From Parasphingopyxis algicola (GTDB lineage: Bacteria; Pseudomonadota; Alphaproteobacteria; Sphingomonadales; Sphingomonadaceae): a stretch of 64,000 nucleotides of DNA. The notes beneath the pieces were generated by a model. It had not been told where the DNA came from and did not search any database. It saw nothing but the letters and a program-made list of their open reading frames with translations. The stretch spans positions 1,178,001 through 1,242,000 of the forward strand of contig NZ_CP051131.1 in the NCBI RefSeq assembly GCF_013378075.1, read 5' to 3'. The position numbers were made by a program, and so were the translations under genes. This document shows positions 1 through 64,000 of the stretch, piece by piece (position 1 is the stretch's first letter; each line of letters opens with the position of its first letter).

Positions 1-177
1 CCGATCTCCGTTGGAGATCAATTTGAACCGCGCGGCTTTACAGATTTCCCCTTGAAGTTAGCTGAAGGCTCTATTCTAAAAGTAGTTGATATCAATCACT
101 ACATCTGGGAAATTGAAACTAGTCATGTGGGCCACAAAGTGATGATTGTGGTCGAAATCGCACCAAGAAACGATTGA
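1..177 (+). CDS. 3' part of an unknown AT-rich gene (partial at window edge)
   Basis: An open frame runs from the first base to a TGA at 175-177 and encodes the last 58 residues of a protein that begins outside the window. The peptide has alternating hydrophobic and charged residues (for example EGSILKVVDINHYIWEIE), suggesting a small beta-rich domain, but I recognise no family. Base composition is clearly more AT-rich than the following ATP synthase genes, and codons such as TTA, CTA and AAA are common in it. The usual upstream neighbour of atpD is atpG, whose end this does not resemble. I infer an acquired gene placed inside or next to the atp operon. It could also be a non-coding AT-rich stretch that happens to be open. 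Confidence 0.5.
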   Translation, partial: PISVGDQFEPRGFTDFPLKLAEGSILKVVDINHYIWEIETSHVGHKVMIVVEIAPRND

Positions 178-189
178 ATTAGGAAATAA

Positions 190-1638
<1,449 letters not shown>

Positions 1639-1646
1639 CTTCTAAA

Positions 1647-1670
1647 GCCCCTCCCCGTTGCGGGAGGGGC
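1647..1670. repeat. GC-rich hairpin between atpD and atpC
   Basis: GCCCCTCCC at 1647-1655 and GGGAGGGGC at 1662-1670 form a perfect 9-bp stem with a 6-nt loop. The right arm ends directly before the GGAG ribosome binding site of atpC. It resembles the CCTCCCC/GGGGAGG palindromes at 43468-43486 and 43590-43608, so it is probably a member of a dispersed palindrome family. It might also affect atpC translation or transcript processing. Confidence 0.7.
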
Positions 1671-1681
1671 GGAGATACCCA

Positions 1682-1945
1682 ATGGCTTTGAATTTCGAAC
1701 TCGTCACGCCGGAAAAGCTTCTCCGCTCGGAGGAAGTGCATATGGTCGTCGTGCCCGGCACGGAAGGCGATTTCGGCGTGCTCGAACGCCATGCCCCGGT
1801 CATGTCGACGATCCGCGACGGCGCGATCCAGATCTTCAAGACCGCCGGCGGCACGCCGGAGACGATCAAGGTCGAGGGCGGCTTTGCCGAGGTCAACGAC
1901 AAGGGCCTGACGATCCTTGCCGAAAAGGTCGTCGAGGCCGAATAG
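1682..1945 (+). CDS. atpC: ATP synthase F1 subunit epsilon (short form)
   Basis: Epsilon subunit of F1, which links the rotor to catalysis and can inhibit ATP hydrolysis. The 87 residues cover the N-terminal beta-sandwich (starting [14 protein letters not shown], with the [18 protein letters not shown] loop) and stop there. The C-terminal pair of inhibitory helices found in the roughly 135-residue enterobacterial protein is absent. The stop codon is clean, so this looks like a genuine short form rather than a frameshift. ATG 1682 is preceded by GGAG; the TTG at 1658 lies in the hairpin and is unlikely to be used. It is cotranscribed with atpD. Confidence 0.95.
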
Positions 1946-2092
1946 CGCCCGCGCGCTTTCGCTTTCAATGTAGGAAAAACTGTGCGAGCCCGGCGATGCG
2001 TATTCGCCCGGGTCAGCCCGCAGCTGCGACTGCAGGAAAATATATGTCCGGCAGAAACGTCGCTGTGTGTGAAGTTTGTAAACTTTGCGCAA

Positions 2093-3034
2093 TTATCGTG
2101 CGGGAACAGCGGCGCGCCTGCGCTGCCGGTTCCACAGCCACAGTCCCGCCCCGATGATCAGCGCCGCGCCGCCCATTGCCAGCGGATCGGGATAATCGCC
2201 GTAGAACAGCACGCCGATCGCCACCGCGGTCAGCAGCTGGACATAGACCATCGGCGCCGTTTCGGCCGCGGACGCCTTCGTCGTCGCCATATAGACCAGC
2301 CAGTGACTGAAGGACGCCGTGACCGCCACGAGGCAGCAGCGCGCGATTACGCTCCAGTGCGGCATCGTCACCTGCAGCGCCTCGGCGCCCGAATAATGAC
2401 CGAGCGCCGCGGCCAGGATAAGCACCGGCGTGGCGATCGCCGAGATCAGGACCTGCATCAAGAGGCCGGAGCCCGTGCCCGCGGCCATCCGGTTGAAGAT
2501 GATCGTGAACGAAAAGCAGATCGCCGCGCCGATCGGCAGAAGCACGACCCAGCCGAGATCGAACACATTGGGCCGCAGCACCAGGATCATGCCGAGAAAG
2601 GCGATACCGGTCGCGTACCAGGTGATGCGCGGCATCCGTTCGCCGAGCAGGATCGTCGAAAGGATGGCCGTGATCATCGGCGCGGTGAACTGGATCGCCG
2701 TCGCATCGGCCAGCGGCATGACGAAGATCGAGCTGAAGAAGAACAGGGTGGCGAGGCCGACCGATACCCCGCGGCCGAGCTGCACCCAGGGTCGCGGGCA
2801 GCGCAGCCCCTTGCGTCCCTCGAGGATCAGCAGAAGGACCAAAAGTCCAAGCGCACCAATGCTGTAGCGCAACGCCGCGACCGCGAGACCCGGCCATTCG
2901 CCCGCCATCGACTTGACGATGCCGTCGCCCATCGAAAGACAGGCGAAACCGGCCAGCGCCAGCAGCAGACCGATAGCGGTCGCATCGCCGCCATTAACCG
3001 TATTTTGCGGATTTCCGGGGGTTTTCAGGGCCAT
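2093..3034 (-). CDS. EamA/DMT-family transporter
   Basis: Inner-membrane permease of the drug/metabolite transporter superfamily. The 313-residue protein has about ten hydrophobic segments arranged as two EamA repeats; the first includes the pattern PLADATAIQFTAPMITAIL and the second TTKASAAETAPMVYVQLL, both typical of the family. Substrate cannot be told from sequence. It is transcribed away from cpaF and towards atpC, with no partner gene. The start ATG at 3034 is the first reasonable start. Confidence 0.9.
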   Translation of the reverse strand: MALKTPGNPQNTVNGGDATAIGLLLALAGFACLSMGDGIVKSMAGEWPGLAVAALRYSIGALGLLVLLLILEGRKGLRCPRPWVQLGRGVSVGLATLFFFSSIFVMPLADATAIQFTAPMITAILSTILLGERMPRITWYATGIAFLGMILVLRPNVFDLGWVVLLPIGAAICFSFTIIFNRMAAGTGSGLLMQVLISAIATPVLILAAALGHYSGAEALQVTMPHWSVIARCCLVAVTASFSHWLVYMATTKASAAETAPMVYVQLLTAVAIGVLFYGDYPDPLAMGGAALIIGAGLWLWNRQRRRAAVPAR

Positions 3035-3137
3035 CGCTTCCCTTTGACGGCTATTAGCTAATTGTCAAAGTTTTCAATCTATTCACCATGTCGAACACGG
3101 GCTCGCCAACGGCGGGCATATCGTATTGAGGGATGGG

Positions 3138-4664
3138 ATGAGCGCATTTGGACGAAAAGGCGGCGGGCAGAAACCTTCCTTCGGCGTAGCGCGTCCGATG
3201 AAGGGCGGCGGCGCCCCGGCACCGAAACCCACGCCCGAAGATGAAGAACCGCAAGGCGGCGAGCAATTCCCGCCGATCGAATCGCTCGATCTTCCGGGCG
3301 CCGAGGATGACGGCTCGCTTTCCATTCCCGAAGCCGATGCGATGTCCAAGCTCAACGATCGCGCCAATGCGATCGCCGAGGAAGTCGAGGAAGCACAGGG
3401 TTTCGAGGCCTCTGTCCACAAGATCAAGGAACAGGTGCTGCCGCGCCTGCTCGAACGCGTCGATCCCGAAGCCGCCTCGACCCTGACCAAGACCGAGCTT
3501 GCCGAAGAATTCCGTCCGATCATCTCCGAGGTGCTCGCCGAACTGAAGATCACGTTGAACCGGCGCGAACAGTTTGCGCTCGAAAAGGTACTGGTCGACG
3601 AGCTGCTCGGCCTCGGCCCGCTCGAGGAACTGCTGGCCGATCCGGACATCAACGACATCATGGTGAACGGTCCCGAGCAGACTTATGTCGAGCGCAAGGG
3701 CAAGCTCGAACTCGCCAAGATCCAGTTCCGCGACGAGGATCATCTGCTCCAGATCGCCCAACGTATCTGCAACTCGGTCGGCCGCCGCGTCGACCAGACC
3801 ACGCCGCTCGCCGACGCCCGTCTCGCGGACGGTTCGCGTGTGAATGTGATCGTGCCGCCGCTGTCGCTGCGCGGCACCGCGATCTCGATTCGTAAATTCT
3901 CCGACAAGCCGATCACCATCGACATGATGAAGGAATTCGGTTCGATGTCGGACAAGATGGCGACCTTCCTCAAGGTCGCTGGCGCCAGCCGCTTCAACGT
4001 CGTCATCTCGGGCGGTACGGGCTCGGGCAAGACGACGATGCTCAACGCCATGTCGAAAATGATTGACCCGGGCGAGCGCGTGCTGACGATCGAGGACGCC
4101 GCCGAGCTTCGGCTGCAGCAGCCGCACTGGCTGCCGCTCGAAACGCGCCCCGCCAACCTCGAGGGCAAGGGCGAGATTTCGATCGGCGACCTCGTGAAGA
4201 ACGCGCTGCGTATGCGCCCCGACCGCATCATCCTGGGTGAGATTCGCGGCGCGGAATGCTTCGACCTGCTCGCCGCGATGAACACGGGCCATGACGGCTC
4301 CATGTGTACGCTCCACTCCAACAGCCCGCGCGAATGCCTCGGCCGTATGGAAAACATGGTCATGATGGGCGACATCAAGATCCCGAAGGAAGCGATTTCG
4401 AAGCAGATCGCCGACTCGGTCGATCTCATCATCCAGGTGAAGCGCCTGCGCGACGGTTCGCGTCGGACGACGAACATCACCGAGGTGATCGGGATGGAGG
4501 GCGATGTGATCGTCACCCAGGAGCTGTTCAAGTTCGAGTATACGGGCGAGGACGATGACGGGAAGATCGAGGGCGAATACCGCTCGATGGGCCTGCGCCC
4601 GTACACGCTCGACAAGGCAAAAGCCTATGGCTTCGAACAGCCCTGTCTCGAGGCCTGTCTCTAA
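3138..4664 (+). CDS. cpaF: CpaF/TadA-type secretion ATPase
   Basis: Hexameric ATPase of the type II/IV secretion superfamily that powers assembly of Flp/Tad pili. The N-terminal 70 residues are low-complexity and Pro/Glu-rich, followed by the CpaF N-terminal helical domain and the RecA-like domain. Walker A GGTGSGKT is at residues 292-299, and downstream HSNSPREC and RDGSRRTTNITEV are characteristic of CpaF. The ATG at 3138 (MSAFGRK) follows a GAGGGATGGG purine tract; a TTG at 3126 would add four residues. No other cpa/tad genes are visible nearby, so it is either an orphan or separated from the rest of the locus. Confidence 0.93.
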   Translation: MSAFGRKGGGQKPSFGVARPMKGGGAPAPKPTPEDEEPQGGEQFPPIESLDLPGAEDDGSLSIPEADAMSKLNDRANAIAEEVEEAQGFEASVHKIKEQVLPRLLERVDPEAASTLTKTELAEEFRPIISEVLAELKITLNRREQFALEKVLVDELLGLGPLEELLADPDINDIMVNGPEQTYVERKGKLELAKIQFRDEDHLLQIAQRICNSVGRRVDQTTPLADARLADGSRVNVIVPPLSLRGTAISIRKFSDKPITIDMMKEFGSMSDKMATFLKVAGASRFNVVISGGTGSGKTTMLNAMSKMIDPGERVLTIEDAAELRLQQPHWLPLETRPANLEGKGEISIGDLVKNALRMRPDRIILGEIRGAECFDLLAAMNTGHDGSMCTLHSNSPRECLGRMENMVMMGDIKIPKEAISKQIADSVDLIIQVKRLRDGSRRTTNITEVIGMEGDVIVTQELFKFEYTGEDDDGKIEGEYRSMGLRPYTLDKAKAYGFEQPCLEACL

Positions 4665-4691
4665 GACATTCCCGATTGACTGGAGCGCGGT

Positions 4692-4753
4692 AGCCCTGAG
4701 CCTGTCGAAGGGCGCTTCATCATGGATAAGCGGACTTCGACACGCTCAACCCT
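4692..4753. repeat. REP-like palindrome with TGAGCCTGTCGAAG core
   Basis: Left arm AGCCCTGAGCCTGTCGAAG (4692-4710) pairs imperfectly with CTTCGACACGCTCAACCCT (4735-4753). The same core recurs at 8823-8852, at 42856-42872 inside a gene, and as a variant at 43561-43583. This is a dispersed palindromic element; its position after cpaF would allow a 3'-end role. Confidence 0.75.
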
Positions 4754-4781
4754 AACGGCTTTGGCTTAATCGTACCGTAAT

Positions 4782-5609
4782 TCACCGCCGCCGGACGATC
4801 CGTTTCGATAATGCGCTTGGCGCCGTCACCACCGTTTCAAGCATTGCCTTATTGCGGTCGCCGGCACCTGCGATCAGCCCGGGGATGAGCTCTGCCTCGG
4901 GCAGGTTGCGCCAATATTTTTTCGGCATCTCGGCCGTCATCGCCTTTACCTTGAGCCGCGCCGGATTGAAGATCGCGGCGAAATAGGCCTTCCACTCCGC
5001 CTCGACCATATCGGCATCGGGCACGTCCTGCCGCGACGCGCCCGGGCCGTAGCGCAGCGCGCCATCCTGCCAGACCGCCGAGCGTTCGGGCGTCAGGATC
5101 GCCCAGTCCATGTTCGGAAAGCGGCGGACGAAGAAGGGCGTCGCCAGCTCGACGATCCGATGGTCGGGCTCGAACCAGGCGGCGAACCGTTCGCGCCCGT
5201 CCCGTTCGCCCAGTTTCCGGAAGCGAACGAAGGCATGCATCTTGTGCCGGTCCCGCCGGATCGCCTTGGCGCGTTTCAGCGTCCAGGCGACATCGGGATC
5301 GGCGGCGTTGGCGAGCAGCGCGGGCTCGCCCTGGAGCCGGACCAGCAAGCGGTAGAGCCGGGCGAACCGCTCCTCGTCGCGATGGCAGATCACATACCGG
5401 CTCAGCGTCAGGAAGCGGCGCGGCGCACGGACCGCGACCGGAGGCGGCGCTGCGCTTCGCCATTCCTCTTCGCCCGCGAAGAGACCGCGCTGCGCCTCGC
5501 CGCACCGCCAATCGACCGCTTCGGGCGGGACACCCTCGGCGCACAATGCGCGGGCGGCAGAGCGCCATCCTTCCCAGTCCGTGGGCGAAGCGAGCGGGAC
5601 GAGCGGCAT
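4782..5609 (-). CDS. DUF4130 protein (TIGR03915-like), radical SAM partner
   Basis: A 275-residue protein of the family found beside or fused to uracil-DNA-glycosylase-like proteins (putative DNA metabolism protein). It contains the family features RHKMHAFVRFR and FFVRRFPNMDWAILTP, and the late PKKYWRNLPEAELIP segment. No uracil-DNA glycosylase domain is present in this gene; homologs in other bacteria often carry one. Its ATG at 5609 shares a base with the TGA of the upstream radical SAM gene (TGATG), so the two are translationally coupled. Biochemical role is unknown; DNA repair or modification is the family-based inference. Confidence 0.85.
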   Translation of the reverse strand: MPLVPLASPTDWEGWRSAARALCAEGVPPEAVDWRCGEAQRGLFAGEEEWRSAAPPPVAVRAPRRFLTLSRYVICHRDEERFARLYRLLVRLQGEPALLANAADPDVAWTLKRAKAIRRDRHKMHAFVRFRKLGERDGRERFAAWFEPDHRIVELATPFFVRRFPNMDWAILTPERSAVWQDGALRYGPGASRQDVPDADMVEAEWKAYFAAIFNPARLKVKAMTAEMPKKYWRNLPEAELIPGLIAGAGDRNKAMLETVVTAPSALSKRIVRRR

Positions 5610-6856
5610 CAGAACAGCGAAAGCTGTTCTGCCGGCGGCGCCAGTCGCGCGGCGAGCCCCGGGCTGTCGGTCAGCGATCCGGGCGACCAGTCCGCCGCCT
5701 CGATAAAGGGCAGCAGCTTCTTCACCGACGTGGTGAGCCGCGCGAGATCGTCCAGCCGCAGCCGCGCATGGCGCCGCGCCGCCAGCAGCTTGCCGATCGC
5801 GATCGGTCCGAGCCCCGGAACCCGGAGCAGTGTTTCGCGCGGCGCGCGGTTGATATCCACGGGGAACCATTCGCGATGGACGAGCGCCCAGGCGAGCTTG
5901 GGATCGATGGCGAGATCGAGCATCCCTTGCGCGCCGCCGTCCATGATCTCGTCGACACCGAAGCCGTAGAAGCGCAGCATCCAGTCCGCCTGGTAGAGCC
6001 GGTGTTCGCGCACCAGCGGCGGGCGGACCGGCGGCAGGTCCGCCGAGGCGTCGGGAATCGGGCTGTAGGCCGAATAATAGACGCGCCGGAGCCTGTAAGA
6101 GCCATAGAGCCGCGTCGAAGCACGCAATATCTGGCCGTCGTCCGACCCGTCCGCACCGACAATCATCTGGGTCGATTGCCCGCCGGGCGCGAAGCGCGGC
6201 GGCTTGGCCCGGCGCAGCAGCCGGGATTTGCGGGCGTGCCGGTTTTCGTCGATGCCGCTGCGCACGTCGCCCATCGCCTTGCGGATCGTCGCGGCGGATT
6301 TTTCGGGCGCATAATGGCGCAGCCCCTCGGTGCGGGGCAGCTCGATATTGATCGAAAGCCGGTCGGCATGGCGGCCCGCCGCGGCGATCAGCTCGGGCGA
6401 CGCCTCGGGAATCGATTTGAGATGGATATAGCCGAGAAAGCCGTGATCCTCGCGCAGGCTGCGCGCAACTTCGACGATCTGCTCCATCGTATAGTCGGGC
6501 GAACGGATGATGCCGGACGAGAGGAACAGACCTTCGATATAGTTGCGCTTGTAGAAATCGAGCGTCAGCCGGACCAGCTCTTCGGGCGTGAAGCGCGCGC
6601 GTTCGACGTTGGACGACACCCGGTTGACGCAATAGCGGCAATCGAAGGTGCAGAAATTGGTCAGCAGCACCTTGAGCAGCGAGATGCAGCGCCCGTCCGG
6701 CGCATAGGCGTGGCAGATGCCCATCCCTTCGGTAGACCCGATGCCGCTGGTGCCGATCGCACTGCGCTTGCTGGTGCCCGACGACGCGCAGGACGCGTCA
6801 TATTTCGCCGCATCCGCGAGTATCCGGAGCTTCTCGATAGTGGTCCTGGCTGCCAT
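5609..6856 (-). CDS. putative DNA modification/repair radical SAM protein (TIGR03916-like)
   Basis: A 415-residue radical SAM enzyme. The cluster-binding motif CTFDCRYC gives cysteines 69, 73 and 76 in CX3CX2C spacing, expected to hold a 4Fe-4S cluster that cleaves S-adenosylmethionine. The C-terminal third has a helix-hairpin-helix-like segment (LRVPGLGPIAIGKLLAAR), consistent with nucleic-acid binding. It forms a two-gene unit with the DUF4130 gene downstream, as in many genomes. The substrate has not been established for this family to my knowledge. Confidence 0.9.
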   Translation of the reverse strand: MAARTTIEKLRILADAAKYDASCASSGTSKRSAIGTSGIGSTEGMGICHAYAPDGRCISLLKVLLTNFCTFDCRYCVNRVSSNVERARFTPEELVRLTLDFYKRNYIEGLFLSSGIIRSPDYTMEQIVEVARSLREDHGFLGYIHLKSIPEASPELIAAAGRHADRLSINIELPRTEGLRHYAPEKSAATIRKAMGDVRSGIDENRHARKSRLLRRAKPPRFAPGGQSTQMIVGADGSDDGQILRASTRLYGSYRLRRVYYSAYSPIPDASADLPPVRPPLVREHRLYQADWMLRFYGFGVDEIMDGGAQGMLDLAIDPKLAWALVHREWFPVDINRAPRETLLRVPGLGPIAIGKLLAARRHARLRLDDLARLTTSVKKLLPFIEAADWSPGSLTDSPGLAARLAPPAEQLSLF

Positions 6857-6914
6857 GCGCCGAGCCTATGAAAGGCCTGTGAACATATCAAGAACATTTG
6901 CTAATTTCGGGATT

Positions 6915-7100
6915 TCAGAGCCCGAACCCGAGGATCACCATCATCAGCGAGCCGACCAAGGCCAGCACCATCACCAGCGGCCAGTTGACCCAGCCTACAT
7001 GATCGAGATGCTCGCGATTGTTGCGGCGATGGTCCATCCAGCCGGCAGCCCCGGCGATCGCCAGCAGGGCGGCCGCCGCGATGAAATAGGGATTGTCCAA
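6915..7100 (-). CDS. small two-helix membrane protein
   Basis: Encodes 61 residues with two hydrophobic stretches (residues about 4-21 and 39-60) around a polar loop DHRRNNREHLDHVGW. This is the look of a small inner-membrane protein with both ends on the same side. It lies between phaR and the radical SAM gene on the same strand. Function unknown; no family recognised. Confidence 0.6.
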   Translation of the reverse strand: MDNPYFIAAAALLAIAGAAGWMDHRRNNREHLDHVGWVNWPLVMVLALVGSLMMVILGFGL

Positions 7101-7107
7101 GACTGCC

Positions 7108-7662
7108 CTATTTGCTGAGTTTTTCGATCTGTTCCTGCAGCTGGGCCAGCTGTTCCTTCAGCGCATCGACCTCGGCATCGCGATGGCTTTCCGCCTCGCC
7201 CGGCGTGTCCTTCTTGATCGATTGCTGGAAGGCGCCGGCCGCGGCCTCGAACATTTCCATGTTGCGGCGCGCAATCTCGCCGAACGGGCCCGAGCCGAGC
7301 GCGCCTTCCATCGCGTCGCGGAACTTGGCCTGGTTGCGCTGGAAGGCTTCCATCGAAGCCTCCAGATATTGCGGCACCATCGCCGACATCGAATTGCCGT
7401 ACATACCGATCAGATCGCGCAGGAAGCTGACAGGCAGCATATTCTGCCCATGGCTTTCCTCTTCCATGATGATCTGGGTGAGCACGCCGCGGGTGATGTC
7501 CTCGCCGCTCTTCGCGTCGATCACCTGGAAGTCGCGCTTGTCGCGGATCATGTCGCCCAGATGATCGAGCGTGATATAGCTGGAACTTTCGGTGTTATAG
7601 AGGCGCCGGTTGGCGTATTTCTTGATGATGACCGTGTCGGAATCGGAACCGGATTTAGCCAT
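7108..7662 (-). CDS. phaR: polyhydroxyalkanoate synthesis repressor PhaR
   Basis: A DNA-binding regulator that also binds PHA granules and represses phasin and PHA genes until polymer accumulates. The 184-residue protein begins MAKSGSD and has the PHB accumulation regulatory N-terminal domain with IIKKYANRRLYNT near residues 12-24, followed by the PHB_acc region and a C-terminal coiled coil (DALKEQLAQLQEQIEKL). I chose ATG 7662 because GGAG lies about 8 nt upstream; an in-frame ATG at 7668 is only 2 nt from that site. It is divergent from a PhaC-like gene, and a thiolase follows that gene. Confidence 0.95.
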   Translation of the reverse strand: MAKSGSDSDTVIIKKYANRRLYNTESSSYITLDHLGDMIRDKRDFQVIDAKSGEDITRGVLTQIIMEEESHGQNMLPVSFLRDLIGMYGNSMSAMVPQYLEASMEAFQRNQAKFRDAMEGALGSGPFGEIARRNMEMFEAAAGAFQQSIKKDTPGEAESHRDAEVDALKEQLAQLQEQIEKLSK

Positions 7663-7666
7663 GAAC

Positions 7667-8743
7667 ATGTCTCCAAATGTTGGAGTCGGTTTAGCACCGG
7701 GAGATAGTGCACTGCAACACAAACCCCGCCCGCTCCCGCTTTTCCTCGATTTGCTGCGCAGCGAAACCGCAGCATCGCCAGAGCGGATGGCGGCCGCTTT
7801 GGCGGGCCTCACCGCATATCAGCAGGCCGAGCGGCCGCCCGCGTCGCCGCCCGTTCCGGTCGCCGCCGAGGCGGGGCGTGCGCGCCTCCTCGATTATGGC
7901 GGAGACGGTCCGGCAGCGATCTTCGTTCCCTCGCTGATCAACCCTCCGACCATCCTCGATCTGGCCGAAGACAATTCGCTGCTCCGCTGGCTCGGCGGCC
8001 AGGGCGTGCATCCCTTTCTCGTCGACTGGGGCACGCCGGGACAGGACGAGGCCGACCGCACCGTCGCCGGCCATATCGAAACATTGCTGCTGCCGTTGAT
8101 CGACGCACTGGATCGACCCGCGCACCTGATCGGCTATTGCCTCGGCGGGACGATGGCGATCGCGGCAGCGGCCCTGCGCAACCCGCTCTCGCTCACCACC
8201 ATGGCCGCGCCCTGGCGGTTCGACGGCTTTCCTGACGAAGCGCGCGAGGGGCTCCTTCACCTCTGGGAGAAGGCCGAACCTGCGGCGCGCGAGATCGGCG
8301 CGCTGCCGATGGAAGTATTGCAGACGGGTTTCTGGAAGCTCGACCCGGCCCGCACGGTGAGCAAGTTCGAAATGTTCGGGCGGCTCGATCCCGACAGCGA
8401 CAAGGCGCGCGCCTTCGTCGCGCTCGAGGACTGGGCCAATGACGGCGCGCCGCTGACCTATTGCGCGGGGCGCGAGCTGGTCGAGGATCTGTTCTGCGGC
8501 AACGCGAGCGGCGAAGGCCGCTGGACGGTCGCGGGCATGGCGATCGATCCCGCCGCCCCCCCCTGTCCCACGCTCGATATCGTCTCGACCAGCGACCGGA
8601 TCGTCCCGGAGGCAACGGCCGCGCGGGCCGGCGAGGTGCTGACGCTCGCGCAGGGCCATGTCGGGATGGTCGTCGGCAGTCGGGGCCGGACCGCTTTGTG
8701 GGAGCCGCTCGCGCAATGGCTTTCGCAGGTGCAACATAGCTGA
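7667..8743 (+). CDS. PhaC-like alpha/beta hydrolase
   Basis: Alpha/beta-fold protein with the lipase-box-like motif GYCLGG; with the start chosen here the cysteine is residue 158. A cysteine nucleophile in this box is typical of PHA synthases, although the protein is much shorter than class I PhaC (about 590 residues) and near class III size. The neighbours phaR and an acetyl-CoA acetyltransferase support a PHA role (synthase-like or mobilising). The start is uncertain: ATG 7667 (358 aa) overlaps the phaR start, while a CTG at 7712 has GGGAGA 7 nt upstream and begins just before the conserved PRPLPLFLDLL region. Confidence 0.8.
   Translation: MSPNVGVGLAPGDSALQHKPRPLPLFLDLLRSETAASPERMAAALAGLTAYQQAERPPASPPVPVAAEAGRARLLDYGGDGPAAIFVPSLINPPTILDLAEDNSLLRWLGGQGVHPFLVDWGTPGQDEADRTVAGHIETLLLPLIDALDRPAHLIGYCLGGTMAIAAAALRNPLSLTTMAAPWRFDGFPDEAREGLLHLWEKAEPAAREIGALPMEVLQTGFWKLDPARTVSKFEMFGRLDPDSDKARAFVALEDWANDGAPLTYCAGRELVEDLFCGNASGEGRWTVAGMAIDPAAPPCPTLDIVSTSDRIVPEATAARAGEVLTLAQGHVGMVVGSRGRTALWEPLAQWLSQVQHS
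7706..7720. promoter_or_regulatory. candidate PhaR-type site in the phaR/hydrolase overlap
   Basis: AGTGCACTGCAACAC contains TGCACTGCA, a TGC-rich dyad. Published PhaR sites in alphaproteobacteria are TGC-rich, so this could be an autoregulatory operator. It lies upstream of phaR on the minus strand and inside the annotated 5' end of the divergent hydrolase, which would fit a later hydrolase start. This is inference from motif flavour only. Confidence 0.3.
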
Positions 8744-8770
8744 TAGGCTGAGCCCAGATTTCCCGTCCGG

Positions 8771-8852
8771 GCTGAACCCGTCGAAGCCCTGCCCTTCTTC
8801 AACCTCTCGATAGGAAGGACAGCCCTTCGACAGGCTCAGGGCAGACGGGTTG
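8771..8852. repeat. REP-like palindrome upstream of the thiolase gene
   Basis: AACCCGTCGAAGCCCTGCCC (8775-8794) faces CCCTTCGACAGGCTCAGGGC and GACGGGTT (8823-8851), giving an imperfect long inverted repeat with the TTCGACAGGCTCAG core of the family at 4692-4753. It occupies most of the gap between the hydrolase and the thiolase. Confidence 0.75.
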
Positions 8853-8886
8853 GTTTTCACGCGTCCGTTTCGAGGAGTCCCTGCCC

Positions 8887-10059
<1,173 letters not shown>

Positions 10060-10298
10060 CGGCACCGAATACCGGCGAGTAAAGCAAATTTGCCAGATTT
10101 CTGCGGCTTTCGGAGCGCATGTTGCCCCATTGTCACAGGCGGAGATATTCGCCTCGATATCAATGGTTTGCGAGAGATAGTGCCTTCACACTGGCTGATT
10201 TTGGCGCTCTAATGCCTTCATTGATGTGAATGGGGCAAGATGCGGATCTGCATTTTGTAAGAGCACAGGGGGCGTCTAAACTCGGGAGTTTAGGGGCA

Positions 10299-13200
10299 AT
10301 GAAAATCGTAAATCTTATGTCGGCGACGGCGCTCGCCGGCATCGCCATTTGTCTGGCGCCTTCTAACGCGCATGCGCAAACGGCCGGTCAAGACGACGGC
10401 GCGGAGACCGATCAGGCTGCGGTCGATACCAACCGCCAAACAATCGTCGTCACCGGTACGCGTATCGCAAATCCGAACGTATCGTCACCGGTACCGGTCA
10501 CCAGCGTCAGCGCGCTGGAGCTCACGGACACCGGCAACGTCTCGCTGGGCGACTCGCTCAATCAGCTCCCGGCTCTGCGTTCGACGTTCAGCCAGTCCAA
10601 CTCGACCCGCTTTATCGGTACGGCGGGGCTCAACCTGCTCGATCTGCGCGGACTGGGAACCGTGCGGACGCTCGTGCTCGTGAACGGCCGTCGCCATATC
10701 ACCTCTTCACCCGGCGATTTCCGGGTCGACGTCAACACGATACCGACCGACCTTGTCGAACGCGTTGATGTGGTCACCGGCGGCAACTCGGCCATTTATG
10801 GCGCGGACGCCGTCGCCGGCGTGGTCAACTTCGTCTTGCGGCGCGATTTCGACGGTATTCGCCTGCGCGCTCAAAGCGGCATCTCCGATGAGGGCGATCG
10901 CCAGTCGGAATTCGTCAGTCTGACCGCAGGCCAGAATTTCTCCGAGGGGAGAGGCAATATCGCGGTAGCGCTGGAATATGCCGACGCCGATCCGCTTTTC
11001 AACTCGGACAGGGACAGTCTGACCGGCGCATTCTCCGGCCGGAACCAGTTTCAGATCGTGCAAAACCGGGCAGGCGAACCGAGCACCGGTGACGGCATTC
11101 CTGACCGGAATTTCATTCGCGGCATCCGAAACAACAATATTTCCGACGGGGGCCTTTACACCTCCAGCTGCCCGGCTGCCGTGCCTGCAACCGACCCGAC
11201 TTTCGCTGCCGTGGAGGCCCGACGTACAGTTAACTGTACAGGTCTGATCGGGCCCGGTGGAGCCGAACTCGGCCGGACATTCGTTTTTAACAACGTCGGC
11301 CAGCTTGTGGCCAACCCCATCATTCGGGATTTCAGGCAATTCGGTTCGGGCAACGCCTTGGGCGGTCTTGGCTCGACGCTGCGCGACACAGGTATGTTAC
11401 AGGCAGGTCTTGAACGCTACGCGATCAACTTGCTCGCAAGTTACGAGGTGTCCGAGGCTTTCCGACCGTTCGTCGAAGCGAAGTATGTCCGGATCGACGC
11501 GCTTCAAGAAGGTCAGCCTACGTTTAACTTCAACGCCTTCAGCCTCGACAACCCTTTCCTGACGCCGGAAAGCCAGGCTTTACTGGCTTCTAGCCTTTCG
11601 CCTGCGGCTGTTGCCGCGCCGCCGGGCACGCCGGTTTTCGGCGCCTTCCGCTTCAACACCGATTTTGGCGGCCGGGGCGAAGAACATCAACGTGAAACAT
11701 GGCGCGTAGTCGCGGGTATCGATGGTCAGTTCAATGACGATTGGCAGTATGAAGTGGCGTTCAACTATGGCCGCTTGGAGACCTTTTACGAAACCAACGG
11801 CAACGTACTGACCGCCGAGTATTCCAATGCGGTCAATGCCGTTCGCAGCGGCGGTCAGATCGTCTGTGCGATCAACGCTGACGCGGACCCGGCCAACGAC
11901 GATCCGGCATGCGTTCCGGTCAATCTGTTCGGTCCCGGCCAAGTGTCGCAAGAGGCTCTGGATTATTTCGGATTCACCTCCTCGCGGGATGAGGAAGCCG
12001 AACAATACGGCATCACTGCCTATGTCGCGGGCGATCTTTCACAACTGTTCGAACTTCCCGGCGGTCCGATCGGCTTCGTGATCGGTGGCGAATATCGGCG
12101 CGAGACGGCATTTTCGGCGTTTGACGACGTGACGGCGAGCGGCGCCACTTTCCTCAATGCGATTGCGGATTTCGATCCGCCGGCCCTGGAGGTCTGGGAA
12201 GCATATGGCGAGATCAACTTCCCCGTTCTGTCGGGAATGCGATTTGCCGAGGAATTGTCGCTTCAGGCGGCCGGACGCGTATCGGACTTCAATAGCGAAG
12301 TCGGTACGGTCTATGCGTATAACCTCTCGGCCGTATACGCTCCGATCCGCGACGTGCGTTTCCGGGTGGGCTATGCGCAATCCGTCCGCACACCGACGCT
12401 GAGCGATCAGTTCAGCGCCGGCTCGCAGACATTCGCGAACGGACTGCAGGACCCGTGCAGCTCGGACAACATTGCCAACAATCCGAACCGGGCCGCCAAC
12501 TGCGCAGCCGACCCCAATGTTCCGGCCTTTAACCCGGATGGAGTGACGCCTTTCCGAAATCAGCCCGCCTCGGGCGTTCGCGGATTAAACGGCGGCAATC
12601 CCAACGTTACGGAAGAAACCGGAGAGAGCTGGACGGCAGGCGTGGTTGTTCAACCAAGCTTCCTGCCCGGGTTCACGTTGTCGGTCGATTATTATGACAT
12701 CACCGTCGAGGACGTGATCTTCACGCTGACCGGCCAGACGATCATCAACCAGTGCTACGACAATCCCGGCGGAATCGATAACCCCTTTTGTGACGCGATT
12801 AATCGTCGGCCGGATGGCACCTTTACCGGCCAGTCTGATCGTATCCTGAATGGTGTGAGCATCTCCCTGCCGGTCGGTCCGAACGATTCGTCATTCCTTG
12901 CTGGCCCGTTCAATTTCGCCCGGCTTGAGACTTCGGGGATCGATTTCGACGCCAATTACAACACCGAAATCTTCGGCGGCGTCGATTTGAACATGCGTCT
13001 GCTGGTCAGCTACCTGATCGATCGCACGCAGTTTACCGACATCACCCAGCCCGATTTTGCGGATCGGGTGAAAGGCGAACTGGGCGATCCGGAATGGTCG
13101 GGTACCTTTTCCGCCGATCTCGATTTCGGTGCTTTCGACTTCGCCTACCGGCTGACCTATATCGGCAAGCAGACGATCGCCCTCGAATACGAAGACCAGA

Positions 13201-13454
13201 ATTCCTTCGATGGCGAACCGCCTCGCGATCCGGACGCCTATCCGCAGGTCTGGTATCCGGATGTATTCTATCACAACTTCCGGATTGGTCTGGATGTGGG
13301 CGAACAGTTCCGCTTCTATGGCGGTGTCGACAATGCCTTCGACAGGCGCCCGCCGTTCGGCTTGCTTGGAACGGAAGGCCGGAACAGCGGCGGTGCCGGG
13401 GTCTACAATAACATCGGCCGTTTCTTCTACGCTGGCGCCGAAGTAAGATTCTAG
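10299..13454 (+). CDS. TonB-dependent outer-membrane receptor
   Basis: Large outer-membrane beta-barrel that imports a ligand using TonB energy. The ATG at 10299 gives MKIVNLMSATALAGIAICL, a signal peptide ending AHAQ, and a 1051-residue precursor. The plug domain starts around residue 50 (QTIVVTGTRIANPNVSSPVP), typical of the large sphingomonad and xanthomonad receptor family. The C-terminus ends in the aromatic residue expected for a barrel (YAGAEVRF). Ligand unknown. Base composition appears lower in GC than both neighbours, which suggests separate history. A terminator follows at 13482. Confidence 0.95.
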   Translation: MKIVNLMSATALAGIAICLAPSNAHAQTAGQDDGAETDQAAVDTNRQTIVVTGTRIANPNVSSPVPVTSVSALELTDTGNVSLGDSLNQLPALRSTFSQSNSTRFIGTAGLNLLDLRGLGTVRTLVLVNGRRHITSSPGDFRVDVNTIPTDLVERVDVVTGGNSAIYGADAVAGVVNFVLRRDFDGIRLRAQSGISDEGDRQSEFVSLTAGQNFSEGRGNIAVALEYADADPLFNSDRDSLTGAFSGRNQFQIVQNRAGEPSTGDGIPDRNFIRGIRNNNISDGGLYTSSCPAAVPATDPTFAAVEARRTVNCTGLIGPGGAELGRTFVFNNVGQLVANPIIRDFRQFGSGNALGGLGSTLRDTGMLQAGLERYAINLLASYEVSEAFRPFVEAKYVRIDALQEGQPTFNFNAFSLDNPFLTPESQALLASSLSPAAVAAPPGTPVFGAFRFNTDFGGRGEEHQRETWRVVAGIDGQFNDDWQYEVAFNYGRLETFYETNGNVLTAEYSNAVNAVRSGGQIVCAINADADPANDDPACVPVNLFGPGQVSQEALDYFGFTSSRDEEAEQYGITAYVAGDLSQLFELPGGPIGFVIGGEYRRETAFSAFDDVTASGATFLNAIADFDPPALEVWEAYGEINFPVLSGMRFAEELSLQAAGRVSDFNSEVGTVYAYNLSAVYAPIRDVRFRVGYAQSVRTPTLSDQFSAGSQTFANGLQDPCSSDNIANNPNRAANCAADPNVPAFNPDGVTPFRNQPASGVRGLNGGNPNVTEETGESWTAGVVVQPSFLPGFTLSVDYYDITVEDVIFTLTGQTIINQCYDNPGGIDNPFCDAINRRPDGTFTGQSDRILNGVSISLPVGPNDSSFLAGPFNFARLETSGIDFDANYNTEIFGGVDLNMRLLVSYLIDRTQFTDITQPDFADRVKGELGDPEWSGTFSADLDFGAFDFAYRLTYIGKQTIALEYEDQNSFDGEPPRDPDAYPQVWYPDVFYHNFRIGLDVGEQFRFYGGVDNAFDRRPPFGLLGTEGRNSGGAGVYNNIGRFFYAGAEVRF

Positions 13455-13481
13455 CCCCAGACAGCCGTTTCGAAGAACAGG

Positions 13482-13515
13482 AAAGGTCGCCCGGCGGGCG
13501 GCCTTTCTTGATTTT
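13482..13515 (+). terminator. rho-independent terminator after the TonB receptor
   Basis: AAAGGTCGCCC (13482-13492) pairs with GGGCGGCCTTT (13496-13506), an 11-bp stem with one G-U pair and a 3-nt loop, followed by the T-rich CTTGATTTT. It is 28 bases after the receptor stop. Confidence 0.85.
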
Positions 13516-13560
13516 AACGCCGACAGCCATGATGATCCGACAGGTTTCAGCCGGCAACGC

Positions 13561-13596
13561 GGCTATATGGATATTGCGATGTGCATCGAGCGGTGA
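13561..13596 (+). pseudogene. remnant resembling a thiolase 3' end
   Basis: The frame ending at TGA 13594-13596 reads GYMDIAMCIER-stop, which matches the last residues of the thiolase at 8887-10059 ([11 protein letters not shown]-stop) at 8 of 11 positions, with largely synonymous codon changes. I see no convincing extension further 5'. It may be the scrap of a second thiolase gene lost when the TonB receptor was gained. Confidence 0.5.
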
Positions 13597-13642
13597 ACGC
13601 CCCTCCTTACGGACATGAAGACACGCCCCGAACCGGTGCGGC

Positions 13643-14209
13643 ATGAGCGAATATCTGGTCCTGTTCGCGATCGTGTTCGGGATCAATCTGATGCCGGCCT
13701 TCGGCCCGCCAACCTGGTCGGTAATCGTGCTCTACGGCCTCCAAAGCGATCAGCCGGTTCCGGCGATCGTTCTCACCGCCGCGTCGGCCGCCGCGCTCGG
13801 CCGGTTCCTGCTCGCCCATGCCTTCCGGCTGATCGGCGACCGGCTGTCCGACGACACGCGCGCCAATCTCGCCGCCGCGCGCGAGGCGCTGGAGGAGAAC
13901 CGCCGTAACGCGATTCTCGCGCTCGGCCTGTTCGCGCTTTCCCCGGTCCCCTCGGCGCAGCTGTTCGAGGCGGCGGGCCTCGCCCGGGTCAAGCTGCTCG
14001 GCTTTACGGCGGCCTTTTTCCTCGGCCGGACCATATCCTATTCCATCTACGCGCTCGGCGCGTACGGGATCCGCAAATCGAACCTCGGCGACATATTCGT
14101 CGAACATCTTACGAGCCCGGTCGGCATCGCGATCCAGGTCGGGATGATCGTGCTGCTGGTCCTTTTCGCCCGGCTCGACTGGGCCAAAATCCTCGCCAGG
14201 AAGGATTGA
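13643..14209 (+). CDS. small multi-pass membrane protein, VTT-like
   Basis: Encodes 188 residues with about four to five hydrophobic segments. The stretch SPVPSAQLFEAAGLARVKLLGF followed by FFLGRTISYSIYALGAYG is reminiscent of VTT/DedA (SNARE-associated) proteins, but the full domain is not clear. The N-terminal segment contains NLMPAFGPPTW. No partner gene is evident. The near-consensus promoter of the next gene overlaps its stop codon, so the two are probably transcribed separately. Confidence 0.75.
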   Translation: MSEYLVLFAIVFGINLMPAFGPPTWSVIVLYGLQSDQPVPAIVLTAASAAALGRFLLAHAFRLIGDRLSDDTRANLAAAREALEENRRNAILALGLFALSPVPSAQLFEAAGLARVKLLGFTAAFFLGRTISYSIYALGAYGIRKSNLGDIFVEHLTSPVGIAIQVGMIVLLVLFARLDWAKILARKD

Positions 14210-14234
14210 CATCCGCGTGTTGCTGGCATAATAC
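14206..14234 (+). promoter_or_regulatory. near-consensus sigma-70 promoter
   Basis: TTGACA at 14206-14211, a 17-base spacer, and TAATAC at 14229-14234. The start codon of the next gene is at 14273, giving a leader of about 30 bases. The -35 hexamer overlaps the TGA stop of the upstream gene. Such a strong match is uncommon in this GC-rich background. Confidence 0.75.
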
Positions 14235-14272
14235 ACTGAACCAATAACAAACGAAAAGTTTGAGGTTCAGGA

Positions 14273-15091
14273 ATGTTCAAGGAAATCGCTCTCATGGGCG
14301 CGGCCGCGCTTGTCGCCGCCGCGGGTTTCGGCACCAACGCCTTTGGCGGCGGCGAACCGGAAGCGGTCGAGGGCCGCATCTATCATTATGTCCGCAGCAA
14401 CCAGGACGGCAGCGGCGCCGAAAATGTCTATGTCTATCGCGCCGCCTCCAACCGGCTCGAAGTCTACAAGGCCCGCGAGCGCTGTACCGACGCGGCCTTC
14501 GTGACCGCCTGGGTCGATGCCGAAACGGGACGCGCGGCCGTCGTCAATGGCGGGCGGCTGATGCCAGAGGCGCGGCACGAGAACTTCGCGACGATCGCCT
14601 ATGACGGCGCAGCGACGATGCTGCGCGCCGAGGCCGCCCTGCCCGACCGGATGGTCCGGCAGCAGGTGCGCGTCGAAGAGCCGATCTTCCATCTCTACGA
14701 TTTCGATCTCGCGACCCTGTCGCTGCAGACGATGGCGCTCGACGATCCGCGCTCCGATTTTTCCTTCGGCCTCCCGCTGATCTGGACCGAGCCGGAGGAC
14801 GGGCGGTACGTCCGCCATCTCGGCCGCGCCGATGCCGAATATGTCGGCGAGGAAGACTATCGCGGTACTGCGGCGCTGCGCTTCGAAGTTGGCGGTCCGG
14901 CACTCGGCGACAAGGGCGGTCCGCTCTGGATCGACGCAAACTCCGGCCATGTGCTCGGCGCGCAATGGGGCATTCCCAACCATGCCGGCATGGACGATTT
15001 CGCGATCCGCCTCGCCGAAATCGAGGATAGCGGCGATGCCGGCTGGCAAGCACTGCTGACCGCCCATTTCGAGGGCTGCCCGACGGTTTGA
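14273..15091 (+). CDS. secreted protein of unknown function
   Basis: The 272-residue protein starts with a short signal-peptide-like helix (MFKEIALMGAAALVAAAGFG). The rest is soluble and rich in beta-type repeats, including GRIYHYVRSNQDGSG near residue 35 and a GPLWIDANSGHVLGAQWG segment near residue 223. It has one pair of cysteines (residues about 68 and 269) that could form a disulfide. I recognise no family. It is probably driven by the strong promoter at 14206-14234. A complex repeat region follows. Confidence 0.75.
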   Translation: MFKEIALMGAAALVAAAGFGTNAFGGGEPEAVEGRIYHYVRSNQDGSGAENVYVYRAASNRLEVYKARERCTDAAFVTAWVDAETGRAAVVNGGRLMPEARHENFATIAYDGAATMLRAEAALPDRMVRQQVRVEEPIFHLYDFDLATLSLQTMALDDPRSDFSFGLPLIWTEPEDGRYVRHLGRADAEYVGEEDYRGTAALRFEVGGPALGDKGGPLWIDANSGHVLGAQWGIPNHAGMDDFAIRLAEIEDSGDAGWQALLTAHFEGCPTV

Positions 15092-15095
15092 TTCA

Positions 15096-15330
15096 TTTGT
15101 CAGGCCTTCGCTAACGCTCAGACGCGGCACCGGGACTTTTTTAGTCAGACTCAACCTTGCGGTCGAGCGCGGCACCGGCCCGCTCCCCCTCCCGACCTCC
15201 CATTAAGTGTACCCTGTGGGAGGTCGGGAGGGGGAGCGGGCCGGTGCCGCGCCTGAGGCGAAGCCGAAGGTCTGACAAAAGAACCCCGGTGCGGCGATTT
15301 TCGGAAAGGAAAATCCTGACGAACAAAGCT
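15096..15330. repeat. composite of TTTGTCAG-type repeat units
   Basis: Contains TTTGTCAGGCCTTCG at 15096-15110 followed by GCGGCACCGGGA, then the long palindrome at 15167-15252, then the reverse complement of the unit found at 62619-62711 (CCGAAGGTCTGACAAAA at 15264-15280, and the CCGAAAATC/CGTCAGGATT module around 15295-15322 in reverse). The whole gap between two genes is therefore filled by repeat modules. Related copies lie at 56866-56945 and 62619-62711. Confidence 0.8.
15167..15252. repeat. perfect 36-bp inverted repeat
   Basis: Bases 15167-15202 are the exact reverse complement of 15217-15252, with a 14-base loop. The outer part of each arm is GCGCGGCACCGGCC, a module shared with the TTTGTCAG repeats; the inner part is CGCTCCCCCTCCCGACCTCC. 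Transcribed from either strand it would fold into an extremely stable hairpin. Confidence 0.95.
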
Positions 15331-15387
15331 CTGTGCTGGTCTATCCGAACAATTGCAGTCGTCGATACTCCCGCCTAGCATGGTTCG

Positions 15388-16326
15388 ATGACCACATTCA
15401 TTCGCACGGCGTTTATCGCCTGCCTTGCCGGATTGACCGCCTGCGCCATGCCTCAGGAAAGCTCCGAAACCCCCGCCCCGCCGCCGGACGCCGCGGACAC
15501 CGACATCATGGCCTGGGACGATCTGTTCGCGCGGGCCAAGCCAGAAACCGATATCCGCATCCCCTATGGCGATGGCGATCTGCAGTTCTCCGAGCTTTGG
15601 TTGCCGGAGGGCGGCGGCCCGCATCCGACGGTGCTGATGATCCATGGCGGATGCTGGCAGACCGATATTGCCGAACGCGACATCATGAACTGGATCGCCG
15701 GCGATCTGCGTGCGCGCGGCATTGCGGTCTGGAATATCGAATATCGGGGCGTCGATCGCGCGGGCGGCGGCTTTCCGGGTACCTATGAGGACGTGCTGGC
15801 GGCGAGCGATTCGCTGATGGCGAACTGGGAACGCTACAGTCTCGACGTCGAGAATATCGTCGCGATCGGCCATTCGGCAGGCGGGCATCTGGCACTGTGG
15901 CTCGCCGCGCGGCAATCGGCCTTTACCGGCCAGCCGCTGACCAATCGCCACCGGCTGCCGATCTCCACCGTCATCAGCCAGGGTGGCCTGCCCGATCTCG
16001 AAGCGGGGATGCAGCGCGAGGGCCATGCCTGCGGCACGGAGGCGCCGCGCCTGATGATGGGCGATCGGCCCGATCTGACCTCTCCGCAACGCATGCCGGC
16101 CGCGATGGCGCGCCAGATCCTCGTCAATGCCGAGCGCGACCGGATCGCGCCGCCCGCCTATGCCGAGGCCTATCGCAACGCCAATCTCGCGCGCGACGCG
16201 ACCAATATCGAGCTGGTCGTCATCCCCGGCGAAGGCCATGTCGAACTGGTGTCGCCCGGCACCGCGAGCTGGGAACGGCAGCTGGACTTGATCGAGATCG
16301 CGCTCGGCATTCGAGACGCAGGCTAA
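15388..16326 (+). CDS. lipoprotein alpha/beta hydrolase, arylformamidase-like
   Basis: Esterase-fold protein with the oxyanion motif HGGCW at residues 86-90, nucleophile Ser163 in GHSAGGH, an ERDRIAP acidic region and His284 in GEGHVE. HGG-x-W followed by GHSAG is characteristic of eukaryotic-type kynurenine formamidases and related BD-FAE esterases. Kynureninase starts 10 bases downstream, which supports N-formylkynurenine as a substrate. The N-terminus (FIACLAGLTAC) has a lipobox with Cys19, so the protein should be exported and lipid-anchored, which is unusual for this pathway. A general esterase role remains possible. Confidence 0.8.
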   Translation: MTTFIRTAFIACLAGLTACAMPQESSETPAPPPDAADTDIMAWDDLFARAKPETDIRIPYGDGDLQFSELWLPEGGGPHPTVLMIHGGCWQTDIAERDIMNWIAGDLRARGIAVWNIEYRGVDRAGGGFPGTYEDVLAASDSLMANWERYSLDVENIVAIGHSAGGHLALWLAARQSAFTGQPLTNRHRLPISTVISQGGLPDLEAGMQREGHACGTEAPRLMMGDRPDLTSPQRMPAAMARQILVNAERDRIAPPAYAEAYRNANLARDATNIELVVIPGEGHVELVSPGTASWERQLDLIEIALGIRDAG

Positions 16327-16336
16327 GGCGGCGTTC

Positions 16337-17572
16337 ATGACCCACTCGCTCGAAGATGCCCGCGCCCTCGATGCCGCCGATCCGCTGGCCGGACTGCGTG
16401 ACGAATTCAGCCTGCCGGAGGGCATCATCTATCTCGACGGCAATTCGCTGGGCGCGCTGCCCAGGGCGACGATCTCGGCGCAACGGGATGCGGTCGAGCG
16501 GCAATGGGGCGCGGACCTGATCCGCAGCTGGAACAGCAATGACTGGATCGGCGCGCCGCAGCGGATCGGCGCGAAGATCGCGACGCTGATCGGCGCACGG
16601 CCGCATGAAGTGATCGTGACCGACTCGGTCTCGGTCAATCTGTTCAAGCTGATCGTCGCGGCGACGCGGATACAGACCGGCCGCGCCCAAATCCTGACCG
16701 AACCCGGCAATTTCCCGACCGATCTCTACACCGCGGGCGGCGCAGCGGACATTCTGCCCGACCATGTCGTCCATACCGAGCAGGCCGGCGATCTCGTCGA
16801 CGCGCTCGGCCCCGACACGGCGCTGATGATGCTGACCCATGTCCATTACAAGACGGGCGCGCGCCACGACATGGCGCTGCTGACCGAGGAAGCGCATGAG
16901 GCGGGCGCGCTGGCGCTCTGGGATCTCAGCCACAGCGTGGGGGCCATCCCGGTCGATCTCAACGGCTGCGAAGTCGATCTCGCCGTCGGCTGCGGTTACA
17001 AATATCTGAACGGCGGCCCGGGCGCGCCGGCCTTTCTCTACGTCCACGAGGATCTGCAGGAGCAGCTGCGGTCGCCGCTATCCGGCTGGATGGGCCATGA
17101 GGCGCCGTTCGCGTTTCGCGACGATTATGTCCCCGCGCCGGGCGTCACGCGCTTCCTGTGCGGCACGCCGCCCGTGCTCAGCCTGCTGGCGCTCGAAAGC
17201 GGCATCGACCTGTTCGCCGATATCGACATGGGCGACGTCGCGGCGAAATCGACCGCGCTATTCAACCTGTTCGCAGCGCGCATCGAGGAGCGCTGCAGCG
17301 GTCACGGGCTGGAACTGGTCACGCCGCGCGACGCCGCCCATCGCGGCAGCCATATCTCGTATCGCCATCCCGACGGCTGGCCAATCAGCCAGGCGCTGAT
17401 CGAGCGCGGCGTGATCGGCGACTTCCGTGCCCCCGACATTCTCCGTTTCGGCCTGACACCGCTCTATCTGCGCTTCGAGGATGTCTGGCAGGCGGTCGAG
17501 ATATTGGGCGATATCCTCGACAGCGGCGTCTGGCGCGAGGAGCGGTTCGCGGAAAAAGCCGCCGTCACCTAG
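16337..17572 (+). CDS. kynU: kynureninase
   Basis: PLP enzyme cleaving kynurenine to anthranilate and alanine (or 3-hydroxykynurenine to 3-hydroxyanthranilate), in tryptophan breakdown. The 411-residue length is typical. The motif IYLDGNSLGALP near residue 31 and the PLP lysine at residue 222 in CGYKYLNGGPG are diagnostic. It follows the formamidase-like gene by 10 bases, so the two probably form an operon. Its 3' end overlaps the convergent GNAT gene by 4 bases. Confidence 0.95.
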   Translation: MTHSLEDARALDAADPLAGLRDEFSLPEGIIYLDGNSLGALPRATISAQRDAVERQWGADLIRSWNSNDWIGAPQRIGAKIATLIGARPHEVIVTDSVSVNLFKLIVAATRIQTGRAQILTEPGNFPTDLYTAGGAADILPDHVVHTEQAGDLVDALGPDTALMMLTHVHYKTGARHDMALLTEEAHEAGALALWDLSHSVGAIPVDLNGCEVDLAVGCGYKYLNGGPGAPAFLYVHEDLQEQLRSPLSGWMGHEAPFAFRDDYVPAPGVTRFLCGTPPVLSLLALESGIDLFADIDMGDVAAKSTALFNLFAARIEERCSGHGLELVTPRDAAHRGSHISYRHPDGWPISQALIERGVIGDFRAPDILRFGLTPLYLRFEDVWQAVEILGDILDSGVWREERFAEKAAVT

Positions 17573-18108
17573 GCGGCCGCGCGTTCCAGCACGACCGTCT
17601 CCTCGCCCTTGAACGGCACGCGCCGGGTTTCCGCAAACCGGAATTTCCGAGCCAGCGCCAGCGACGGCGCATTGTCGGGCGAGATGATGCAGCAATAGCC
17701 GCGATGGGGCAGATTGGCGTCTGCCCATTCCAGCGCCGCCGTCAGCGCCTCGCTAGCATAGCCTTTTCCGTGCGCCCATTTGTCGAACACCCAGGCGCCC
17801 TCCGGCACATCGGGCAGCGGCGGTTCGATGGCGCGCTGGAAATTGCCGAAGCCGAGATTGCCGGCGATCCGTCCGCTCGCCTTCTCCTCGACCATCCACA
17901 TGCCATAGCCAAGCAGCGCCCAGAAACCGGGTGCCCGGGTGAACTTTTCCCACGCCGCCGCACGGTCCGCGACCACTCCGCCGATGAAATGGCCGACATC
18001 GGGATTGGAGAGCATCTCGGTGAACGCCTCGAAATCCTCGAGGCGGAATTCGCGCAGGATCAGCCGTTCGGTTTCGATGCGCGGCGCGACGATCGCCCTG
18101 TCGGTCAT
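17569..18108 (-). CDS. GNAT-family N-acetyltransferase (RimJ-like)
   Basis: A 179-residue acetyltransferase of the Acetyltransf_3 group. It opens with IETERLILREF, the usual first strand, and carries an acetyl-CoA-binding loop around WAHGKGYASEALTAAL, followed by NAPSLALARKFRF. Such proteins modify N-termini of ribosomal proteins, antibiotics or small amines; the substrate cannot be given. It is convergent with kynU with a 4-base overlap. Confidence 0.9.
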   Translation of the reverse strand: MTDRAIVAPRIETERLILREFRLEDFEAFTEMLSNPDVGHFIGGVVADRAAAWEKFTRAPGFWALLGYGMWMVEEKASGRIAGNLGFGNFQRAIEPPLPDVPEGAWVFDKWAHGKGYASEALTAALEWADANLPHRGYCCIISPDNAPSLALARKFRFAETRRVPFKGEETVVLERAAA

Positions 18109-18154
18109 GTTCGGCCTCCCTCGTCCGCTGCCTTAGCGGGCCTGCAGCGCCGGT

Positions 18155-18198
18155 CCAAAGAAAAACCCGCACCGGCCGAGGGGATGGCCGATGCGGGT
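18155..18198 (-). terminator. rho-independent terminator of the peroxiredoxin gene
   Basis: Read on the minus strand, ACCCGCATCGGCC (18198-18186) pairs with GGCCGGTGCGGGT (18177-18165), a 13-bp stem with one wobble, followed by TTTTTCTTT. It is about 60 bases past the peroxiredoxin stop. Confidence 0.9.
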
Positions 18199-18257
18199 CG
18201 AGGTCCAAATCGCGAAAGGTTCAGGAGATCGCGATTCAGGGGAGAGGGTTGGTCGGG

Positions 18258-18812
18258 TTACGCGGCCCGGCGGCTCTCGTCGCGGTTTTCGCGGAGCCAG
18301 GCCAGGACATTGTCCGGCGTCGATTCGACATAGGGATCTTCGTCCGTGCCGTCGTCGTTGATGCCGGGCTCTTCGAACCAGGCGACGATCTCGCCATCTT
18401 CGACGACCATCGCATAACGCCAGCTGCGATCGCCGAAGCCGAGATGATCCTTGTTGATCAACATACCAATGCGGCGGGTGAAATCGCCCGAACCGTCCGG
18501 CAGCATCTTGACCTTTTCGAGGCCGAGATCCTGCGACCATTTGTACATGACGAAGGCGTCGTTGACCGAGATGCAATAGACTTCGTCGACGCCGAGCGCC
18601 CTGAAGTCGTCATAGTAGCGCTCATAAGCCGGGCACTGCTCGTTCGAACAGGTCGGCGTGAAGGCGCCGGGCAGCGAGAAGACGACCGAACGCTTGCCCG
18701 CGAACAGGTCGCCGGTCTTCACATCCTGCCAGCGAAACGGATTGTCGCCGCCGATACTCTCGTCGCGCGCGCGGGTCTTCAGGGTTACGTCAGGAACATT
18801 GCGTCCAAGCAT
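18258..18812 (-). CDS. peroxiredoxin (Prx5-like redoxin)
   Basis: Thiol peroxidase reducing hydrogen peroxide and organic peroxides. The 184 residues start MLGRNVPDVTL; the catalytic motif PGAFTPTC places the peroxidatic cysteine at residue 55, with another cysteine at residue 60. No glutaredoxin domain is fused at the C-terminus, unlike some proteobacterial relatives. The start ATG 18812 follows GGAG; the longer frame to 18860 lacks a good site. An inverted repeat lies upstream at 18846-18870, and a strong terminator follows. Confidence 0.92.
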   Translation of the reverse strand: MLGRNVPDVTLKTRARDESIGGDNPFRWQDVKTGDLFAGKRSVVFSLPGAFTPTCSNEQCPAYERYYDDFRALGVDEVYCISVNDAFVMYKWSQDLGLEKVKMLPDGSGDFTRRIGMLINKDHLGFGDRSWRYAMVVEDGEIVAWFEEPGINDDGTDEDPYVESTPDNVLAWLRENRDESRRAA

Positions 18813-18845
18813 TATTCGATATCTCCATTTTTGGGATTTATTGAG

Positions 18846-18870
18846 TGTCTGACCGATCAATGGTCGGACA
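18846..18870. promoter_or_regulatory. inverted repeat upstream of the peroxiredoxin gene
   Basis: TGTCTGACC (18846-18854) and GGTCGGACA (18862-18870) form a near-perfect 9-bp dyad with a 7-base spacer, 34 bases upstream of the start codon. This placement suits an operator. Similarity of TGTCTGACC to the dispersed TTTGTCAGACC repeat leaves a repeat-derived origin open. Confidence 0.4.
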
Positions 18871-18963
18871 GCGCAATGCGTTCCAACGGATTTACCGATA
18901 GACAGTTAGTGGCAAAATCGATGAAAGAAGAATTTTTGATCGAAAGAGCGAATTATCGCTCAA

Positions 18964-19722
18964 TCAGTCGATCGGGCCGTCCGCCTCGCCCATGACGAAC
19001 TGGTCGACATGCACGTCGCCCGAACGGCGCAGATCGCCGACCGGCCCCGACCAGATGATCGCGCCCTCGTAAAGCATCGCCACCCGATCCGAGATTTTCT
19101 CGACCGACCCCATATCGTGCGTGATGGTCAGCGCCGTGATACCCAGATCGCGCACCAGTTCGGTGATCAATTTGTTGATCACGTCCGTCCGGATCGGATC
19201 GAGGCCGGTCGTCGGTTCGTCGAAAAAGATGATCTCGGGCCGGGGCGCGATGGCGCGGGCGAGCGCGACGCGTTTCTGCATCCCGCCTGACAATTCGCTG
19301 GGCCGTAGATCCAGCACCTCTTCGCCGAGCCCGACCCGTTCGATATTGTCGAGCGCGATCCGCCGCATCTCGGACGCCCGGCGAAACCGGCCCCGGGTCA
19401 GCGCGAAAGTGACGTTGCGCCAGACCGGCAGCGAATCGAACAGCGCGCCGCCCTGGAACAGCATCCCGAACTTGGCCCGAACGCGCTCCTGATCCGAAGC
19501 GCTCATCGCCGTTATCTCTTCACCATCGACCAAAATCTGCCCGGAATCGACCTCCATCAAACCGAGAATGCATTTGAGCATGACCGATTTGCCGCTGCCC
19601 GATCCGCCAATGACGGTGACCGATTCGCCGGTTTCGACGGTCAGGCTGACATCGCGCAGCACGTGATTGCTGCCGAAGCTCTTCACGACGTTGCGCAGCT
19701 CGATCTTGGGGTGCCCGCTCAT
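18964..19722 (-). CDS. mlaF: MlaF-like ABC transporter ATP-binding protein
   Basis: ATPase subunit of the Mla-type phospholipid transport system, which maintains outer-membrane lipid asymmetry. The 252-residue protein has Walker A GGSGSGKS at residues 39-46, signature LSGGMQKRVALARA and Walker B IIFFDEPTTGLDP. The start overlaps the stop of the permease gene upstream (TGATG), so the two are coupled. The substrate-binding MCE protein MlaD is not in this part of the window. Confidence 0.93.
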   Translation of the reverse strand: MSGHPKIELRNVVKSFGSNHVLRDVSLTVETGESVTVIGGSGSGKSVMLKCILGLMEVDSGQILVDGEEITAMSASDQERVRAKFGMLFQGGALFDSLPVWRNVTFALTRGRFRRASEMRRIALDNIERVGLGEEVLDLRPSELSGGMQKRVALARAIAPRPEIIFFDEPTTGLDPIRTDVINKLITELVRDLGITALTITHDMGSVEKISDRVAMLYEGAIIWSGPVGDLRRSGDVHVDQFVMGEADGPID

Positions 19723-20522
19723 CAGCCGAACGCCGTCAGCGTGATGAGAAGGTTGGAAAGCAGGATCAGTACGAACGCACCAACCACCGCATTGGTCGTC
19801 GCCCGGCCGACGCCGGCCGCGCCGCCCCGCGTCCTGAGGCCGGCATAACAGCCCGACAGCGCGATGAAGAAACCGAACACCGCCGCCTTGACCAGCGACA
19901 TCAGGATGTCGTCGGTTTCCAATATGTCCTTGGTCATCGCCAGATAGCCGGCCGGGTTGAAGCCCAGCTTGTAGATCGACAGCATATAGCCGCCGAAAAT
20001 CCCGATCACATTGGCGATGCAGACCAGGATCGGCAGGGTGATCACGCTCGCGAACAGGCGCGGCGCGATCAGATAGCGAAACGGATCGGTCCGCAAGGTC
20101 ACCATCGCGTCGATCTGTTCGGTCACCCGCATCGTGCCGATCTCCGCCGCCATGGCCGAGGACACGCGGCCCGCGACCATGAGCCCGACGAGCACCGGCC
20201 CGAGCTCGCGCACCATCGCGATGACGACGATCGCCGGCACGGTCGATTCCGCGTTGAAGCGCTGTCCGCCGGTATAGATTTGCTGGGCCAGCGCGGCGCC
20301 CGTGAAGATCGCGGTCAGCGCCACCACCGGCAGCGAATTCCAGCCGATCTGGAACATCTGATCGAGCAGGCGCAGCGGATACCAGGGCGGGGTGAGCGCC
20401 CGCTGGATGGTGCGCAGCGCGAACAGCGCCACCCGGCCGACCGACGCGAAGCCGCCGACAACCGGCCGCCCGATTGCCGCGAATATCGCCACTAGCGAGC
20501 CGATTACGCCGGTTTCACTCAT
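19722..20522 (-). CDS. mlaE: MlaE-like ABC transporter permease
   Basis: Integral-membrane subunit of the MlaFE phospholipid transporter. The 266 residues show the MlaE pattern: an N-terminal amphipathic region, then FTGAALAQQIY, RELGPVLVGLMVAGRVSSAMAAEIG and the EQIDAM helix, and a C-terminal segment VGRATTNAVV. ATG 20522 (MSETGVIG) overlaps the alr stop by 8 bases; the longer frame to 20672 reads through alr and lacks family similarity. It forms a unit with mlaF. Confidence 0.93.
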   Translation of the reverse strand: MSETGVIGSLVAIFAAIGRPVVGGFASVGRVALFALRTIQRALTPPWYPLRLLDQMFQIGWNSLPVVALTAIFTGAALAQQIYTGGQRFNAESTVPAIVVIAMVRELGPVLVGLMVAGRVSSAMAAEIGTMRVTEQIDAMVTLRTDPFRYLIAPRLFASVITLPILVCIANVIGIFGGYMLSIYKLGFNPAGYLAMTKDILETDDILMSLVKAAVFGFFIALSGCYAGLRTRGGAAGVGRATTNAVVGAFVLILLSNLLITLTAFG

Positions 20523-21561
20523 ACCAGCTGCGCTGATAGCGGCGGCCGAGGGTCGTAAGCAACTCATATTGCGAGAGACCCGATTGCGCGGAGGCCGCCG
20601 GCAGGTCGAAATCGATGGCCAGCCAGTCGCCTTCCCGGGTTTCCGGCGCGGCGTCAACCGACACGGCGACAAGGTCCATCGACACCCGGCCGATCACCGG
20701 ACAGGCCGCATCGCCGAAACGCGCACCGCCGGTGCCCGAAAAGCCGCGCAGATAGCCATCGGCATAACCGATATGGAGGATCGCCAGCTCGATATCCCGG
20801 TCCGCGGTGAAGGTCGCATTGTAACCGACCGTATCGCCGGGGCCGATCGTCCGCCGCTGGATCACCTGGGCCTCGGGAAAGGCGACCTGGCGGATATGCG
20901 GGACGAGCGCTTCGACCTGCGCGCCGCCATAGAGCGAGATGCCGGGCCGGGTGAGATCGAAATGATATTTCTTGCCGAGCACGATACCCGCCGAATTGGC
21001 GAGGCTCATCCGCATCGCGCCCGTGCGTTCGGACAGCGAGGCGAGCGCCTTGTGCTGGTCGTCATTCTTCGGATTGCCGGGCTCGTCGGCGCAGGCAAGA
21101 TGGCTCATCAGCGTGTCGAGCCTGAGCCCGTCGAGCAGACCGTCCCTGACCTCGCGCACCGAAACGCCGAGCCGGTTCATCCCGGTATCGACCATCACGT
21201 CGCAGGCGCCGCCGCCCGCCTCGCGCCAGCGCATGATCTGTGCGGCCGAGTTGAGACAGGGCCGTGCGGGGCTGTCGATCGCTGCCGCCATATCCTCGCG
21301 CCGGACGCCGTGAAACACGCTCAGCGACCGCCCCGCGCACAGATCGGCAATCTCTTCGGCCTCGGCCCAGGTCGCGACATAGAGGTCGCGGCATCCGGCT
21401 GCTATTAGCCGCCCGGTGACGTCGCGCGCGCCGAGACCGTATCCGTTCGCCTTGACCGCCGCGCCGCACGCCGCCGTGCCGCTCAGCCGGTCGAGCGCAT
21501 GCCAATTGTCGGCGAGCGCCGCGCCGTCGAGGCGCAGCCGCAGCGGCGGGCTATCCGTCAT
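20515..21561 (-). CDS. alr: alanine racemase
   Basis: PLP enzyme interconverting L- and D-alanine for peptidoglycan. The 348-residue protein has the PLP lysine 37 in AAVKANGYGLGA, RPGISLYGG in the middle, and VGYNATF carrying the catalytic tyrosine of the second domain. ATG 21561 overlaps the end of the upstream transporter gene by 11 bases, and its own end overlaps mlaE. The unusual order transporter-alr-mlaE-mlaF suggests a single transcript of envelope functions. Confidence 0.94.
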   Translation of the reverse strand: MTDSPPLRLRLDGAALADNWHALDRLSGTAACGAAVKANGYGLGARDVTGRLIAAGCRDLYVATWAEAEEIADLCAGRSLSVFHGVRREDMAAAIDSPARPCLNSAAQIMRWREAGGGACDVMVDTGMNRLGVSVREVRDGLLDGLRLDTLMSHLACADEPGNPKNDDQHKALASLSERTGAMRMSLANSAGIVLGKKYHFDLTRPGISLYGGAQVEALVPHIRQVAFPEAQVIQRRTIGPGDTVGYNATFTADRDIELAILHIGYADGYLRGFSGTGGARFGDAACPVIGRVSMDLVAVSVDAAPETREGDWLAIDFDLPAASAQSGLSQYELLTTLGRRYQRSWYE

Positions 21562-23188
21562 CGGCGAAATCGCGCGGCGGGCCGGAGGGGAGGCCCCACC
21601 AGGCCACAATGACGCCGAAGGCCACGATCACCCATGTATACCAGAGCCCTGCATAGATATCGCCCGTGCGCGCGACGATGATCCCGGCAATCAGCGGCAG
21701 GAATCCGCCCAGATAACCGGCGCCGATATGATAGGGGATCGACATCGAGCTATAACGGATTTTCGGCGGAAACATCTCCGAGAGCAGAGCCGCGACCGAG
21801 CCATAGGTCAGTGCCGATAGCATGGCCGACACGAGCAGCAGCCCGAATATGCCGAGAATGTTGATGAACGGCGGAGACTGGCGCGCAAAATCGAATCCGC
21901 GCTCGCCGAGGGCGGCTTGCAGCCCGTTGCGCCGCGCCATCCCGTCGGCCAGCCATTCCGGCGCGATCGCAATCGCCTCGCCGCCGACGCTGAGCGCCAG
22001 CGTATCCGCCGGCTCCAAGTTGTAGCGAACCCCGCTCGACGTCAGCGTTTCGAGAATGCGGCCGCACTCGCTCTGCTCGTCCCCGAACAGTTCGGCAAAG
22101 GGATCGGTCGTGCATTCGGGGCCGCTGACGAGGACCGGGTTGTCGGCGGCTGCGCGCGCAAGGCCGGGATTGGCGAGGCTGCCCATGCCCCAGAATATCG
22201 GGAACAGCAGGACCAGCGCCGCCAGCGCCCCGATCATAATCGGCTTCTTGCGCCCGACCCGGTCCGACCATTTGCCGACCATCACATAGAATATCATCGA
22301 GACGAATCCCGCGGTGAACAGGATCAGCTCGACGGTGAGCTCGTCGACCCGCATCGGACCGCGCAGGAAGGAAAGGCCGGAGAAGAATGCCGTGTACCAG
22401 ATCGTCGTCAGCACGCCCGTGACGCCGAACAGGGCGACGAAAATCCGCTTCTTGTTGCCGGGGTAACGGAAGCTTTCGGTGAACGGATTGGCGGACGTTT
22501 CGCCCGCCTCTTTCATCGCCTGGAACACGGGACTTTCGGAGAGCTTGAGCCGCATCCAGAGCGAGATGAACAGCAATATGATCGACAGCAGGAAGGGGAT
22601 ACGCCAGCCCCAGGCGGCGAAATCGTCCGCCGGGATCAGGAAGCGGCAGGCGAGGACGACCGCGATGCTGAGCACGAAACCGCCGACGACGCTCGCCTGG
22701 ATGAAGGAGGTGTAGAAGCCGCGCTTTTCCGGCGGCGCATGTTCGGCGACATAGATCGCGGCGCCGCCATATTCGCCGCCCAGCGCGAGCCCCTGCAGGA
22801 TGCGCAGGAAGATCACGATAATCGGCGCGGCAAGACCGATGGTTGCCGCCGAGGGAATCATTCCGACGCCCGCCGTCGCGACGCCCATCAAGGTGACGGT
22901 GACCAGAAACGTATATTTGCGCCCGAGCCGGTCGCCGAGAAAGCCGAACAGGATCGCGCCCAATGGCCGGAAGCCGAAGCCGACCGCAAAGCCGGCCCAG
23001 ACGAGCAGCAATTGCAGCGTTTCATTCCCGGCCGGAAAGAAGGCCTGGCCGATCAGCGCGGCGAGCGTGCCGTAGATGAAGAAATCATACCATTCGAAAA
23101 CGGTGCCCGCCGACGATGCCGCAATGACGAGCCGGACCTCTTTTGCGCTCGGTTCATGCGACGCCGCATCCATTGCTGCAGTGGCCAT
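21551..23188 (-). CDS. MFS transporter, metabolite:H+ symporter type
   Basis: Twelve-helix permease, 545 residues, longer than the usual 430-450. The start (SSAGTVFEWYDFFIYGTLA) and the loop RRPLGAILFGFLGDRLGRK-like region place it in the metabolite:H+ symporter group (citrate, ketoglutarate, proline/betaine). Extra length comes from an extracytoplasmic insertion of about 90 residues in the second half, with two cysteines (PECTTDP and SECGRI) that may form a disulfide. ATG 23188 has an AGGGGAGG site. Substrate is unknown. Its 3' end overlaps alr. Confidence 0.9.
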   Translation of the reverse strand: MATAAMDAASHEPSAKEVRLVIAASSAGTVFEWYDFFIYGTLAALIGQAFFPAGNETLQLLLVWAGFAVGFGFRPLGAILFGFLGDRLGRKYTFLVTVTLMGVATAGVGMIPSAATIGLAAPIIVIFLRILQGLALGGEYGGAAIYVAEHAPPEKRGFYTSFIQASVVGGFVLSIAVVLACRFLIPADDFAAWGWRIPFLLSIILLFISLWMRLKLSESPVFQAMKEAGETSANPFTESFRYPGNKKRIFVALFGVTGVLTTIWYTAFFSGLSFLRGPMRVDELTVELILFTAGFVSMIFYVMVGKWSDRVGRKKPIMIGALAALVLLFPIFWGMGSLANPGLARAAADNPVLVSGPECTTDPFAELFGDEQSECGRILETLTSSGVRYNLEPADTLALSVGGEAIAIAPEWLADGMARRNGLQAALGERGFDFARQSPPFINILGIFGLLLVSAMLSALTYGSVAALLSEMFPPKIRYSSMSIPYHIGAGYLGGFLPLIAGIIVARTGDIYAGLWYTWVIVAFGVIVAWWGLPSGPPRDFADDG

Positions 23189-23365
23189 ATAGCCTCCCCT
23201 CTTACGTTCGGCGGCCTTCTTGGGAGAAAGAAGCCGGAACGGCAAGCGCGCTTTTCACGCCCCCGTGCGGGCAGACAAAGGCGGGAAAGCCGTTTGCTTT
23301 GCTTTCCTTATCCGGCGAAGTGCAGCATAGTTTGCACCGTCTTCATCCCACCACAGGGGTCCGCC

Positions 23366-25297
23366 ATGCGTCCATTCCTCCTCGCCCTTGCCGCCCTCTC
23401 CTTCGCCGCCGCGCCGGTCGCCGCGCAGAGCGTATCCGAACGGACCATGGGCACGGCGACGCTGCAGAACGTGCCAGAGATCCCGGAAGCGGTGGATGCC
23501 GCCGTCCAGCGGTTCCAGAACTATCGCAGCGCGGAGTTCGAGGACTGGCTGGCCGACGGATCGATTCTCGTCACCACGCGCTTCGGCGCGACGGACCAGG
23601 TGCACCGCGTGACCGAACCGCTCGGCGCGCGCAGCCAGCTGAGCTTCTTCGCCGAGCCCGTCCAGTCGGTCACCGCGATTCCCGGGCAGAACCGCTTCGT
23701 GCTCGTCCGCGACACGGGCGGCGACGAATGGTTCCAGATGGACGCGATGGGCCTGTCGGGCGAAACCGTGCGCCTCACCGAACCCGTCACGCGCAACCTG
23801 TCGGCGGTGTTTACCGACGATGGCAGCCTCATGGTCTGGACCAGCGCCGGCCAGGGCACGACCTACACGATCTACGCTGCGAACCCTTCCGATCCCGCCA
23901 GCCGGCGGATCGTGGCGAGGTTCGAAACGCCGATGTTCCCGTCGGACATCTCGGCGGACGGCAGCGCCGTCCTGCTCGAAAACTACCGGTCGAACCGCGA
24001 CGCCAGCATTTACCTGCTCGACATGACGACGGGCGAGGCCGCCGAGTTCGCGCCGAGCGCGGGCACGGTCGACGAATCCCCGCACTTCGCCCGCAACGAC
24101 ACGGCCGTCCTGGCGACCTCCAACCGCGAGGGCGACCATCGCCGGCTTGTCGAATTCAACCGCGATACGGGCGAGATGAGCCCGGTGACGCCCGAACTGG
24201 GCTGGGACGTCGAGGCGTTCGACCTGACCGATGACGGTCGCTTCCTCGCATTCGTGATCAACGAGGAAGGCTATTCGCGCGTTTTCGTGCAGGATTTCGT
24301 CACCTGGCGCGAGCTGCCCCAGCCCGAGCTTCCACTTGGCGTACTGACCGGGCTCGATTTCTCGCCCGACGGGGAACGCCTCGCCATCAGCATGGAGACG
24401 GCGACCTCGGCCGGCGATGTGTGGGTCTGGGGCGTGACGGCGGGCGATCTCGTGCGCTGGACGCAATCGGAGTTGGGCCCGCTCGATCCGGCAGCCCTGG
24501 CCGAGCCCGAGCTGATCCGCTTCGCATCGTTCGACGGCCTGTCGGTCTCCGCCTTCGTCTACCGCCCGACGGGGCCGCGCGACGGCGTGCCGCAGCCGGT
24601 GATCGTCGATATCCATGGCGGCCCGGAAAGCCAGTCGCGGCCCGGCTGGAACGCGCGTGCCCAATATTTCGCCGATACCCTCGGCGCGACCGTGATCCTG
24701 CCCAATGTCCGCGGCTCGGACGGCTATGGCACCCGCTATCGCGATCTCGACAACGGCCCGAACCGCGAGGACAGCGTCCGCGATATCGGCGCGCTGCTCG
24801 ACTGGATCGGCGAACGGCCCGATCTCGATGCGGACCGCGTCGCCGTCTACGGCCAGTCCTATGGCGGCTATATGGTCCTGGCTTCGATGATCCACTATTC
24901 GGACCGCCTCGTCGGCGGGGTCGAGCGCTACGGCATCAGCGATTTCCGCACCTTCCTGCAGAACACGCAGGATTACCGGCGTGATATGCGGCGCGGCGAA
25001 TATGGCGACGAGCGCGATCCGGAAATGGCCGCCATATTCGAACGGATCGCCCCGATGAACAATCTCGACCGGATCACCAAGCCGATGCTCGTGATGGCCG
25101 GCGCCAACGACCCGCGCGTACCGCTATCGGAGTCCGATCAGGTGGTGGAAGGGCTGCGCGAGAATGGCGTCCCGACCTGGTATGTCGTCTTCGCCGACGA
25201 AGGGCACGGGTTCCGGAAGAAACCGAACAATGATTTGCGGCACGCGGTGGAGACGGTTTTTTTGCGGGGGCTGTTTGGGAGCGGTCCAGCGGAATAA
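23366..25297 (+). CDS. S9-family prolyl oligopeptidase, exported
   Basis: Serine peptidase of the dipeptidyl-peptidase/acylaminoacyl-peptidase group. The 643-residue precursor has a signal peptide (MRPFLLALAALSFAAAPVAAQ), a beta-propeller region with TolB-like repeats, and a C-terminal alpha/beta-hydrolase domain. Catalytic residues are Ser498 in GQSYGGYM, Asp582 in NDPRVPL and His614 in EGHGF. The start at 23366 is chosen for the signal peptide; the open frame continues far upstream antisense to the transporter gene and is not coding there. Confidence 0.94.
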   Translation: MRPFLLALAALSFAAAPVAAQSVSERTMGTATLQNVPEIPEAVDAAVQRFQNYRSAEFEDWLADGSILVTTRFGATDQVHRVTEPLGARSQLSFFAEPVQSVTAIPGQNRFVLVRDTGGDEWFQMDAMGLSGETVRLTEPVTRNLSAVFTDDGSLMVWTSAGQGTTYTIYAANPSDPASRRIVARFETPMFPSDISADGSAVLLENYRSNRDASIYLLDMTTGEAAEFAPSAGTVDESPHFARNDTAVLATSNREGDHRRLVEFNRDTGEMSPVTPELGWDVEAFDLTDDGRFLAFVINEEGYSRVFVQDFVTWRELPQPELPLGVLTGLDFSPDGERLAISMETATSAGDVWVWGVTAGDLVRWTQSELGPLDPAALAEPELIRFASFDGLSVSAFVYRPTGPRDGVPQPVIVDIHGGPESQSRPGWNARAQYFADTLGATVILPNVRGSDGYGTRYRDLDNGPNREDSVRDIGALLDWIGERPDLDADRVAVYGQSYGGYMVLASMIHYSDRLVGGVERYGISDFRTFLQNTQDYRRDMRRGEYGDERDPEMAAIFERIAPMNNLDRITKPMLVMAGANDPRVPLSESDQVVEGLRENGVPTWYVVFADEGHGFRKKPNNDLRHAVETVFLRGLFGSGPAE

Positions 25298-25320
25298 CTG
25301 AAGAGCCGGAGGCGCGCACG

Positions 25321-25872
25321 ATGGGAGAAAGCCGGGACAAAAGGCGCAAGGCGAACGATATGACGAATGATGCAAACGTTCAATTAGCCGACGATCTTTG
25401 GACGAGGGGTGCAGGTCACGTTTTGGGAGTGCAAGCGCTAGTAGATGCGGCAAGTGAGTCTGCTATAGCAGATGGCGCTTCTGATGTGAGTCAGATGACA
25501 TTCAATGGTCGTCATTCCGCTTCGATCCACTTGCTTGTCGGCTTTGCATTCGAGCTATTGCTGAAGACAGCTTTTCTGCTCCACGGCGGAAATTCAAAGG
25601 ACCTCGGACCGTCATGCATAGGGCACGATTTGTTGACGGCCTTGGACAAAGCTGAAGAAGTCGGTTTCCAATCTAACTGCGCAAATCTCAGATGGTTTGT
25701 TGAGAATCTTCGTGAACCTCACAAGAAACATTGGTTTCGTTATGGTGGGCCAGATTCCGTTACGATGCCTGCAATTGAACTGACGCTCCCGGCACTGGAC
25801 GCACTCGCTCGTGAAGTAGGTGCCGATCTCCGTCGAGTTATGGGTGACGATTTTAGACCTCAAACAGGATAA
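25321..25872 (+). CDS. HEPN-like protein of unknown function, low GC
   Basis: The 183-residue soluble, helical protein has SIHLLVGFAFELLLKTAFLLHG followed by IGHDLLTALDKAEEVGF, a pattern seen in HEPN-type domains (helix, then a G/H-HDL helix). No RX4-6H catalytic motif is obvious, so nuclease activity is uncertain. GGAGG lies 8 bases before ATG 25321. Codon use is visibly more AT-rich than the flanking genes, suggesting acquisition. No nucleotidyltransferase partner, as in HEPN-MNT toxin pairs, is present next to it. Confidence 0.6.
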   Translation: MGESRDKRRKANDMTNDANVQLADDLWTRGAGHVLGVQALVDAASESAIADGASDVSQMTFNGRHSASIHLLVGFAFELLLKTAFLLHGGNSKDLGPSCIGHDLLTALDKAEEVGFQSNCANLRWFVENLREPHKKHWFRYGGPDSVTMPAIELTLPALDALAREVGADLRRVMGDDFRPQTG

Positions 25873-25935
25873 CATGAACACCCAAGAGGGGTTATGCAGC
25901 AACGCTGGTAGTTCTCCCACCCTTCATGGACGACC

Positions 25936-26313
25936 TCACAACCTCGCGCTCGCCTCCTCCCAGTTCCGCCCGTCGAAATTCCGAACCGTCACATCCAACC
26001 CATGCCCGTCGTCGAGCGCGCGATAGTTGACGCTCCAGGCTTCGGGGTGGCTGCGCGGTTGGTAGAAGCTCTTGATCCCGCACTGGCGGCAGAACAGGTG
26101 GTCGGCTTGCTTCGTGCCGAAGCGGTAGGAGGTCAGCGCCTCCTCGCCCGACACCAGCGTGAAATCCTCATGCGGGACGATCAGGTGGAGAAAGCCGGTC
26201 TTGCTGCACATCGAGCAGTTGCAGTCGAGCAGTTCGGGGCGCGGCTCGCGGATCAGCGCCTCGAAACGCACCGCGCCGCAATGGCAACCGCCGCGAACGA
26301 TCGTGGAGTCCAT
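25936..26313 (-). CDS. GFA-family zinc-binding protein
   Basis: The 125-residue protein belongs to the glutathione-dependent formaldehyde-activating (GFA/CENP-V) fold family. Zinc ligands are CHCG near the N-terminus, CNCSMC in the middle and CRQCG after. Members bind glutathione adducts or similar small molecules; the specific reaction is not predictable. ATG 26313 is preferred over the in-frame GTG at 26322. A palindromic element overlaps its 5' end. Confidence 0.9.
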   Translation of the reverse strand: MDSTIVRGGCHCGAVRFEALIREPRPELLDCNCSMCSKTGFLHLIVPHEDFTLVSGEEALTSYRFGTKQADHLFCRQCGIKSFYQPRSHPEAWSVNYRALDDGHGLDVTVRNFDGRNWEEASARL

Positions 26314-26317
26314 TTCC

Positions 26318-26399
26318 GTCACCCCGGACTTGATCCGGGGTCCAGGGCGGCGAGCGATGGCGCCCTGGGCTCTGGATGCCGGATCAAGTCCGGCATGAC
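26318..26399. repeat. long imperfect palindrome (CGGACTTGATCCGG type)
   Basis: A 28-base left arm (26318-26345) and a right arm (26372-26399) are inverted copies sharing CCGGACTTGATCCGG-type cores, with paired compensating differences. The inner CCAGGGCG and CGCCCTGG extend the stem. This sequence type is a common dispersed intergenic palindrome in alphaproteobacteria. Confidence 0.85.
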
Positions 26400-26413
26400 G
26401 AAAGTGTGCATCT

Positions 26414-28327
26414 TCATCGCCCGTCGAACAACCGCTCGACGATATATTCCGCGGCCTCTTCGGCCGTCATCTCGACCGTGTTGACGCGGATCTCGGCATT
26501 TTGCGGTTCTTCATAGGGGCTGTCGATGCCGGTGAAATTCTTGAGCTCGCCGGACCGGGCCTTTTTGTAGAGGCCTTTGACATCGCGCTCCTCGGCAACC
26601 TCGAGCGGCGTATCGACGAACACCTCGACGAACTCGCCCTCGGGCACCATGCTCCGCACCATCTGCCGCTCTGCGCGGAAGGGCGAGATGAAGGCGGTGA
26701 GCACGATCAACCCGGCATCGGTCATCAGCTTGGCGACCTCGCCGACGCGCCGGATATTCTCCACGCGGTCGGCATCGGTAAAGCCGAGATCGCGGTTGAG
26801 GCCGTGCCGGACATTGTCGCCGTCCAGAAGAAAACTGTGCCGCCCCATCGCGTGCAGCTTCTTCTCGACGAGGTTGGCGATCGTCGATTTGCCCGAACCC
26901 GAAAGCCCGGTGAACCAGAGCAGCTTCGCCCGCTGGCCCTTCTGTTCGGCATGCGCCTCGCGCGTAATGTCGACGGCCTGCCAATGGATATTCTGCGAGC
27001 GTCGGAGCGCGAAATGGATCATCCCGGCGCCGACCGTCGCATTGGTCAGCCGGTCGATCAGGATGAAGCCGCCAAGGTCCGGATTGTCGTCATAGGACGT
27101 AAAGGGGACCGGCTTGTCGGTCGATATATTGCAGACAGCAATGCCGTTCAGTTCCAAGGACTTGGATGGTGCCTTTTCCATCGTGTTGACGTTCACCTGA
27201 TATTTGTCGTCGGTGATCGTCGCGCGCAGCGAATTGGTGCCGATCTTCATCGCATAGGGCCGGCCCGGCAGCATCGGATCGTCGGCCATCCAGACGATCG
27301 TCGCCTCGAACTGGTCGGCGACTTCGGGCGGCGCATCGGCGGTGGCGATCACATCGCCGCGCGAACAGTCGATCTCGTCGGCGAGCGTGATCGTGACCGA
27401 CTGGCCCGCGATCGCATGGTCGAGATCGCCGCCCGGCGAAACGATGCGCTCGACGGTCGAGGTCTTGCCCGAGGGGAGCACGCGCACCGGATCGCCGGGC
27501 GCGATCCGGCCGCTCGCGATCATCCCCGAAAAGCCGCGGAAATCGTGATTGGGCCGGTTGACCCATTGGACGGGCAGCCGGAAGGGCTGCTTTCGGCGGC
27601 GGTCGTAATCGAGCCCGACCGTTTCGAGATGGTCGAGCAGCGCCGGACCGTCATACCAGGGCGTCGCGTCGCTCTTGCCGATGATATTGTCACCCTTGAG
27701 GCCCGATACCGGCACGGCCAGGAAATTCTCGATCCCGATCCCGGCCGCGAAATCCTGATAGTCCGACACGATATCGTCGAAGGCGCCCTGATCGTAATCG
27801 ACGAGATCCATCTTGTTCACCGCGAGCACGATATTGCGGATGCCGAGCAGATGGACGAGATAGCTGTGCCGGCGGGTTTGCGTGAGCACGCCCTTGCGCG
27901 CATCGATCAGGATCACGGCGAGATCGGCGGTCGAGGCGCCGGTGACCATGTTGCGCGTATATTGCTCATGGCCCGGCGTGTCGGCGACGATGAACTTGCG
28001 CTTGTCGGTCGCGAAAAAGCGATAGGCGACGTCGATCGTGATGCCCTGTTCGCGTTCGGCCGCAAGCCCGTCGACAAGCAGCGCGAAATCGATATCGTCG
28101 CCCTGGGTGCCGACCTGCTTGCTGTCCGCCTCGAGCGCGGCGAGCTGGTCCTCGAAGATCATCTTCGAATCGTAGAGCAGCCGCCCGATCAGGGTCGACT
28201 TGCCGTCATCGACCGAACCGCAGGTGATAAAGCGCAGCAGCGACTTGTGCTGATGCTGGTCGAGATAGGCGTCGATATCCTCGGCGGCGAGCGCATCGGG
28301 GCGGTAAGAAGTTTCGGCATCGGCCAT
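26414..28327 (-). CDS. cysNC: bifunctional sulfate adenylyltransferase subunit 1 / APS kinase
   Basis: Activates sulfate: the N-terminal GTPase (CysN) drives ATP sulfurylase with CysD, and the C-terminal domain (CysC) phosphorylates APS to PAPS. Of 637 residues, CysN covers about 1-430 with G1 GSVDDGKST at 37-45, DTPGHEQY and NKMD; CysC covers about 445-637 with its P-loop GLSGSGKST near 472-480. ATG 28327 shares a base with the cysD stop (TGATG), so cysD and cysNC are coupled. The fusion is the NodQ-type arrangement. Confidence 0.96.
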
Positions 28328-29262
28328 CAAAAATACCCCTCCCGCTTCTTCTGCTCCATCGAAGCGCCCTGCCCCTTGTCGATGGACCGGCCCTGCCGTT
28401 CCGAGCCCGTGGCGAGCAGCATTTCCTGGATGATCGACGGCAGGTCCTCCGCGTCGCTCTCGACCGCGCCGGTCAGCGGATAGCAGCCGAGCGTGCGGAA
28501 GCGGATCGACTTTTCGACGGGCTCCTCGCCGTCCTCGAAGCGGAACCGGTCGTCGTCGGTCATCAGGATCAGCCCGTCGCGCTTCACCGTCGGCCGCGGT
28601 GCCGAGTAATAGAGCGGGACGATATCGATATTTTCCAGATGGATATATTGCCAGATATCGAGCTCGGTCCAGTTGGAGAGCGGGAAGACGCGGATGCTTT
28701 CGCCTCCATTCTTGCGCGCATTGTAGAGCGACCAGAGTTCGGGACGCTGGTTCTTCGGATCCCAGCCATGGCTGGCGTTGCGGAAACTGAAGACCCGCTC
28801 CTTTGCGCGCGCCTTTTCCTCGTCGCGCCGCCCGCCGCCGAACGCCGCATCGAAGCCATGTTCGGTCAGCGCCTGTTTGAGGGGATCGGTCAGCATCGTC
28901 TGCGAATAGAGCGCGGACCCGGTGTCGAACGGATTGATACCGGCGGCCGCGCCCTCGTCATTGTGATGGACGATCAGGTCGAGGCCGTGCTCCTTCGCCG
29001 TGCGGTCGCGATGCTCGATCAGCGCCTGAAAATCCCAGCCCGAGGCGATGTGGAGAAACGGAAAGGGCGGACGCCCCGGATAAAAGGCTTTCAGCGCGAC
29101 ATGCAGCATCACCGAGCTGTCCTTGCCGACGCTGTAGAGCATCACCGGCTTTTCGGTCTCGGCGACCACTTCGCGCATGATATGGATCGCCTCGGCCTCG
29201 AGGCGCTGCAGGTGGGTGAGCCGTTCGGGCGTGATCCCGGCCGTGGCTGTAGTCGCGTTCAT
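28327..29262 (-). CDS. cysD: sulfate adenylyltransferase subunit 2
   Basis: Catalytic subunit of ATP sulfurylase, forming APS from sulfate and ATP with CysN. The 311-residue protein has the PP-loop motif [12 protein letters not shown] near residue 45 and the [19 protein letters not shown] segment typical of CysD. ATG 29262 (MNATTATAG) is chosen; the open frame extends upstream without family similarity. It is the first gene of the cysD-cysNC unit. Genes for sulfate uptake or PAPS reduction are not adjacent. Confidence 0.96.
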
Positions 29263-29348
29263 GGCAGGGCATTTAGGCGCTGCACGCGATTTTGGCGAGT
29301 GTCCGTTGATTGCCGGTGTGAAAGCCCAGCTTTCAAACCGCGGCGCCG

Positions 29349-30569
29349 CTAGCCGACGGTCGTGGTATGGATATCGATACGGTTTTCGAGCGTGCGGTGC
29401 ACCGGGCATTTGTCCGCGATTTCCAGCAGCCTGGCCCGTTGCGCGTCGGTCAGATCGCCGACCAGTTCGATCGCCATGTCCATCACGTCGATCCGGTTAT
29501 CGTCATTGTTGCAGGTCGTACAATCGGCAACATGGTCGCGGCTGTGTTCCAGCTCGATCTTCACGCCCTGGAGCGGGATGTCCTTGCGCGCCGCATACAT
29601 CTGCATCGTGATCGACGTGCAGGTGCCGAGAGCGGTCAGAAGATGGTCGTAGGGCGTAGGCCCGAGATCGTCGCCGCCCAGGGTCGCTGGCTCGTCGACC
29701 AGATAGGCGTGCGGGCCGGCCTGCACGCTCTGCGTATATTTGCCGCCGGCGCTTTCGACGGTGACGATACCGCGCGGATGGGCGCGGGTCGCTTCCTCGT
29801 CCTCGGTCACATAGCGCGCCGCCCAGGCCGCGATCAGCCCGGCGACATAACGGCCCGCATTAACGTCCGTCAGCAGATGGTCGTAGCCGTCGAGCGAGAC
29901 GAAGCTTTTCGGATGTTTCGCGGCCTGGAAAATCAGGCTGGCATTGTCGATCCCGACGATATCATCGTCGGGCGCGTGCATCACGAGCAGTCCCTTGCCG
30001 AGCGCCGCGATCCGCTCTTCCTGCGGCTGGTTGCGGGTCTGTTCGACGAAATCCCGGTCCACGCGGAACGCACGGCCGGCGATATGGACATCGGCCTCGC
30101 CCTCCGCCTCTACCTTCGCCAGATCCTCGCCGAGCTGGCCGAGCACATGTTCGACGTCGAACGGCGCACCGATCGTCGCGACCGCCTTGGCCTCGGGGAT
30201 CCGCTCGGCGGCCGCAATCACCGCCGCGCCGCCCAGGCTGTGTCCGATCAGGATCGCGGGCGCCGTCAGCCGGTTGCGCAACGCGTCCGCCGCCGCGACG
30301 AGATCGGCGACGTTGGACGCGAAACCGCTATTGGCGAACTCCCCTTCGCTGCCGCCGAGCCCCGTAAAATCGAAGCGCAGTACGGCGATGCCATTGTCCG
30401 CGAGCGCCGCGGACACCTGCGTCGCGGCCCGGCTCTGCTTGGTGCAGGTGAAGCAATGCGCGAACAGCGCGACCGCCACCGGCGCCCCGCGCCGCGGCAG
30501 TTCGAGCCGCCCGTCCAGAGTCTGCCCGTTCCGGCCGGTGAACTGGAATTTCTCGGTGGTGCTGGGCAT
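29349..30569 (-). CDS. alpha/beta hydrolase-OsmC fusion protein
   Basis: The 406-residue two-domain protein has an alpha/beta hydrolase at about 1-255 with nucleophile Ser111 in GHSLGG, fused to an OsmC-like domain at about 265-406. The OsmC peroxidase cysteines are present: Cys317 in LGTCTS and Cys388 in DKCPVHRT. OsmC proteins reduce organic hydroperoxides; the attached hydrolase might release the substrate from esters. The fusion is a known bacterial architecture with no settled role. It is transcribed towards cysD. Confidence 0.9.
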
Positions 30570-30654
30570 TGCGCGTGTTCCTTTGCCGTCTTTCTCGACA
30601 CCTGTTCGCCGCAAAAGTCTCAAGCGTTACGAACAGAACCGGTCGAATAGCCTG

Positions 30655-30987
30655 CTATCCCCGCATCGCTTGCCAGGCGAGCCAGAGCCAGCCGCCGATC
30701 AGCAACGTGCCGCCGATTGGCGTGATCGCACCGAGCCAGCGCGGAAGGCCGAGCGCCATCAGATACAGCGTAATCGCGAAGATCGCGCCACCCGCAAGGA
30801 ACAGCCAGGCGGGCCCGCGCGCATCGAGCTGCATCGCCAGCAGCGCGGCGAGCGCGTGCGCCAGTTGATATTGCGCCCCCGTCTTCAGCCATTCGGCCGC
30901 ATCGCCCTGCGCGCCATGCGCACCGAACGCACCCGCGCCGACGGCCATCGCGCCGGACAGCGCGGCAAGCAAGATGATCAGGCTCAT
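30655..30987 (-). CDS. DUF423 family membrane protein
   Basis: A 110-residue protein with three to four hydrophobic helices. The family pattern GAGAFGAHG near residue 17, the YQLAHALA helix and the final WLWLAWQA region fit DUF423 (YgdD-like), small inner-membrane proteins of unknown function. Its ATG overlaps the glmS stop by 4 bases, so it is translated from the glmS transcript. Confidence 0.9.
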   Translation of the reverse strand: MSLIILLAALSGAMAVGAGAFGAHGAQGDAAEWLKTGAQYQLAHALAALLAMQLDARGPAWLFLAGGAIFAITLYLMALGLPRWLGAITPIGGTLLIGGWLWLAWQAMRG

Positions 30988-32807
30988 TCCACCGTCACCG
31001 ATTTGGCGAGATTGCGCGGCTGGTCGACATCCGTGCCCTTTGCGACCGCGACATGATAGGCGAGCAGCTGCACGGGAATCGCATATACCAGCGGGGCGAT
31101 GAGCGGGTGGACCTTGGGCATCTCGATCGTCGCGATCGTCCCCTCGCCCGCCTTGGCGATGCCCTCGCCGTCCGAGATCAGAACGACCTTCGCGCCGCGC
31201 GCCTGGGCCTCCCGCATATTGGATACGGTTTTCTCGAACAGCGGCCCGGACGGCGCGATCACGATCAGCGGCACGGCATCGTCGATCAGCGCGATCGGCC
31301 CGTGCTTCATCTCGCCCGACGCATAGCCTTCGGCGTGGATATAGCTGATTTCCTTGAGCTTCAGCGCCCCTTCCAATGCCATCGGATAGTCGGGGCCCCG
31401 GCCGAGATAGAGCACGTCGCGCGCCTCGGCGATCGCGCCCGCCATCGCGGCGATATCCTCGTCATGGTCGAGCGCCGCGTTCATCGCCTCGGGCGCCTCC
31501 GACAGATGGCGGACGATCTCGCGTTCGGCATCGGGATCGAGCTTGCCCTTGGCGCGCGCCAGATTGGTGGCGAAGGCCGCCATTACCGCGAGCTGGCAGG
31601 TGAACGCCTTGGTCGAGGCAACGCCGATTTCGGGGCCGGCATGGGTCGAGAGCAAGAGATCGACCTCGCGCGCCATCGAACTGGTCGGCACGTTGATGAT
31701 CCCGGCGGTCTTCACGCCCGCCTTCCGGCAATGTTTGAGCGCCGCCAGCGTGTCCGCCGTCTCGCCCGATTGCGAGATGAACAGCGCCAGCTGGTTCTCG
31801 GTGAGGACGGGCTCGCGATAGCGGAACTCGGAGGCGACATCGACCTCGACCGGCACGCGCGCGAACTGCTCGATCCAGTATTTGCCGATCATCGCGACAT
31901 AGCTGCTCGTCCCGCAGGCGACGATGGAAATCCGATCGAACCCGGCCAGATCGAACTGCATGTCGGGCAGCGCGACCTGCTCCTCCAGCGGCCGCAAATA
32001 GCTTTGCAGGGTCTGGGCGACGACGATCGGCTGCTCGAAGATTTCCTTCTGCATGAAATGGGCGTGATTGCCCTTTTCGTTGGCGGCGGCCGACGCACCC
32101 GACAGCGCGACCGGCCGCGCGACGAGCTCGTCCTGCTCGTCATAGATCAGCGTCGAATCCCGTGTGATGACGACCATGTCGCCCTCTTCGAGATAGCTGA
32201 TCTTCTGGGTGAAGGGCGCGAGCGCCAGCGCATCGGAACCGAAAAAGCTCTCGCCCTCGCCATGGCCGACGACCAGCGGCGAGCCGAGCCGCGCGCCGAT
32301 CAGCAGGTCCGGATCGCTCTTGAACATGATCGCCAGCGCGAAGGCGCCGTGCAGCCGGTCCAGCGTCTTGCGAACCGCCTCGCGCGGAGCGACGCCGGAC
32401 TCGATCTGTTCGGAAATCAGATGGGCGACGACCTCGGTATCGGTCTCGCTCTCGAACGTCCGGCCGCGTTCGAGCAGTTCGTCGCGCAGCTCCTTGAAAT
32501 TCTCGATGATCCCGTTGTGGACAAGCGCCACTTCGCCGGTTGCATGGGGATGCGCATTGTCGGTCGTCGGCGCGCCATGGGTCGCCCAGCGGGTATGGGC
32601 GATGCCCGTCACGCCATCGACGGGATCCTCGGCGAGCACGGCGACGAGATTGTCGAGCTTGCCTTCGGCGCGGCGGCGTTCGATCCGTCCGTCGGACAAG
32701 GTGGCCACGCCGGCGCTGTCATAGCCCCGATATTCGAGCCGCCGCAGCCCCTCGACCAACCGGTCGGTGACATTGTCCTTGCCGAGAATCCCGATAATTC
32801 CGCACAT
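30984..32807 (-). CDS. glmS: glutamine-fructose-6-phosphate aminotransferase
   Basis: Makes glucosamine-6-phosphate from fructose-6-phosphate and glutamine, the first step to UDP-GlcNAc. The 607-residue length is standard. The glutaminase domain starts with Cys2 (MCGIIG), the N-terminal nucleophile exposed after methionine removal; two SIS isomerase domains follow, and the protein ends NLAKSVTVE as in orthologs. ATG 32807 is required for the Cys2 nucleophile, which rules out the longer frame. I see no obvious glmS ribozyme upstream. Confidence 0.97.
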   Translation of the reverse strand: MCGIIGILGKDNVTDRLVEGLRRLEYRGYDSAGVATLSDGRIERRRAEGKLDNLVAVLAEDPVDGVTGIAHTRWATHGAPTTDNAHPHATGEVALVHNGIIENFKELRDELLERGRTFESETDTEVVAHLISEQIESGVAPREAVRKTLDRLHGAFALAIMFKSDPDLLIGARLGSPLVVGHGEGESFFGSDALALAPFTQKISYLEEGDMVVITRDSTLIYDEQDELVARPVALSGASAAANEKGNHAHFMQKEIFEQPIVVAQTLQSYLRPLEEQVALPDMQFDLAGFDRISIVACGTSSYVAMIGKYWIEQFARVPVEVDVASEFRYREPVLTENQLALFISQSGETADTLAALKHCRKAGVKTAGIINVPTSSMAREVDLLLSTHAGPEIGVASTKAFTCQLAVMAAFATNLARAKGKLDPDAEREIVRHLSEAPEAMNAALDHDEDIAAMAGAIAEARDVLYLGRGPDYPMALEGALKLKEISYIHAEGYASGEMKHGPIALIDDAVPLIVIAPSGPLFEKTVSNMREAQARGAKVVLISDGEGIAKAGEGTIATIEMPKVHPLIAPLVYAIPVQLLAYHVAVAKGTDVDQPRNLAKSVTVE

Positions 32808-32977
32808 ATAGTCTTGTTTCCTTCGCGCCCGCGCCGGCGGGATTTGCAGCGTGTTTAGACGGATAGCAGAAAGCATCAAGTCGCCATCGTACGGACCGGG
32901 TTTTGGTTTTCGGCGCCGGAGCGGATAGGGTGCGGTATCGCCAATCTGGTCGCGACGATTTTTGCGGAGATGTCCCG

Positions 32978-33820
32978 ATGACCGAGCCCATCGCGGTAAA
33001 GCCGATTGCCGGCGCGCTGGGCGCCGAAATCGAGGGCGTCGATCTCTCGTCCGACCTGTCGAACGCCGCCTTCGACGCGGTCCACAAGGCGTTTCTCGAC
33101 CATCATGTGATCTTCTTTCGCGACCAGCAGGCGCTGACGCCGGAACGGCACAAGGCGTTCGGCCGGCGCTTCGGCAGTCTCAACGTCCATCCCTATGTGC
33201 AGGGGATGGACGATCACCCCGAGATCATGGAAATCGTCAAGGAACCCGACGAGGCGATCAATTTCGGCGGCGGCTGGCATTCGGACATGTCGTTCCTCGA
33301 AAAGCCCGCGCTCGGCTCCATCCTTCACGCGATCGAGGTGCCGCCCTATGGCGGCGACACGCTGTTCGCCAATCAGATCGCCGCCTATGAGGCGCTGTCG
33401 GACGGTATGAAGAAGCTGCTCGATGGCCTTGTCGCGGTCCACTCCGCCTCGCGCGAATATGGAACGCGGGGCCATTCGGCGCAGGCGCGGCAATCGATGC
33501 AGGCCAGCACGACCGACGCTGCGCCTGAATATGAGCATCCGGTCGTCCGTACCCATCCCGAAACCGGCCGCAAAGGGCTCTATGTGAACCCTGCCTTCAC
33601 CCTGCGCTTCAAGGATATGAGCCGGCACGAAAGCAAGCCGCTGCTGAATTTCCTCTTCGAGCATAGCCGCGAGGAGCGCTTCACCTGCCGCTTCCGCTGG
33701 ACCGAAGGCGCGGTCGCCTTCTGGGACAATCGCTGCGTCTGGCATTATGCGCTCAACGATTATCACGGCCATCGCCGCCATATGCGGCGGGTCACGGTGA
33801 ATGGCGACCGGCCGGTTTAG
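32978..33820 (+). CDS. TauD/TfdA-family Fe(II)/2-oxoglutarate dioxygenase
   Basis: A 280-residue oxygenase. The iron facial triad is His101 and Asp103 in WHSDMSF and His256 in the WDNR-x3-H motif; the RRHMRRVTV arginines would bind 2-oxoglutarate. The family hydroxylates taurine, sulfonates, alkyl sulfates or aryloxyalkanoates. An SdsA-like alkyl sulfatase about 2 kb downstream hints at sulfate-ester use, but no direct link is shown. ATG 32978 gives the usual N-terminus ([17 protein letters not shown]). It is divergent from glmS. Confidence 0.93.
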
Positions 33821-33841
33821 GCTCGAGCCGCGGTTATCCGC

Positions 33842-34282
33842 CTATGATTCAGGACCCGAAGCGGAGCGTCTGGCGAGCGTTTTTTCCATCAAACCGATAC
33901 CCATGAGGTACATGTTGCGGGTGAATTCTTCGCCCCGTTCGTCGGTCATGCCCTTGGGCCGAAATTCGCCCGTCCAGCTGAGTTTGGACGATCCTTCGTC
34001 GATCGGCTCGACCGCCATCGTTGCGCGATAATATTCGTAGGGAAGCGGCGCTTCGACGATCGAATAGCTATAACTCCGTTTGCCCTGGGCCTCGAGCCGG
34101 TCGATAATCGTGCGCCCATCCTCAAGTGTCAGGGTCCGTAGCGCTCCGATTCCCTCGCCTTCCTGCACACAAGCTTCCGGCGGGCGGCCCGACCATTTTC
34201 CGATGTCGCCGAAATCGCCGATCAAATCCCAGAGTTCGCCGGCGGGAAGGGCGAAGACATGATCGACCTGCACAACGGGCAT
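33842..34282 (-). CDS. SRPBCC-family protein (polyketide cyclase-like)
   Basis: The 146-residue helix-grip fold protein is likely a small-molecule-binding or cyclase-like domain. Typical features are the N-terminal VDHVFALPAGELWDLIGDFGDIGKW and the C-terminal amphipathic helix. No catalytic residues can be assigned. The ATG 34282 is preferred to the GTG at 34291. It ends 22 bases from the convergent dioxygenase gene. Confidence 0.88.
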   Translation of the reverse strand: MPVVQVDHVFALPAGELWDLIGDFGDIGKWSGRPPEACVQEGEGIGALRTLTLEDGRTIIDRLEAQGKRSYSYSIVEAPLPYEYYRATMAVEPIDEGSSKLSWTGEFRPKGMTDERGEEFTRNMYLMGIGLMEKTLARRSASGPES

Positions 34283-34323
34283 AATGAGCACTTTACGATA
34301 TGGGGATCACTCCGCGTTTTAGG

Positions 34324-34372
34324 GTATCGGACTGCGATACACCAGTCTCGTCCGGCGCCGGTGCCGAGACTG
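34324..34372. repeat. two adjacent inverted repeats upstream of the SRPBCC gene
   Basis: GTATCG-GACTG-CGATAC at 34324-34340 is a 6-bp dyad. CAGTCTCG (34343-34350) and CGAGACTG (34365-34372) form an 8-bp dyad around CCGGCGCCGG. They sit in the 230-base gap between the VOC operon end and the SRPBCC start, so they could be an operator and a terminator-like hairpin. No reading frame in the gap is convincing. Confidence 0.4.
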
Positions 34373-34512
34373 ATTCCCCGGCCCGATCGCCCGGTGACAG
34401 ACGATTTCGGGTCTCCCGCCCTGCCGAAGCAGCCGAGATATCCGCCGTCCGGCCATGGCCATGCTTCACCATGGCTGCACAGAAACGCTGCCAGCGCGTC
34501 GGTTCGCGCCGC

Positions 34513-34893
34513 TCAGGCATAGCTGACGACCTCGAACTCGATCCCGTTCCAGTCGAAAAAGTAAAAACGCTCGCCGGGGTCGTATTTTTCACGGCTGAAG
34601 GGCTCGAGACCGGCGGCGATCACCTTGCGCTCGACCGCGTCGAGATCGTCGACGACCACGCCGACATGATTGAACGGCTTGCCCTTGTCGAAATGCGGGT
34701 CCGCATTTCTAACCGCTTCGTTCGTGTAGAGCGCAAGATAGTCTTCGTCGCTGCCGACATGGATCGTATGTCCACCGGCCATGGAGGGGCCCTCCCAGCG
34801 GATCTCCCAGCCGAACAGCGTGTGCATCAGATCGGCCGAGCGCTGCGGGTCGGTCACCGTGATATTCACATGTTCGATACGTGCGTCCGTCAT
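34513..34893 (-). CDS. VOC-family (glyoxalase-fold) protein
   Basis: A 126-residue protein of the vicinal oxygen chelate fold, starting MTDARIEHVNITVTDPQRSA. Metal-ligand candidates are His8 (EHVNITV) and the downstream His in FNHVGVVVDD and Glu in GIEFEVVSY. Members include glyoxalase I, fosfomycin resistance enzymes and extradiol dioxygenases. Its ATG overlaps the stop of the upstream VOC gene (ATGA), so it is coupled to it under the SoxR-type promoter. Confidence 0.9.
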   Translation of the reverse strand: MTDARIEHVNITVTDPQRSADLMHTLFGWEIRWEGPSMAGGHTIHVGSDEDYLALYTNEAVRNADPHFDKGKPFNHVGVVVDDLDAVERKVIAAGLEPFSREKYDPGERFYFFDWNGIEFEVVSYA

Positions 34894-35291
34894 TCCTGCA
34901 TCTCCTTTGCCTGTGTGTCCTGACCGATCCGCCAGGGCGGGAAGCGGCGGTAGTCGCCCGCCCGGTAGAGGCAGAGCGCATTGCCCGCGGGATCGCGGAG
35001 CCGCGCCTCGCGCCAGCCCCAGCTTTCGTCGCGCGGCCCGCTGTCGAACGCGATACCCACGACCGCCAGCGCCGCGACGGTCTCGTCGAGCGTTTCGACC
35101 TCGAAATAGATGACGGTGCCGCCCGGCCCGGCGGCATCGACCCGATGGATCGAGAAGGTTTCGCCGGTCGGCGTCTCGAACCGCGCATAACCCGGCGGCG
35201 CATCGACGATCTGCGTCAGCCCCAGCGCCCGGTAAAAAGCGACCGACACCGCATAGTCCGTGCATCCGACGGTTACCTGGTTGAGTTGCAT
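34890..35291 (-). CDS. VOC-family protein, first gene of SoxR-linked operon
   Basis: A 133-residue glyoxalase-fold protein (MQLNQVTVGCTDYAVSVAFYRALGL). It retains the paired beta-alpha-beta-beta-beta modules, but the usual first metal histidine is replaced in QVTVGCTDY, so its activity is unclear. It lies directly downstream of a 19-bp-spacer promoter containing a SoxR box and is divergent from soxR. ATG 35291 is chosen over the further upstream frame. Confidence 0.88.
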   Translation of the reverse strand: MQLNQVTVGCTDYAVSVAFYRALGLTQIVDAPPGYARFETPTGETFSIHRVDAAGPGGTVIYFEVETLDETVAALAVVGIAFDSGPRDESWGWREARLRDPAGNALCLYRAGDYRRFPPWRIGQDTQAKEMQE

Positions 35292-35364
35292 TCGCCTGCT
35301 CCTTCGCATTCCGGGCAGACCTGCTTTGGGGCATTTCCCCGATGCATCGCCGCCTCGGTTGCCC

Positions 35365-35395
35365 TTTGTAGAACCTCAAGCTAAGTTGAGATCAA
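35365..35395 (-). promoter_or_regulatory. SoxR-type promoter driving the VOC pair
   Basis: On the minus strand TTGATC (35395-35390), a 19-base spacer and TACAAA (35370-35365) form a MerR-class promoter. The spacer holds the SoxR-box dyad, read on the plus strand as CCTCAAGCTAAGTTGAG at 35374-35390, close to the canonical CCTCAAG/CTTGAGG. The long spacer is typical of promoters that need DNA distortion by SoxR. The soxR gene starts 19 bases away on the other strand. Confidence 0.85.
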
Positions 35396-35413
35396 GCTTT
35401 AATTTGAACGGAA

Positions 35414-35872
35414 ATGGCGATCACAGTTATGGGACAAACGGCTTTGCTCTCGATCGGCGATCTGGCGGCACGGACCGGCCTGTCGGTATCCGCAATCCGC
35501 TTCTACGAGGAAAAAGGGCTCGTCCATCCGCTGCGGAGCGGCGGCGGCCAGCGCCGGTTCCTGCGCTCGGATATCCGCCGCCTGTCTTTCGTGCTGATCG
35601 CACAGCAGCTCGGCCTGTCGATCGGCGAGATCGAGAAGCAACTCGCCAAGCTGCCACAGGGCCGCGCCCCGACCCAGCGCGACTGGACCCGGATCAGCAA
35701 GGCGATCCGCGGCACGATCGACGCCCGCATCGCCGAGCTCGAACGCACGCGCGACCGGCTCGACGGCTGTATCGGCTGTGGCTGCCTGAGCCTGAAAAAA
35801 TGCCAGCTTTACAATCCGGAGGATCGGGCGGGCATCCGGGGACCGGGGCCCCGTCACCTGATCGACGGCTGA
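35414..35872 (+). CDS. soxR: redox-sensitive MerR-family regulator SoxR
   Basis: A 152-residue transcription activator sensing redox-cycling compounds through a 2Fe-2S cluster. The N-terminal MerR winged helix (LSIGDLAARTGLSVSAIRFYEEKGL) is followed by the dimer helix and cluster motif CIGCGCLSLKKC with cysteines 119, 122, 124 and 130. ATG 35414 or 35429 may be the start. A SoxR box lies between it and the VOC operon. No soxS is seen, as expected outside enterics, where SoxR controls target genes directly. Confidence 0.96.
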   Translation: MAITVMGQTALLSIGDLAARTGLSVSAIRFYEEKGLVHPLRSGGGQRRFLRSDIRRLSFVLIAQQLGLSIGEIEKQLAKLPQGRAPTQRDWTRISKAIRGTIDARIAELERTRDRLDGCIGCGCLSLKKCQLYNPEDRAGIRGPGPRHLIDG

Positions 35873-35949
35873 TCCCTCCCCGCCGCCGCGTGACTCGGCG
35901 CGCATGATCTTTCATACCGTTCAAAAAAAGCGGCCGATGGAGACGATCG

Positions 35950-37920
35950 ATGAAGCGGCACTTCCTTTCCCTCACTCTCACCCTGTTCGCGGTTCCGGCG
36001 CTTGCCCAGCAGGCCGAGCTGCGCGAACCGCCCGCCCCCGGCACCGCAACGGAGGCGACGCGCGCGGCCAATGCGGCCATCGCCGCGCGGCTTCCGCTCG
36101 GCGACCGGAGCGATTTCGAAGATGCGACGCGCGGGCGTATCGCGCAGGTCGACGCCGATGCCATCCGCGCCGCGGACGGTTCGGTCGTCTGGCCGATCGC
36201 CGGGCAGGCGTTCCTCGCGGGCGAGGTTCCGGATACCGCCAACCCGTCCTTGTGGCGGCAATCGGCGCTCGCCGCCGAGCACGGTTTGTTCGAGGTCACC
36301 GAGGGTATCTGGCAGGTGCGCGGCTACGACCTGTCGGTCATGACGATCATTGCGGGCGAGACGGGCTGGATCGTCGTCGATCCGCTGACGACGACCGAAA
36401 CCGCCGCCGCCGCGCTCGCGCTGGTGCAGGAAACGCTGGGCGAACGCCCGATCACCGGCATGCTCTACACCCATTCGCATGCCGACCATTTCGGCGGCGC
36501 GCGCGGGATTATCGACGAGGCGGAGATCGCGGCCCGCAACGTCCCGGTGCTCGCGCCGATCGGCTTTTCCGAGACCGCCGTCGCCGAAAACCTGCTCGCG
36601 GGCCCGCATATGAGCCGGCGCGCGACGCTGATGTTCGGCCAGATCATTCCCCTGTCGCCCATATCGCATATCGGCTCCGGTCTCGGGCCCGGTGTCCCGC
36701 GCGGGACCGTGAGCCTGATCCTGCCGACCGAGGAGATCGACGGGCGCGGCACGCGCCGGACGATCGATGGCGTCGAGTTCGAATTTGTCGACGCCGCGGG
36801 AACCGAAGCGCCCGCCGAGTTCATGTTCTATCTGCCAGCGCACCGGGCGCTGCACACCGCCGAGGTCGCCACCGGCACATTGCACAACGTGCTCACCATG
36901 CGCGGGGCGCAGGTGCGCGACGCGCTCGCCTGGAGCCGCGCGATCGACCATGTGCTGATCGAATATGGCGACCGCTCCGATGTCGTCCTCGCCTCGCATC
37001 ACTGGCCGAGCTGGGGCGCAGACAATGTCGCCGCCTTTCTGACGGGCCAGCGGGATATCTACCGCTATATCCACGACCAGACGCTGCGCCGCGCGAATGG
37101 CGGCGCGACGATGATCGAGGCGGCCGAGGCGATCGCCGAACCCGCCTTCACGCGGGAAGCGTTCGACACGCGCGGCTATTACGGCACGCTCAACCACAAT
37201 GCGAAGGCCGTGTATCAGCATTATTTCGGCTGGTGGGGCGGCGTGATGGCCGAATATCATCGCCTGCCGCACGAACAATCGGCGGCGCGCTATGTCGAGG
37301 CCATGGGCGGCCGCGAGGCGGTACTGGCGCGCGGCATCGCGGCCTTCGACGCGGGCGACTATCGCTGGGCGTCCGAGATCCTCAACCACCTCGCCTTCGC
37401 CGCGCCGGAAGACGACGAAGGCCGCGCCTGGCTGGCCGCCGCTTATGAACAGCTCGGTTTCCAGGCCGAAAGCGGCGCCTGGCGCAGCTATTATCTGACC
37501 GCGGCCAGCGAATTGCGCGACGGCGTGCCCCAGACCGGCGGCACGCGGCTCGGCAATGCCGATTTCCTCCGCGCCGTACCGACGCTCGATCTGTTCGACA
37601 TGCTCGCCTCGCGCTACGCGCCGGAGCGACTGCAGAGCGAACCCTTCACGCTGAATTTCGTGTTTCGCGATACCGGCGAGACGGTCGCGCTCGAAATCGG
37701 GCGCAGCGTGATCGTGCCGCGGGAACGCGCCGCGGCGAGCCCGGCAGCAACCGTTACGCTCGACCGCCCGGGCTTCGAAGCCATGTTGCTGGGAACGGCC
37801 AGCCCGCCGGCCATGGTCGAGTCGGGCGCACTCGAAATCGGCGGCGCCCCGTCCGCATTGCCCGGCTTCCTGCAGCTTCTCGAACAACCGCAATTCTGGT
37901 TCGCGACGGCGACACCCTGA
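35950..37920 (+). CDS. SdsA-like alkyl sulfatase (metallo-beta-lactamase fold), exported
   Basis: A 656-residue precursor with signal peptide (MKRHFLSLTLTLFAVPALAQQ). The N-terminal metallo-beta-lactamase domain has THSHADH at 174-180, further zinc ligands in the EAPAEFMFYLP region and the ASHHWPSWG motif; a helical dimerisation domain and a C-terminal SCP2-like domain follow, as in SdsA1/YjcS. The family hydrolyses primary alkyl sulfates such as SDS. Secretion and the nearby TauD-like gene suggest sulfate-ester use. It follows soxR by 77 bases, probably with its own promoter. Confidence 0.93.
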   Translation: MKRHFLSLTLTLFAVPALAQQAELREPPAPGTATEATRAANAAIAARLPLGDRSDFEDATRGRIAQVDADAIRAADGSVVWPIAGQAFLAGEVPDTANPSLWRQSALAAEHGLFEVTEGIWQVRGYDLSVMTIIAGETGWIVVDPLTTTETAAAALALVQETLGERPITGMLYTHSHADHFGGARGIIDEAEIAARNVPVLAPIGFSETAVAENLLAGPHMSRRATLMFGQIIPLSPISHIGSGLGPGVPRGTVSLILPTEEIDGRGTRRTIDGVEFEFVDAAGTEAPAEFMFYLPAHRALHTAEVATGTLHNVLTMRGAQVRDALAWSRAIDHVLIEYGDRSDVVLASHHWPSWGADNVAAFLTGQRDIYRYIHDQTLRRANGGATMIEAAEAIAEPAFTREAFDTRGYYGTLNHNAKAVYQHYFGWWGGVMAEYHRLPHEQSAARYVEAMGGREAVLARGIAAFDAGDYRWASEILNHLAFAAPEDDEGRAWLAAAYEQLGFQAESGAWRSYYLTAASELRDGVPQTGGTRLGNADFLRAVPTLDLFDMLASRYAPERLQSEPFTLNFVFRDTGETVALEIGRSVIVPRERAAASPAATVTLDRPGFEAMLLGTASPPAMVESGALEIGGAPSALPGFLQLLEQPQFWFATATP

Positions 37921-37983
37921 CGGCGCGGCGTTGGCCGCCGGTGTTTATCTCTCTGCGACACGTACCGGCATTGCGATCCAGGC

Positions 37984-38083
37984 CGTCATTGCGAGGAGCC
38001 GCAAGGCGACGCGGCAATCCAGAGCAACGGGCGCGGCGCTTGCGGCCCTGGATTGCTTCGTCGCTGCGCTTCTCGCAATGACG
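37984..38083. repeat. long palindrome (CGTCATTGCGAG type)
   Basis: CGTCATTGCGAGGAGCCGCA at the left and its inverted partner ending CTCGCAATGACG at 38083 enclose GGCAATCCAG and CTGGATTGC. This matches a widespread bacterial intergenic palindrome. It lies between the convergent sulfatase and glmU genes and fills most of a 211-base gap. Confidence 0.85.
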
Positions 38084-38131
38084 AAACCCTGTTGCAACGG
38101 GATAAGCGCCCTTTGCCGCCGATGAACCCAG

Positions 38132-39505
38132 CTATTTCCCGGCCTTCTTCCGCTCCATCACATTCCGAAATTTCTTCGCCCAGCCGGGCTTGGCCTGCTG
38201 CTCGCCCCGCGCGACGCCGAGCGCGTCGGGTTCGACATCCTTCGTGATCACCGATCCTGCGCCGATAATCGCGCCGTCCCCGATCTTCACCGGGGCGACG
38301 AGCGCGCTGTTCGATCCGATAAAGGCCCCCGCCCCGATCTCGGTCCGGTATTTGAAGAAGCCGTCATAATTGCAGGTGATCGTGCCCGCGCCGATATTGG
38401 CGTTCGCGCCGACCGTCGCGTCCCCGAGATATGTCAGGTGATTGGCCTTGGCGCCCGGGCCCAGCACCGCCTTTTTCATCTCGACGAAATTGCCGACCTT
38501 CGATCCCTTTTCCATCACCGCGCCGGGTCGCAGCCGCGCATAGGGGCCGACCGAACAGCCCTCCCCGATGCTCGCGCCCTCGATATGGCTGAAGGCATGG
38601 ATCGTGGCGCCGTCGGCGACACTGGCGCCGGGGCCGAACCGGACCTGCGGCTCGATCGTCACGTCGCGCCCGATCTCGGTATCGTGACTGAACCAGACGG
38701 TCGCCGGATCGACGAGCGTCGCGCCGTCCGCCATCGCCTGCGCGCGCCGCCGATCCTGCCATTGGCGCTCGACCGCGGCGAGTTCGGCGCGGCTGTTGAT
38801 CCCCGCCACTTCCCAGGGCTCGGCCTCGATCACGGCGCTGTGCCGCTCGTCGGCCTGCGCGACCATCACCATGTCGGGCAGGTAATATTCGCCCTGCGCA
38901 TTGTCGTTGCCGACCCGGTCGAGCAGCGCAAACATGTCCTCCGCCCGCGCCGCGATCAGCCCGGAATTGCAGAGCGTTACCGCGCGCTCTTCATCGCTCG
39001 CATCCTTATACTCGACCATCTTTTCGATCTTGCCGGATGCGTCGGTGACGATCCGGCCATAGGCGAGCGGATCCTCGGGCCGGAAACCGAGCACGACACA
39101 GGCCGGCTCGTCCGCCTGCAGTCGGTGCAGCATCAGTGCGATCGTCCGCGCGCACACCGTCGGCACATCGCCGAAACAGGCGAGCACCATCCCGTCGAAC
39201 CCGGCGAGCGCATCGCGCGCCTGCAGCACCGCGTGGCCGGTGCCGAGCTGCTCTTCCTGCAGCGCGACGACCGCGCCGCGCGCCTCGACATAGGGCTCGA
39301 CCTCTTCGCGCCCCGCACCGAGCACGACCACCGTCTTTTCGGGACCCAGCAGCTCCAGTTCGTCCATCAGATGGCCGAGCATCGGCTTGCCGGCGATCGG
39401 GTGCAGCACCTTGTGGCGCGCGGATTTCATCCGGGTGCCCTTGCCCGCGGCGAGGATGATCGCGGCGAACGGGCCGGGCGGCGAGATGTCGATATTATCG
39501 GTCAT
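38132..39505 (-). CDS. glmU: bifunctional GlmU (GlcNAc-1-P uridyltransferase / GlcN-1-P acetyltransferase)
   Basis: Makes UDP-GlcNAc from glucosamine-1-phosphate in two steps. The 457-residue protein has the nucleotidyl motif LAAGKGTRM near residue 19, and from about residue 240 the left-handed beta-helix of hexapeptide repeats (GAGTITCNYDG, GSNSALVAPVKIG). ATG 39505 gives a normal N-terminus. glmS is about 6 kb away on the same strand, so the amino-sugar pathway is only loosely clustered. It is divergent from gph. Confidence 0.97.
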   Translation of the reverse strand: MTDNIDISPPGPFAAIILAAGKGTRMKSARHKVLHPIAGKPMLGHLMDELELLGPEKTVVVLGAGREEVEPYVEARGAVVALQEEQLGTGHAVLQARDALAGFDGMVLACFGDVPTVCARTIALMLHRLQADEPACVVLGFRPEDPLAYGRIVTDASGKIEKMVEYKDASDEERAVTLCNSGLIAARAEDMFALLDRVGNDNAQGEYYLPDMVMVAQADERHSAVIEAEPWEVAGINSRAELAAVERQWQDRRRAQAMADGATLVDPATVWFSHDTEIGRDVTIEPQVRFGPGASVADGATIHAFSHIEGASIGEGCSVGPYARLRPGAVMEKGSKVGNFVEMKKAVLGPGAKANHLTYLGDATVGANANIGAGTITCNYDGFFKYRTEIGAGAFIGSNSALVAPVKIGDGAIIGAGSVITKDVEPDALGVARGEQQAKPGWAKKFRNVMERKKAGK

Positions 39506-39568
39506 TGCGCCGCGCGGTCTGCCAGCAAATGCTTGCCATTTCCATAGGGCAGACGGCATGGCGCGGGG

Positions 39569-40246
39569 ATGACGCAATCCCCCTTCCCCTTCGACCTGGT
39601 CGGATTCGATCTCGACGGCACGCTGCTCGACACCAGCGACGAGCTGACCGTTTCGCTCAACCATGCCTTGGCCGAAGCCGGGCGTCCGCCGCTGTCGCAG
39701 GGCGAGGTGCGCCCGATGGTCGGGCTGGGCGCCAAACACATGCTGCGGATGGGCCTTGCGGCATCCGGCGACAGCGACGAGGCGGCGGTCGACGCACTGC
39801 TACCCGTCCTGATCGATCATTATGACGCGAATCTCGGTTCCGGTTCCCCACCCTTTCCCGGTCTCCTCGACGCCATGGATGGGCTGGCGGCGGCGGGCGC
39901 GCGCTTCGCCGTCGTGACCAACAAATATGAGCGGCTGGCCGTGAAGCTGATCGCGGCCAAGGGACTCGCCCACCGATTCGAGACGGTCATCGGCGGCAAC
40001 ACGCTACCCGGCGGCCAACGCAAACCGGACCGCGCGCCGATCGACGAGATGATCCGGCGTTCGGGCTCGGCCCGAGCGGCTTTCGTCGGCGATTCGATCT
40101 ACGATGTGCAGGCAGCCCAATCCGCCGGCATCCCTGCCGTGGCAGTGCGCTTCGGCTTTTTGACCCAGCCGGTCGAAGAGCTGGGCGCCGATGCGATCAT
40201 CGATCATTATGATGCTTTGACCAGCGTGCTCGAAGGCATGGGCTAG
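39569..40246 (+). CDS. gph: HAD-family phosphatase, phosphoglycolate phosphatase-like
   Basis: A 225-residue HAD hydrolase. Motif I FDLDGTLLDT has the nucleophile Asp14 and acid/base Asp16, motif II is VVTNK, motif III lysine is in QRKPDRAP and motif IV is FVGDSIYDVQAA. The helical cap after residue 20 is of the type found in phosphoglycolate phosphatases, which clear 2-phosphoglycolate from DNA repair. Exact substrate is inferred only. It is divergent from glmU. Confidence 0.88.
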   Translation: MTQSPFPFDLVGFDLDGTLLDTSDELTVSLNHALAEAGRPPLSQGEVRPMVGLGAKHMLRMGLAASGDSDEAAVDALLPVLIDHYDANLGSGSPPFPGLLDAMDGLAAAGARFAVVTNKYERLAVKLIAAKGLAHRFETVIGGNTLPGGQRKPDRAPIDEMIRRSGSARAAFVGDSIYDVQAAQSAGIPAVAVRFGFLTQPVEELGADAIIDHYDALTSVLEGMG

Positions 40247-40378
40247 CGCTTCATTGTTATCGCGCTGGGTGAAGAGCCTGTAACCTGGTGCATTTGGCAC
40301 ACCCCTGTCGTTGCCCTTTCCGCTAGTTGGGCATAAATGCCGGGCCAGCATCTGCGGCGGCATAGGCCGTCGCTCTTA

Positions 40379-42289
40379 TCAGGCGCTCCGCCGCATGCTT
40401 TCCGTAGGCGAGTCCGTCTGTTTGGCCAGAAGCGCCTCAAAATCGTGCGCTTTCATCGGCTTTCCGAGAAGGAAGCCCTGCCCGCGCGTCGCGCCGAGCG
40501 CGTGCGCGAGCGCCAGCTGATACGGCGTCTCTATCCCTTCCACGATCGAATCGATCCTGAGGACCCGAGCCATGGCAATGACGGCGCGGGCGAGTTCCCG
40601 GCCGACCGGATCGCTGGGCCGCTCGATCAGCGACTTGTCGAGCTTCAGGCTGTGGATCGGCAGCAGTTGCAAAAGGCTGAAATTGGCGTAGCCGCTGCCG
40701 AAATCGTCCAGCGCGATCCGATGGCCGGCCTGCGCCAAGCGTTCGAAATTGCGCAGGGCGACATGCGTATCGATCGCAACCGTTTCGGTGACTTCGAACT
40801 CCAGTCGTTCCGGACGACAGCGTGATGCTCGAACCAGGTCGATAATCTTTCGCATCGACTGGTCCGACCGCAAATCCATCGCCGAGAGATTGACGGCCAG
40901 CGACACCGATTCCGGTATGTGCGCCGCCACCTCCAATGTTTTTTCAAGCGCGATCAGGGTGATACGCGAGACGGTTCCGGCATCCTCCGCCACAGCAATC
41001 AGTTTTGCGGGGCTGACCTGCCCCAGAGTCGGGCTGGTCCAGCGCAGCAGCGCCTCGGCACCGACGATGCGGTTGCTGGAAAGCTCGACCTGAGGCTGGA
41101 AAAGGACCTCAAGCTCGGATTCGAAGCCGTCGCTCGACATGACCTGGCCGATCTGGAACTGCTCCTCCATCGCCTGAGCGTGGCAGGCGTCGAAGACCAC
41201 GGCGCTTCCCTTGCTGTTCCGCTTGGCATGCAGCAACGCATAATCGGCATTTTCGAGCAGAGCCGCGCTAGTGTCATCCGCCGATGCTATCTCGCAGCCC
41301 GCCGAGGCCGAGATATGGATCCTCTTCCCCTCGATCTCGAACGGCCGCGCAAGATCCGCGATCAGCTGGTCGCACCAAAGCTGCATTTCCTGCAGGTCGC
41401 CGGACCCGGTGCGAAGAATGCTGAACTCGTCGCCTCCCACGCGCGCTGCGAACGCCTCGCCCGAGCAATGGCGGCGCAACCGCCGCGCCACTTCGCACAG
41501 CAGCTCGTCGCCGATCCTGTGACCGTAAACGTCGTTGACGGGTTTGAAACCGTCAAGGTCCATAACGACCAGCCAGAGCGGGTCGCGACCAGCCCGCGGC
41601 GTCTGTATTCGGTTCTCGAGCGTCTCGACAAAGGCGCGCCGGTTGGGGAGGCCGGTAAGGCTGTCGGTGTGAGACTCCGCGCGCGCGCTTTCGGCGAGCA
41701 GCTCGGCCGAAGCACGACCGCGTTCGGCCTCTCGTCGCTCGGCCAAGGCAAGCGCGATCGATTTTCGCAGGGATGCCGAGATCGCGATCGATGACACCGA
41801 ACTCGCAAACGCTATGAAGCCGTATAGGCCAGCCAATTCCGGCGCGTACTGGAAAATCTGCGCGAAAAGGCAGACAATTGCGACGACGATCGATGGAATC
41901 GTCTGCCTCAGGCTCGTTCCTGAAAAGGCGAATATCATCGCCATGACGATGAAATAGACCAGCTTCGTGCGATTAAAGTCCAGCTGGAGTGCGATCAGGA
42001 CGTTGGAAAGCACGAGAAGATTGATGAAGAGGACGATCACATCGACCTGAGCGGGTGACCGCGAACGCGCGAGCAGATAGACGCCGATCAAGGCCGCGAT
42101 CACCGTGGTGATGGATATCGCGCTGAACCAAACCAGCTCGGTGCCGCTTCGCGTTACAAAATGCGCAACCGTCATCACTGCATAATAGGCTGCTGCTACA
42201 CAGAAAAAGCCGCGAAGAATCGGAAGATACGCTTGCGTCAACGCGCAGCGATGCGTCTGCTTATCCCATTTTTCCGCCATCAAATCCAT
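40379..42289 (-). CDS. membrane-bound GGDEF/EAL cyclic-di-GMP protein
   Basis: A 636-residue regulator of cyclic-di-GMP. About six transmembrane segments occupy residues 20-180, followed by a short coiled coil, a GGDEF domain with intact GGDEF at 285-289, and an EAL domain beginning EALLRW at 412. EAL catalytic features are present (NLSAMDL, EVTET, DDFGSGY, KLDKSL, EGIET, QGFLLGKP), so phosphodiesterase activity is likely; the intact GGDEF leaves cyclase activity possible. No partner gene. ATG 42289, or 42280 three codons later. Confidence 0.95.
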   Translation of the reverse strand: MDLMAEKWDKQTHRCALTQAYLPILRGFFCVAAAYYAVMTVAHFVTRSGTELVWFSAISITTVIAALIGVYLLARSRSPAQVDVIVLFINLLVLSNVLIALQLDFNRTKLVYFIVMAMIFAFSGTSLRQTIPSIVVAIVCLFAQIFQYAPELAGLYGFIAFASSVSSIAISASLRKSIALALAERREAERGRASAELLAESARAESHTDSLTGLPNRRAFVETLENRIQTPRAGRDPLWLVVMDLDGFKPVNDVYGHRIGDELLCEVARRLRRHCSGEAFAARVGGDEFSILRTGSGDLQEMQLWCDQLIADLARPFEIEGKRIHISASAGCEIASADDTSAALLENADYALLHAKRNSKGSAVVFDACHAQAMEEQFQIGQVMSSDGFESELEVLFQPQVELSSNRIVGAEALLRWTSPTLGQVSPAKLIAVAEDAGTVSRITLIALEKTLEVAAHIPESVSLAVNLSAMDLRSDQSMRKIIDLVRASRCRPERLEFEVTETVAIDTHVALRNFERLAQAGHRIALDDFGSGYANFSLLQLLPIHSLKLDKSLIERPSDPVGRELARAVIAMARVLRIDSIVEGIETPYQLALAHALGATRGQGFLLGKPMKAHDFEALLAKQTDSPTESMRRSA

Positions 42290-42428
42290 GGCCGCCCTGT
42301 TGATCCTTGCTGCAATCCCCCTCTTTGTAGATAAAGTATTAATAAAGGGCTCATTTCCGGTCCGACGCCTCTTTCCGCGATCAGTCGGTCTTCAGGGCGA
42401 CCCCCGCCGCGCGGGTGCCCGGGCTACT

Positions 42429-43460
42429 CTAGCCCTTCCGCCATTTCGTCCACAGATGCCGCGCCAGCATAAGCGGCGGCATGCGGAGCCAGTGCGAGCG
42501 GATATAGAAAGCAAGGCGCACGCCCTTGCGCGTTTCGCGTCCCCAGCCGTCGCGGGCGAGCAGGCGGCGGATATAGAGGGTATCGCCCGCCCTCCCCCGT
42601 CCGGCGACATTGCCGTCGACCGGCGTATCGTAGAGCGTTTCGGCAAGGTGCAGTGCACGGCTTACGGGTTTCGCAAGCTGATGCCGTCCCGCCCTTTCTC
42701 CGAGCTCCGGCCAGAATCCCACCCGCTTACCGAAATCGCGGCACAGCCGGTCGATATCCCAGAGGTTGCGCAGGCCGCCCGCCAGATCGCCATCGGCGAA
42801 CAGATGCGCGGCGGCGTGGCAGATCATGTCGGGCGGCGAGAGGATGCGCAGGTCTCCTGAGCCTGTCGAAGGATCGAGCGGCTCGCTTTCGGCGATCATC
42901 GACGCTGCGTCGGGCGTCGGCCGCGCGGTCAGCGGCAGCACCGTATGGTGGACGTCGATCATCCGGTCGCGCTCCTTGTGGATCAGCGGCGGCAGCTCGT
43001 GCATGTGATCGCGGTAATAGGCGTCGTCATATTCGTCCTCCTTCACCCATTCCCAGCCGCCCCGTTCGATCAGGGCGCGCTCGACCGCACCGAGCGCCGC
43101 ACGGCGAACCAGGATATCGAGATCGCCGATCGAGCGCCCGATACCCGCCGAAAGACCCGCCGCGACATAGGCCGTGCCTTTGAGGAGGATAACCGGCTCC
43201 CCAAGCGGCGCCAGCACGCGGCGCGCCATCTCGGCTTCCCACAGCGCCTGGCGCCGCGCATGATCGGCCGAGCGGCGGGCATCGGCGCAAAGCTGCGCCA
43301 CCTTTGTCGGCAGGTCGAGCCCGTCGAGGCGATGGGCGAGCGTACCCATCAGCTGCTCGGCTCGGGCCATAGCAATCAGCGCGGTCCAGCCATCGGCGTC
43401 GAGAGCGCCCGTCGAGACGGGATCGGTCAGCGCGCGGGTCAGAAGGCGGGCGTCGGTCAT
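42429..43460 (-). CDS. nucleotidyltransferase-family protein of the HprK-A cassette
   Basis: The 343-residue protein is related to the uncharacterised nucleotidyltransferase family found near HprK-like kinases and lasso-peptide clusters (NTP_transf_5-like). The polymerase-beta-type motif is IGRSIGDLDILV with Asp113 and Asp115. Residues 196-203 (DPSTGSGD) are encoded by a REP-like core (42856-42872), a sign of a repeat captured in the gene. It is the last gene of the cassette, separated from the kinase gene by 166 bases of palindromic repeats. ATG 43460. Confidence 0.85.
   Translation of the reverse strand: MTDARLLTRALTDPVSTGALDADGWTALIAMARAEQLMGTLAHRLDGLDLPTKVAQLCADARRSADHARRQALWEAEMARRVLAPLGEPVILLKGTAYVAAGLSAGIGRSIGDLDILVRRAALGAVERALIERGGWEWVKEDEYDDAYYRDHMHELPPLIHKERDRMIDVHHTVLPLTARPTPDAASMIAESEPLDPSTGSGDLRILSPPDMICHAAAHLFADGDLAGGLRNLWDIDRLCRDFGKRVGFWPELGERAGRHQLAKPVSRALHLAETLYDTPVDGNVAGRGRAGDTLYIRRLLARDGWGRETRKGVRLAFYIRSHWLRMPPLMLARHLWTKWRKG
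42856..42872. repeat. REP-like core inside the nucleotidyltransferase gene
   Basis: CCTGAGCCTGTCGAAGG matches the core of the intergenic palindromes at 4692-4710 and 8823-8842. It keeps the reading frame and contributes a Gly/Ser-rich loop to the protein. Confidence 0.7.
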
Positions 43461-43467
43461 TATAATC

Positions 43468-43608
43468 CTCCCCTGCAAGGGGAGGGGGACCGGCGAAGCC
43501 GGTGGAGGGGTCTCAACGGCAACGGCGGATTCAATCGCAGGCGTTGATACCCCTCCGTAGGCCCCTTCGACAAACTCAGGGGCTGCCACCTCCCCCTTGG
43601 GGGGAGGA
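43468..43608. repeat. cluster of three palindromes between kinase and nucleotidyltransferase genes
   Basis: CCTCCCCTGCAAGGGGAGG (43468-43486), GCCCCTTCGACAAACTCAGG (from 43561, closing at 43583) and CCTCCCCCTTGGGGGGAGG (43590-43608) are each self-complementary. They fill the gap within the minus-strand cassette and could act as processing or attenuation hairpins. Confidence 0.8.
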
Positions 43609-43626
43609 TTGGGGTTGGCACATCCC

Positions 43627-44487
43627 TCACCTCACCAACTCCGCCCAGAGCCGTTCGACGCTGGCGACGGCGCTTTCGGTGTCGGGATAGTCGACCGCCC
43701 GGGTCGGGACCGTTCGCACGAGCGCGGACAGCGCTCCGAAACCCGTCTCGCCCAGTGCGACATAGTTGGTCGAGGCCTGGGTCAGCCGCACGAATATCTC
43801 CGCCTCGCCGATCTCGCGGACATCGGGTGCATGGCCGAAGCGCGGGAAGAGCAGCAGCGCGGGTTTCGCGGGTTCGGCCATCTTCGCGATCGCCTCGGCG
43901 GGCGGCCGCAAATGGCGGATATCGCCCTTGGGCGTGTCGCGCATCAAGGGACCGAGCCGGCTGGCATCGACATCGCGTTCGAAGAGCCCGATCGCCTCGT
44001 TCTTGAGACTGACCAGCCTTGGAAAGGCATGCAGCAGGCCGGTCTCCGGATCGATCAGCGCGAACTCATCGCCCATGAAGCGCCAGCCGCGCTCGCCGAG
44101 CAGCGCCGAAAGCGTCGATTTGCCGGCGCCGGATTCGCCGGTCATCAGCAGCGCCTTGCCGTCGCGCTCGACCGCCGAAGCGTGAAGCAGCAGATAGCGG
44201 CGCTGGCCGAGCGCCATTTGCAGGTTCATCCCCATCTCCGCCGCCAGCATGCCATGGGCGAGCGAGAGCGGCGCGGCGTCGGGCAGCATATAGTCGCCGC
44301 CGATCATCACCGAAGGACGCAGGAAACGCCGCCACGGCCGCTGCGCGAAGAGGCGCACGGTGAAGTCGGGTATATCGGGCGTCGGATAGCCCGCATAAAG
44401 CGCCGCCAGCCGGTCGAGCGGCTGCCGCCAGTCTGACCCGATGCGGAACCCTGTCGGGCCGACGGTCACGCGGAATTCGTGCTTCAT
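43627..44487 (-). CDS. HprK-related kinase A
   Basis: A 286-residue kinase related to HPr serine kinase. The P-loop GESGAGKS is at 117-124, preceded by LLLHASAVERDGKALLM (residues about 99-115), and followed by FMGDEFALIDPETG as in HprK-like enzymes of peptide-modification clusters. The N-terminal HPr-kinase regulatory domain is absent. No PTS or HPr gene is nearby, so the target is probably not HPr. ATG 44487 overlaps the stop of the PqqD-like gene (ATGA), showing translational coupling. Confidence 0.9.
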   Translation of the reverse strand: MKHEFRVTVGPTGFRIGSDWRQPLDRLAALYAGYPTPDIPDFTVRLFAQRPWRRFLRPSVMIGGDYMLPDAAPLSLAHGMLAAEMGMNLQMALGQRRYLLLHASAVERDGKALLMTGESGAGKSTLSALLGERGWRFMGDEFALIDPETGLLHAFPRLVSLKNEAIGLFERDVDASRLGPLMRDTPKGDIRHLRPPAEAIAKMAEPAKPALLLFPRFGHAPDVREIGEAEIFVRLTQASTNYVALGETGFGALSALVRTVPTRAVDYPDTESAVASVERLWAELVR

Positions 44488-44777
44488 GGCCGCCACACCA
44501 GCCCGGCCGCCTCCAGCTCGGCGAGACGCGCCTCCAGCGCCGCTTCGAGATCCTGGCCGCCCTTATCAGCCGGGCCGAAATCGAAATCGCGCTTCAGCCG
44601 GTCCAGCAGCGCCCGCGGCCCCGCATCCCCCTCGCCCAGGGCTTCGAGAATCTGCGGCGCGGGCGGCGCGACGATATGGGTGAGGCCGGAAGGCCGGTGG
44701 AAGATCAGCGCCACGCCGTCCAGCGCGATAACGCGCCGGGCCTCGGGCGGATCGGCGCGATAGGCGGCTTCTGTCAT
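44484..44777 (-). CDS. PqqD-like peptide chaperone of the HprK-A system
   Basis: A 97-residue protein of the size and pattern of PqqD-family proteins (RiPP recognition elements): a beta-hairpin region GVALIFHRPSGLTHIVAPPAPQILEAL followed by a helical C-terminal half. PqqD-like proteins bind leader peptides and present them to modifying enzymes. It is coupled to the HprK-related kinase downstream and follows the Tat-signal small protein gene by 19 bases, so that product is a candidate client. Confidence 0.85.
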   Translation of the reverse strand: MTEAAYRADPPEARRVIALDGVALIFHRPSGLTHIVAPPAPQILEALGEGDAGPRALLDRLKRDFDFGPADKGGQDLEAALEARLAELEAAGLVWRP

Positions 44778-44796
44778 GGCGGAAAGCGGCGGAGCG

Positions 44797-45219
44797 TCAG
44801 CTCCGCGTCATCTGGATCGACGCGTAGCAGGTAAAGCCGCTCATGCCGGTCTGCAGGCGGCGGATATAGTTGGTATAGGCCTGGCTCTGCTCATAGCCAT
44901 AGCCCGGGATCGTCCGGCCCGCCTGCAACGCGCCGCGCACTTCCTCGCCGACCAGATTGCGGCCCGGCGGCGGAAAGGCGCCCGGCGTTCCCGGCGGCAC
45001 GACCGAGCCGTCCGCGGCGATATAATTGCCCATCCGGCCGGGATCGGGAATCGGGATTTCGCAGGCCATGATCGAGGCCTGGGTCTGGGCGAGCGCGGGG
45101 CGCACCGTCACGACCGTCGACGCGGCCGCGGCGCCGAGCGCCAATACCTGGCGCCGGCCCGGCTTCGCCATGCCCTGCCCGGCGTCGTCGCCGTCCGTCT
45201 CTTTGGGTCCTTCGCTCAT
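44797..45219 (-). CDS. Tat-signal small protein, candidate cassette substrate
   Basis: The 140-residue protein starts MSEGPKETDGDD and has a twin-arginine signal (GRRQVLALGAAAAS, residues about 21-34) ending near RPALAQ. The mature part of about 95 residues is Gly/Pro-rich (PPGTPGAFPPPGRN) with two cysteines, one near its start (IMACEIP) and one near its end (FTCYASIQM). ATG 45219 follows GGAAGGA. It is the first gene of the PqqD-like/HprK-like/nucleotidyltransferase unit and may be the protein they act on; no family recognised. A structural or redox role is also possible. Confidence 0.75.
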   Translation of the reverse strand: MSEGPKETDGDDAGQGMAKPGRRQVLALGAAAASTVVTVRPALAQTQASIMACEIPIPDPGRMGNYIAADGSVVPPGTPGAFPPPGRNLVGEEVRGALQAGRTIPGYGYEQSQAYTNYIRRLQTGMSGFTCYASIQMTRS

Positions 45220-45314
45220 GCCATCCTTCCCGAATTCCTGTCCGCGATACACTGCCAACACTTACCCTGCCGCCTACTGGCGAGTGTAACAATAGCGCTG
45301 TATCAGGGCGCTCA

Positions 45315-46625
45315 ATGGCCCAGATAACGCCTCTTCGCGCCATTGTCGCGCTGTTAACCACCTTTGGCCTCGGCGGCGCGGCCTATTTGCTCGGCGCGCC
45401 GCTGCCGGCGATCGTGCTCGCCTGTCTCGGCGGACTGGTCGGCGGCGCGGTGCTCAACGGGCACAGGGAGGCCGCGCCCGACGAGCCGGACGCCGACCCC
45501 GCCGACGCGGAACCCGAACCGGTGCCGGACGAATCGCTGTTTCCGACCCTCGAGGAACTGATGAACGCGATCGACGATCCCAGCCTGCTGATCGTCGGCC
45601 GCCGCGTCGTGCGGGCGAATCCGGCAGCGCAGAACCTGCTCGGCACGCATATCGTGGGCGAGGATGTCCGGCTCGCGATCCGCCATCCGGCAGCGGCCGA
45701 ACGACTGACGGGAGAAGCGGGCGCGGAGGAATCGCGCGTGGCGATGGAACTGGTCGGGATCGGCGAACGCGAGCGGCCCTGGGAACTCGTCATCCACGAA
45801 CTCAAGGGCAATGCCCGTTTCGTCCGCCTTGCCGATCGCAGCAGTGCGCATGCGGCGGAAAAGATGCGCGCCGATTTCGTCGCCAATGCGAGCCACGAGT
45901 TGCGCACGCCGCTCGCCTCGCTGCTCGGTTATATCGAGACGCTGCAGGACGGCGCGGCCAAGGACAAGAAGACGCGCAACCGCTTTCTCGAGATCATGCA
46001 CGGCGAAGCGAGCCGGATGCAGCGGCTGATCGGCGATCTCATGTCGCTCTCGCGCATCGAGGCGGAGAAATACCGGGCGCCGGCCGAGGAAATCGAACTC
46101 GGTCCGCTGATCAACGAGGCCTGCCTGTCGACCTGCGCGGCCGAGGGAGTCGACAGTTCGCGCGTCGATATCCGGTCGGCATCGGGCAGCGTCCGGATCG
46201 CCGGGGACCGGGTCCAGATCACCCAGCTGATCAGCAACCTGGTCGGCAACGCGCTGAAATATGGCGACGGCGAAGATCCGGTTGCCGTTCATTACGGCCC
46301 GATCTCCGATACGATGATCCGCCTGAGCGTCGAGGATCATGGCGAAGGCATCGCACCCGAACATCTGCCGCGCCTGACCGAACGCTTCTACCGCGTCGAT
46401 CCGGGCCGCAGCCGGTCGCTCGGCGGCACCGGCCTCGGCCTTGCGATCGTCAAACATATCGTCGAGCGCCACCGCGGGAGGCTGAATATCGAGAGCGAAG
46501 CCGGACAGGGTACGACGGTCAGTGTCGATTTGCCGAAAAAACGGCCGGCGATGTCATCTTCCCGTAATGAGAATGTCACAAAGGCAGACGGGCCGTCGCT
46601 GGTTACGACGCGCGATTCGCGATGA
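45315..46625 (+). CDS. phoR: phosphate-regulon sensor histidine kinase PhoR
   Basis: A 436-residue inner-membrane kinase controlling PhoB. Two N-terminal helices (residues about 8-50) are followed by an acidic linker, a PAS-like domain, the dimerisation domain with phospho-accepting His194 in ASHELRTPL, and the ATPase domain with NALKYGDG, DHGEGI and GGTGLGLAIVKH. It heads the phoR-pstC-pstA-pstB-phoU-phoB cluster. Its last 70 bases include a Pho-box-like array that could serve the pst genes. Confidence 0.95.
   Translation: MAQITPLRAIVALLTTFGLGGAAYLLGAPLPAIVLACLGGLVGGAVLNGHREAAPDEPDADPADAEPEPVPDESLFPTLEELMNAIDDPSLLIVGRRVVRANPAAQNLLGTHIVGEDVRLAIRHPAAAERLTGEAGAEESRVAMELVGIGERERPWELVIHELKGNARFVRLADRSSAHAAEKMRADFVANASHELRTPLASLLGYIETLQDGAAKDKKTRNRFLEIMHGEASRMQRLIGDLMSLSRIEAEKYRAPAEEIELGPLINEACLSTCAAEGVDSSRVDIRSASGSVRIAGDRVQITQLISNLVGNALKYGDGEDPVAVHYGPISDTMIRLSVEDHGEGIAPEHLPRLTERFYRVDPGRSRSLGGTGLGLAIVKHIVERHRGRLNIESEAGQGTTVSVDLPKKRPAMSSSRNENVTKADGPSLVTTRDSR
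46552..46579 (+). promoter_or_regulatory. Pho-box-like triple direct repeat
   Basis: TGTCAT at 46552, CGTAAT at 46563 and TGTCAC at 46574 occur with exact 11-base periodicity, matching the layout of PhoB sites (TGTCA units every 11 bases). They lie inside the 3' end of phoR and about 175 bases before pstC, so PhoB could drive pst transcription separately from phoR. Confidence 0.6.
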
Positions 46626-46754
46626 TGGAATTGGAACCGAAACTCTAGCGCTGCAAAGGCATCCCGGAATGCCCGTTGAAGGAATATCGACGCAGTCGGG
46701 GGCGACATGCACATGGTCGATACCAATGGCTGAAATTTCGGCCGAAAAAGGAAA

Positions 46755-48149
46755 TTGAGCGGAACAGTGTCGATCTTCTCCTTGTTCATGATGGTGATCG
46801 GTTTTGCCGCGATCGGCTGGTTCACGGCGCGGATGCGCGCCGCCCGGCTGCGCCCCACCGAGGGTGCCGTCCGCGCGCACTCCCTGCCCGGCTATCATGG
46901 CTGGTACGTGGCGCTGTGGCTCGCCATTCCCGCGCTGGCCTTTCTCACCGTCTGGTCGGTCGTCATGCCCGGCATGGTCGAACAGTCGGTGCTCGCCAGC
47001 CCCGCCGCGCAAACCCTCCCGGCGTCCGATATCGAGCGTACCGCGATCCTCGGCGAAGCCCGCGCGCTGGCCGACGGATCGTTGCGCGCCGCCTTCAACG
47101 AGGAAGCCGAGGCGCTCGCCCCCGCCTTCAAGGAAGCGTCGGGCTTTTATAGCGTTATCGGCCTCATCGCGACCGTGCTGCTGGCCTTCGCCTGCGGAGC
47201 CTATGCGTTTCTGCGCGTGCGCCCGGATTTCCGCGCCCGCAACCGGGTCGAGCGCGTCGTCATGTGGGTGTTGCTGATCGCCTCGCTGATCGCGATCCTC
47301 ACCACGATCGGCATCGTCGCCTCGCTGCTGTTCGAGACGATCCGCTTCTTCGACCGGATATCGCCGATCGAGTTCATTTTCGGCACCCATTGGAGCCCGC
47401 GATCGACGACCTTCAGCGACGATCCGGGATCGTTCGGCGCGATCCCGCTATTCTGGGGCACGATCCTGATCGGCGCGATCATCGCGATGATCGTCGCGAT
47501 CCCGCTCGGCCTGATGAGCGCGGTGTATCTCACCCAATATGCGCCGGCCCGCTTCCGCTCCGTCATGAAACCGGTGCTCGAGATCCTCGCCGGCGTGCCG
47601 ACGGTCGTCTACGGCTATTTCGCCGCGCTGACCGTCGCGCCGGCCGTACGCGACTTCGCGGTCAACGTGCTCGGCGTCAGCAGCGCTTCGTCCGAATCCG
47701 CGCTCGCCGCCGGCGTCGTCATGGGGGTGATGATCATCCCCTTCGTCTCCTCGATGGCCGACGATTCGCTGGCCGCGGTGCCGGGCGCGATGCGCGACGG
47801 CAGCCTCGCCATGGGCGCGACCAATTCGGAAACGATCAAGCGGGTGCTGATCCCCGCGGCGCTGCCCGGCATCGTCGGCGGCGTGCTGCTCGCCGTCAGC
47901 CGCGCCATCGGCGAGACGATGATCGTCGTGATGGCGGCCGGGCTCGCCGCCAACCTCACGGCCAATCCGTTCGAGAGCGTCACGACCGTGACCGTCCAGA
48001 TCGTCCAGCTGCTGACCGGCGATCAGGAATTCGACAGTTCGAAGACGCTCGCCGCCTTTGCGCTGGGCCTCGTCCTCTTCATCGTGACGCTGCTGCTCAA
48101 CATCATTGCGCTCAGCGTCGTCAAACGCTTCCGCGAGGCCTATGAATAG
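46755..48149 (+). CDS. pstC: phosphate ABC transporter permease PstC
   Basis: Membrane subunit of the high-affinity phosphate importer. At 464 residues it is longer than the usual roughly 320 because of an N-terminal membrane extension; the permease core (IPLGLMSAVYLTQYAP, GVPTVVYGYFAAL and the EAA loop GATNSETIKRVLIPAALPGI) occupies the second half. The start is uncertain: TTG 46755, GTG 46767 or ATG 46788, none with an ideal ribosome site. The periplasmic binding protein PstS is not encoded here. Confidence 0.92.
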   Translation: MSGTVSIFSLFMMVIGFAAIGWFTARMRAARLRPTEGAVRAHSLPGYHGWYVALWLAIPALAFLTVWSVVMPGMVEQSVLASPAAQTLPASDIERTAILGEARALADGSLRAAFNEEAEALAPAFKEASGFYSVIGLIATVLLAFACGAYAFLRVRPDFRARNRVERVVMWVLLIASLIAILTTIGIVASLLFETIRFFDRISPIEFIFGTHWSPRSTTFSDDPGSFGAIPLFWGTILIGAIIAMIVAIPLGLMSAVYLTQYAPARFRSVMKPVLEILAGVPTVVYGYFAALTVAPAVRDFAVNVLGVSSASSESALAAGVVMGVMIIPFVSSMADDSLAAVPGAMRDGSLAMGATNSETIKRVLIPAALPGIVGGVLLAVSRAIGETMIVVMAAGLAANLTANPFESVTTVTVQIVQLLTGDQEFDSSKTLAAFALGLVLFIVTLLLNIIALSVVKRFREAYE

Positions 48150-49445
48150 ATGAACACCGCCATCGCCTCCCCCACCGGCCGTCAGCCGACCGACTGGGCC
48201 GCCGACGCCATGCAGCGCCGGATCCGGGCCCGGTACCGCGCCGAGAAACGGTTCCGCTTCTACGGCCTGTTCGCGATATTGCTTTCGGCGGGATTTCTCG
48301 CCTTCCTGCTGATCACGATGGTGTCGAGCGGCGCGCGCGGCTTCACCCAGACCCAGATCGCGCTGCCCGTCAATTTTGCGGCGTCGGACATCTTCCTCGA
48401 ACCCGGCCAGCTTGACGGCGAGGACCGCGCGCAATTGCTCGCCCGGGCGGATTTCCAGAACCTCGCCCGGCAATCGGCCATCGCGACCTATGGCGAGGAC
48501 GGCCCGAGGCTGCTGTCGAACGGCGCCTGGGTCAAGCTGCGCAACGCGGTGTCCGACGATCCGACCTTGCTGACCCGCGAGGAAGTGATCTGGATGCCCG
48601 CATCGACCGAGGTCGATTTCGCGGCGCGCGGCGATATGGGGCCGCGCCAGAGCGAAGAACGCGCGGCGATGATCGAGCGTTATGGAGAACTCGACGAGGC
48701 CGGCCAGGTGCGCCGCGCGCTGAGCTGGACCTTCCTGACCATGGCGGATTCGAGCGATCCGACCCTGGCCGGCATCTGGGGGGCGCTCAAGGGCTCGCTC
48801 CTGACCATGATCGTCACCCTGCTGCTGGCCTTTCCGATCGGCGTGCTGGCGGCCGTCTATCTGGAGGAATATGCGCCGCAGAACCGCTGGACCGACATGA
48901 TCGAGGTATCGATCAACAATCTCGCGGCCGTGCCGTCGATCATCTTCGGCCTGCTCGGGCTCGCGGTGTTCATCAACACGTTCTACCTGCCCCGATCGGC
49001 GGCGGTCGTCGGCGGCCTGACCCTGGCGCTGATGACGATGCCGGTGATCGTGATCGCGGGGCGCAACGCGATCAAGTCGGTGCCGCCCTCGATCCGGGAC
49101 GCGGCGCTCGGCGTCGGCGCCTCGCCGGTCCAGGTGCTGACCCATCACGTGCTGCCCTTGTCGCTGCCCGGCATCCTGACCGGCACTATCATCGGGATGA
49201 GCCGCGCATTGGGCGAAACCGCGCCGCTGCTGCTGATCGGCATGCGCGCCTTCGTCGCCACGCCGCCCGACGGCTTCACCGATCCCGCCACGGTCCTGCC
49301 CGTGCAGATCTTCCTGTGGTCCGACGAGCTCGATCCGGGCTTTGTCGAACGGACCTCGGCGGCGATTATCGTGCTGCTGCTCTTCCTGCTCGCCATGAAC
49401 GGGCTCGCGATCTGGCTGCGCAACAAATATGAACAACGCTGGTGA
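48150..49445 (+). CDS. pstA: phosphate ABC transporter permease PstA
   Basis: Second permease subunit of the phosphate importer, 431 residues. It begins immediately after the pstC stop. A periplasmic insertion of about 140 residues follows the first helix, as in other sphingomonad-type PstA; the core has [25 protein letters not shown] and the EAA loop [20 protein letters not shown]. It ends 4 bases before pstB. Confidence 0.94.
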
Positions 49446-49449
49446 GACA

Positions 49450-50268
49450 ATGAACGACGCAACCGACACCCAGGCCCCGCCGCAATCCGGGGAACCGCTC
49501 GTCGCCCCGGATATGCTCAAGATGACGGCGCGCAATGTCGACGTCTATTATGGCGACAAGCAGGCGATCGATAACGTCTCGATCGATATCGGCATGGACA
49601 ATGTGACAGCCTTTATCGGCCCGTCCGGCTGCGGAAAATCGACCTTTCTGAGAACCCTCAACCGGATGAACGATACGATACCGATCGCCAGGACGACGGG
49701 CCGGATCGAGCTCGATGGCGAGGATATCTACGATCCGACGATGGACGTGGTGCAGCTGCGCGCCCGGGTCGGCATGGTGTTCCAGAAGCCCAACCCCTTC
49801 CCCAAATCGATCTTCGAAAATGTCGCCTATGGCCCGCGCATCCACGGCCTCGCCACGTCCAAATCGGAATTCGACGAGATCGTCGAGAAATCGCTGATCC
49901 GCGCCGGCCTGTTCGAGGAGGTCAAGGACCGGCTCGACGACAGCGGCACCGCACTCTCGGGCGGCCAGCAGCAGCGGCTGTGCATCGCCCGCGCGATCGC
50001 GGTCGATCCCGAGGTCATCCTGATGGACGAACCCTGCTCGGCGCTCGATCCGATCGCGACCGCCAAGATCGAGGAGCTGATCCACGAGCTGCGCGGCAAA
50101 TATGCGATCGTCATCGTGACCCATAATATGCAGCAGGCGGCCCGCGTTTCGCAGCGTACGGCCTTTTTCCATCTCGGCAATCTCGTCGAATATGGCGAAA
50201 CGTCCGAGCTGTTCACCAACCCGCACCAGGAACGGACGAAGGACTATATCACCGGCCGGTACGGCTAG
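49450..50268 (+). CDS. pstB: phosphate ABC transporter ATPase PstB
   Basis: ATPase powering phosphate import. The 272 residues contain Walker A GPSGCGKS at 57-64, the PstB-specific Q-loop [11 protein letters not shown], signature [14 protein letters not shown] and Walker [17 protein letters not shown] 49450 gives the compact start; an in-frame ATG at 49429 lies within pstA. The phosphate operon order is kept on both sides. Confidence 0.96.
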
Positions 50269-50282
50269 ACGGAAACCCGATC

Positions 50283-50999
50283 ATGCCCAACAAGAGCGAA
50301 CATACGGTCAAGGCGTTCGACGACGATATCGGCGAGCTGCGGGCGCTCGTGTCGGAGATGGGCGGGCTCGCCGAGACGGCGATCGGCGATGCGATCCACG
50401 CGCTCACCCGCCATGACCTCGAAACCGCGGCGCGGATCGTCAAGGACGATGCGCGGATCGATGAGCTGGAAGCCGAAGTCGAAAGGCTCGCCGTCCGGCT
50501 GATCGCGCTGCGCGCGCCGCTCGCCGACGATCTGCGCGAGGCGGTGGCGGCGATCAAGATCGCGACGGTGCTCGAGCGGATCGGCGACTATGCCAAGAAT
50601 ATCGCGAAACGCGTGCCGATCTTCGATCATCGCGCCGATATCGAGCCGCTGAGCATCCTTCCGGCGATGGCGCGGATCGTACAGGAAATGGTGCATAACG
50701 TGCTCGACGCGTTCGCCGCCCGCGACGCAACGATGGCCAAGATGGTGATCGAGCGCGATTCGGCGGTCGACGATTTCTACGACAGCCTGTTCCGCGCGCT
50801 CCTCACCCATATGATGGAGAATTCGCACAACATCACCCAGTCCACCCATTTGCTGTTCATCGCCAAGAATCTCGAACGGGTCGGCGATCACGCCACGAAC
50901 ATCGCCGAGATGGTCTATTTCGCGGCCACGGGAGACTATCTGGAGGACCGTTCGGGCGGCGAGAGCTATGCGCCGGAACCGGAGGAGCTTGAAGAATGA
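50283..50999 (+). CDS. phoU: phosphate signalling protein PhoU
   Basis: A 238-residue all-helical protein with two PhoU repeats, each with the metal-binding pattern (DARIDELEAEVERL and ERDSAVDDFYDSL with the ERIGDYAKNIAKR / ERVGDHATNIAEM partners). It connects the Pst transporter to PhoR and dampens Pho signalling when phosphate is plentiful. Its 3' end overlaps phoB by 4 bases (ATGA). Confidence 0.96.
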   Translation: MPNKSEHTVKAFDDDIGELRALVSEMGGLAETAIGDAIHALTRHDLETAARIVKDDARIDELEAEVERLAVRLIALRAPLADDLREAVAAIKIATVLERIGDYAKNIAKRVPIFDHRADIEPLSILPAMARIVQEMVHNVLDAFAARDATMAKMVIERDSAVDDFYDSLFRALLTHMMENSHNITQSTHLLFIAKNLERVGDHATNIAEMVYFAATGDYLEDRSGGESYAPEPEELEE

Positions 51000-51694
51000 G
51001 CAAAGCCAAACTCCTGCTCGTCGAAGACGATATGGCGCTGACCGAATTGCTGATCTGGCATTTCGAGCGCGAGGAATTCAACGTCAAGCACACGGTCGAC
51101 GGCGAGGAAGCGCTGCTGCTGGCGCGCGAGAACCCGCCCGATCTCGTGCTGCTCGACTGGATGATCGAGGGGCTTTCGGGGATCGAGGTGTGCCGCCGCC
51201 TGCGCCGGATGCCCGACACCGCGAACGTGCCGATCATTATGCTGACGGCACGCGGCGAGGAAGAGGACCGGGTCCGCGGCCTCGAGACCGGGGCCGACGA
51301 TTATGTCACCAAACCGTTCAGCCCGCGCGAACTCGTCGCCCGGGTCGGCGCGGTGCTCCGCCGCGTCCGCCCCGCGCTCGCCGGCGAGCCGCTGCTCCAT
51401 GGCGACATCGCGATGGACACGGTCAGCTACAAGGTCCGCCGCGACGGCGAGGTGATCCCGCTCGGGCCCACCGAATTCCGCCTGCTCAAGCATTTCCTCG
51501 AACATCCGGGCCGCGTGTTCAGCCGCGAGAGGCTGCTCGATTCGGTCTGGGGCCATGATTCGGATATCGAGCCGCGCACCGTCGATGTGCATATCCGGCG
51601 GCTGCGCAAGGCCCTGAACAAGGGCGGCAAGCCCGACATCATCCGCACCGTCCGCTCGGCAGGGTACGCACTGGATGCCGAGGGCGCGGGCTAG
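50996..51694 (+). CDS. phoB: phosphate-regulon response regulator PhoB
   Basis: A 232-residue OmpR-family regulator. Receiver domain residues 1-125 include the phospho-acceptor Asp54 (VLLDWM), acidic pair EDD at 10-12 and the K in VTKPF; the winged-helix DNA-binding domain has LGPTEFRLLKHFLEHPGRVF and VDVHIRRLRKAL. It binds Pho boxes such as the candidate at 46552-46579. It is the last gene of the operon. Confidence 0.96.
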   Translation: MSKAKLLLVEDDMALTELLIWHFEREEFNVKHTVDGEEALLLARENPPDLVLLDWMIEGLSGIEVCRRLRRMPDTANVPIIMLTARGEEEDRVRGLETGADDYVTKPFSPRELVARVGAVLRRVRPALAGEPLLHGDIAMDTVSYKVRRDGEVIPLGPTEFRLLKHFLEHPGRVFSRERLLDSVWGHDSDIEPRTVDVHIRRLRKALNKGGKPDIIRTVRSAGYALDAEGAG

Positions 51695-51715
51695 GCTGCA
51701 CGCCGCACCCGGCCG

Positions 51716-52087
51716 TCAATCCTCGCTCGCCAGATAGTCGATGATCGCCCGCCGTTCGGTCGGATCGGACAGGCGGACGCCCATCGTCGTTCCCGGCACC
51801 ATGGCGCGCGGATCCCGGAGCCAGCGGTCGAGCCGGACGCGCGACCAGGCGAATTCGGCCCGGGCCAGCGCGGCCGAATAGCGGAAATCCGGGACCGAAC
51901 CCGCGCGCCGCCCGATCAGGCCGCGATGGCGCGGCCCGACCCGGTTCGCGTCGAGCGAATGGCAGCCGCCGCAGCGCTGGCTATAGAGGCGGGCGCCGTC
52001 AGCCGGTTGCGCCCGCCCCTCCGCTTCGCCCAGCGACCCGCAGACCAGCGGCAGGGCGAGCAGCATGACGGCGCGTAATGTCGTCAC
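51716..52087 (-). CDS. class I c-type cytochrome, exported
   Basis: Small periplasmic electron carrier of 123 residues. The GTG start at 52087 gives MTTLRAVMLLALPLVCGSLG, a signal peptide, directly after the stop of the ferritin-like gene. The haem motif is CGGCH (Cys39, Cys42, His43), and a methionine in PGTTMGVRLSD is the likely second axial ligand, as in cytochrome c-550 types. Coupling to a Tat-exported ferritin-like protein suggests a shared periplasmic redox function. Confidence 0.9.
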   Translation of the reverse strand: MTTLRAVMLLALPLVCGSLGEAEGRAQPADGARLYSQRCGGCHSLDANRVGPRHRGLIGRRAGSVPDFRYSAALARAEFAWSRVRLDRWLRDPRAMVPGTTMGVRLSDPTERRAIIDYLASED

Positions 52088-52091
52088 GCGC

Positions 52092-52700
52092 CTATCCGAA
52101 GATGAAGCCGGTTTCGGGCATGCTCTGGCCGAGCGCGCCGGCGAGCGCCGCGAAATGCGCCGCCTCGTCGACCGCGATCCGCGCGGCGAGATGGTCGTGA
52201 TCGCCATCCTGCAGCGAGGGCATGATCCCGAGATAGGCCGATGTCGCGCCGCGCTCGAGCCGCAGCGCGAGGTTCAGCACGTCGGTCTGGTTGCGCAGCG
52301 CGCCGAGGCCGAGCGCCTCGACATATTCGGCATCGGTCTTCGGCTCGACCGGCGTTCCGCCCAGCGTGCGGATGACGCGGGCCAGCTCGTCGCGATGCTG
52401 CCGGTGATGGCCGCGAAACAGGACGCCGACTTCGACGACCGCCGGTTCGAGCAGCCCGCTGCCCGCCGCGATCGTATAGGCGGCGATCCCTTCATGTTCG
52501 AGGCCCAGCGCGGCGTTCAGCAGGTCGGCATCGCCCTGGGCATCGGCAGGCGCGCCTCTGCCATAGCGGCCGCGCTGGGCCGCCACGGGTTCGCCGGAGA
52601 GCAACGAAACCGCGGCAAGGGAAAGGCCGCCGGCGGCGGCGGTGCGGATAAAGGAACGGCGCCCGGTCGCGTCGGGCTTGCTTATGGTCTGGTCGGTCAT
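52092..52700 (-). CDS. Tat-exported ferritin-like domain protein
   Basis: A 202-residue precursor with a twin-arginine signal (RRSFIRTAAAGGLSLAAVSLL, residues about 17-37) and a four-helix ferritin-like domain. Carboxylate ligand candidates include E and H in GLEHEGIAAY, the HHRQHRDEL segment, RLERGATSAY and DEAAHFAAL. The presence of paired E/H motifs suggests a di-metal site. ATG 52700 is chosen; the frame extending further upstream crosses the operators. It is cotranscribed with the cytochrome c gene. Confidence 0.85.
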   Translation of the reverse strand: MTDQTISKPDATGRRSFIRTAAAGGLSLAAVSLLSGEPVAAQRGRYGRGAPADAQGDADLLNAALGLEHEGIAAYTIAAGSGLLEPAVVEVGVLFRGHHRQHRDELARVIRTLGGTPVEPKTDAEYVEALGLGALRNQTDVLNLALRLERGATSAYLGIMPSLQDGDHDHLAARIAVDEAAHFAALAGALGQSMPETGFIFG

Positions 52701-52748
52701 GGGTGGGTCCTCTCGGTTCTGGATGCAAAGGGAAATCGACGACTCGAA

Positions 52749-52766
52749 CGATACCGATCTGTATCG
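52749..52766. promoter_or_regulatory. operator copy 1 in the divergent region
   Basis: CGATACCGATCTGTATCG, a dyad with arms CGATAC/GTATCG. Its central 16 bases are the exact reverse complement of the second copy at 52813-52828. It is 49 bases upstream of the ferritin-like gene. Confidence 0.75.
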
Positions 52767-52809
52767 TTGCTGCCCTTCCTTCGAAGATCGCGTGCCCGCT
52801 GTCAACAGA

Positions 52810-52831
52810 AAAGATACAGATCGGTATCTTT
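52810..52831. promoter_or_regulatory. operator copy 2 in the divergent region
   Basis: AAAGATAC, six bases, then GTATCTTT: an 8-bp perfect dyad whose core GATACAGATCGGTATC is the reverse complement of copy 1. It is about 107 bases upstream of the SDR gene. The symmetric form suits a TetR-type dimeric repressor, although no such gene is adjacent. Confidence 0.75.
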
Positions 52832-52938
52832 CTTGCCATCCGGATTCAAAGCGCCGAAGATAGGCGCTTGAACCTGCCCCCTCGCCGGGTTAACGCGCAC
52901 GTCAACCACGATCCCACGCAATCCATGGAGTCCCCATC

Positions 52939-53844
52939 ATGACCATTTCGTTCGAAGACAAAGTCGCCATCGTCACCGGCGCGGGCGGCGGGCTCGGCCG
53001 CGCCTATGCGCTCGATCTCGCGAGCCGCGGCGCGAAGGTCGTCGTCAACGATCTAGGCGGATCGCGCGACGGCACGGGCTCTTCGGACGCGGCGCAGAAG
53101 GTCGTCGAGGAGATCGAGGCGGCCGGCGGCACGGCGATGGCCAATGGCGGGTCGGTCACCGAAGCCGGGCAGATGAACGAGATGGTCGCCAAGACCAGGG
53201 AAGCCTGGGGCGGCGTCCATATCCTGATCAACAATGCCGGCGTCCTGCGCGACAAGAGCTTCGCCAAGATGAGCGTCGAGGATTTCCGCTTCGTCGTCGA
53301 CGTCCATCTCAACGGCTCGGCGGTCTGCACCAAGGCGGTGTGGGAAACGATGCGCGAACAGGCCTATGGCCGCATCCTGATGACCGCCTCCTCGACCGGG
53401 CTCTACGGCAATTTCGGCCAGGCCAATTACGGCGCGGCGAAGCTCGGCCTCGCCGGCTTCACCAAGACGCTCGCCATCGAGGGCGCCAAGTACAACATCA
53501 AGTGCAACACCATCGCGCCGATCGCCGGCACCCGGATGACCGAAGACATCATGCCGCCCGAAATGTTCAAGGCGCTGTCGCCGGAAAACGTCGCCCCGGC
53601 CGCGGTCTATCTCGTCGCCGAGGACGCGCCGACCAACATGATCGTCGGCGCCGGCGGCGGCTTCTTCCACGCCGCCTATGTGACGCATACGCAAGGCGTC
53701 GCGCTTCCCGAAGACCAGCGCACCGCCGAAGGCGTCGCAGACGTCTGGGACCAGATCATCGACCGCGCGGAAGAGTTCGTCCCGCAGAGCGGCGCCGAAC
53801 AGGGCGCGCAGGCGTTCAAGAAGCTGCAGGCGCTGGGTGGGTGA
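52939..53844 (+). CDS. SDR-family dehydrogenase (3-hydroxyacyl-CoA type)
   Basis: A 301-residue short-chain dehydrogenase. The cofactor motif is VTGAGGGLGRAYA near residue 13, NNAGV near 92, and the catalytic YGAAK with its serine in ASSTGLYGNFG. NDLGGSRDGTGSS after beta-2 and the long C-terminal tail match the dehydrogenase domain of peroxisomal multifunctional enzyme type 2, so a (3R)-hydroxyacyl-CoA substrate is likely. A degenerate copy of its last 40 codons lies downstream at 53954-54079. Confidence 0.93.
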   Translation: MTISFEDKVAIVTGAGGGLGRAYALDLASRGAKVVVNDLGGSRDGTGSSDAAQKVVEEIEAAGGTAMANGGSVTEAGQMNEMVAKTREAWGGVHILINNAGVLRDKSFAKMSVEDFRFVVDVHLNGSAVCTKAVWETMREQAYGRILMTASSTGLYGNFGQANYGAAKLGLAGFTKTLAIEGAKYNIKCNTIAPIAGTRMTEDIMPPEMFKALSPENVAPAAVYLVAEDAPTNMIVGAGGGFFHAAYVTHTQGVALPEDQRTAEGVADVWDQIIDRAEEFVPQSGAEQGAQAFKKLQALGG

Positions 53845-53953
53845 ACGGTAAAATCACGAAACTCGAAGCGGGCGTGTCCGGAGACGGATGCGCCCCTTTT
53901 TTTGCTCGGCCAACTGCGCGCAATGGGCACGGCGGCCTCATGTGAGCAGCGAG

Positions 53954-54079
53954 TCTACGGCCGAAGGCGTCGTCGATGTCTGGGACCGGATGATAGACTG
54001 TTTGGAAGATCTCGTCCCGGCGAATGAAGCCAATCAAGGTTGGGGGCAACTTGTGGTTAAAAAATTGACGGATGGATAA
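53954..54079 (+). pseudogene. degenerate copy of the SDR 3' end
   Basis: The frame ending TAA 54077-54079 reads STAEGVVDVWDRMIDCLEDL and then VPANEANQGWGQLVVKKL. The SDR C-terminus reads RTAEGVADVWDQIIDRAEEF and then VPQSGAEQGAQAFKKL. The similarity covers about 40 codons with no matching N-terminal part, so this is the remnant of a paralogous gene, probably truncated when the restriction-modification genes arrived. A 5' extension to an ATG at 53888 is not similar to any SDR. Confidence 0.8.
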
Positions 54080-54093
54080 CTGCGAAATAAGAT
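54065..54093 (+). promoter_or_regulatory. promoter of the methyltransferase gene (leaderless position)
   Basis: TTGACG (54065-54070), 17-base spacer, TAAGAT (54088-54093). Only six bases separate the -10 hexamer from the ATG at 54100, so transcription would start at or next to the start codon. It overlaps the end of the SDR remnant. Confidence 0.65.
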
Positions 54094-54099
54094 CCTGTT

Positions 54100-54750
54100 A
54101 TGTTCTCGTCCGATAATCCTGCCTTAGAGGCCAGCGTTGACCTGATCGCAACGGCAAGAGGCAGGAAATTCGCGACCATTTTGGCAGATCCTCCCTGGCA
54201 GTTTCAAAATCGCACCGGCAAGGTAGCGCCTGAACATAAGAGACTGGCGCGGTATCCCACAATGACGTTGGACGATATCCGAAAACTGCCGGTGGCGGAT
54301 ATCGCCGATGAGCCATCTCATCTTTATCTGTGGGTACCTAATGCCCTGCTCCCAGACGGCCTATCGGTAATGGAAGCATGGGGCTTTCGCTATGTCTCGA
54401 ATATAATCTGGCACAAGATCCGAAAGGATGGCGGTTCGGACGGGCGTGGCGTTGGCTTCTATTTTCGCAACGTCACGGAGATCTTGCTTTTCGGTGTGCG
54501 TGGAAAGAACGCCCGAACGCTCGCTCCTGGCAGACGTCAGGTGAACATGATCCAATCGCGAAAGCGGGAGCATAGCCGTAAACCCGACGAACAATATCAA
54601 GTAATCGAAGACTGTTCCTGGGGACCGCGGCTTGAGATGTTCAGCAGAGGCAAGCGGCGCGGCTGGACCGCCTGGGGTAATCAGGCAGATGATGCATACG
54701 AGCCTACTTGGGATACATATAATTATAACAGTGCCGTTGCGGCGGAATAG
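54100..54750 (+). CDS. MT-A70-family DNA adenine methyltransferase
   Basis: A 216-residue N6-adenine methyltransferase. The catalytic motif DPPW is at residues 30-33 (ILADPPWQF), with the MT-A70 features YPTMTLDDIRKLPV and NVTEILLFGVRGK and the C-terminal SRKPDEQYQVIE region. It is convergent with a BglII/BstYI-like endonuclease gene with 3 bases between stops, so it is most likely the protective methylase of a type II system, probably methylating an adenine inside the endonuclease site. GC is below the surroundings. No ribosome binding site is visible, in line with leaderless translation. Confidence 0.9.
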   Translation: MFSSDNPALEASVDLIATARGRKFATILADPPWQFQNRTGKVAPEHKRLARYPTMTLDDIRKLPVADIADEPSHLYLWVPNALLPDGLSVMEAWGFRYVSNIIWHKIRKDGGSDGRGVGFYFRNVTEILLFGVRGKNARTLAPGRRQVNMIQSRKREHSRKPDEQYQVIEDCSWGPRLEMFSRGKRRGWTAWGNQADDAYEPTWDTYNYNSAVAAE

Positions 54751-54753
54751 CAG

Positions 54754-55347
54754 TCAGATATCAGCCACATAAAGCGCTGGCCGAATAGCAAACGTCAGAA
54801 CAGGGCAACCGCCCCCACCGCCGCCTTCCAATCGCGGCCAGAGCTTTTCATGATGCGTTGTCGACGCACCATATGATGCGCCTTTGCCCAAGTCCTTGAA
54901 GATTGCCTGAAGTTCGGTTGAGCGCGTGACAATTATTCCAACGTCCATAACGCGCAAGTCAAAAAGCAAACGGAAGTTGTTGAGATCGCGATCATAGAAC
55001 GGATCCTTGTTGTTCCACTCAACTTCAATGCCCACCCGCCCCTTAAAACAATCCACACTGTGGGTCGGGCTCTCATATTCAACATCATCGACAGTTATCG
55101 CCGTATCGAAATTTTTCTCGGTCCAACCGCGCCGGTAAAATTCGCTGTCGATACGCCTCGCGATCGGAGATTTGGCGCCACCCTTTGTCAAAATTTCTGA
55201 TTTGAAAAGACGAAAATCGCGCAAAACCGCGACCACTTCCGCCCACTCGGCGGCGCAAGCTGTTTGCAATATTCCGGCCGCGTTCCGCCATTCCTTGACG
55301 TAATACATTTCGCGCAAATCAGCCGGGACAAGATGGTCAGTTGGCAT
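54754..55347 (-). CDS. BglII/BstYI-like type II restriction endonuclease
   Basis: A 197-residue nuclease. The region from PTHSVDCFKGRVGIEVEW to KDPFYDRDLNNFRLLFD carries the active site: Asp99, Glu108 and Glu110 in D-x8-E-x-E spacing, comparable to Asp84/Glu93/Gln95 of BglII. The tail ASTTHHEKLWPR and a run of six glycines are also typical of this group. Known relatives cut AGATCT or RGATCY, so a GATC-centred site is a reasonable guess. ATG 55347 directly follows a promoter suited to leaderless expression. Confidence 0.85.
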   Translation of the reverse strand: MPTDHLVPADLREMYYVKEWRNAAGILQTACAAEWAEVVAVLRDFRLFKSEILTKGGAKSPIARRIDSEFYRRGWTEKNFDTAITVDDVEYESPTHSVDCFKGRVGIEVEWNNKDPFYDRDLNNFRLLFDLRVMDVGIIVTRSTELQAIFKDLGKGASYGASTTHHEKLWPRLEGGGGGGCPVLTFAIRPALYVADI

Positions 55348-55354
55348 GACGACA

Positions 55355-55383
55355 TGCTTACGGACCGACAAAATGCTTGGCAA
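55355..55383 (-). promoter_or_regulatory. promoter of the endonuclease gene (leaderless position)
   Basis: On the minus strand TTGCCA (55383-55378), 17-base spacer, TAAGCA (55360-55355). The ATG at 55347 begins 7 bases after the -10 hexamer, mirroring the methyltransferase promoter geometry. Confidence 0.6.
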
Positions 55384-55814
55384 CGTACCGCATCTTAAAG
55401 CAAATCCGGCCGACAGAAATAGTCGCCCCATGATTTCGGCTACAAGGTGCTGTCCTACAGCCCGTCCCTTGCAGTATTATTGCGAGACGATGTCCCCAGC
55501 AATCTTCTCGTTTCCTTCCTCCGCGCAAACCGCTCCAGCCGTCCTGACCGAATTGGAGTGGCCGTGTGTAAACTTTGTAAACTTAGCGGTTGTCCCGTCC
55601 CGGCTTCCTGCGCGCGGGGAGGCGGGACTTCTTGTGACAACCGGGCGAAAAAAAATCTTCGCTTCAACGGCTTAGACGAGGGGCCATCATGCCCCGGCCG
55701 ACCCCCTCGTCACCCCAGCCCGTGTCAACCAGTGTCAATCGTTGCACCGTATTGCATCACCAATACACCAGTGCTATGCTGATCCGATAAAGGCGCAAAA
55801 CGGAGAGAAGACCG
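55384..55814. other. gene-free gap next to the restriction-modification island
   Basis: About 430 bases without a convincing gene. Short open frames here start poorly and have no domain-like composition. Visible items are GTGTAAACTTTGTAAACTTA near 55565, a motif similar to GTTTGTAAACTTTGCG near 2073, and a short GGGGCCATCATGCCCC palindrome near 55680. It may be the boundary of the acquired island; I see no tRNA or integrase. Confidence 0.5.
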
Positions 55815-56864
55815 ATGTATAGCGAGAGCGATCTGGAGGCGGCGGTGGCCGCAGGGGCGTTGAAGGAGGCGGATGTCGCCAAGTTCCGCCGGTTCATGGC
55901 GGCCGACCGGTCGACCGCGCTGGTCGACGAGGAGCATTTCCGCCTCGTCAGCGGGTTCAACGATATTTTCGTGGCGATCGCCAGCGTGCTGTTGCTCGTC
56001 GCGATCGCCTGGCTGGGCAGCGAGATCCAGCCCTGGCTCGGCGCGCTCGGCGTCGCGGTCGCGGCCTGGGGCCTGGCCGAATATTTCACGAAGGTCCGCC
56101 GGATGGCCTTCCCTTCGATCCTGTTGCTGCTCGCCTTTGTCGGCGGGCTGTTCGGCGCGGTCGGCATGGGGCTGATCGGCGACGAGAGCCAGTACGGCCC
56201 GGGCGATGAAGCGATCGTCTCCGCTTACATCTCGATTGCCGGCGCGGTGGCCGCGGCCGGCGCCTTCTTCCACTGGCGGCGGTTCCGCGTGCCGATCACG
56301 ATCGCGGCCGGCGCCGGCGCGGTGGTCGCGACGATCATCGGCATCCTCGCCGTGGCGACGGACGGCAACGTCGAGCCCTTCCTGCACCCGTTGCTGTTCG
56401 TTTCGGGCCTGGGCGTGTTCGCGCTGGCGATGCGCTGGGACATCAGCGATCCGGTCCGCGAGACGCGGCGCTCGGACGTCGCCTTCTGGCTGCACCTGCT
56501 CGCCGCGCCGCTGATCGTCCACCCGATCTTCGCCGAGATCGGCGTGCTCGAGGGCGCGCTGACCGTGGGCGGCGCGGTGCTCGTCATCGGCCTCTATATC
56601 GCGATGGGCGGAATCGCGCTGGCGATCGACCGGCGGGCGCTGATGGTGTCGAGCCTGGTCTATGTGCTCTGGGCGCTCAACGGACTGTTCGAGCGGTTCG
56701 GCGCGGTCGAGACCAATGTCGCACTCGCGGCGCTGGTGATCGGATCGGCGCTGCTGCTGCTCTCCGCCTTCTGGCACAATGCCCGCGGGCTGGTGGTCAG
56801 GCCGCTGCCCGAAGCGATCACGAACCGGCTGCCGGTGATCGGGAAGGAAACGGCGGTGGTTTGA
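55815..56864 (+). CDS. multi-pass membrane protein of unknown function
   Basis: A 349-residue protein with a soluble N-terminal 50 residues (two short helices, MYSESDLEAAVAAGALKEADVAKFRRFM) and about ten hydrophobic segments. The N-terminal helices resemble the start of DUF2157-type membrane proteins, but I cannot confirm the family. A GGAGAG site precedes ATG 55815. A hairpin and repeat follow the stop. Confidence 0.8.
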   Translation: MYSESDLEAAVAAGALKEADVAKFRRFMAADRSTALVDEEHFRLVSGFNDIFVAIASVLLLVAIAWLGSEIQPWLGALGVAVAAWGLAEYFTKVRRMAFPSILLLLAFVGGLFGAVGMGLIGDESQYGPGDEAIVSAYISIAGAVAAAGAFFHWRRFRVPITIAAGAGAVVATIIGILAVATDGNVEPFLHPLLFVSGLGVFALAMRWDISDPVRETRRSDVAFWLHLLAAPLIVHPIFAEIGVLEGALTVGGAVLVIGLYIAMGGIALAIDRRALMVSSLVYVLWALNGLFERFGAVETNVALAALVIGSALLLLSAFWHNARGLVVRPLPEAITNRLPVIGKETAVV

Positions 56865-56865
56865 C

Positions 56866-56945
56866 TTGTCAAACTCGACTTAACAGTCGAGTCTGACAAA
56901 AAACTCCCGGTGCGGCGCCCGAGCGAATCGAAGGTCTGACAAAAA
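56866..56945. repeat. TTTGTCAG-type repeat with hairpin
   Basis: TTGTCAAACTCGACT (56866-56880) and AGTCGAGTCTGACAA (56885-56899) form a 15-bp stem with one mismatch and a TAAC loop. This is followed by CCCGGTGCGGCG and GAAGGTCTGACAAAA, modules shared with 15264-15294 and, inverted, with 62619-62660. On the minus strand the hairpin is preceded by the end of the DUF2794 gene and could end its transcript. Confidence 0.8.
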
Positions 56946-56966
56946 ACACAAAGGAGACTCTAAAAA

Positions 56967-57326
56967 CTACTCGCCGACGATCTTGAGCAGCCGCCGCTCG
57001 ACGGGGGCCAGAACCGGCGCCAGTTCATGCCCGCGCTTCAGGATCATCCCGGCCTCGTTCAAGAGCGCCCACATGCCTTGCCGGTTGTGCAGGGCGGGGC
57101 GCTTCTCGATCCGGTATTCGGGGCGCTCGGCGGTGCGGCGGAAGGCGGAGAAGGAGGCGAAGTCCTTCTCGAAATTCATCGCATAATCGCGCCAGTGCCC
57201 GGCCGCGACCATCCGGCCGTACAGATCGAGGATGCGGTTGAGTTCGGTGCGGTCGAAGCCGACCTGGTTGGGCGGGGACTGGCCCGCGGGGCCGCGCCGA
57301 TCCGGGAACGGGGTAACGGTGCCCAT
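56967..57326 (-). CDS. DUF2794 family protein
   Basis: A 119-residue protein typical of alphaproteobacteria. The core FDRTELNRILDLYGRMVAAGHWRDYAMNF spans residues about 24-52, followed by RRTAERPEYRIEKRPAL. Function unknown. Its ATG at 57326 shares a base with the stop of cysE, so it is translated from the same message. Confidence 0.9.
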   Translation of the reverse strand: MGTVTPFPDRRGPAGQSPPNQVGFDRTELNRILDLYGRMVAAGHWRDYAMNFEKDFASFSAFRRTAERPEYRIEKRPALHNRQGMWALLNEAGMILKRGHELAPVLAPVERRLLKIVGE

Positions 57327-58024
57327 CAGGCGCAATCGCTCTCCTGAACCGGGGCCTCGTCGCCGTCGCGTTCGGCGATCAGCGCATCGATCTGCTTGTG
57401 CAGCTGCTCGAGCTCGCATCGCATCAGTTCCAGCTTCTGGGTCGAAGGATCGAACACTTCGCTGCACGGCGTACCATAGGGGACGAAACCTTCGGGCTTG
57501 TCCTCGGCGTCCATAAGGGTCGGCTTGGCCGGAATGCCGACCATGACCGCACCGGGCTGGACGTCCTTGGTGACGACGGCATTGGCGCCGATCCGTGCGC
57601 CCTTGCCGACGGTGATGGGTCCCAGGATCTGCGCGCCCGAGCCGATGATCACATCGTCCTCGATCGTCGGGTGACGCTTGCCGGGGACGCCGTCGGCCGG
57701 GTTCGTGCCGCCGAGCGTGACATTCTGGTAGATAGTGACATTGTCGCCGATCGCGGCGGTTTCGCCGATCACCGTGAAACCGTGGTCGATAAACAGGTGC
57801 CGCCCGATCTTCGCACCAGGGTGGATGTCGATCGCGGTCAGGAAGCGCGACCAGTGATTGACGAAACGGGCGAGGAAAAACAGCCTGCCGCGGAACAGGA
57901 CGTGCGCCAACCGGTGATAGGTAAAGGCCCACACGCCCGGGTAGAGCAACACTTCGATCCGGGAGCGCGGTGCAGGATCGCGGGACCGTATGGAATCGAT
58001 ATAGGCAATCAGTCGGCCAGGCAT
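57326..58024 (-). CDS. cysE: serine O-acetyltransferase
   Basis: Acetylates serine to O-acetylserine, the carbon acceptor for sulfide in cysteine synthesis. The 232-residue protein is of the short (EpsC-like) form: an N-terminal helical part, then hexapeptide repeats with DIHPGAKIG, the catalytic DHG of FIDHGFTVIGE, GGTNP and KRHPTI. The C-terminus carries an extra helical tail (LEQLHKQIDALIAERDGDEAP). It complements the cysD-cysNC unit elsewhere in the window. It is divergent from oxyR. Confidence 0.94.
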   Translation of the reverse strand: MPGRLIAYIDSIRSRDPAPRSRIEVLLYPGVWAFTYHRLAHVLFRGRLFFLARFVNHWSRFLTAIDIHPGAKIGRHLFIDHGFTVIGETAAIGDNVTIYQNVTLGGTNPADGVPGKRHPTIEDDVIIGSGAQILGPITVGKGARIGANAVVTKDVQPGAVMVGIPAKPTLMDAEDKPEGFVPYGTPCSEVFDPSTQKLELMRCELEQLHKQIDALIAERDGDEAPVQESDCA

Positions 58025-58144
58025 TTGCTTCTCCCGCGCCAGTGGCGATCCGCAACGTAATAATCATTCAGTGTAAAAAAAACCAGTTCGGCCCGCTATA
58101 CCCCCCAAAAGGCCAGCTTTCCCATCGATTCATGGTTGATTTCG

Positions 58145-58181
58145 ATAAGTAATCCCTTATTTATCGAATATAACGATAAAT
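58145..58181. promoter_or_regulatory. dyads upstream of oxyR, candidate autoregulatory site
   Basis: ATAAG/CTTAT at 58145-58160 and ATTTATCG (58159-58166) / CGATAAAT (58174-58181) are AT-rich inverted repeats in the 169-base cysE-oxyR gap, the second ending 12 bases before the start codon. OxyR proteins contact four spaced ATAG-like elements; the spacing here is only roughly alike. Confidence 0.45.
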
Positions 58182-58193
58182 TTGAGGGTGCGC

Positions 58194-59096
58194 ATGTCGA
58201 CCTATCTGCCGACCTTGAAACAGCTGCAATATCTGGTCGCGCTGCGCGATCATGGCCATTTCGGCAAGGCCGCCGAGGCCTGTTTCGTCACGCAGTCGAC
58301 CCTGTCCGCGGGGCTGCGCGAGCTGGAGTCGCTGATCGGCATCACGCTGGTCGAACGGACGCGGCGCGTCGTACGCTTCACCCCGCTCGGGCTCAGCATC
58401 GCCGACAAGGCACAGCGCGTGCTGCGCGAGGCCGAGGAGCTTTCGGAGATGGCGCGCGCCGCCGGCAAGCCGCTATCGGGCGAAATGCGGATGGGCGTTA
58501 TTCCGACCATCGCGCCGTTTCTCCTCCCGCATATCCTGCCCAAGCTCCGCACCGACTGGCCAGACCTCAAACTGTTCCTGCGCGAGGAGACGAGCCCGGC
58601 GGCCTGCGATTCGCTGCAACGCGGACAGATCGACTGCATCCTGCTCGCCCTGCCCTATCGCTGCGGCGAGGTGGACACCGCCGAACTGTTCGACGACCGG
58701 CTGTTCGTCGCGTTCCCCAAGGGCGAACCGGCCAACCCGCCCAAGAAAATCGCACCCGAGATCATCGACGAGGGGCGGCTGCTGCTGCTCGAGGACGGGC
58801 ACTGTCTGAAAGATCATGCGCTCGCCGCCTGCAACCGCCCGGAACTGCGCGCCGAGGCGCGGATGATGGGCACGTCTCTGCATACGCTCGTGCAGATGGT
58901 CGAGAACGGCCTTGGTACGACGATGCTTCCCGAAATGGCGATCGACGCCGGCATCCTGCGCGATACCAATATCGTCGCCCGGCCGCTCGATGCCGATCAC
59001 CCGGCCCGGACGATCGCGCTGGTCTGGCGCAAGAACAGCCCGCGCGAAAAGGATTTCCGCCTGCTCGCCGATGCGATGCGCGAGGCGGCGACTTGA
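58194..59096 (+). CDS. oxyR: hydrogen-peroxide-sensing LysR regulator OxyR
   Basis: A 300-residue LysR-type activator. The N-terminal helix-turn-helix (HFGKAAEACFVTQSTLSAGLRELE) and the redox pair Cys204 in LEDGHCLKD and Cys213 nine residues later match the peroxide-sensing cysteines of E. coli OxyR (199 and 208). ATG 58194 (MSTYLPTLKQLQY) has GAGGG upstream; the TTG at 58182 is unlikely. Catalase or ahpC genes are not next to it; the peroxiredoxin at 18258 is a possible target. Confidence 0.94.
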   Translation: MSTYLPTLKQLQYLVALRDHGHFGKAAEACFVTQSTLSAGLRELESLIGITLVERTRRVVRFTPLGLSIADKAQRVLREAEELSEMARAAGKPLSGEMRMGVIPTIAPFLLPHILPKLRTDWPDLKLFLREETSPAACDSLQRGQIDCILLALPYRCGEVDTAELFDDRLFVAFPKGEPANPPKKIAPEIIDEGRLLLLEDGHCLKDHALAACNRPELRAEARMMGTSLHTLVQMVENGLGTTMLPEMAIDAGILRDTNIVARPLDADHPARTIALVWRKNSPREKDFRLLADAMREAAT

Positions 59097-59185
59097 CGCC
59101 GTCCTGTCCAAAAGGGCAGGTCGCTCGCAACCATAGCGCTTGCTATGCGTTAACCACTTATATCCCCTCAACCAAATCAAGGAGA

Positions 59186-59851
59186 ATGAAGTTGTCTAAG
59201 TCTATGCGATTGGCCAAAGGTACCGGCGTTTCAATGGGTTTGGCTCTGTTCGCCCTCGGCAGCGCGCCTGCGCTCGCCGATCATCACGGTGGCGCGAGCC
59301 ACGATGGCGATGCCGAAATGACGACCCAAGCGGAAACGACTGAAACCGTCACGGTCGGCGGCGCTGAAATGCTGCCGACGCGCAATATCGTCGAAAACGC
59401 GTCCAATTCTCCGATTCACACGACGCTCGTCGCCGCGGTTGCGCAGGCCGAGCTCGTCGAGACGCTGTCGGGCCCGGGTCCGTTCACCGTCTTCGCACCG
59501 ACGAACGAAGCGTTCGGCCTGCTGCCCGCCGGCACGGTCGATGCGCTGATGCAGGACGCCGCGCGCGCCCAGCTCGCGCAGATCCTGACCTATCATGTCG
59601 TGTCCGGCGCGGTTGATGCCGAAACGCTGGTCGGCATGATCGAGGAAGCCGGCGGCGAACTGACGTTGACCACGGTCGAGGGATCGCCCTTGGTCGCGAC
59701 GCTCGATAATGGCGCAGTTTCGCTGCGCGACGAAATCGGCGGCGTGTCCTATGTGACGCAGACCGACGTTCCCCAGTCCAACGGCGTTATCCACGTCATC
59801 AACGGCGTGTTGGTGCCCGAACCGGAAACGGCCGGCGCCGGCGACCGCTAA
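59186..59851 (+). CDS. secreted fasciclin-domain (FAS1) protein
   Basis: A 221-residue precursor with signal peptide (MRLAKGTGVSMGLALFALGSAPALA), an acidic His/Asp-rich linker (DHHGGASHDGDAE), then one FAS1 domain from about residue 65. FAS1 hallmarks are FTVFAPTNEAFGLLPAGTVDAL and the H-box YHVVSG, ending NGVIHVINGVLVPE. Bacterial members act in adhesion or as stress-related exported proteins. ATG 59186 has an AAGGAGA site. The oxyR gene lies 89 bases upstream. Confidence 0.92.
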   Translation: MKLSKSMRLAKGTGVSMGLALFALGSAPALADHHGGASHDGDAEMTTQAETTETVTVGGAEMLPTRNIVENASNSPIHTTLVAAVAQAELVETLSGPGPFTVFAPTNEAFGLLPAGTVDALMQDAARAQLAQILTYHVVSGAVDAETLVGMIEEAGGELTLTTVEGSPLVATLDNGAVSLRDEIGGVSYVTQTDVPQSNGVIHVINGVLVPEPETAGAGDR

Positions 59852-59869
59852 AGCCTGACGGCGAAGTTC

Positions 59870-59900
59870 AAGGGGCGCCGCGCTGCGGCGCCCCTTTCCT
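59870..59900. terminator. bidirectional terminator between fasciclin gene and moaE
   Basis: AAGGGGCGCCGC (59870-59881) and GCGGCGCCCCTT (59885-59896) form a perfect 12-bp stem with a 3-base loop, followed by TTCCT. It lies between convergent genes and can serve both strands. Confidence 0.8.
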
Positions 59901-60348
59901 ATTGACCCGACCAGCGACCGCGCTGCTCGATATCGTCCGCGCGCGCCTCGACCCAGCCGGACCGGCCGTCGGCGAATTCCTCGCGCTTCCAGAACGGCGC
60001 ATCGGTCTTGAGCCAGTCGATAACGAAATGCATGGCGTCGATGGCATCGCCCCGGTGGCGCGACGCGGCGCCGACAAAAACGATCCGCTCTCCCGGCACC
60101 ATTCGGCCGACCCGATGGACGATCGTCAGCGCCGAAAGTGCCCAGCGGCGGGCGGCATCCTCGGCGATGCGCCGCAACGCATCCTCCGTCATCCCGGGAT
60201 AATGTTCGAGTTCGAGCGCCACGAGACCGCCATCGCCCCGCACCAGCCCGGTGAAAGTCGCGATCGCACCCGCGCCGTCGATTGCAAGCCCGGCGCTTTC
60301 GGCCGCCGGGTCGAATACCTCCTTCTGGACCCGGATGTCCGGCGTCAT
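59899..60348 (-). CDS. moaE: molybdopterin synthase catalytic subunit
   Basis: Large subunit of molybdopterin synthase, which inserts the dithiolene sulfurs into precursor Z. The 149 residues have ATFTGLVRG near residue 30, the LELEHYPGM segment, HRVGRMVPGERIVFVG and the KREEF lysine near residue 121. Its ATG overlaps the moaD stop (ATGA). The two subunits are thus produced together. Confidence 0.95.
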   Translation of the reverse strand: MTPDIRVQKEVFDPAAESAGLAIDGAGAIATFTGLVRGDGGLVALELEHYPGMTEDALRRIAEDAARRWALSALTIVHRVGRMVPGERIVFVGAASRHRGDAIDAMHFVIDWLKTDAPFWKREEFADGRSGWVEARADDIEQRGRWSGQ

Positions 60349-60602
60349 CCGCCCGTCACCGGCGGAAACAGCGCGATCTCCCGGACGCCGGCCAGCGGCG
60401 CATCGAAGCCGGCGAATTCCTGGTCGATTGCGACGCGCAGCCGCTCCTTGTCGGCAAGAGCTTCGGCATATCCGCCGCCGCGAGCCGCGAGCCAGTCGAT
60501 CAGGGCGTCGACCGTTTCCACGCCGTCGGGCGGTTCGATCGTTTCGGCATCGCGGCCGAGCGCCTCGCGTACCCAAGCGAAATAGAGCAGTTCGATCGCC
60601 AT
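60345..60602 (-). CDS. moaD: molybdopterin synthase sulfur-carrier subunit
   Basis: An 85-residue ubiquitin-like sulfur carrier. It starts MAIELLYFAWVREALG and ends in the required Gly-Gly (FPPVTGG), which is activated to a thiocarboxylate. It overlaps moaE downstream by 4 bases and follows pgsA by 5 bases, so pgsA-moaD-moaE form one unit. Confidence 0.94.
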   Translation of the reverse strand: MAIELLYFAWVREALGRDAETIEPPDGVETVDALIDWLAARGGGYAEALADKERLRVAIDQEFAGFDAPLAGVREIALFPPVTGG

Positions 60603-60607
60603 AGCGC

Positions 60608-61171
60608 TCAATCCATATGTTTGAGACCGGCGCGGAGATAATCCCAGCCGGTAATCATCGTCAGCCCGGCCGCCAGCCATAGCGACACCAGCCCGACCAT
60701 CTTCACCCAGGCGAAGTCGGTCCAGCCGCCATGGGCCACGGCTCCTGCCAGGATCAGCGCGCCGAGCGCGACCATCTGGAAGGCGGTCTTCCATTTCGCC
60801 AACTGGCTGACCGGCACCGAAACACTGAGCCCCGCGAGGAATTCGCGCAGGCCGGACACGATGATCTCCCGCAACAGGATGACGATCGCCGCGATCACGT
60901 GCCAGCTCTCGATGTCGCGCGTGAAAATGAGCATCACGATCACGGAGGCGACCATGATCTTGTCGGCGATCGGATCGAGAAAGATGCCGAGCTTCGACAC
61001 CGTCCCCTGGGAGCGCGCGAGGTATCCGTCAAGATAATCGGTCGCACCGACGGTGCAGTAAAGAATGAAGGCGCAGATATAGCCGAACCAGCCCGAATCC
61101 CAGAGCAGCGCGACGAGCACCGGAACGGCGAAAATGCGCGAAAGCGTCAGCAGATTGGGCAAGGTCAGCAT
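60608..61171 (-). CDS. pgsA: CDP-diacylglycerol-glycerol-3-phosphate phosphatidyltransferase
   Basis: Membrane enzyme making phosphatidylglycerol phosphate. The 187-residue protein has the CDP-alcohol phosphatidyltransferase motif D-x2-D-G-x2-A-R-x8-G-x3-D-x3-D at residues 45-70 (Asp45, Asp48, Gly49, Arg53, Asp66, Asp70). Four or more membrane helices follow. It precedes moaD by 5 bases and is divergent from a lysophospholipid-transporter-like gene. Confidence 0.95.
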   Translation of the reverse strand: MLTLPNLLTLSRIFAVPVLVALLWDSGWFGYICAFILYCTVGATDYLDGYLARSQGTVSKLGIFLDPIADKIMVASVIVMLIFTRDIESWHVIAAIVILLREIIVSGLREFLAGLSVSVPVSQLAKWKTAFQMVALGALILAGAVAHGGWTDFAWVKMVGLVSLWLAAGLTMITGWDYLRAGLKHMD

Positions 61172-61320
61172 GGTCGGCCCCTCCTAACCGCTTTTGCCAA
61201 CGCAACAAAGCCTCGTCGCGACAATGGCGGGCGCGGGCCCGGCCCTTGGCGCGCCGGAAAGCCTCCGCTATGCGTGCTCTCCATCTCGACGCACCCCCTT
61301 CCCTCTTCCCGAAGGACTGC

Positions 61321-62601
61321 ATGCCGACATCGCTCGAACTTTTGACCAAGCGCCGCTTTGCGCCCCTGTTCGTTACCCAGATGCTGGGCGCGTTCAACGA
61401 CAATCTGTTCAAGTTCGCGATGGTCGTACTCGTGATCTACGAAATCTATGATGACGAGACGCTCGAATTCCAGTTCAGCTCGATCTCGACCGGCCTGTTC
61501 ATCCTGCCATTCTTCCTGCTGTCCGCGATTGCCGGGCAGCTGGCCGACAATATGGACAAGGCGAAGATCATCCGCTTCGTCAAAACGCTGGAAATCGTCA
61601 TCGCTCTGACCGGCGCGGCCGGCCTGATCCTTCAGTCGATACCGCTCATGCTGACCGCCCTGTTCGCGCTCGGAGCCCAGTCGACATTTTTCGGGCCGAT
61701 CAAATATGCGATACTGCCGCAGCATCTCGAAAAGGACGAAGTGCTGGCCGGCACCGGCCTCGTCGAAGCGGGCACCTATATCGCGATCCTGGCCGGCACC
61801 ATATTGGGCGGCGTGATCGTCGACTGGCTGGGCGCCTTCTGGGCCGCGGTCTGGGTTTTGACGGTCGCGCTGGTCGGTAGGATCAGCGCGCATTTCGTGC
61901 CCGCCGCACCGGCCCAGAAGGAACCGGAGCCGATCGACTACAACATCTTCCGCTCGTCCTACCGCCTCGTGAACGGGACGATGCATATCCGGCGGCTCTT
62001 CCTCGCGATTATCGCGATCAGCTTCTTCTGGACGATCGGCTCGGTGCTGATCATCCAGTTCCCGCCGCTGGTGAAGAATGTGCTGACCGCCGACCCCAAG
62101 GTCGCGAGCATGTTCCTCGGCATATTCTCGATCGGCATCGCGATCGGATCGATCCTTTCGAACCGCATACTCAAGGGCCAGGTTTCGGCGCGGATCGCCC
62201 CGTTCAGCGTGATCGTGATGGGCGGGTTCGTGCTTATCCTCTATTTCATCGCGATCCAGTGGCAGGGCCTGGAAAACGGCGAACTCTACGATCTGGTCGG
62301 GTTCATCATGCACGACGGCAGCTGGCTGTTGCTCGCCGTCCTGATGGGCGTGGCGATCGCCGGCGGGATGTTCGTCGTGCCGCTCTATGCCTTTCTGACG
62401 ACCACCGTCGACCTGAGCCAGACGGCGCGGACCATCGCCGCGAACAATGTCGTCAATTCGGGATCCATGGTGCTCGGCGCGCTGGCGGCATTCGGGCTGA
62501 GCGTGCTCGGTGTTTCGACGACCGAGCAACTGTTCCTCGTGGCGGCCATGTGCCTCGTATCCGCCTGGACCGCCTGGCTGCTTCACAAAGCCTGCGATTA
62601 G
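61321..62601 (+). CDS. LplT-like MFS transporter
   Basis: A 426-residue major facilitator protein of twelve helices. The N-terminal LLTKRRFAPLFVTQMLGAFNDNLFKFA is characteristic of lysophospholipid transporters (LplT) and of the MFS part of the larger MFS-acyltransferase fusions; here no acyltransferase domain follows. A role in lysophospholipid flipping is inferred, supported by divergence from pgsA. ATG 61321 has GAAGGA four bases upstream; the longer frame to 61246 lacks a site. Confidence 0.88.
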   Translation: MPTSLELLTKRRFAPLFVTQMLGAFNDNLFKFAMVVLVIYEIYDDETLEFQFSSISTGLFILPFFLLSAIAGQLADNMDKAKIIRFVKTLEIVIALTGAAGLILQSIPLMLTALFALGAQSTFFGPIKYAILPQHLEKDEVLAGTGLVEAGTYIAILAGTILGGVIVDWLGAFWAAVWVLTVALVGRISAHFVPAAPAQKEPEPIDYNIFRSSYRLVNGTMHIRRLFLAIIAISFFWTIGSVLIIQFPPLVKNVLTADPKVASMFLGIFSIGIAIGSILSNRILKGQVSARIAPFSVIVMGGFVLILYFIAIQWQGLENGELYDLVGFIMHDGSWLLLAVLMGVAIAGGMFVVPLYAFLTTTVDLSQTARTIAANNVVNSGSMVLGALAAFGLSVLGVSTTEQLFLVAAMCLVSAWTAWLLHKACD

Positions 62602-62618
62602 GATTTTTCGGATATTTC

Positions 62619-62711
62619 TTTGTCAGACCTTCGGCTGCGCCTCAGGCGCGGCACCGGGAATTGTTCGTCAGAATTTCCCTACCGGAAAATCGCGAGCAAC
62701 GTTCTGACAAA
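62619..62711. repeat. complete 93-bp TTTGTCAG repeat unit
   Basis: Starts TTTGTCAGACCTTCGG and ends GTTCTGACAAA, giving imperfect terminal inverted repeats, with GCCTCAGGCGCGGCACCGGG and TTGTTCGTCAGAATTTCC inside. It is the clearest full copy of the family also seen at 15096-15330 and 56866-56945. The layout resembles a small non-autonomous element. Confidence 0.8.
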
Positions 62712-62722
62712 CAGCATCCCGC

Positions 62723-62917
62723 CTAGCCCAGGAACGTCATGAAAAAGACGAAGCCGCCGGCCCAGGTGACGGTGAAGAGCCGCGCGTTTTCGGCCAGCTC
62801 CCCGCGCCGGGGAAATGGCGGGCGGCGCAGCGTAATGATCGTGTCGATATCGCGCTCGCGGCGGATGAGGTCGACGGTGAGCGGCGCGTAGGGCGAGTCG
62901 GATGGAGCGGTTGCCAT
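62723..62917 (-). CDS. small membrane protein of unknown function
   Basis: A 64-residue protein with a charged N-terminal half (VDLIRRERDIDTIITLRRPPFPRRGEL) and one C-terminal transmembrane helix (LFTVTWAGGFVFFMTFLG). The composition and the conserved-looking charged block suggest a real tail-anchored protein. It stands alone between a repeat unit and the CitE-like gene. No family recognised. Confidence 0.65.
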   Translation of the reverse strand: MATAPSDSPYAPLTVDLIRRERDIDTIITLRRPPFPRRGELAENARLFTVTWAGGFVFFMTFLG

Positions 62918-63033
62918 GACCGCTCGTTAACATTTTGTTTACCATCCCGTTTACACTCGAAGATGGTTAAGATGGGGATAGCCGGCCGATGTCCCCGATC
63001 GGGACAAGCCCGACCGCCAGTTCTACGAGTATC

Positions 63034-63894
63034 TCAGTCCCGCGCCGCCTCGCGCTCGGCAATTGCCTCGGCCAGCGCGACGAGCCGCTCGGCCTCGGCG
63101 AGATGCAGCCGTTCGACCATTGCGCCGTCCACCTCGAGCACGCCCTTCCCGGCATTTTCGGGCTCGGCAAAGGCCGCGATGATCGCGCGCGCATCCTGCA
63201 GCGCTGTGCGCGAAGGGGCGAATATCCGGTTTGCCGCGTCCAGCTGATCGGGGTGGATCAGCGTCTTGCCGTCGAAACCGAGTTCCCTGCCCTGCTCGCA
63301 TTCGCCGGCGAGCGCGGCATCGTCGCCGATGCCGTTGAACACCCCGTCGATCACGATCTTGCCATGCGCCCGGGCCGCCATCACGGTCAGCGAAAGCGCG
63401 GTGGCGAAGGCTTCGCGGCCGGACCGCAACCTGGCCTGCATGTCCTTGGCGAGGTCGTTGGTGCCCATTACCATCGCCGAGAGTCTCGGCGCCGCCGCGA
63501 TCTCGGCAATGTTGAGAATCGCGAGCGGCGTTTCGATCATCGCCCAGATCGGCAGGTCGGCCTCCGAGGCGCCGTCGATATCCGCCGCGCGCGAGATTTT
63601 CGGGATCAGCAAGCCGTCCGGCCGTGCCGCTTTCACCATCGCAAGATCGTCCGCGTTCCACTCGGTATCCGCGCCGTTGACACGGACGACAAGCTCGCGC
63701 CCGCCATAGCCGCCGGCCGCAATCGTTTCGGCCACCTGGTCGCGCGCTGCCGCCTTGGCATCGGGCGCAACGGCGTCTTCCAGATCGAAGATCAGCACAT
63801 CGGCGGGCAAGGATTTCGCCTTTTCCAGCGCCCGGGCATTGGCGCCGGGCATATAGAGGCAGGAACGGCGGGGGCGGAATGCGGGATCGGTCAT
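63034..63894 (-). CDS. CitE-like HpcH/HpaI aldolase/lyase
   Basis: A 286-residue TIM-barrel lyase of the citrate lyase beta-like family. Features are RRSCLYMPGANARALEKA at the N-terminus, DVLIFDLEDAVAPDAK with metal-binding acids, LIPKISRAADI, an ALSAMVMGTNDLAKD segment and FDGKTLIHPDQLDA near the end. Such enzymes cleave malyl-CoA, methylmalyl-CoA or citramalyl-CoA. The citrate lyase alpha and gamma subunits are absent, so it is a CoA-thioester lyase or thioesterase, not citrate lyase. ATG 63894. Confidence 0.92.
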   Translation of the reverse strand: MTDPAFRPRRSCLYMPGANARALEKAKSLPADVLIFDLEDAVAPDAKAAARDQVAETIAAGGYGGRELVVRVNGADTEWNADDLAMVKAARPDGLLIPKISRAADIDGASEADLPIWAMIETPLAILNIAEIAAAPRLSAMVMGTNDLAKDMQARLRSGREAFATALSLTVMAARAHGKIVIDGVFNGIGDDAALAGECEQGRELGFDGKTLIHPDQLDAANRIFAPSRTALQDARAIIAAFAEPENAGKGVLEVDGAMVERLHLAEAERLVALAEAIAEREAARD

Positions 63895-63992
63895 GCGCGC
63901 CCTTATTCCGCAAGGCCGGGCACAAACCAAGGTTGACGTGAACGTAAAGCAAGGCGAGAGTGGCGCCAAACAGAATCACGGGAGAAGCGATC

Positions 63993-64000
63993 ATGTCCGA
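63993..64000 (+). CDS. probable start of the next plus-strand gene (partial)
   Basis: ATG TCC at 63993 follows GGGAGAAG with a 6-base gap, a good ribosome binding site, and is divergent from the CitE-like gene. Only the first two full codons lie in the window, so the product is unknown. Confidence 0.4.

Follow-up and report, generated by a model that had tools for sequence, protein, structure and literature searches.

The new finding is that a small protein with a Tat signal seems to be a constant component of the HPr-rel-A system. In the window, the whole 64,000-nucleotide stretch of DNA that was analysed, the ORF list places its gene in a minus-strand run of four, together with the genes for a PqqD-like protein, an HprK-type kinase and a nucleotidyltransferase (Table 1). 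We propose that this operon tags the small exported protein before its secretion, probably with phosphate and perhaps with a sugar or nucleotide.

The ORF coordinates and translations agree with the initial annotation as to the four genes, their motifs, the two cysteines of the Tat protein (positions 53 and 131) and the ATGA overlap, in which the TGA stop of the PqqD-like gene shares bases with the ATG of the kinase gene. The ATG start of the Tat protein sits within a 154-aa ORF that opens with GTG. The HprK-like, PqqD-like and nucleotidyltransferase assignments likewise hold, as all three proteins score above the cut-offs of TIGR04352, TIGR04353 and PF14907. HPr-rel-A is already NCBI's name for the kinase/PqqD pair, and in the window both adjoining members exceed the curated NCBIfam cut-offs.

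Table 1. Features of the operon, in window coordinates.
Feature	Position	Strand	Basis
PF14907 nucleotidyltransferase, 343 aa, ATG start	42429..43460	-	PF14907, 158 bits (cut-off 31.2)
HprK-related kinase A, 286 aa	43627..44487	-	TIGR04352 HprK_rel_A, 228.7 bits (cut-off 200)
PqqD-like RiPP recognition element, HPr-rel-A type, 97 aa	44484..44777	-	TIGR04353 PqqD_rel_X, 55.8 bits (cut-off 35)
Tat-signal protein, candidate precursor/substrate, 140 aa	44797..45219	-	ORF; conserved beside PqqD/kinase
Tat signal, R22-R23 to A44	45088..45156	-	RR in 79/79; putative cleavage after RPALA
C131-x-x-S134 motif	44818..44829	-	C131 and S134 invariant in 79/79; S134 a candidate phosphorylation site

The enzymes and their relation to lasso-peptide tailoring

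The kinase P-loop reads GESGAGKS, and H102, K123, D140 and E141 are invariant among 16 aligned sequences. The PqqD-like protein was recognised by profile in 74 of 80 operons, and in the other six an ORF of 73-93 aa occupies its place; the ORF at this position on a Vibrio plasmid is not recognised by NCBIfam either.

The nucleotidyltransferase carries GDLDILV and a conserved GRxxxDxD...DVHH pattern, and its DxD...D site is intact, with D108, D110, D164 and H166 invariant in 45 sequences (alignment A3 numbering; protein positions are 5 higher). Its structural model (pLDDT 94.7) most closely resembles nucleotidyltransferases in PDB, with no match reaching E <= 0.001: MenT1 (E 0.003) was followed by ANT(2'')-Ia and TglT (E ~0.03), while FKRP, a transferase of sugar-alcohol phosphate, appeared only at E 0.4 and weaker. 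As a guide to function these matches are suggestive only. A plasmid search with the window nucleotidyltransferase as query returned four records, each with an adjoining HprK-related kinase A and none with a lasso cluster beside it, and in one genome (L072) the kinase and nucleotidyltransferase matches share a single open frame.

The initial annotation's lead to the tailoring enzymes of lasso peptides proved sound. The phosphorylated lasso clusters (paeninodin, pseudomycoidin and bsf) are described with an HPr-kinase-type kinase (K), a PqqD-like element (B1) and/or an annotated nucleotidyltransferase (N), and with a precursor serine that is phosphorylated and, where PsmN is present, also hexosylated (PMC9266682, PMC10368454). 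The recognition element BsfB1 is reported to increase strongly the serine phosphorylation of its precursor by the kinase BsfK (PMC10368454), and in pseudomycoidin PsmK phosphorylates before PsmN puts hexoses on the phosphoserine (PMC9266682). The kinase and PqqD profiles match BsfK (30.9 bits) and BsfB1 (20.7 bits). Tailoring kinases of lasso clusters carry a conserved His, a P-loop Lys and an Asp pair; here H102, K123 and D140 are invariant, but the acidic pair is Asp-Glu, its second residue being Glu141, whereas that of BsfK is Asp-Asp.

The surroundings of the window operon differ from those of lasso clusters. A family scan of seven neighbours found a GlmU-like protein, a HAD hydrolase, a GGDEF-EAL protein, a histidine kinase and three transporter proteins of phosphate-uptake type. 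Neither a lasso cyclase (Asn-synthetase-like, C) nor a transglutaminase-like B2 protease was present among these seven or in the annotated plasmid relative, as the initial annotation had noted for the window, and no exporter was seen among the neighbours covered in either; a lasso peptide cluster was therefore rejected. In distant lineages a gene between the kinase and the nucleotidyltransferase was considered as a cyclase, but its sequence reads as a TPR-sulfotransferase. Likeness to the HprK-related protein of the SynChlorMet cassette is weak (ScmC, TIGR04249, 29 bits, far under the cut-off of 125), and the radical-SAM gene of that cassette has no counterpart among the window neighbours scanned. 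Anti-phage defence was discarded, its sole PADLOC match being a weak one of the kinase to mad8 (E 0.004), as was phage origin, PHROGs giving no match for the Tat protein, the kinase or the nucleotidyltransferase.

The Tat-signal protein and its constancy

The Tat protein has no match in NCBIfam, Pfam, PADLOC or PHROGs, and in the annotated plasmid relative it is labelled 'hypothetical protein'. Tat signals were assigned by pattern, and here the arginine pair precedes a hydrophobic stretch and an A-x-A site in which A42 and A44 are invariant. This signal is unusually conserved. Across 79 sequences its h and c regions (residues 26-44) average 76% identity, against 67% in the mature part, and at a mature identity of ~0.56 signal identity is 0.73, against 0.40 in the control Tat protein PhoD. 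The other conserved feature is CxxS, found close to the C-terminal end in 60 of 75 candidates collected blind to the motif (3.9 expected) and terminating 67 of 80 operon copies. The 13 copies without it are 11 type 2 proteins of other lineages, a broken copy (L029) and L081, which has AYTSI at this position and thus keeps the Ser and lacks the Cys; S134 therefore cannot be the modified site everywhere. A model of the mature protein (pLDDT 77) had no structural match at E <= 0.001 in PDB or among viral models.

The co-occurrence survey covered 89 kinase genomes, of which 87 could be judged; these genomes are related, so that the counts which follow are not independent. Far from being absent from most conserved loci, a Tat-signal ORF lies within the kinase operon in 80 of the 87. 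Of 80 kinase loci taken from named records (a set overlapping with the 89), 78 have a match to a Tat-protein HMM, and in 77 the match adjoins the kinase operon; both misses (L136 and L191) are loci whose contig starts fewer than 200 bases before the kinase. Such an arrangement is far beyond chance. Of the 36 genomes in the window's family (f1), the same 18 have a kinase above cut-off and the Tat protein. Sequence matches to the window Tat protein among the 60 relatives number 19, all in f1 but for one f3 genome; beyond these the link consists of position, Tat signal and C-terminal motif.

The Tat gene also keeps company with the PqqD gene apart from the kinase. Six genomes have no PqqD in the kinase operon, and in five of them the Tat gene directly precedes a PqqD gene found by search, four of these pairs being on a contig other than the kinase's and one (G195) adjoining the kinase on the opposite strand. 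Overall, the Tat gene adjoins a recognised PqqD in 79 of the 87 judgeable genomes; in six more its neighbour is an ORF that occupies the PqqD position but goes unrecognised, and in the remaining two it adjoins neither PqqD nor kinase. One locus (L113) has two Tat genes flanking a single PqqD gene. A candidate ribosomal precursor gene thus adjoins a recognition element, as in RiPP loci.

Proposed mechanism and rival explanations

On analysis of these data we consider it reasonably probable that the precursor is bound by the PqqD-like protein and phosphorylated by the kinase, that the nucleotidyltransferase extends the modification and that the Tat system exports the small protein. The Tat protein would be the ribosomal precursor, its conserved signal region serving also as leader. 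Gripping this leader, the PqqD-like element would offer the precursor to the HprK-type kinase, which would phosphorylate a hydroxyl residue, most likely the Ser of the C-terminal CxxS. Onto that phosphate the PF14907 nucleotidyltransferase may attach a hexose or a nucleotidyl or sugar-phosphate group, and the folded product would then exit via the Tat system, perhaps with a C53-C131 disulfide forming after transport. A partial linkage to exosortase loci, set out below, suggests that the operon has a role in the envelope.

Tat substrates have known maturation chaperones, and the PqqD-like protein could instead proofread the Tat signal until folding, while the kinase and nucleotidyltransferase serve the same process through a different target. 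Signal conservation above that of the control Tat family would fit such a chaperone, as would the four genomes in which the Tat gene adjoins PqqD and the kinase lies on another contig, but it would not account for why kinase and Tat protein go together across f1, and a plasmid gene named PqqD family contains a weak kinase match (27% identity, E 3e-4); we judge this reading decidedly unlikely. It is very improbable that the kinase is a metabolic regulator phosphorylating HPr or a similar carrier beside coincidental neighbours: HPr kinases are indeed its best sequence matches among solved structures, yet it reaches just 21.6 bits against the HPr kinase model (cut-off 240), and coincidence does not explain the observed co-occurrence.

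Another unlikely alternative is a polysaccharide accessory role, in which kinase and nucleotidyltransferase would modify a glycan, a lipid carrier or an EPS enzyme, with the Tat protein as a partner or regulator in the periplasm and not their substrate. Exosortase XrtA of the PEP-CTERM polysaccharide loci often shares genomes with the kinase: of the 30 kinase-positive relatives 28 have it above cut-off, compared with 14 of the remaining 30 (Fisher p 7e-5), and the phylum sample gives 25 of 61 kinase genomes against 10 of 337 others (p 2e-15), both comparisons being uncorrected for kinship. The two genes are sometimes near, at 3-14 kb in 10 of 13 kinase-bearing relatives outside f1 (in one of these, G040, both matches are under their cut-offs) and, among the 12 genomes from other classes that carry both, at 12-56 kb in six. 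In addition, glmU/glmS adjoin the cassette in some loci, and by sequence reading apparent glycosyltransferase genes lie 5' of the Tat gene in several distant ones. However, 36 of the 61 phylum-sample kinase genomes have no XrtA above cut-off (six show weaker exosortase matches), XrtA is 617 kb from the kinase in the window genome, within Sphingomonadales the linkage may go back to a single ancestral event, and the PqqD-like element indicates a peptide substrate. Unlike PEP-CTERM proteins, the Tat protein has no such tail: on inspection, its C-terminus (GFTCYASIQMTRS) shows no PEP motif, transmembrane helix or basic tail, nor a Pfam or NCBIfam match. A trypsin-like protease beside XrtA was rejected as a fifth component; it occurs in 12 of 60 relatives, is absent from the window's genus and is present in G042, which has XrtA and no kinase above cut-off.

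Precursor tagging and a polysaccharide role could also meet in a new Tat-exported, RiPP-like class, in which the signal is the PqqD-bound leader, the conserved C-terminal serine is phosphorylated and capped with a sugar to give a phosphoserine-linked glycan, and the protein serves as exopolysaccharide acceptor, primer or anchor; this we put forward with considerable doubt.

Novelty and significance

The initial annotation held that the chemistry may be new. It may be less so than suggested, given the published phosphoserine-then-hexose precedent of pseudomycoidin, but the substrate looks new: the precursors of known lasso kinases are short, whereas the candidate here is a Tat-exported protein of ~96 aa when mature. 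The related plasmid locus bears the HPr-rel-A names, its PqqD being called a PqqD family peptide chaperone, and this annotation names no substrate; to it the window operon adds the Tat-signal protein. No mention of HprK-related kinase A, HPr-rel-A or PF14907/NTP_transf_5 was found in open-licence PMC papers, nor, in the portions of that literature available, a description of a system with the Tat protein. Neither the annotation nor those portions yielded a target for HPr-rel-A.

The constant Tat partner, which occurs in every judgeable genome, supplies a concrete candidate substrate, and in most members it also offers a specific candidate residue. If the proposed mechanism is true, serine phosphorylation aided by a recognition element would reach beyond short lasso precursors to exported proteins, its range would take in the sphingomonads and distant lineages of Pseudomonadota, including a Vibrio plasmid, and the chemistry may connect to the cell envelope.

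Composition and setting of the cassette

The four consecutive minus-strand genes described in the initial annotation are present as reported, and its HprK-like and PqqD-like identities were borne out by family profile searches. Scores above the curated cut-offs assign the kinase to TIGR04352, named HprK-related kinase A in NCBIfam, and the PqqD-like protein to TIGR04353, named HPr-rel-A system PqqD family peptide chaperone. The last gene of the cassette, the nucleotidyltransferase, matched PF14907. Among the named-record matches listed, the kinase of Parasphingopyxis lamellibrachiae is nearest, at 88% identity.

In a neighbour scan, the cassette is flanked on one side by genes for a histidine kinase and for phosphate transport; its other side has genes for a GGDEF-EAL protein, a HAD hydrolase and a GlmU-like protein. 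This setting is also annotated in Sphingomonas parapaucimobilis (pho/pst genes, the cassette, HAD hydrolase, glmU and glmS), where the Tat protein is labelled 'hypothetical protein', and can be read in two loci from other families of the order (L113 and L114). The GGDEF-EAL gene separates the nucleotidyltransferase gene of the window from the HAD hydrolase and glmU-like genes, unlike L113, L114 and a further locus, L119, in which a HAD-type gene directly follows the nucleotidyltransferase. The gap between the kinase and nucleotidyltransferase genes contains GC-rich, partly palindromic sequence (e.g., CTCCCCTGCAAGGGGAGG) resembling a dispersed repeat.

Location of the cassette and of related features in the window and in surveyed loci (L)
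Feature	Location	Strand	Basis or source
Four-gene cassette	window 42429-45219	minus	ORFs read in the window
GGDEF-EAL gene	window 40379-42289		
Kinase-nucleotidyltransferase gap	window 43463-43626		
Open frame matching both kinase and nucleotidyltransferase profiles	L072:1438-3561		
Trypsin-like protease gene	L119:7467-8240		PF13365
Type 2 system	L201:14875-17942		plasmid pVa1, Vibrio alfacsensis
PqqD-named gene and nucleotidyltransferase gene	L203:3694-6717		plasmid pMt-1, Methylobacterium tardum
TPR-sulfotransferase-like gene after kinase	L063, L064, L065, L073, L077, L078, L079, L082, L085, L107		read from sequence

Co-occurrence of the Tat protein, PqqD and kinase

Kinase searches covered 60 relatives and 398 genomes sampled from the phylum, giving matches above cut-off in 30 and 61 genomes, respectively. 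Adding one sub-cut-off kinase (genome G040) and subtracting three genomes common to both sets gave 89 kinase places in 89 genomes, of which 87 were judgeable after omission of L089 and L107, whose contigs stop short of the upstream genes. Among these genomes, which are related to one another and for the phylum unevenly sampled, a Tat-signal ORF lies inside the kinase operon in 80 of 87, as called by a simple pattern with the frame set by hand in 17 loci. The PqqD gene that follows was recognised by profile in 74 of these operons; in the other six, an ORF of 73-93 aa, unrecognised by the profile, occupies its place.

Six of the seven genomes without an operon Tat ORF also lack PqqD in the kinase operon. 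A TIGR04353 search found PqqD genes in these six, and in five of them one is immediately preceded by a Tat ORF whose C-terminus carries a CxxSF-type motif. The pair is on a different contig from the kinase in G081, G184, G128 and G326, and adjoins it on the opposite strand in G195, where PqqD scores 34.1 bits, just below the cut-off of 35. The Tat gene of G140, which has no PqqD in its kinase operon, is on another contig, and in G272 PqqD stands beside the kinase with the Tat gene 163 kb away. Counting 80 operon copies, five paired with PqqD and two elsewhere, all 87 judgeable kinase genomes therefore encode such a Tat-signal protein, and in 85 its gene is beside PqqD (79 recognised, 6 presumed). 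The initial annotation, which cast the Tat protein or another short peptide as the candidate substrate, would have been contradicted had the small protein been missing from most such loci; it was not.

Within the window's own family (f1, 36 genomes), the Tat protein and an over-cut-off kinase occur in the identical 18 genomes, and sequence searches found neither in the other 18. The Tat HMM also matched 78 of the 80 named-record loci listed (of 591 confirmed relatives), nearly all labelled sphingomonads and with several genomes shared with the 89-genome survey; both misses start at a contig end. The HMM-matched Tat gene of L150 is 4.8 kb away, and two Tat genes flank a single PqqD gene in L113. 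The lone Tat gene of G140 (L248) is next to a gene whose sequence resembles those of polysaccharide chain-length determinants.

Features of the Tat protein and the enzymes

The 140-aa Tat protein matched no family in NCBIfam, Pfam, PADLOC or PHROGs. A plain sequence search with it recovered 19 of the 60 relatives (18 of f1 and one of another family, f3); outside those lineages, the link is made from gene position, the Tat signal and the motif near the C-terminus. RR is present in all 79 aligned f1-type sequences, and invariant residues include P41, A42, A44, S49, C53, P58, Y115, Y118, G128, F129, T130, C131, S134 and Q136. Mean identity is 76% in the signal region versus 67% in the mature part. 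Among the 669 pairs of Tat proteins whose mature parts share 0.5-0.6 identity (mean 0.565), the signals averaged 0.73 identity. For PhoD, the control Tat family (21 f1 loci used of 30 fetched), the 73 pairs with mature parts at 0.5-0.8 identity (mean 0.56) gave 0.40, a value lowered by a few frames that look wrongly chosen.

A CxxS motif lies within 20 residues of the C-terminus in 60 of 75 candidates picked blind to it (shuffling expectation 3.9), and five of the 15 misses (L013, L025, L068, L075, L088) look like wrong-frame picks. On the full list it occurs in 67 of 80 operon copies, the others being 11 second-type proteins, L081 (AYTSI) and the broken copy L029. Second-type proteins carry a CSISGxMS-like stretch in place of CxxS, several with an SPGxW-like stretch as well. 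The mature protein was modelled with medium confidence (pLDDT 77), and a structure search of PDB and viral models (E <= 0.001) matched no known fold.

A second-type Tat protein is also encoded on a Vibrio plasmid. The pVa1 system adjoins phosphonate-uptake genes and comprises a Tat-signal protein with a CSIT/MSGN stretch, HprK-related kinase A and nucleotidyltransferase genes; the 84-aa ORF in the PqqD place is unannotated and had no NCBIfam match. On pMt-1, a 383-aa 'PqqD family peptide modification chaperone' gene close to a nucleotidyltransferase gene contains a weak kinase match, and is possibly a PqqD-kinase fusion.

Kinase residues H102, K123, D140, E141, L161-N163 of SLKN, T185, K187 and G188 are invariant in 16 aligned sequences and nearly so across 170 matches; R104, D108, D110, D164 and H166 (alignment numbering) are invariant in 45 nucleotidyltransferase sequences. 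Because these catalytic residues are conserved and the nucleotidyltransferase model is confident (pLDDT 94.7), both enzymes look active; the nearest PDB matches to that model are nucleotidyltransferases, none significant. The single open frame in L072 may encode a kinase-nucleotidyltransferase fusion. Of ten distant loci with a TPR-sulfotransferase-like gene after the kinase, L082 and L107 have the nucleotidyltransferase next.

Proposed pathway and association with XrtA

Precedent comes from lasso-peptide clusters, with serine phosphorylation aided by a PqqD-like protein in bsf and hexose transfer to a phosphoserine in pseudomycoidin. In the bsf system, whose cluster includes a nucleotidyltransferase gene, the HPr-kinase-like BsfK phosphorylates Ser3 of BsfA, far more strongly when the discrete PqqD-like protein BsfB1 is present (PMC10368454). 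In pseudomycoidin, PsmK phosphorylates the C-terminal serine (PMC9266682) and PsmN adds one or two hexoses to the phosphoserine, a nucleotidyl step plus a host enzyme also being possible (PMC9266682, PMC8498205). The kinase and PqqD profiles used here matched BsfK in its catalytic core (30.9 bits) and BsfB1 (20.7 bits). From this precedent and these matches, we infer all chemical steps of a pathway in which the Tat precursor would be phosphorylated with the aid of PqqD, most likely at S134 of the CxxS motif, the PF14907 enzyme would make a second transfer and the product would finally be exported by the Tat route.

The exosortase XrtA scored above cut-off in 28 of 30 kinase-positive relatives versus 14 of 30 others, and in the phylum sample in 25 of 61 kinase genomes versus 10 of 337 others (p 2e-15, kinship ignored), leaving 36 kinase genomes in which it was absent at that threshold. 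Among relatives outside f1, 10 of 13 kinase genomes have kinase and XrtA separated by 3-14 kb, counting G040, where both matches are below cut-off; XrtA is on another contig in G037 and G047 and was not found by profile search in G055. In other classes, 12 genomes have both genes, and in 6 of them the distance is 12-56 kb; in the window genome it is 617 kb. A trypsin-like protease gene stands beside XrtA in L119; 12 of 60 genomes have relatives of it, in several cases on the contig that carries XrtA, and a relative is also present in G042, which has XrtA and no kinase above cut-off. An envelope or exopolysaccharide role for the cassette is no more than a lead.
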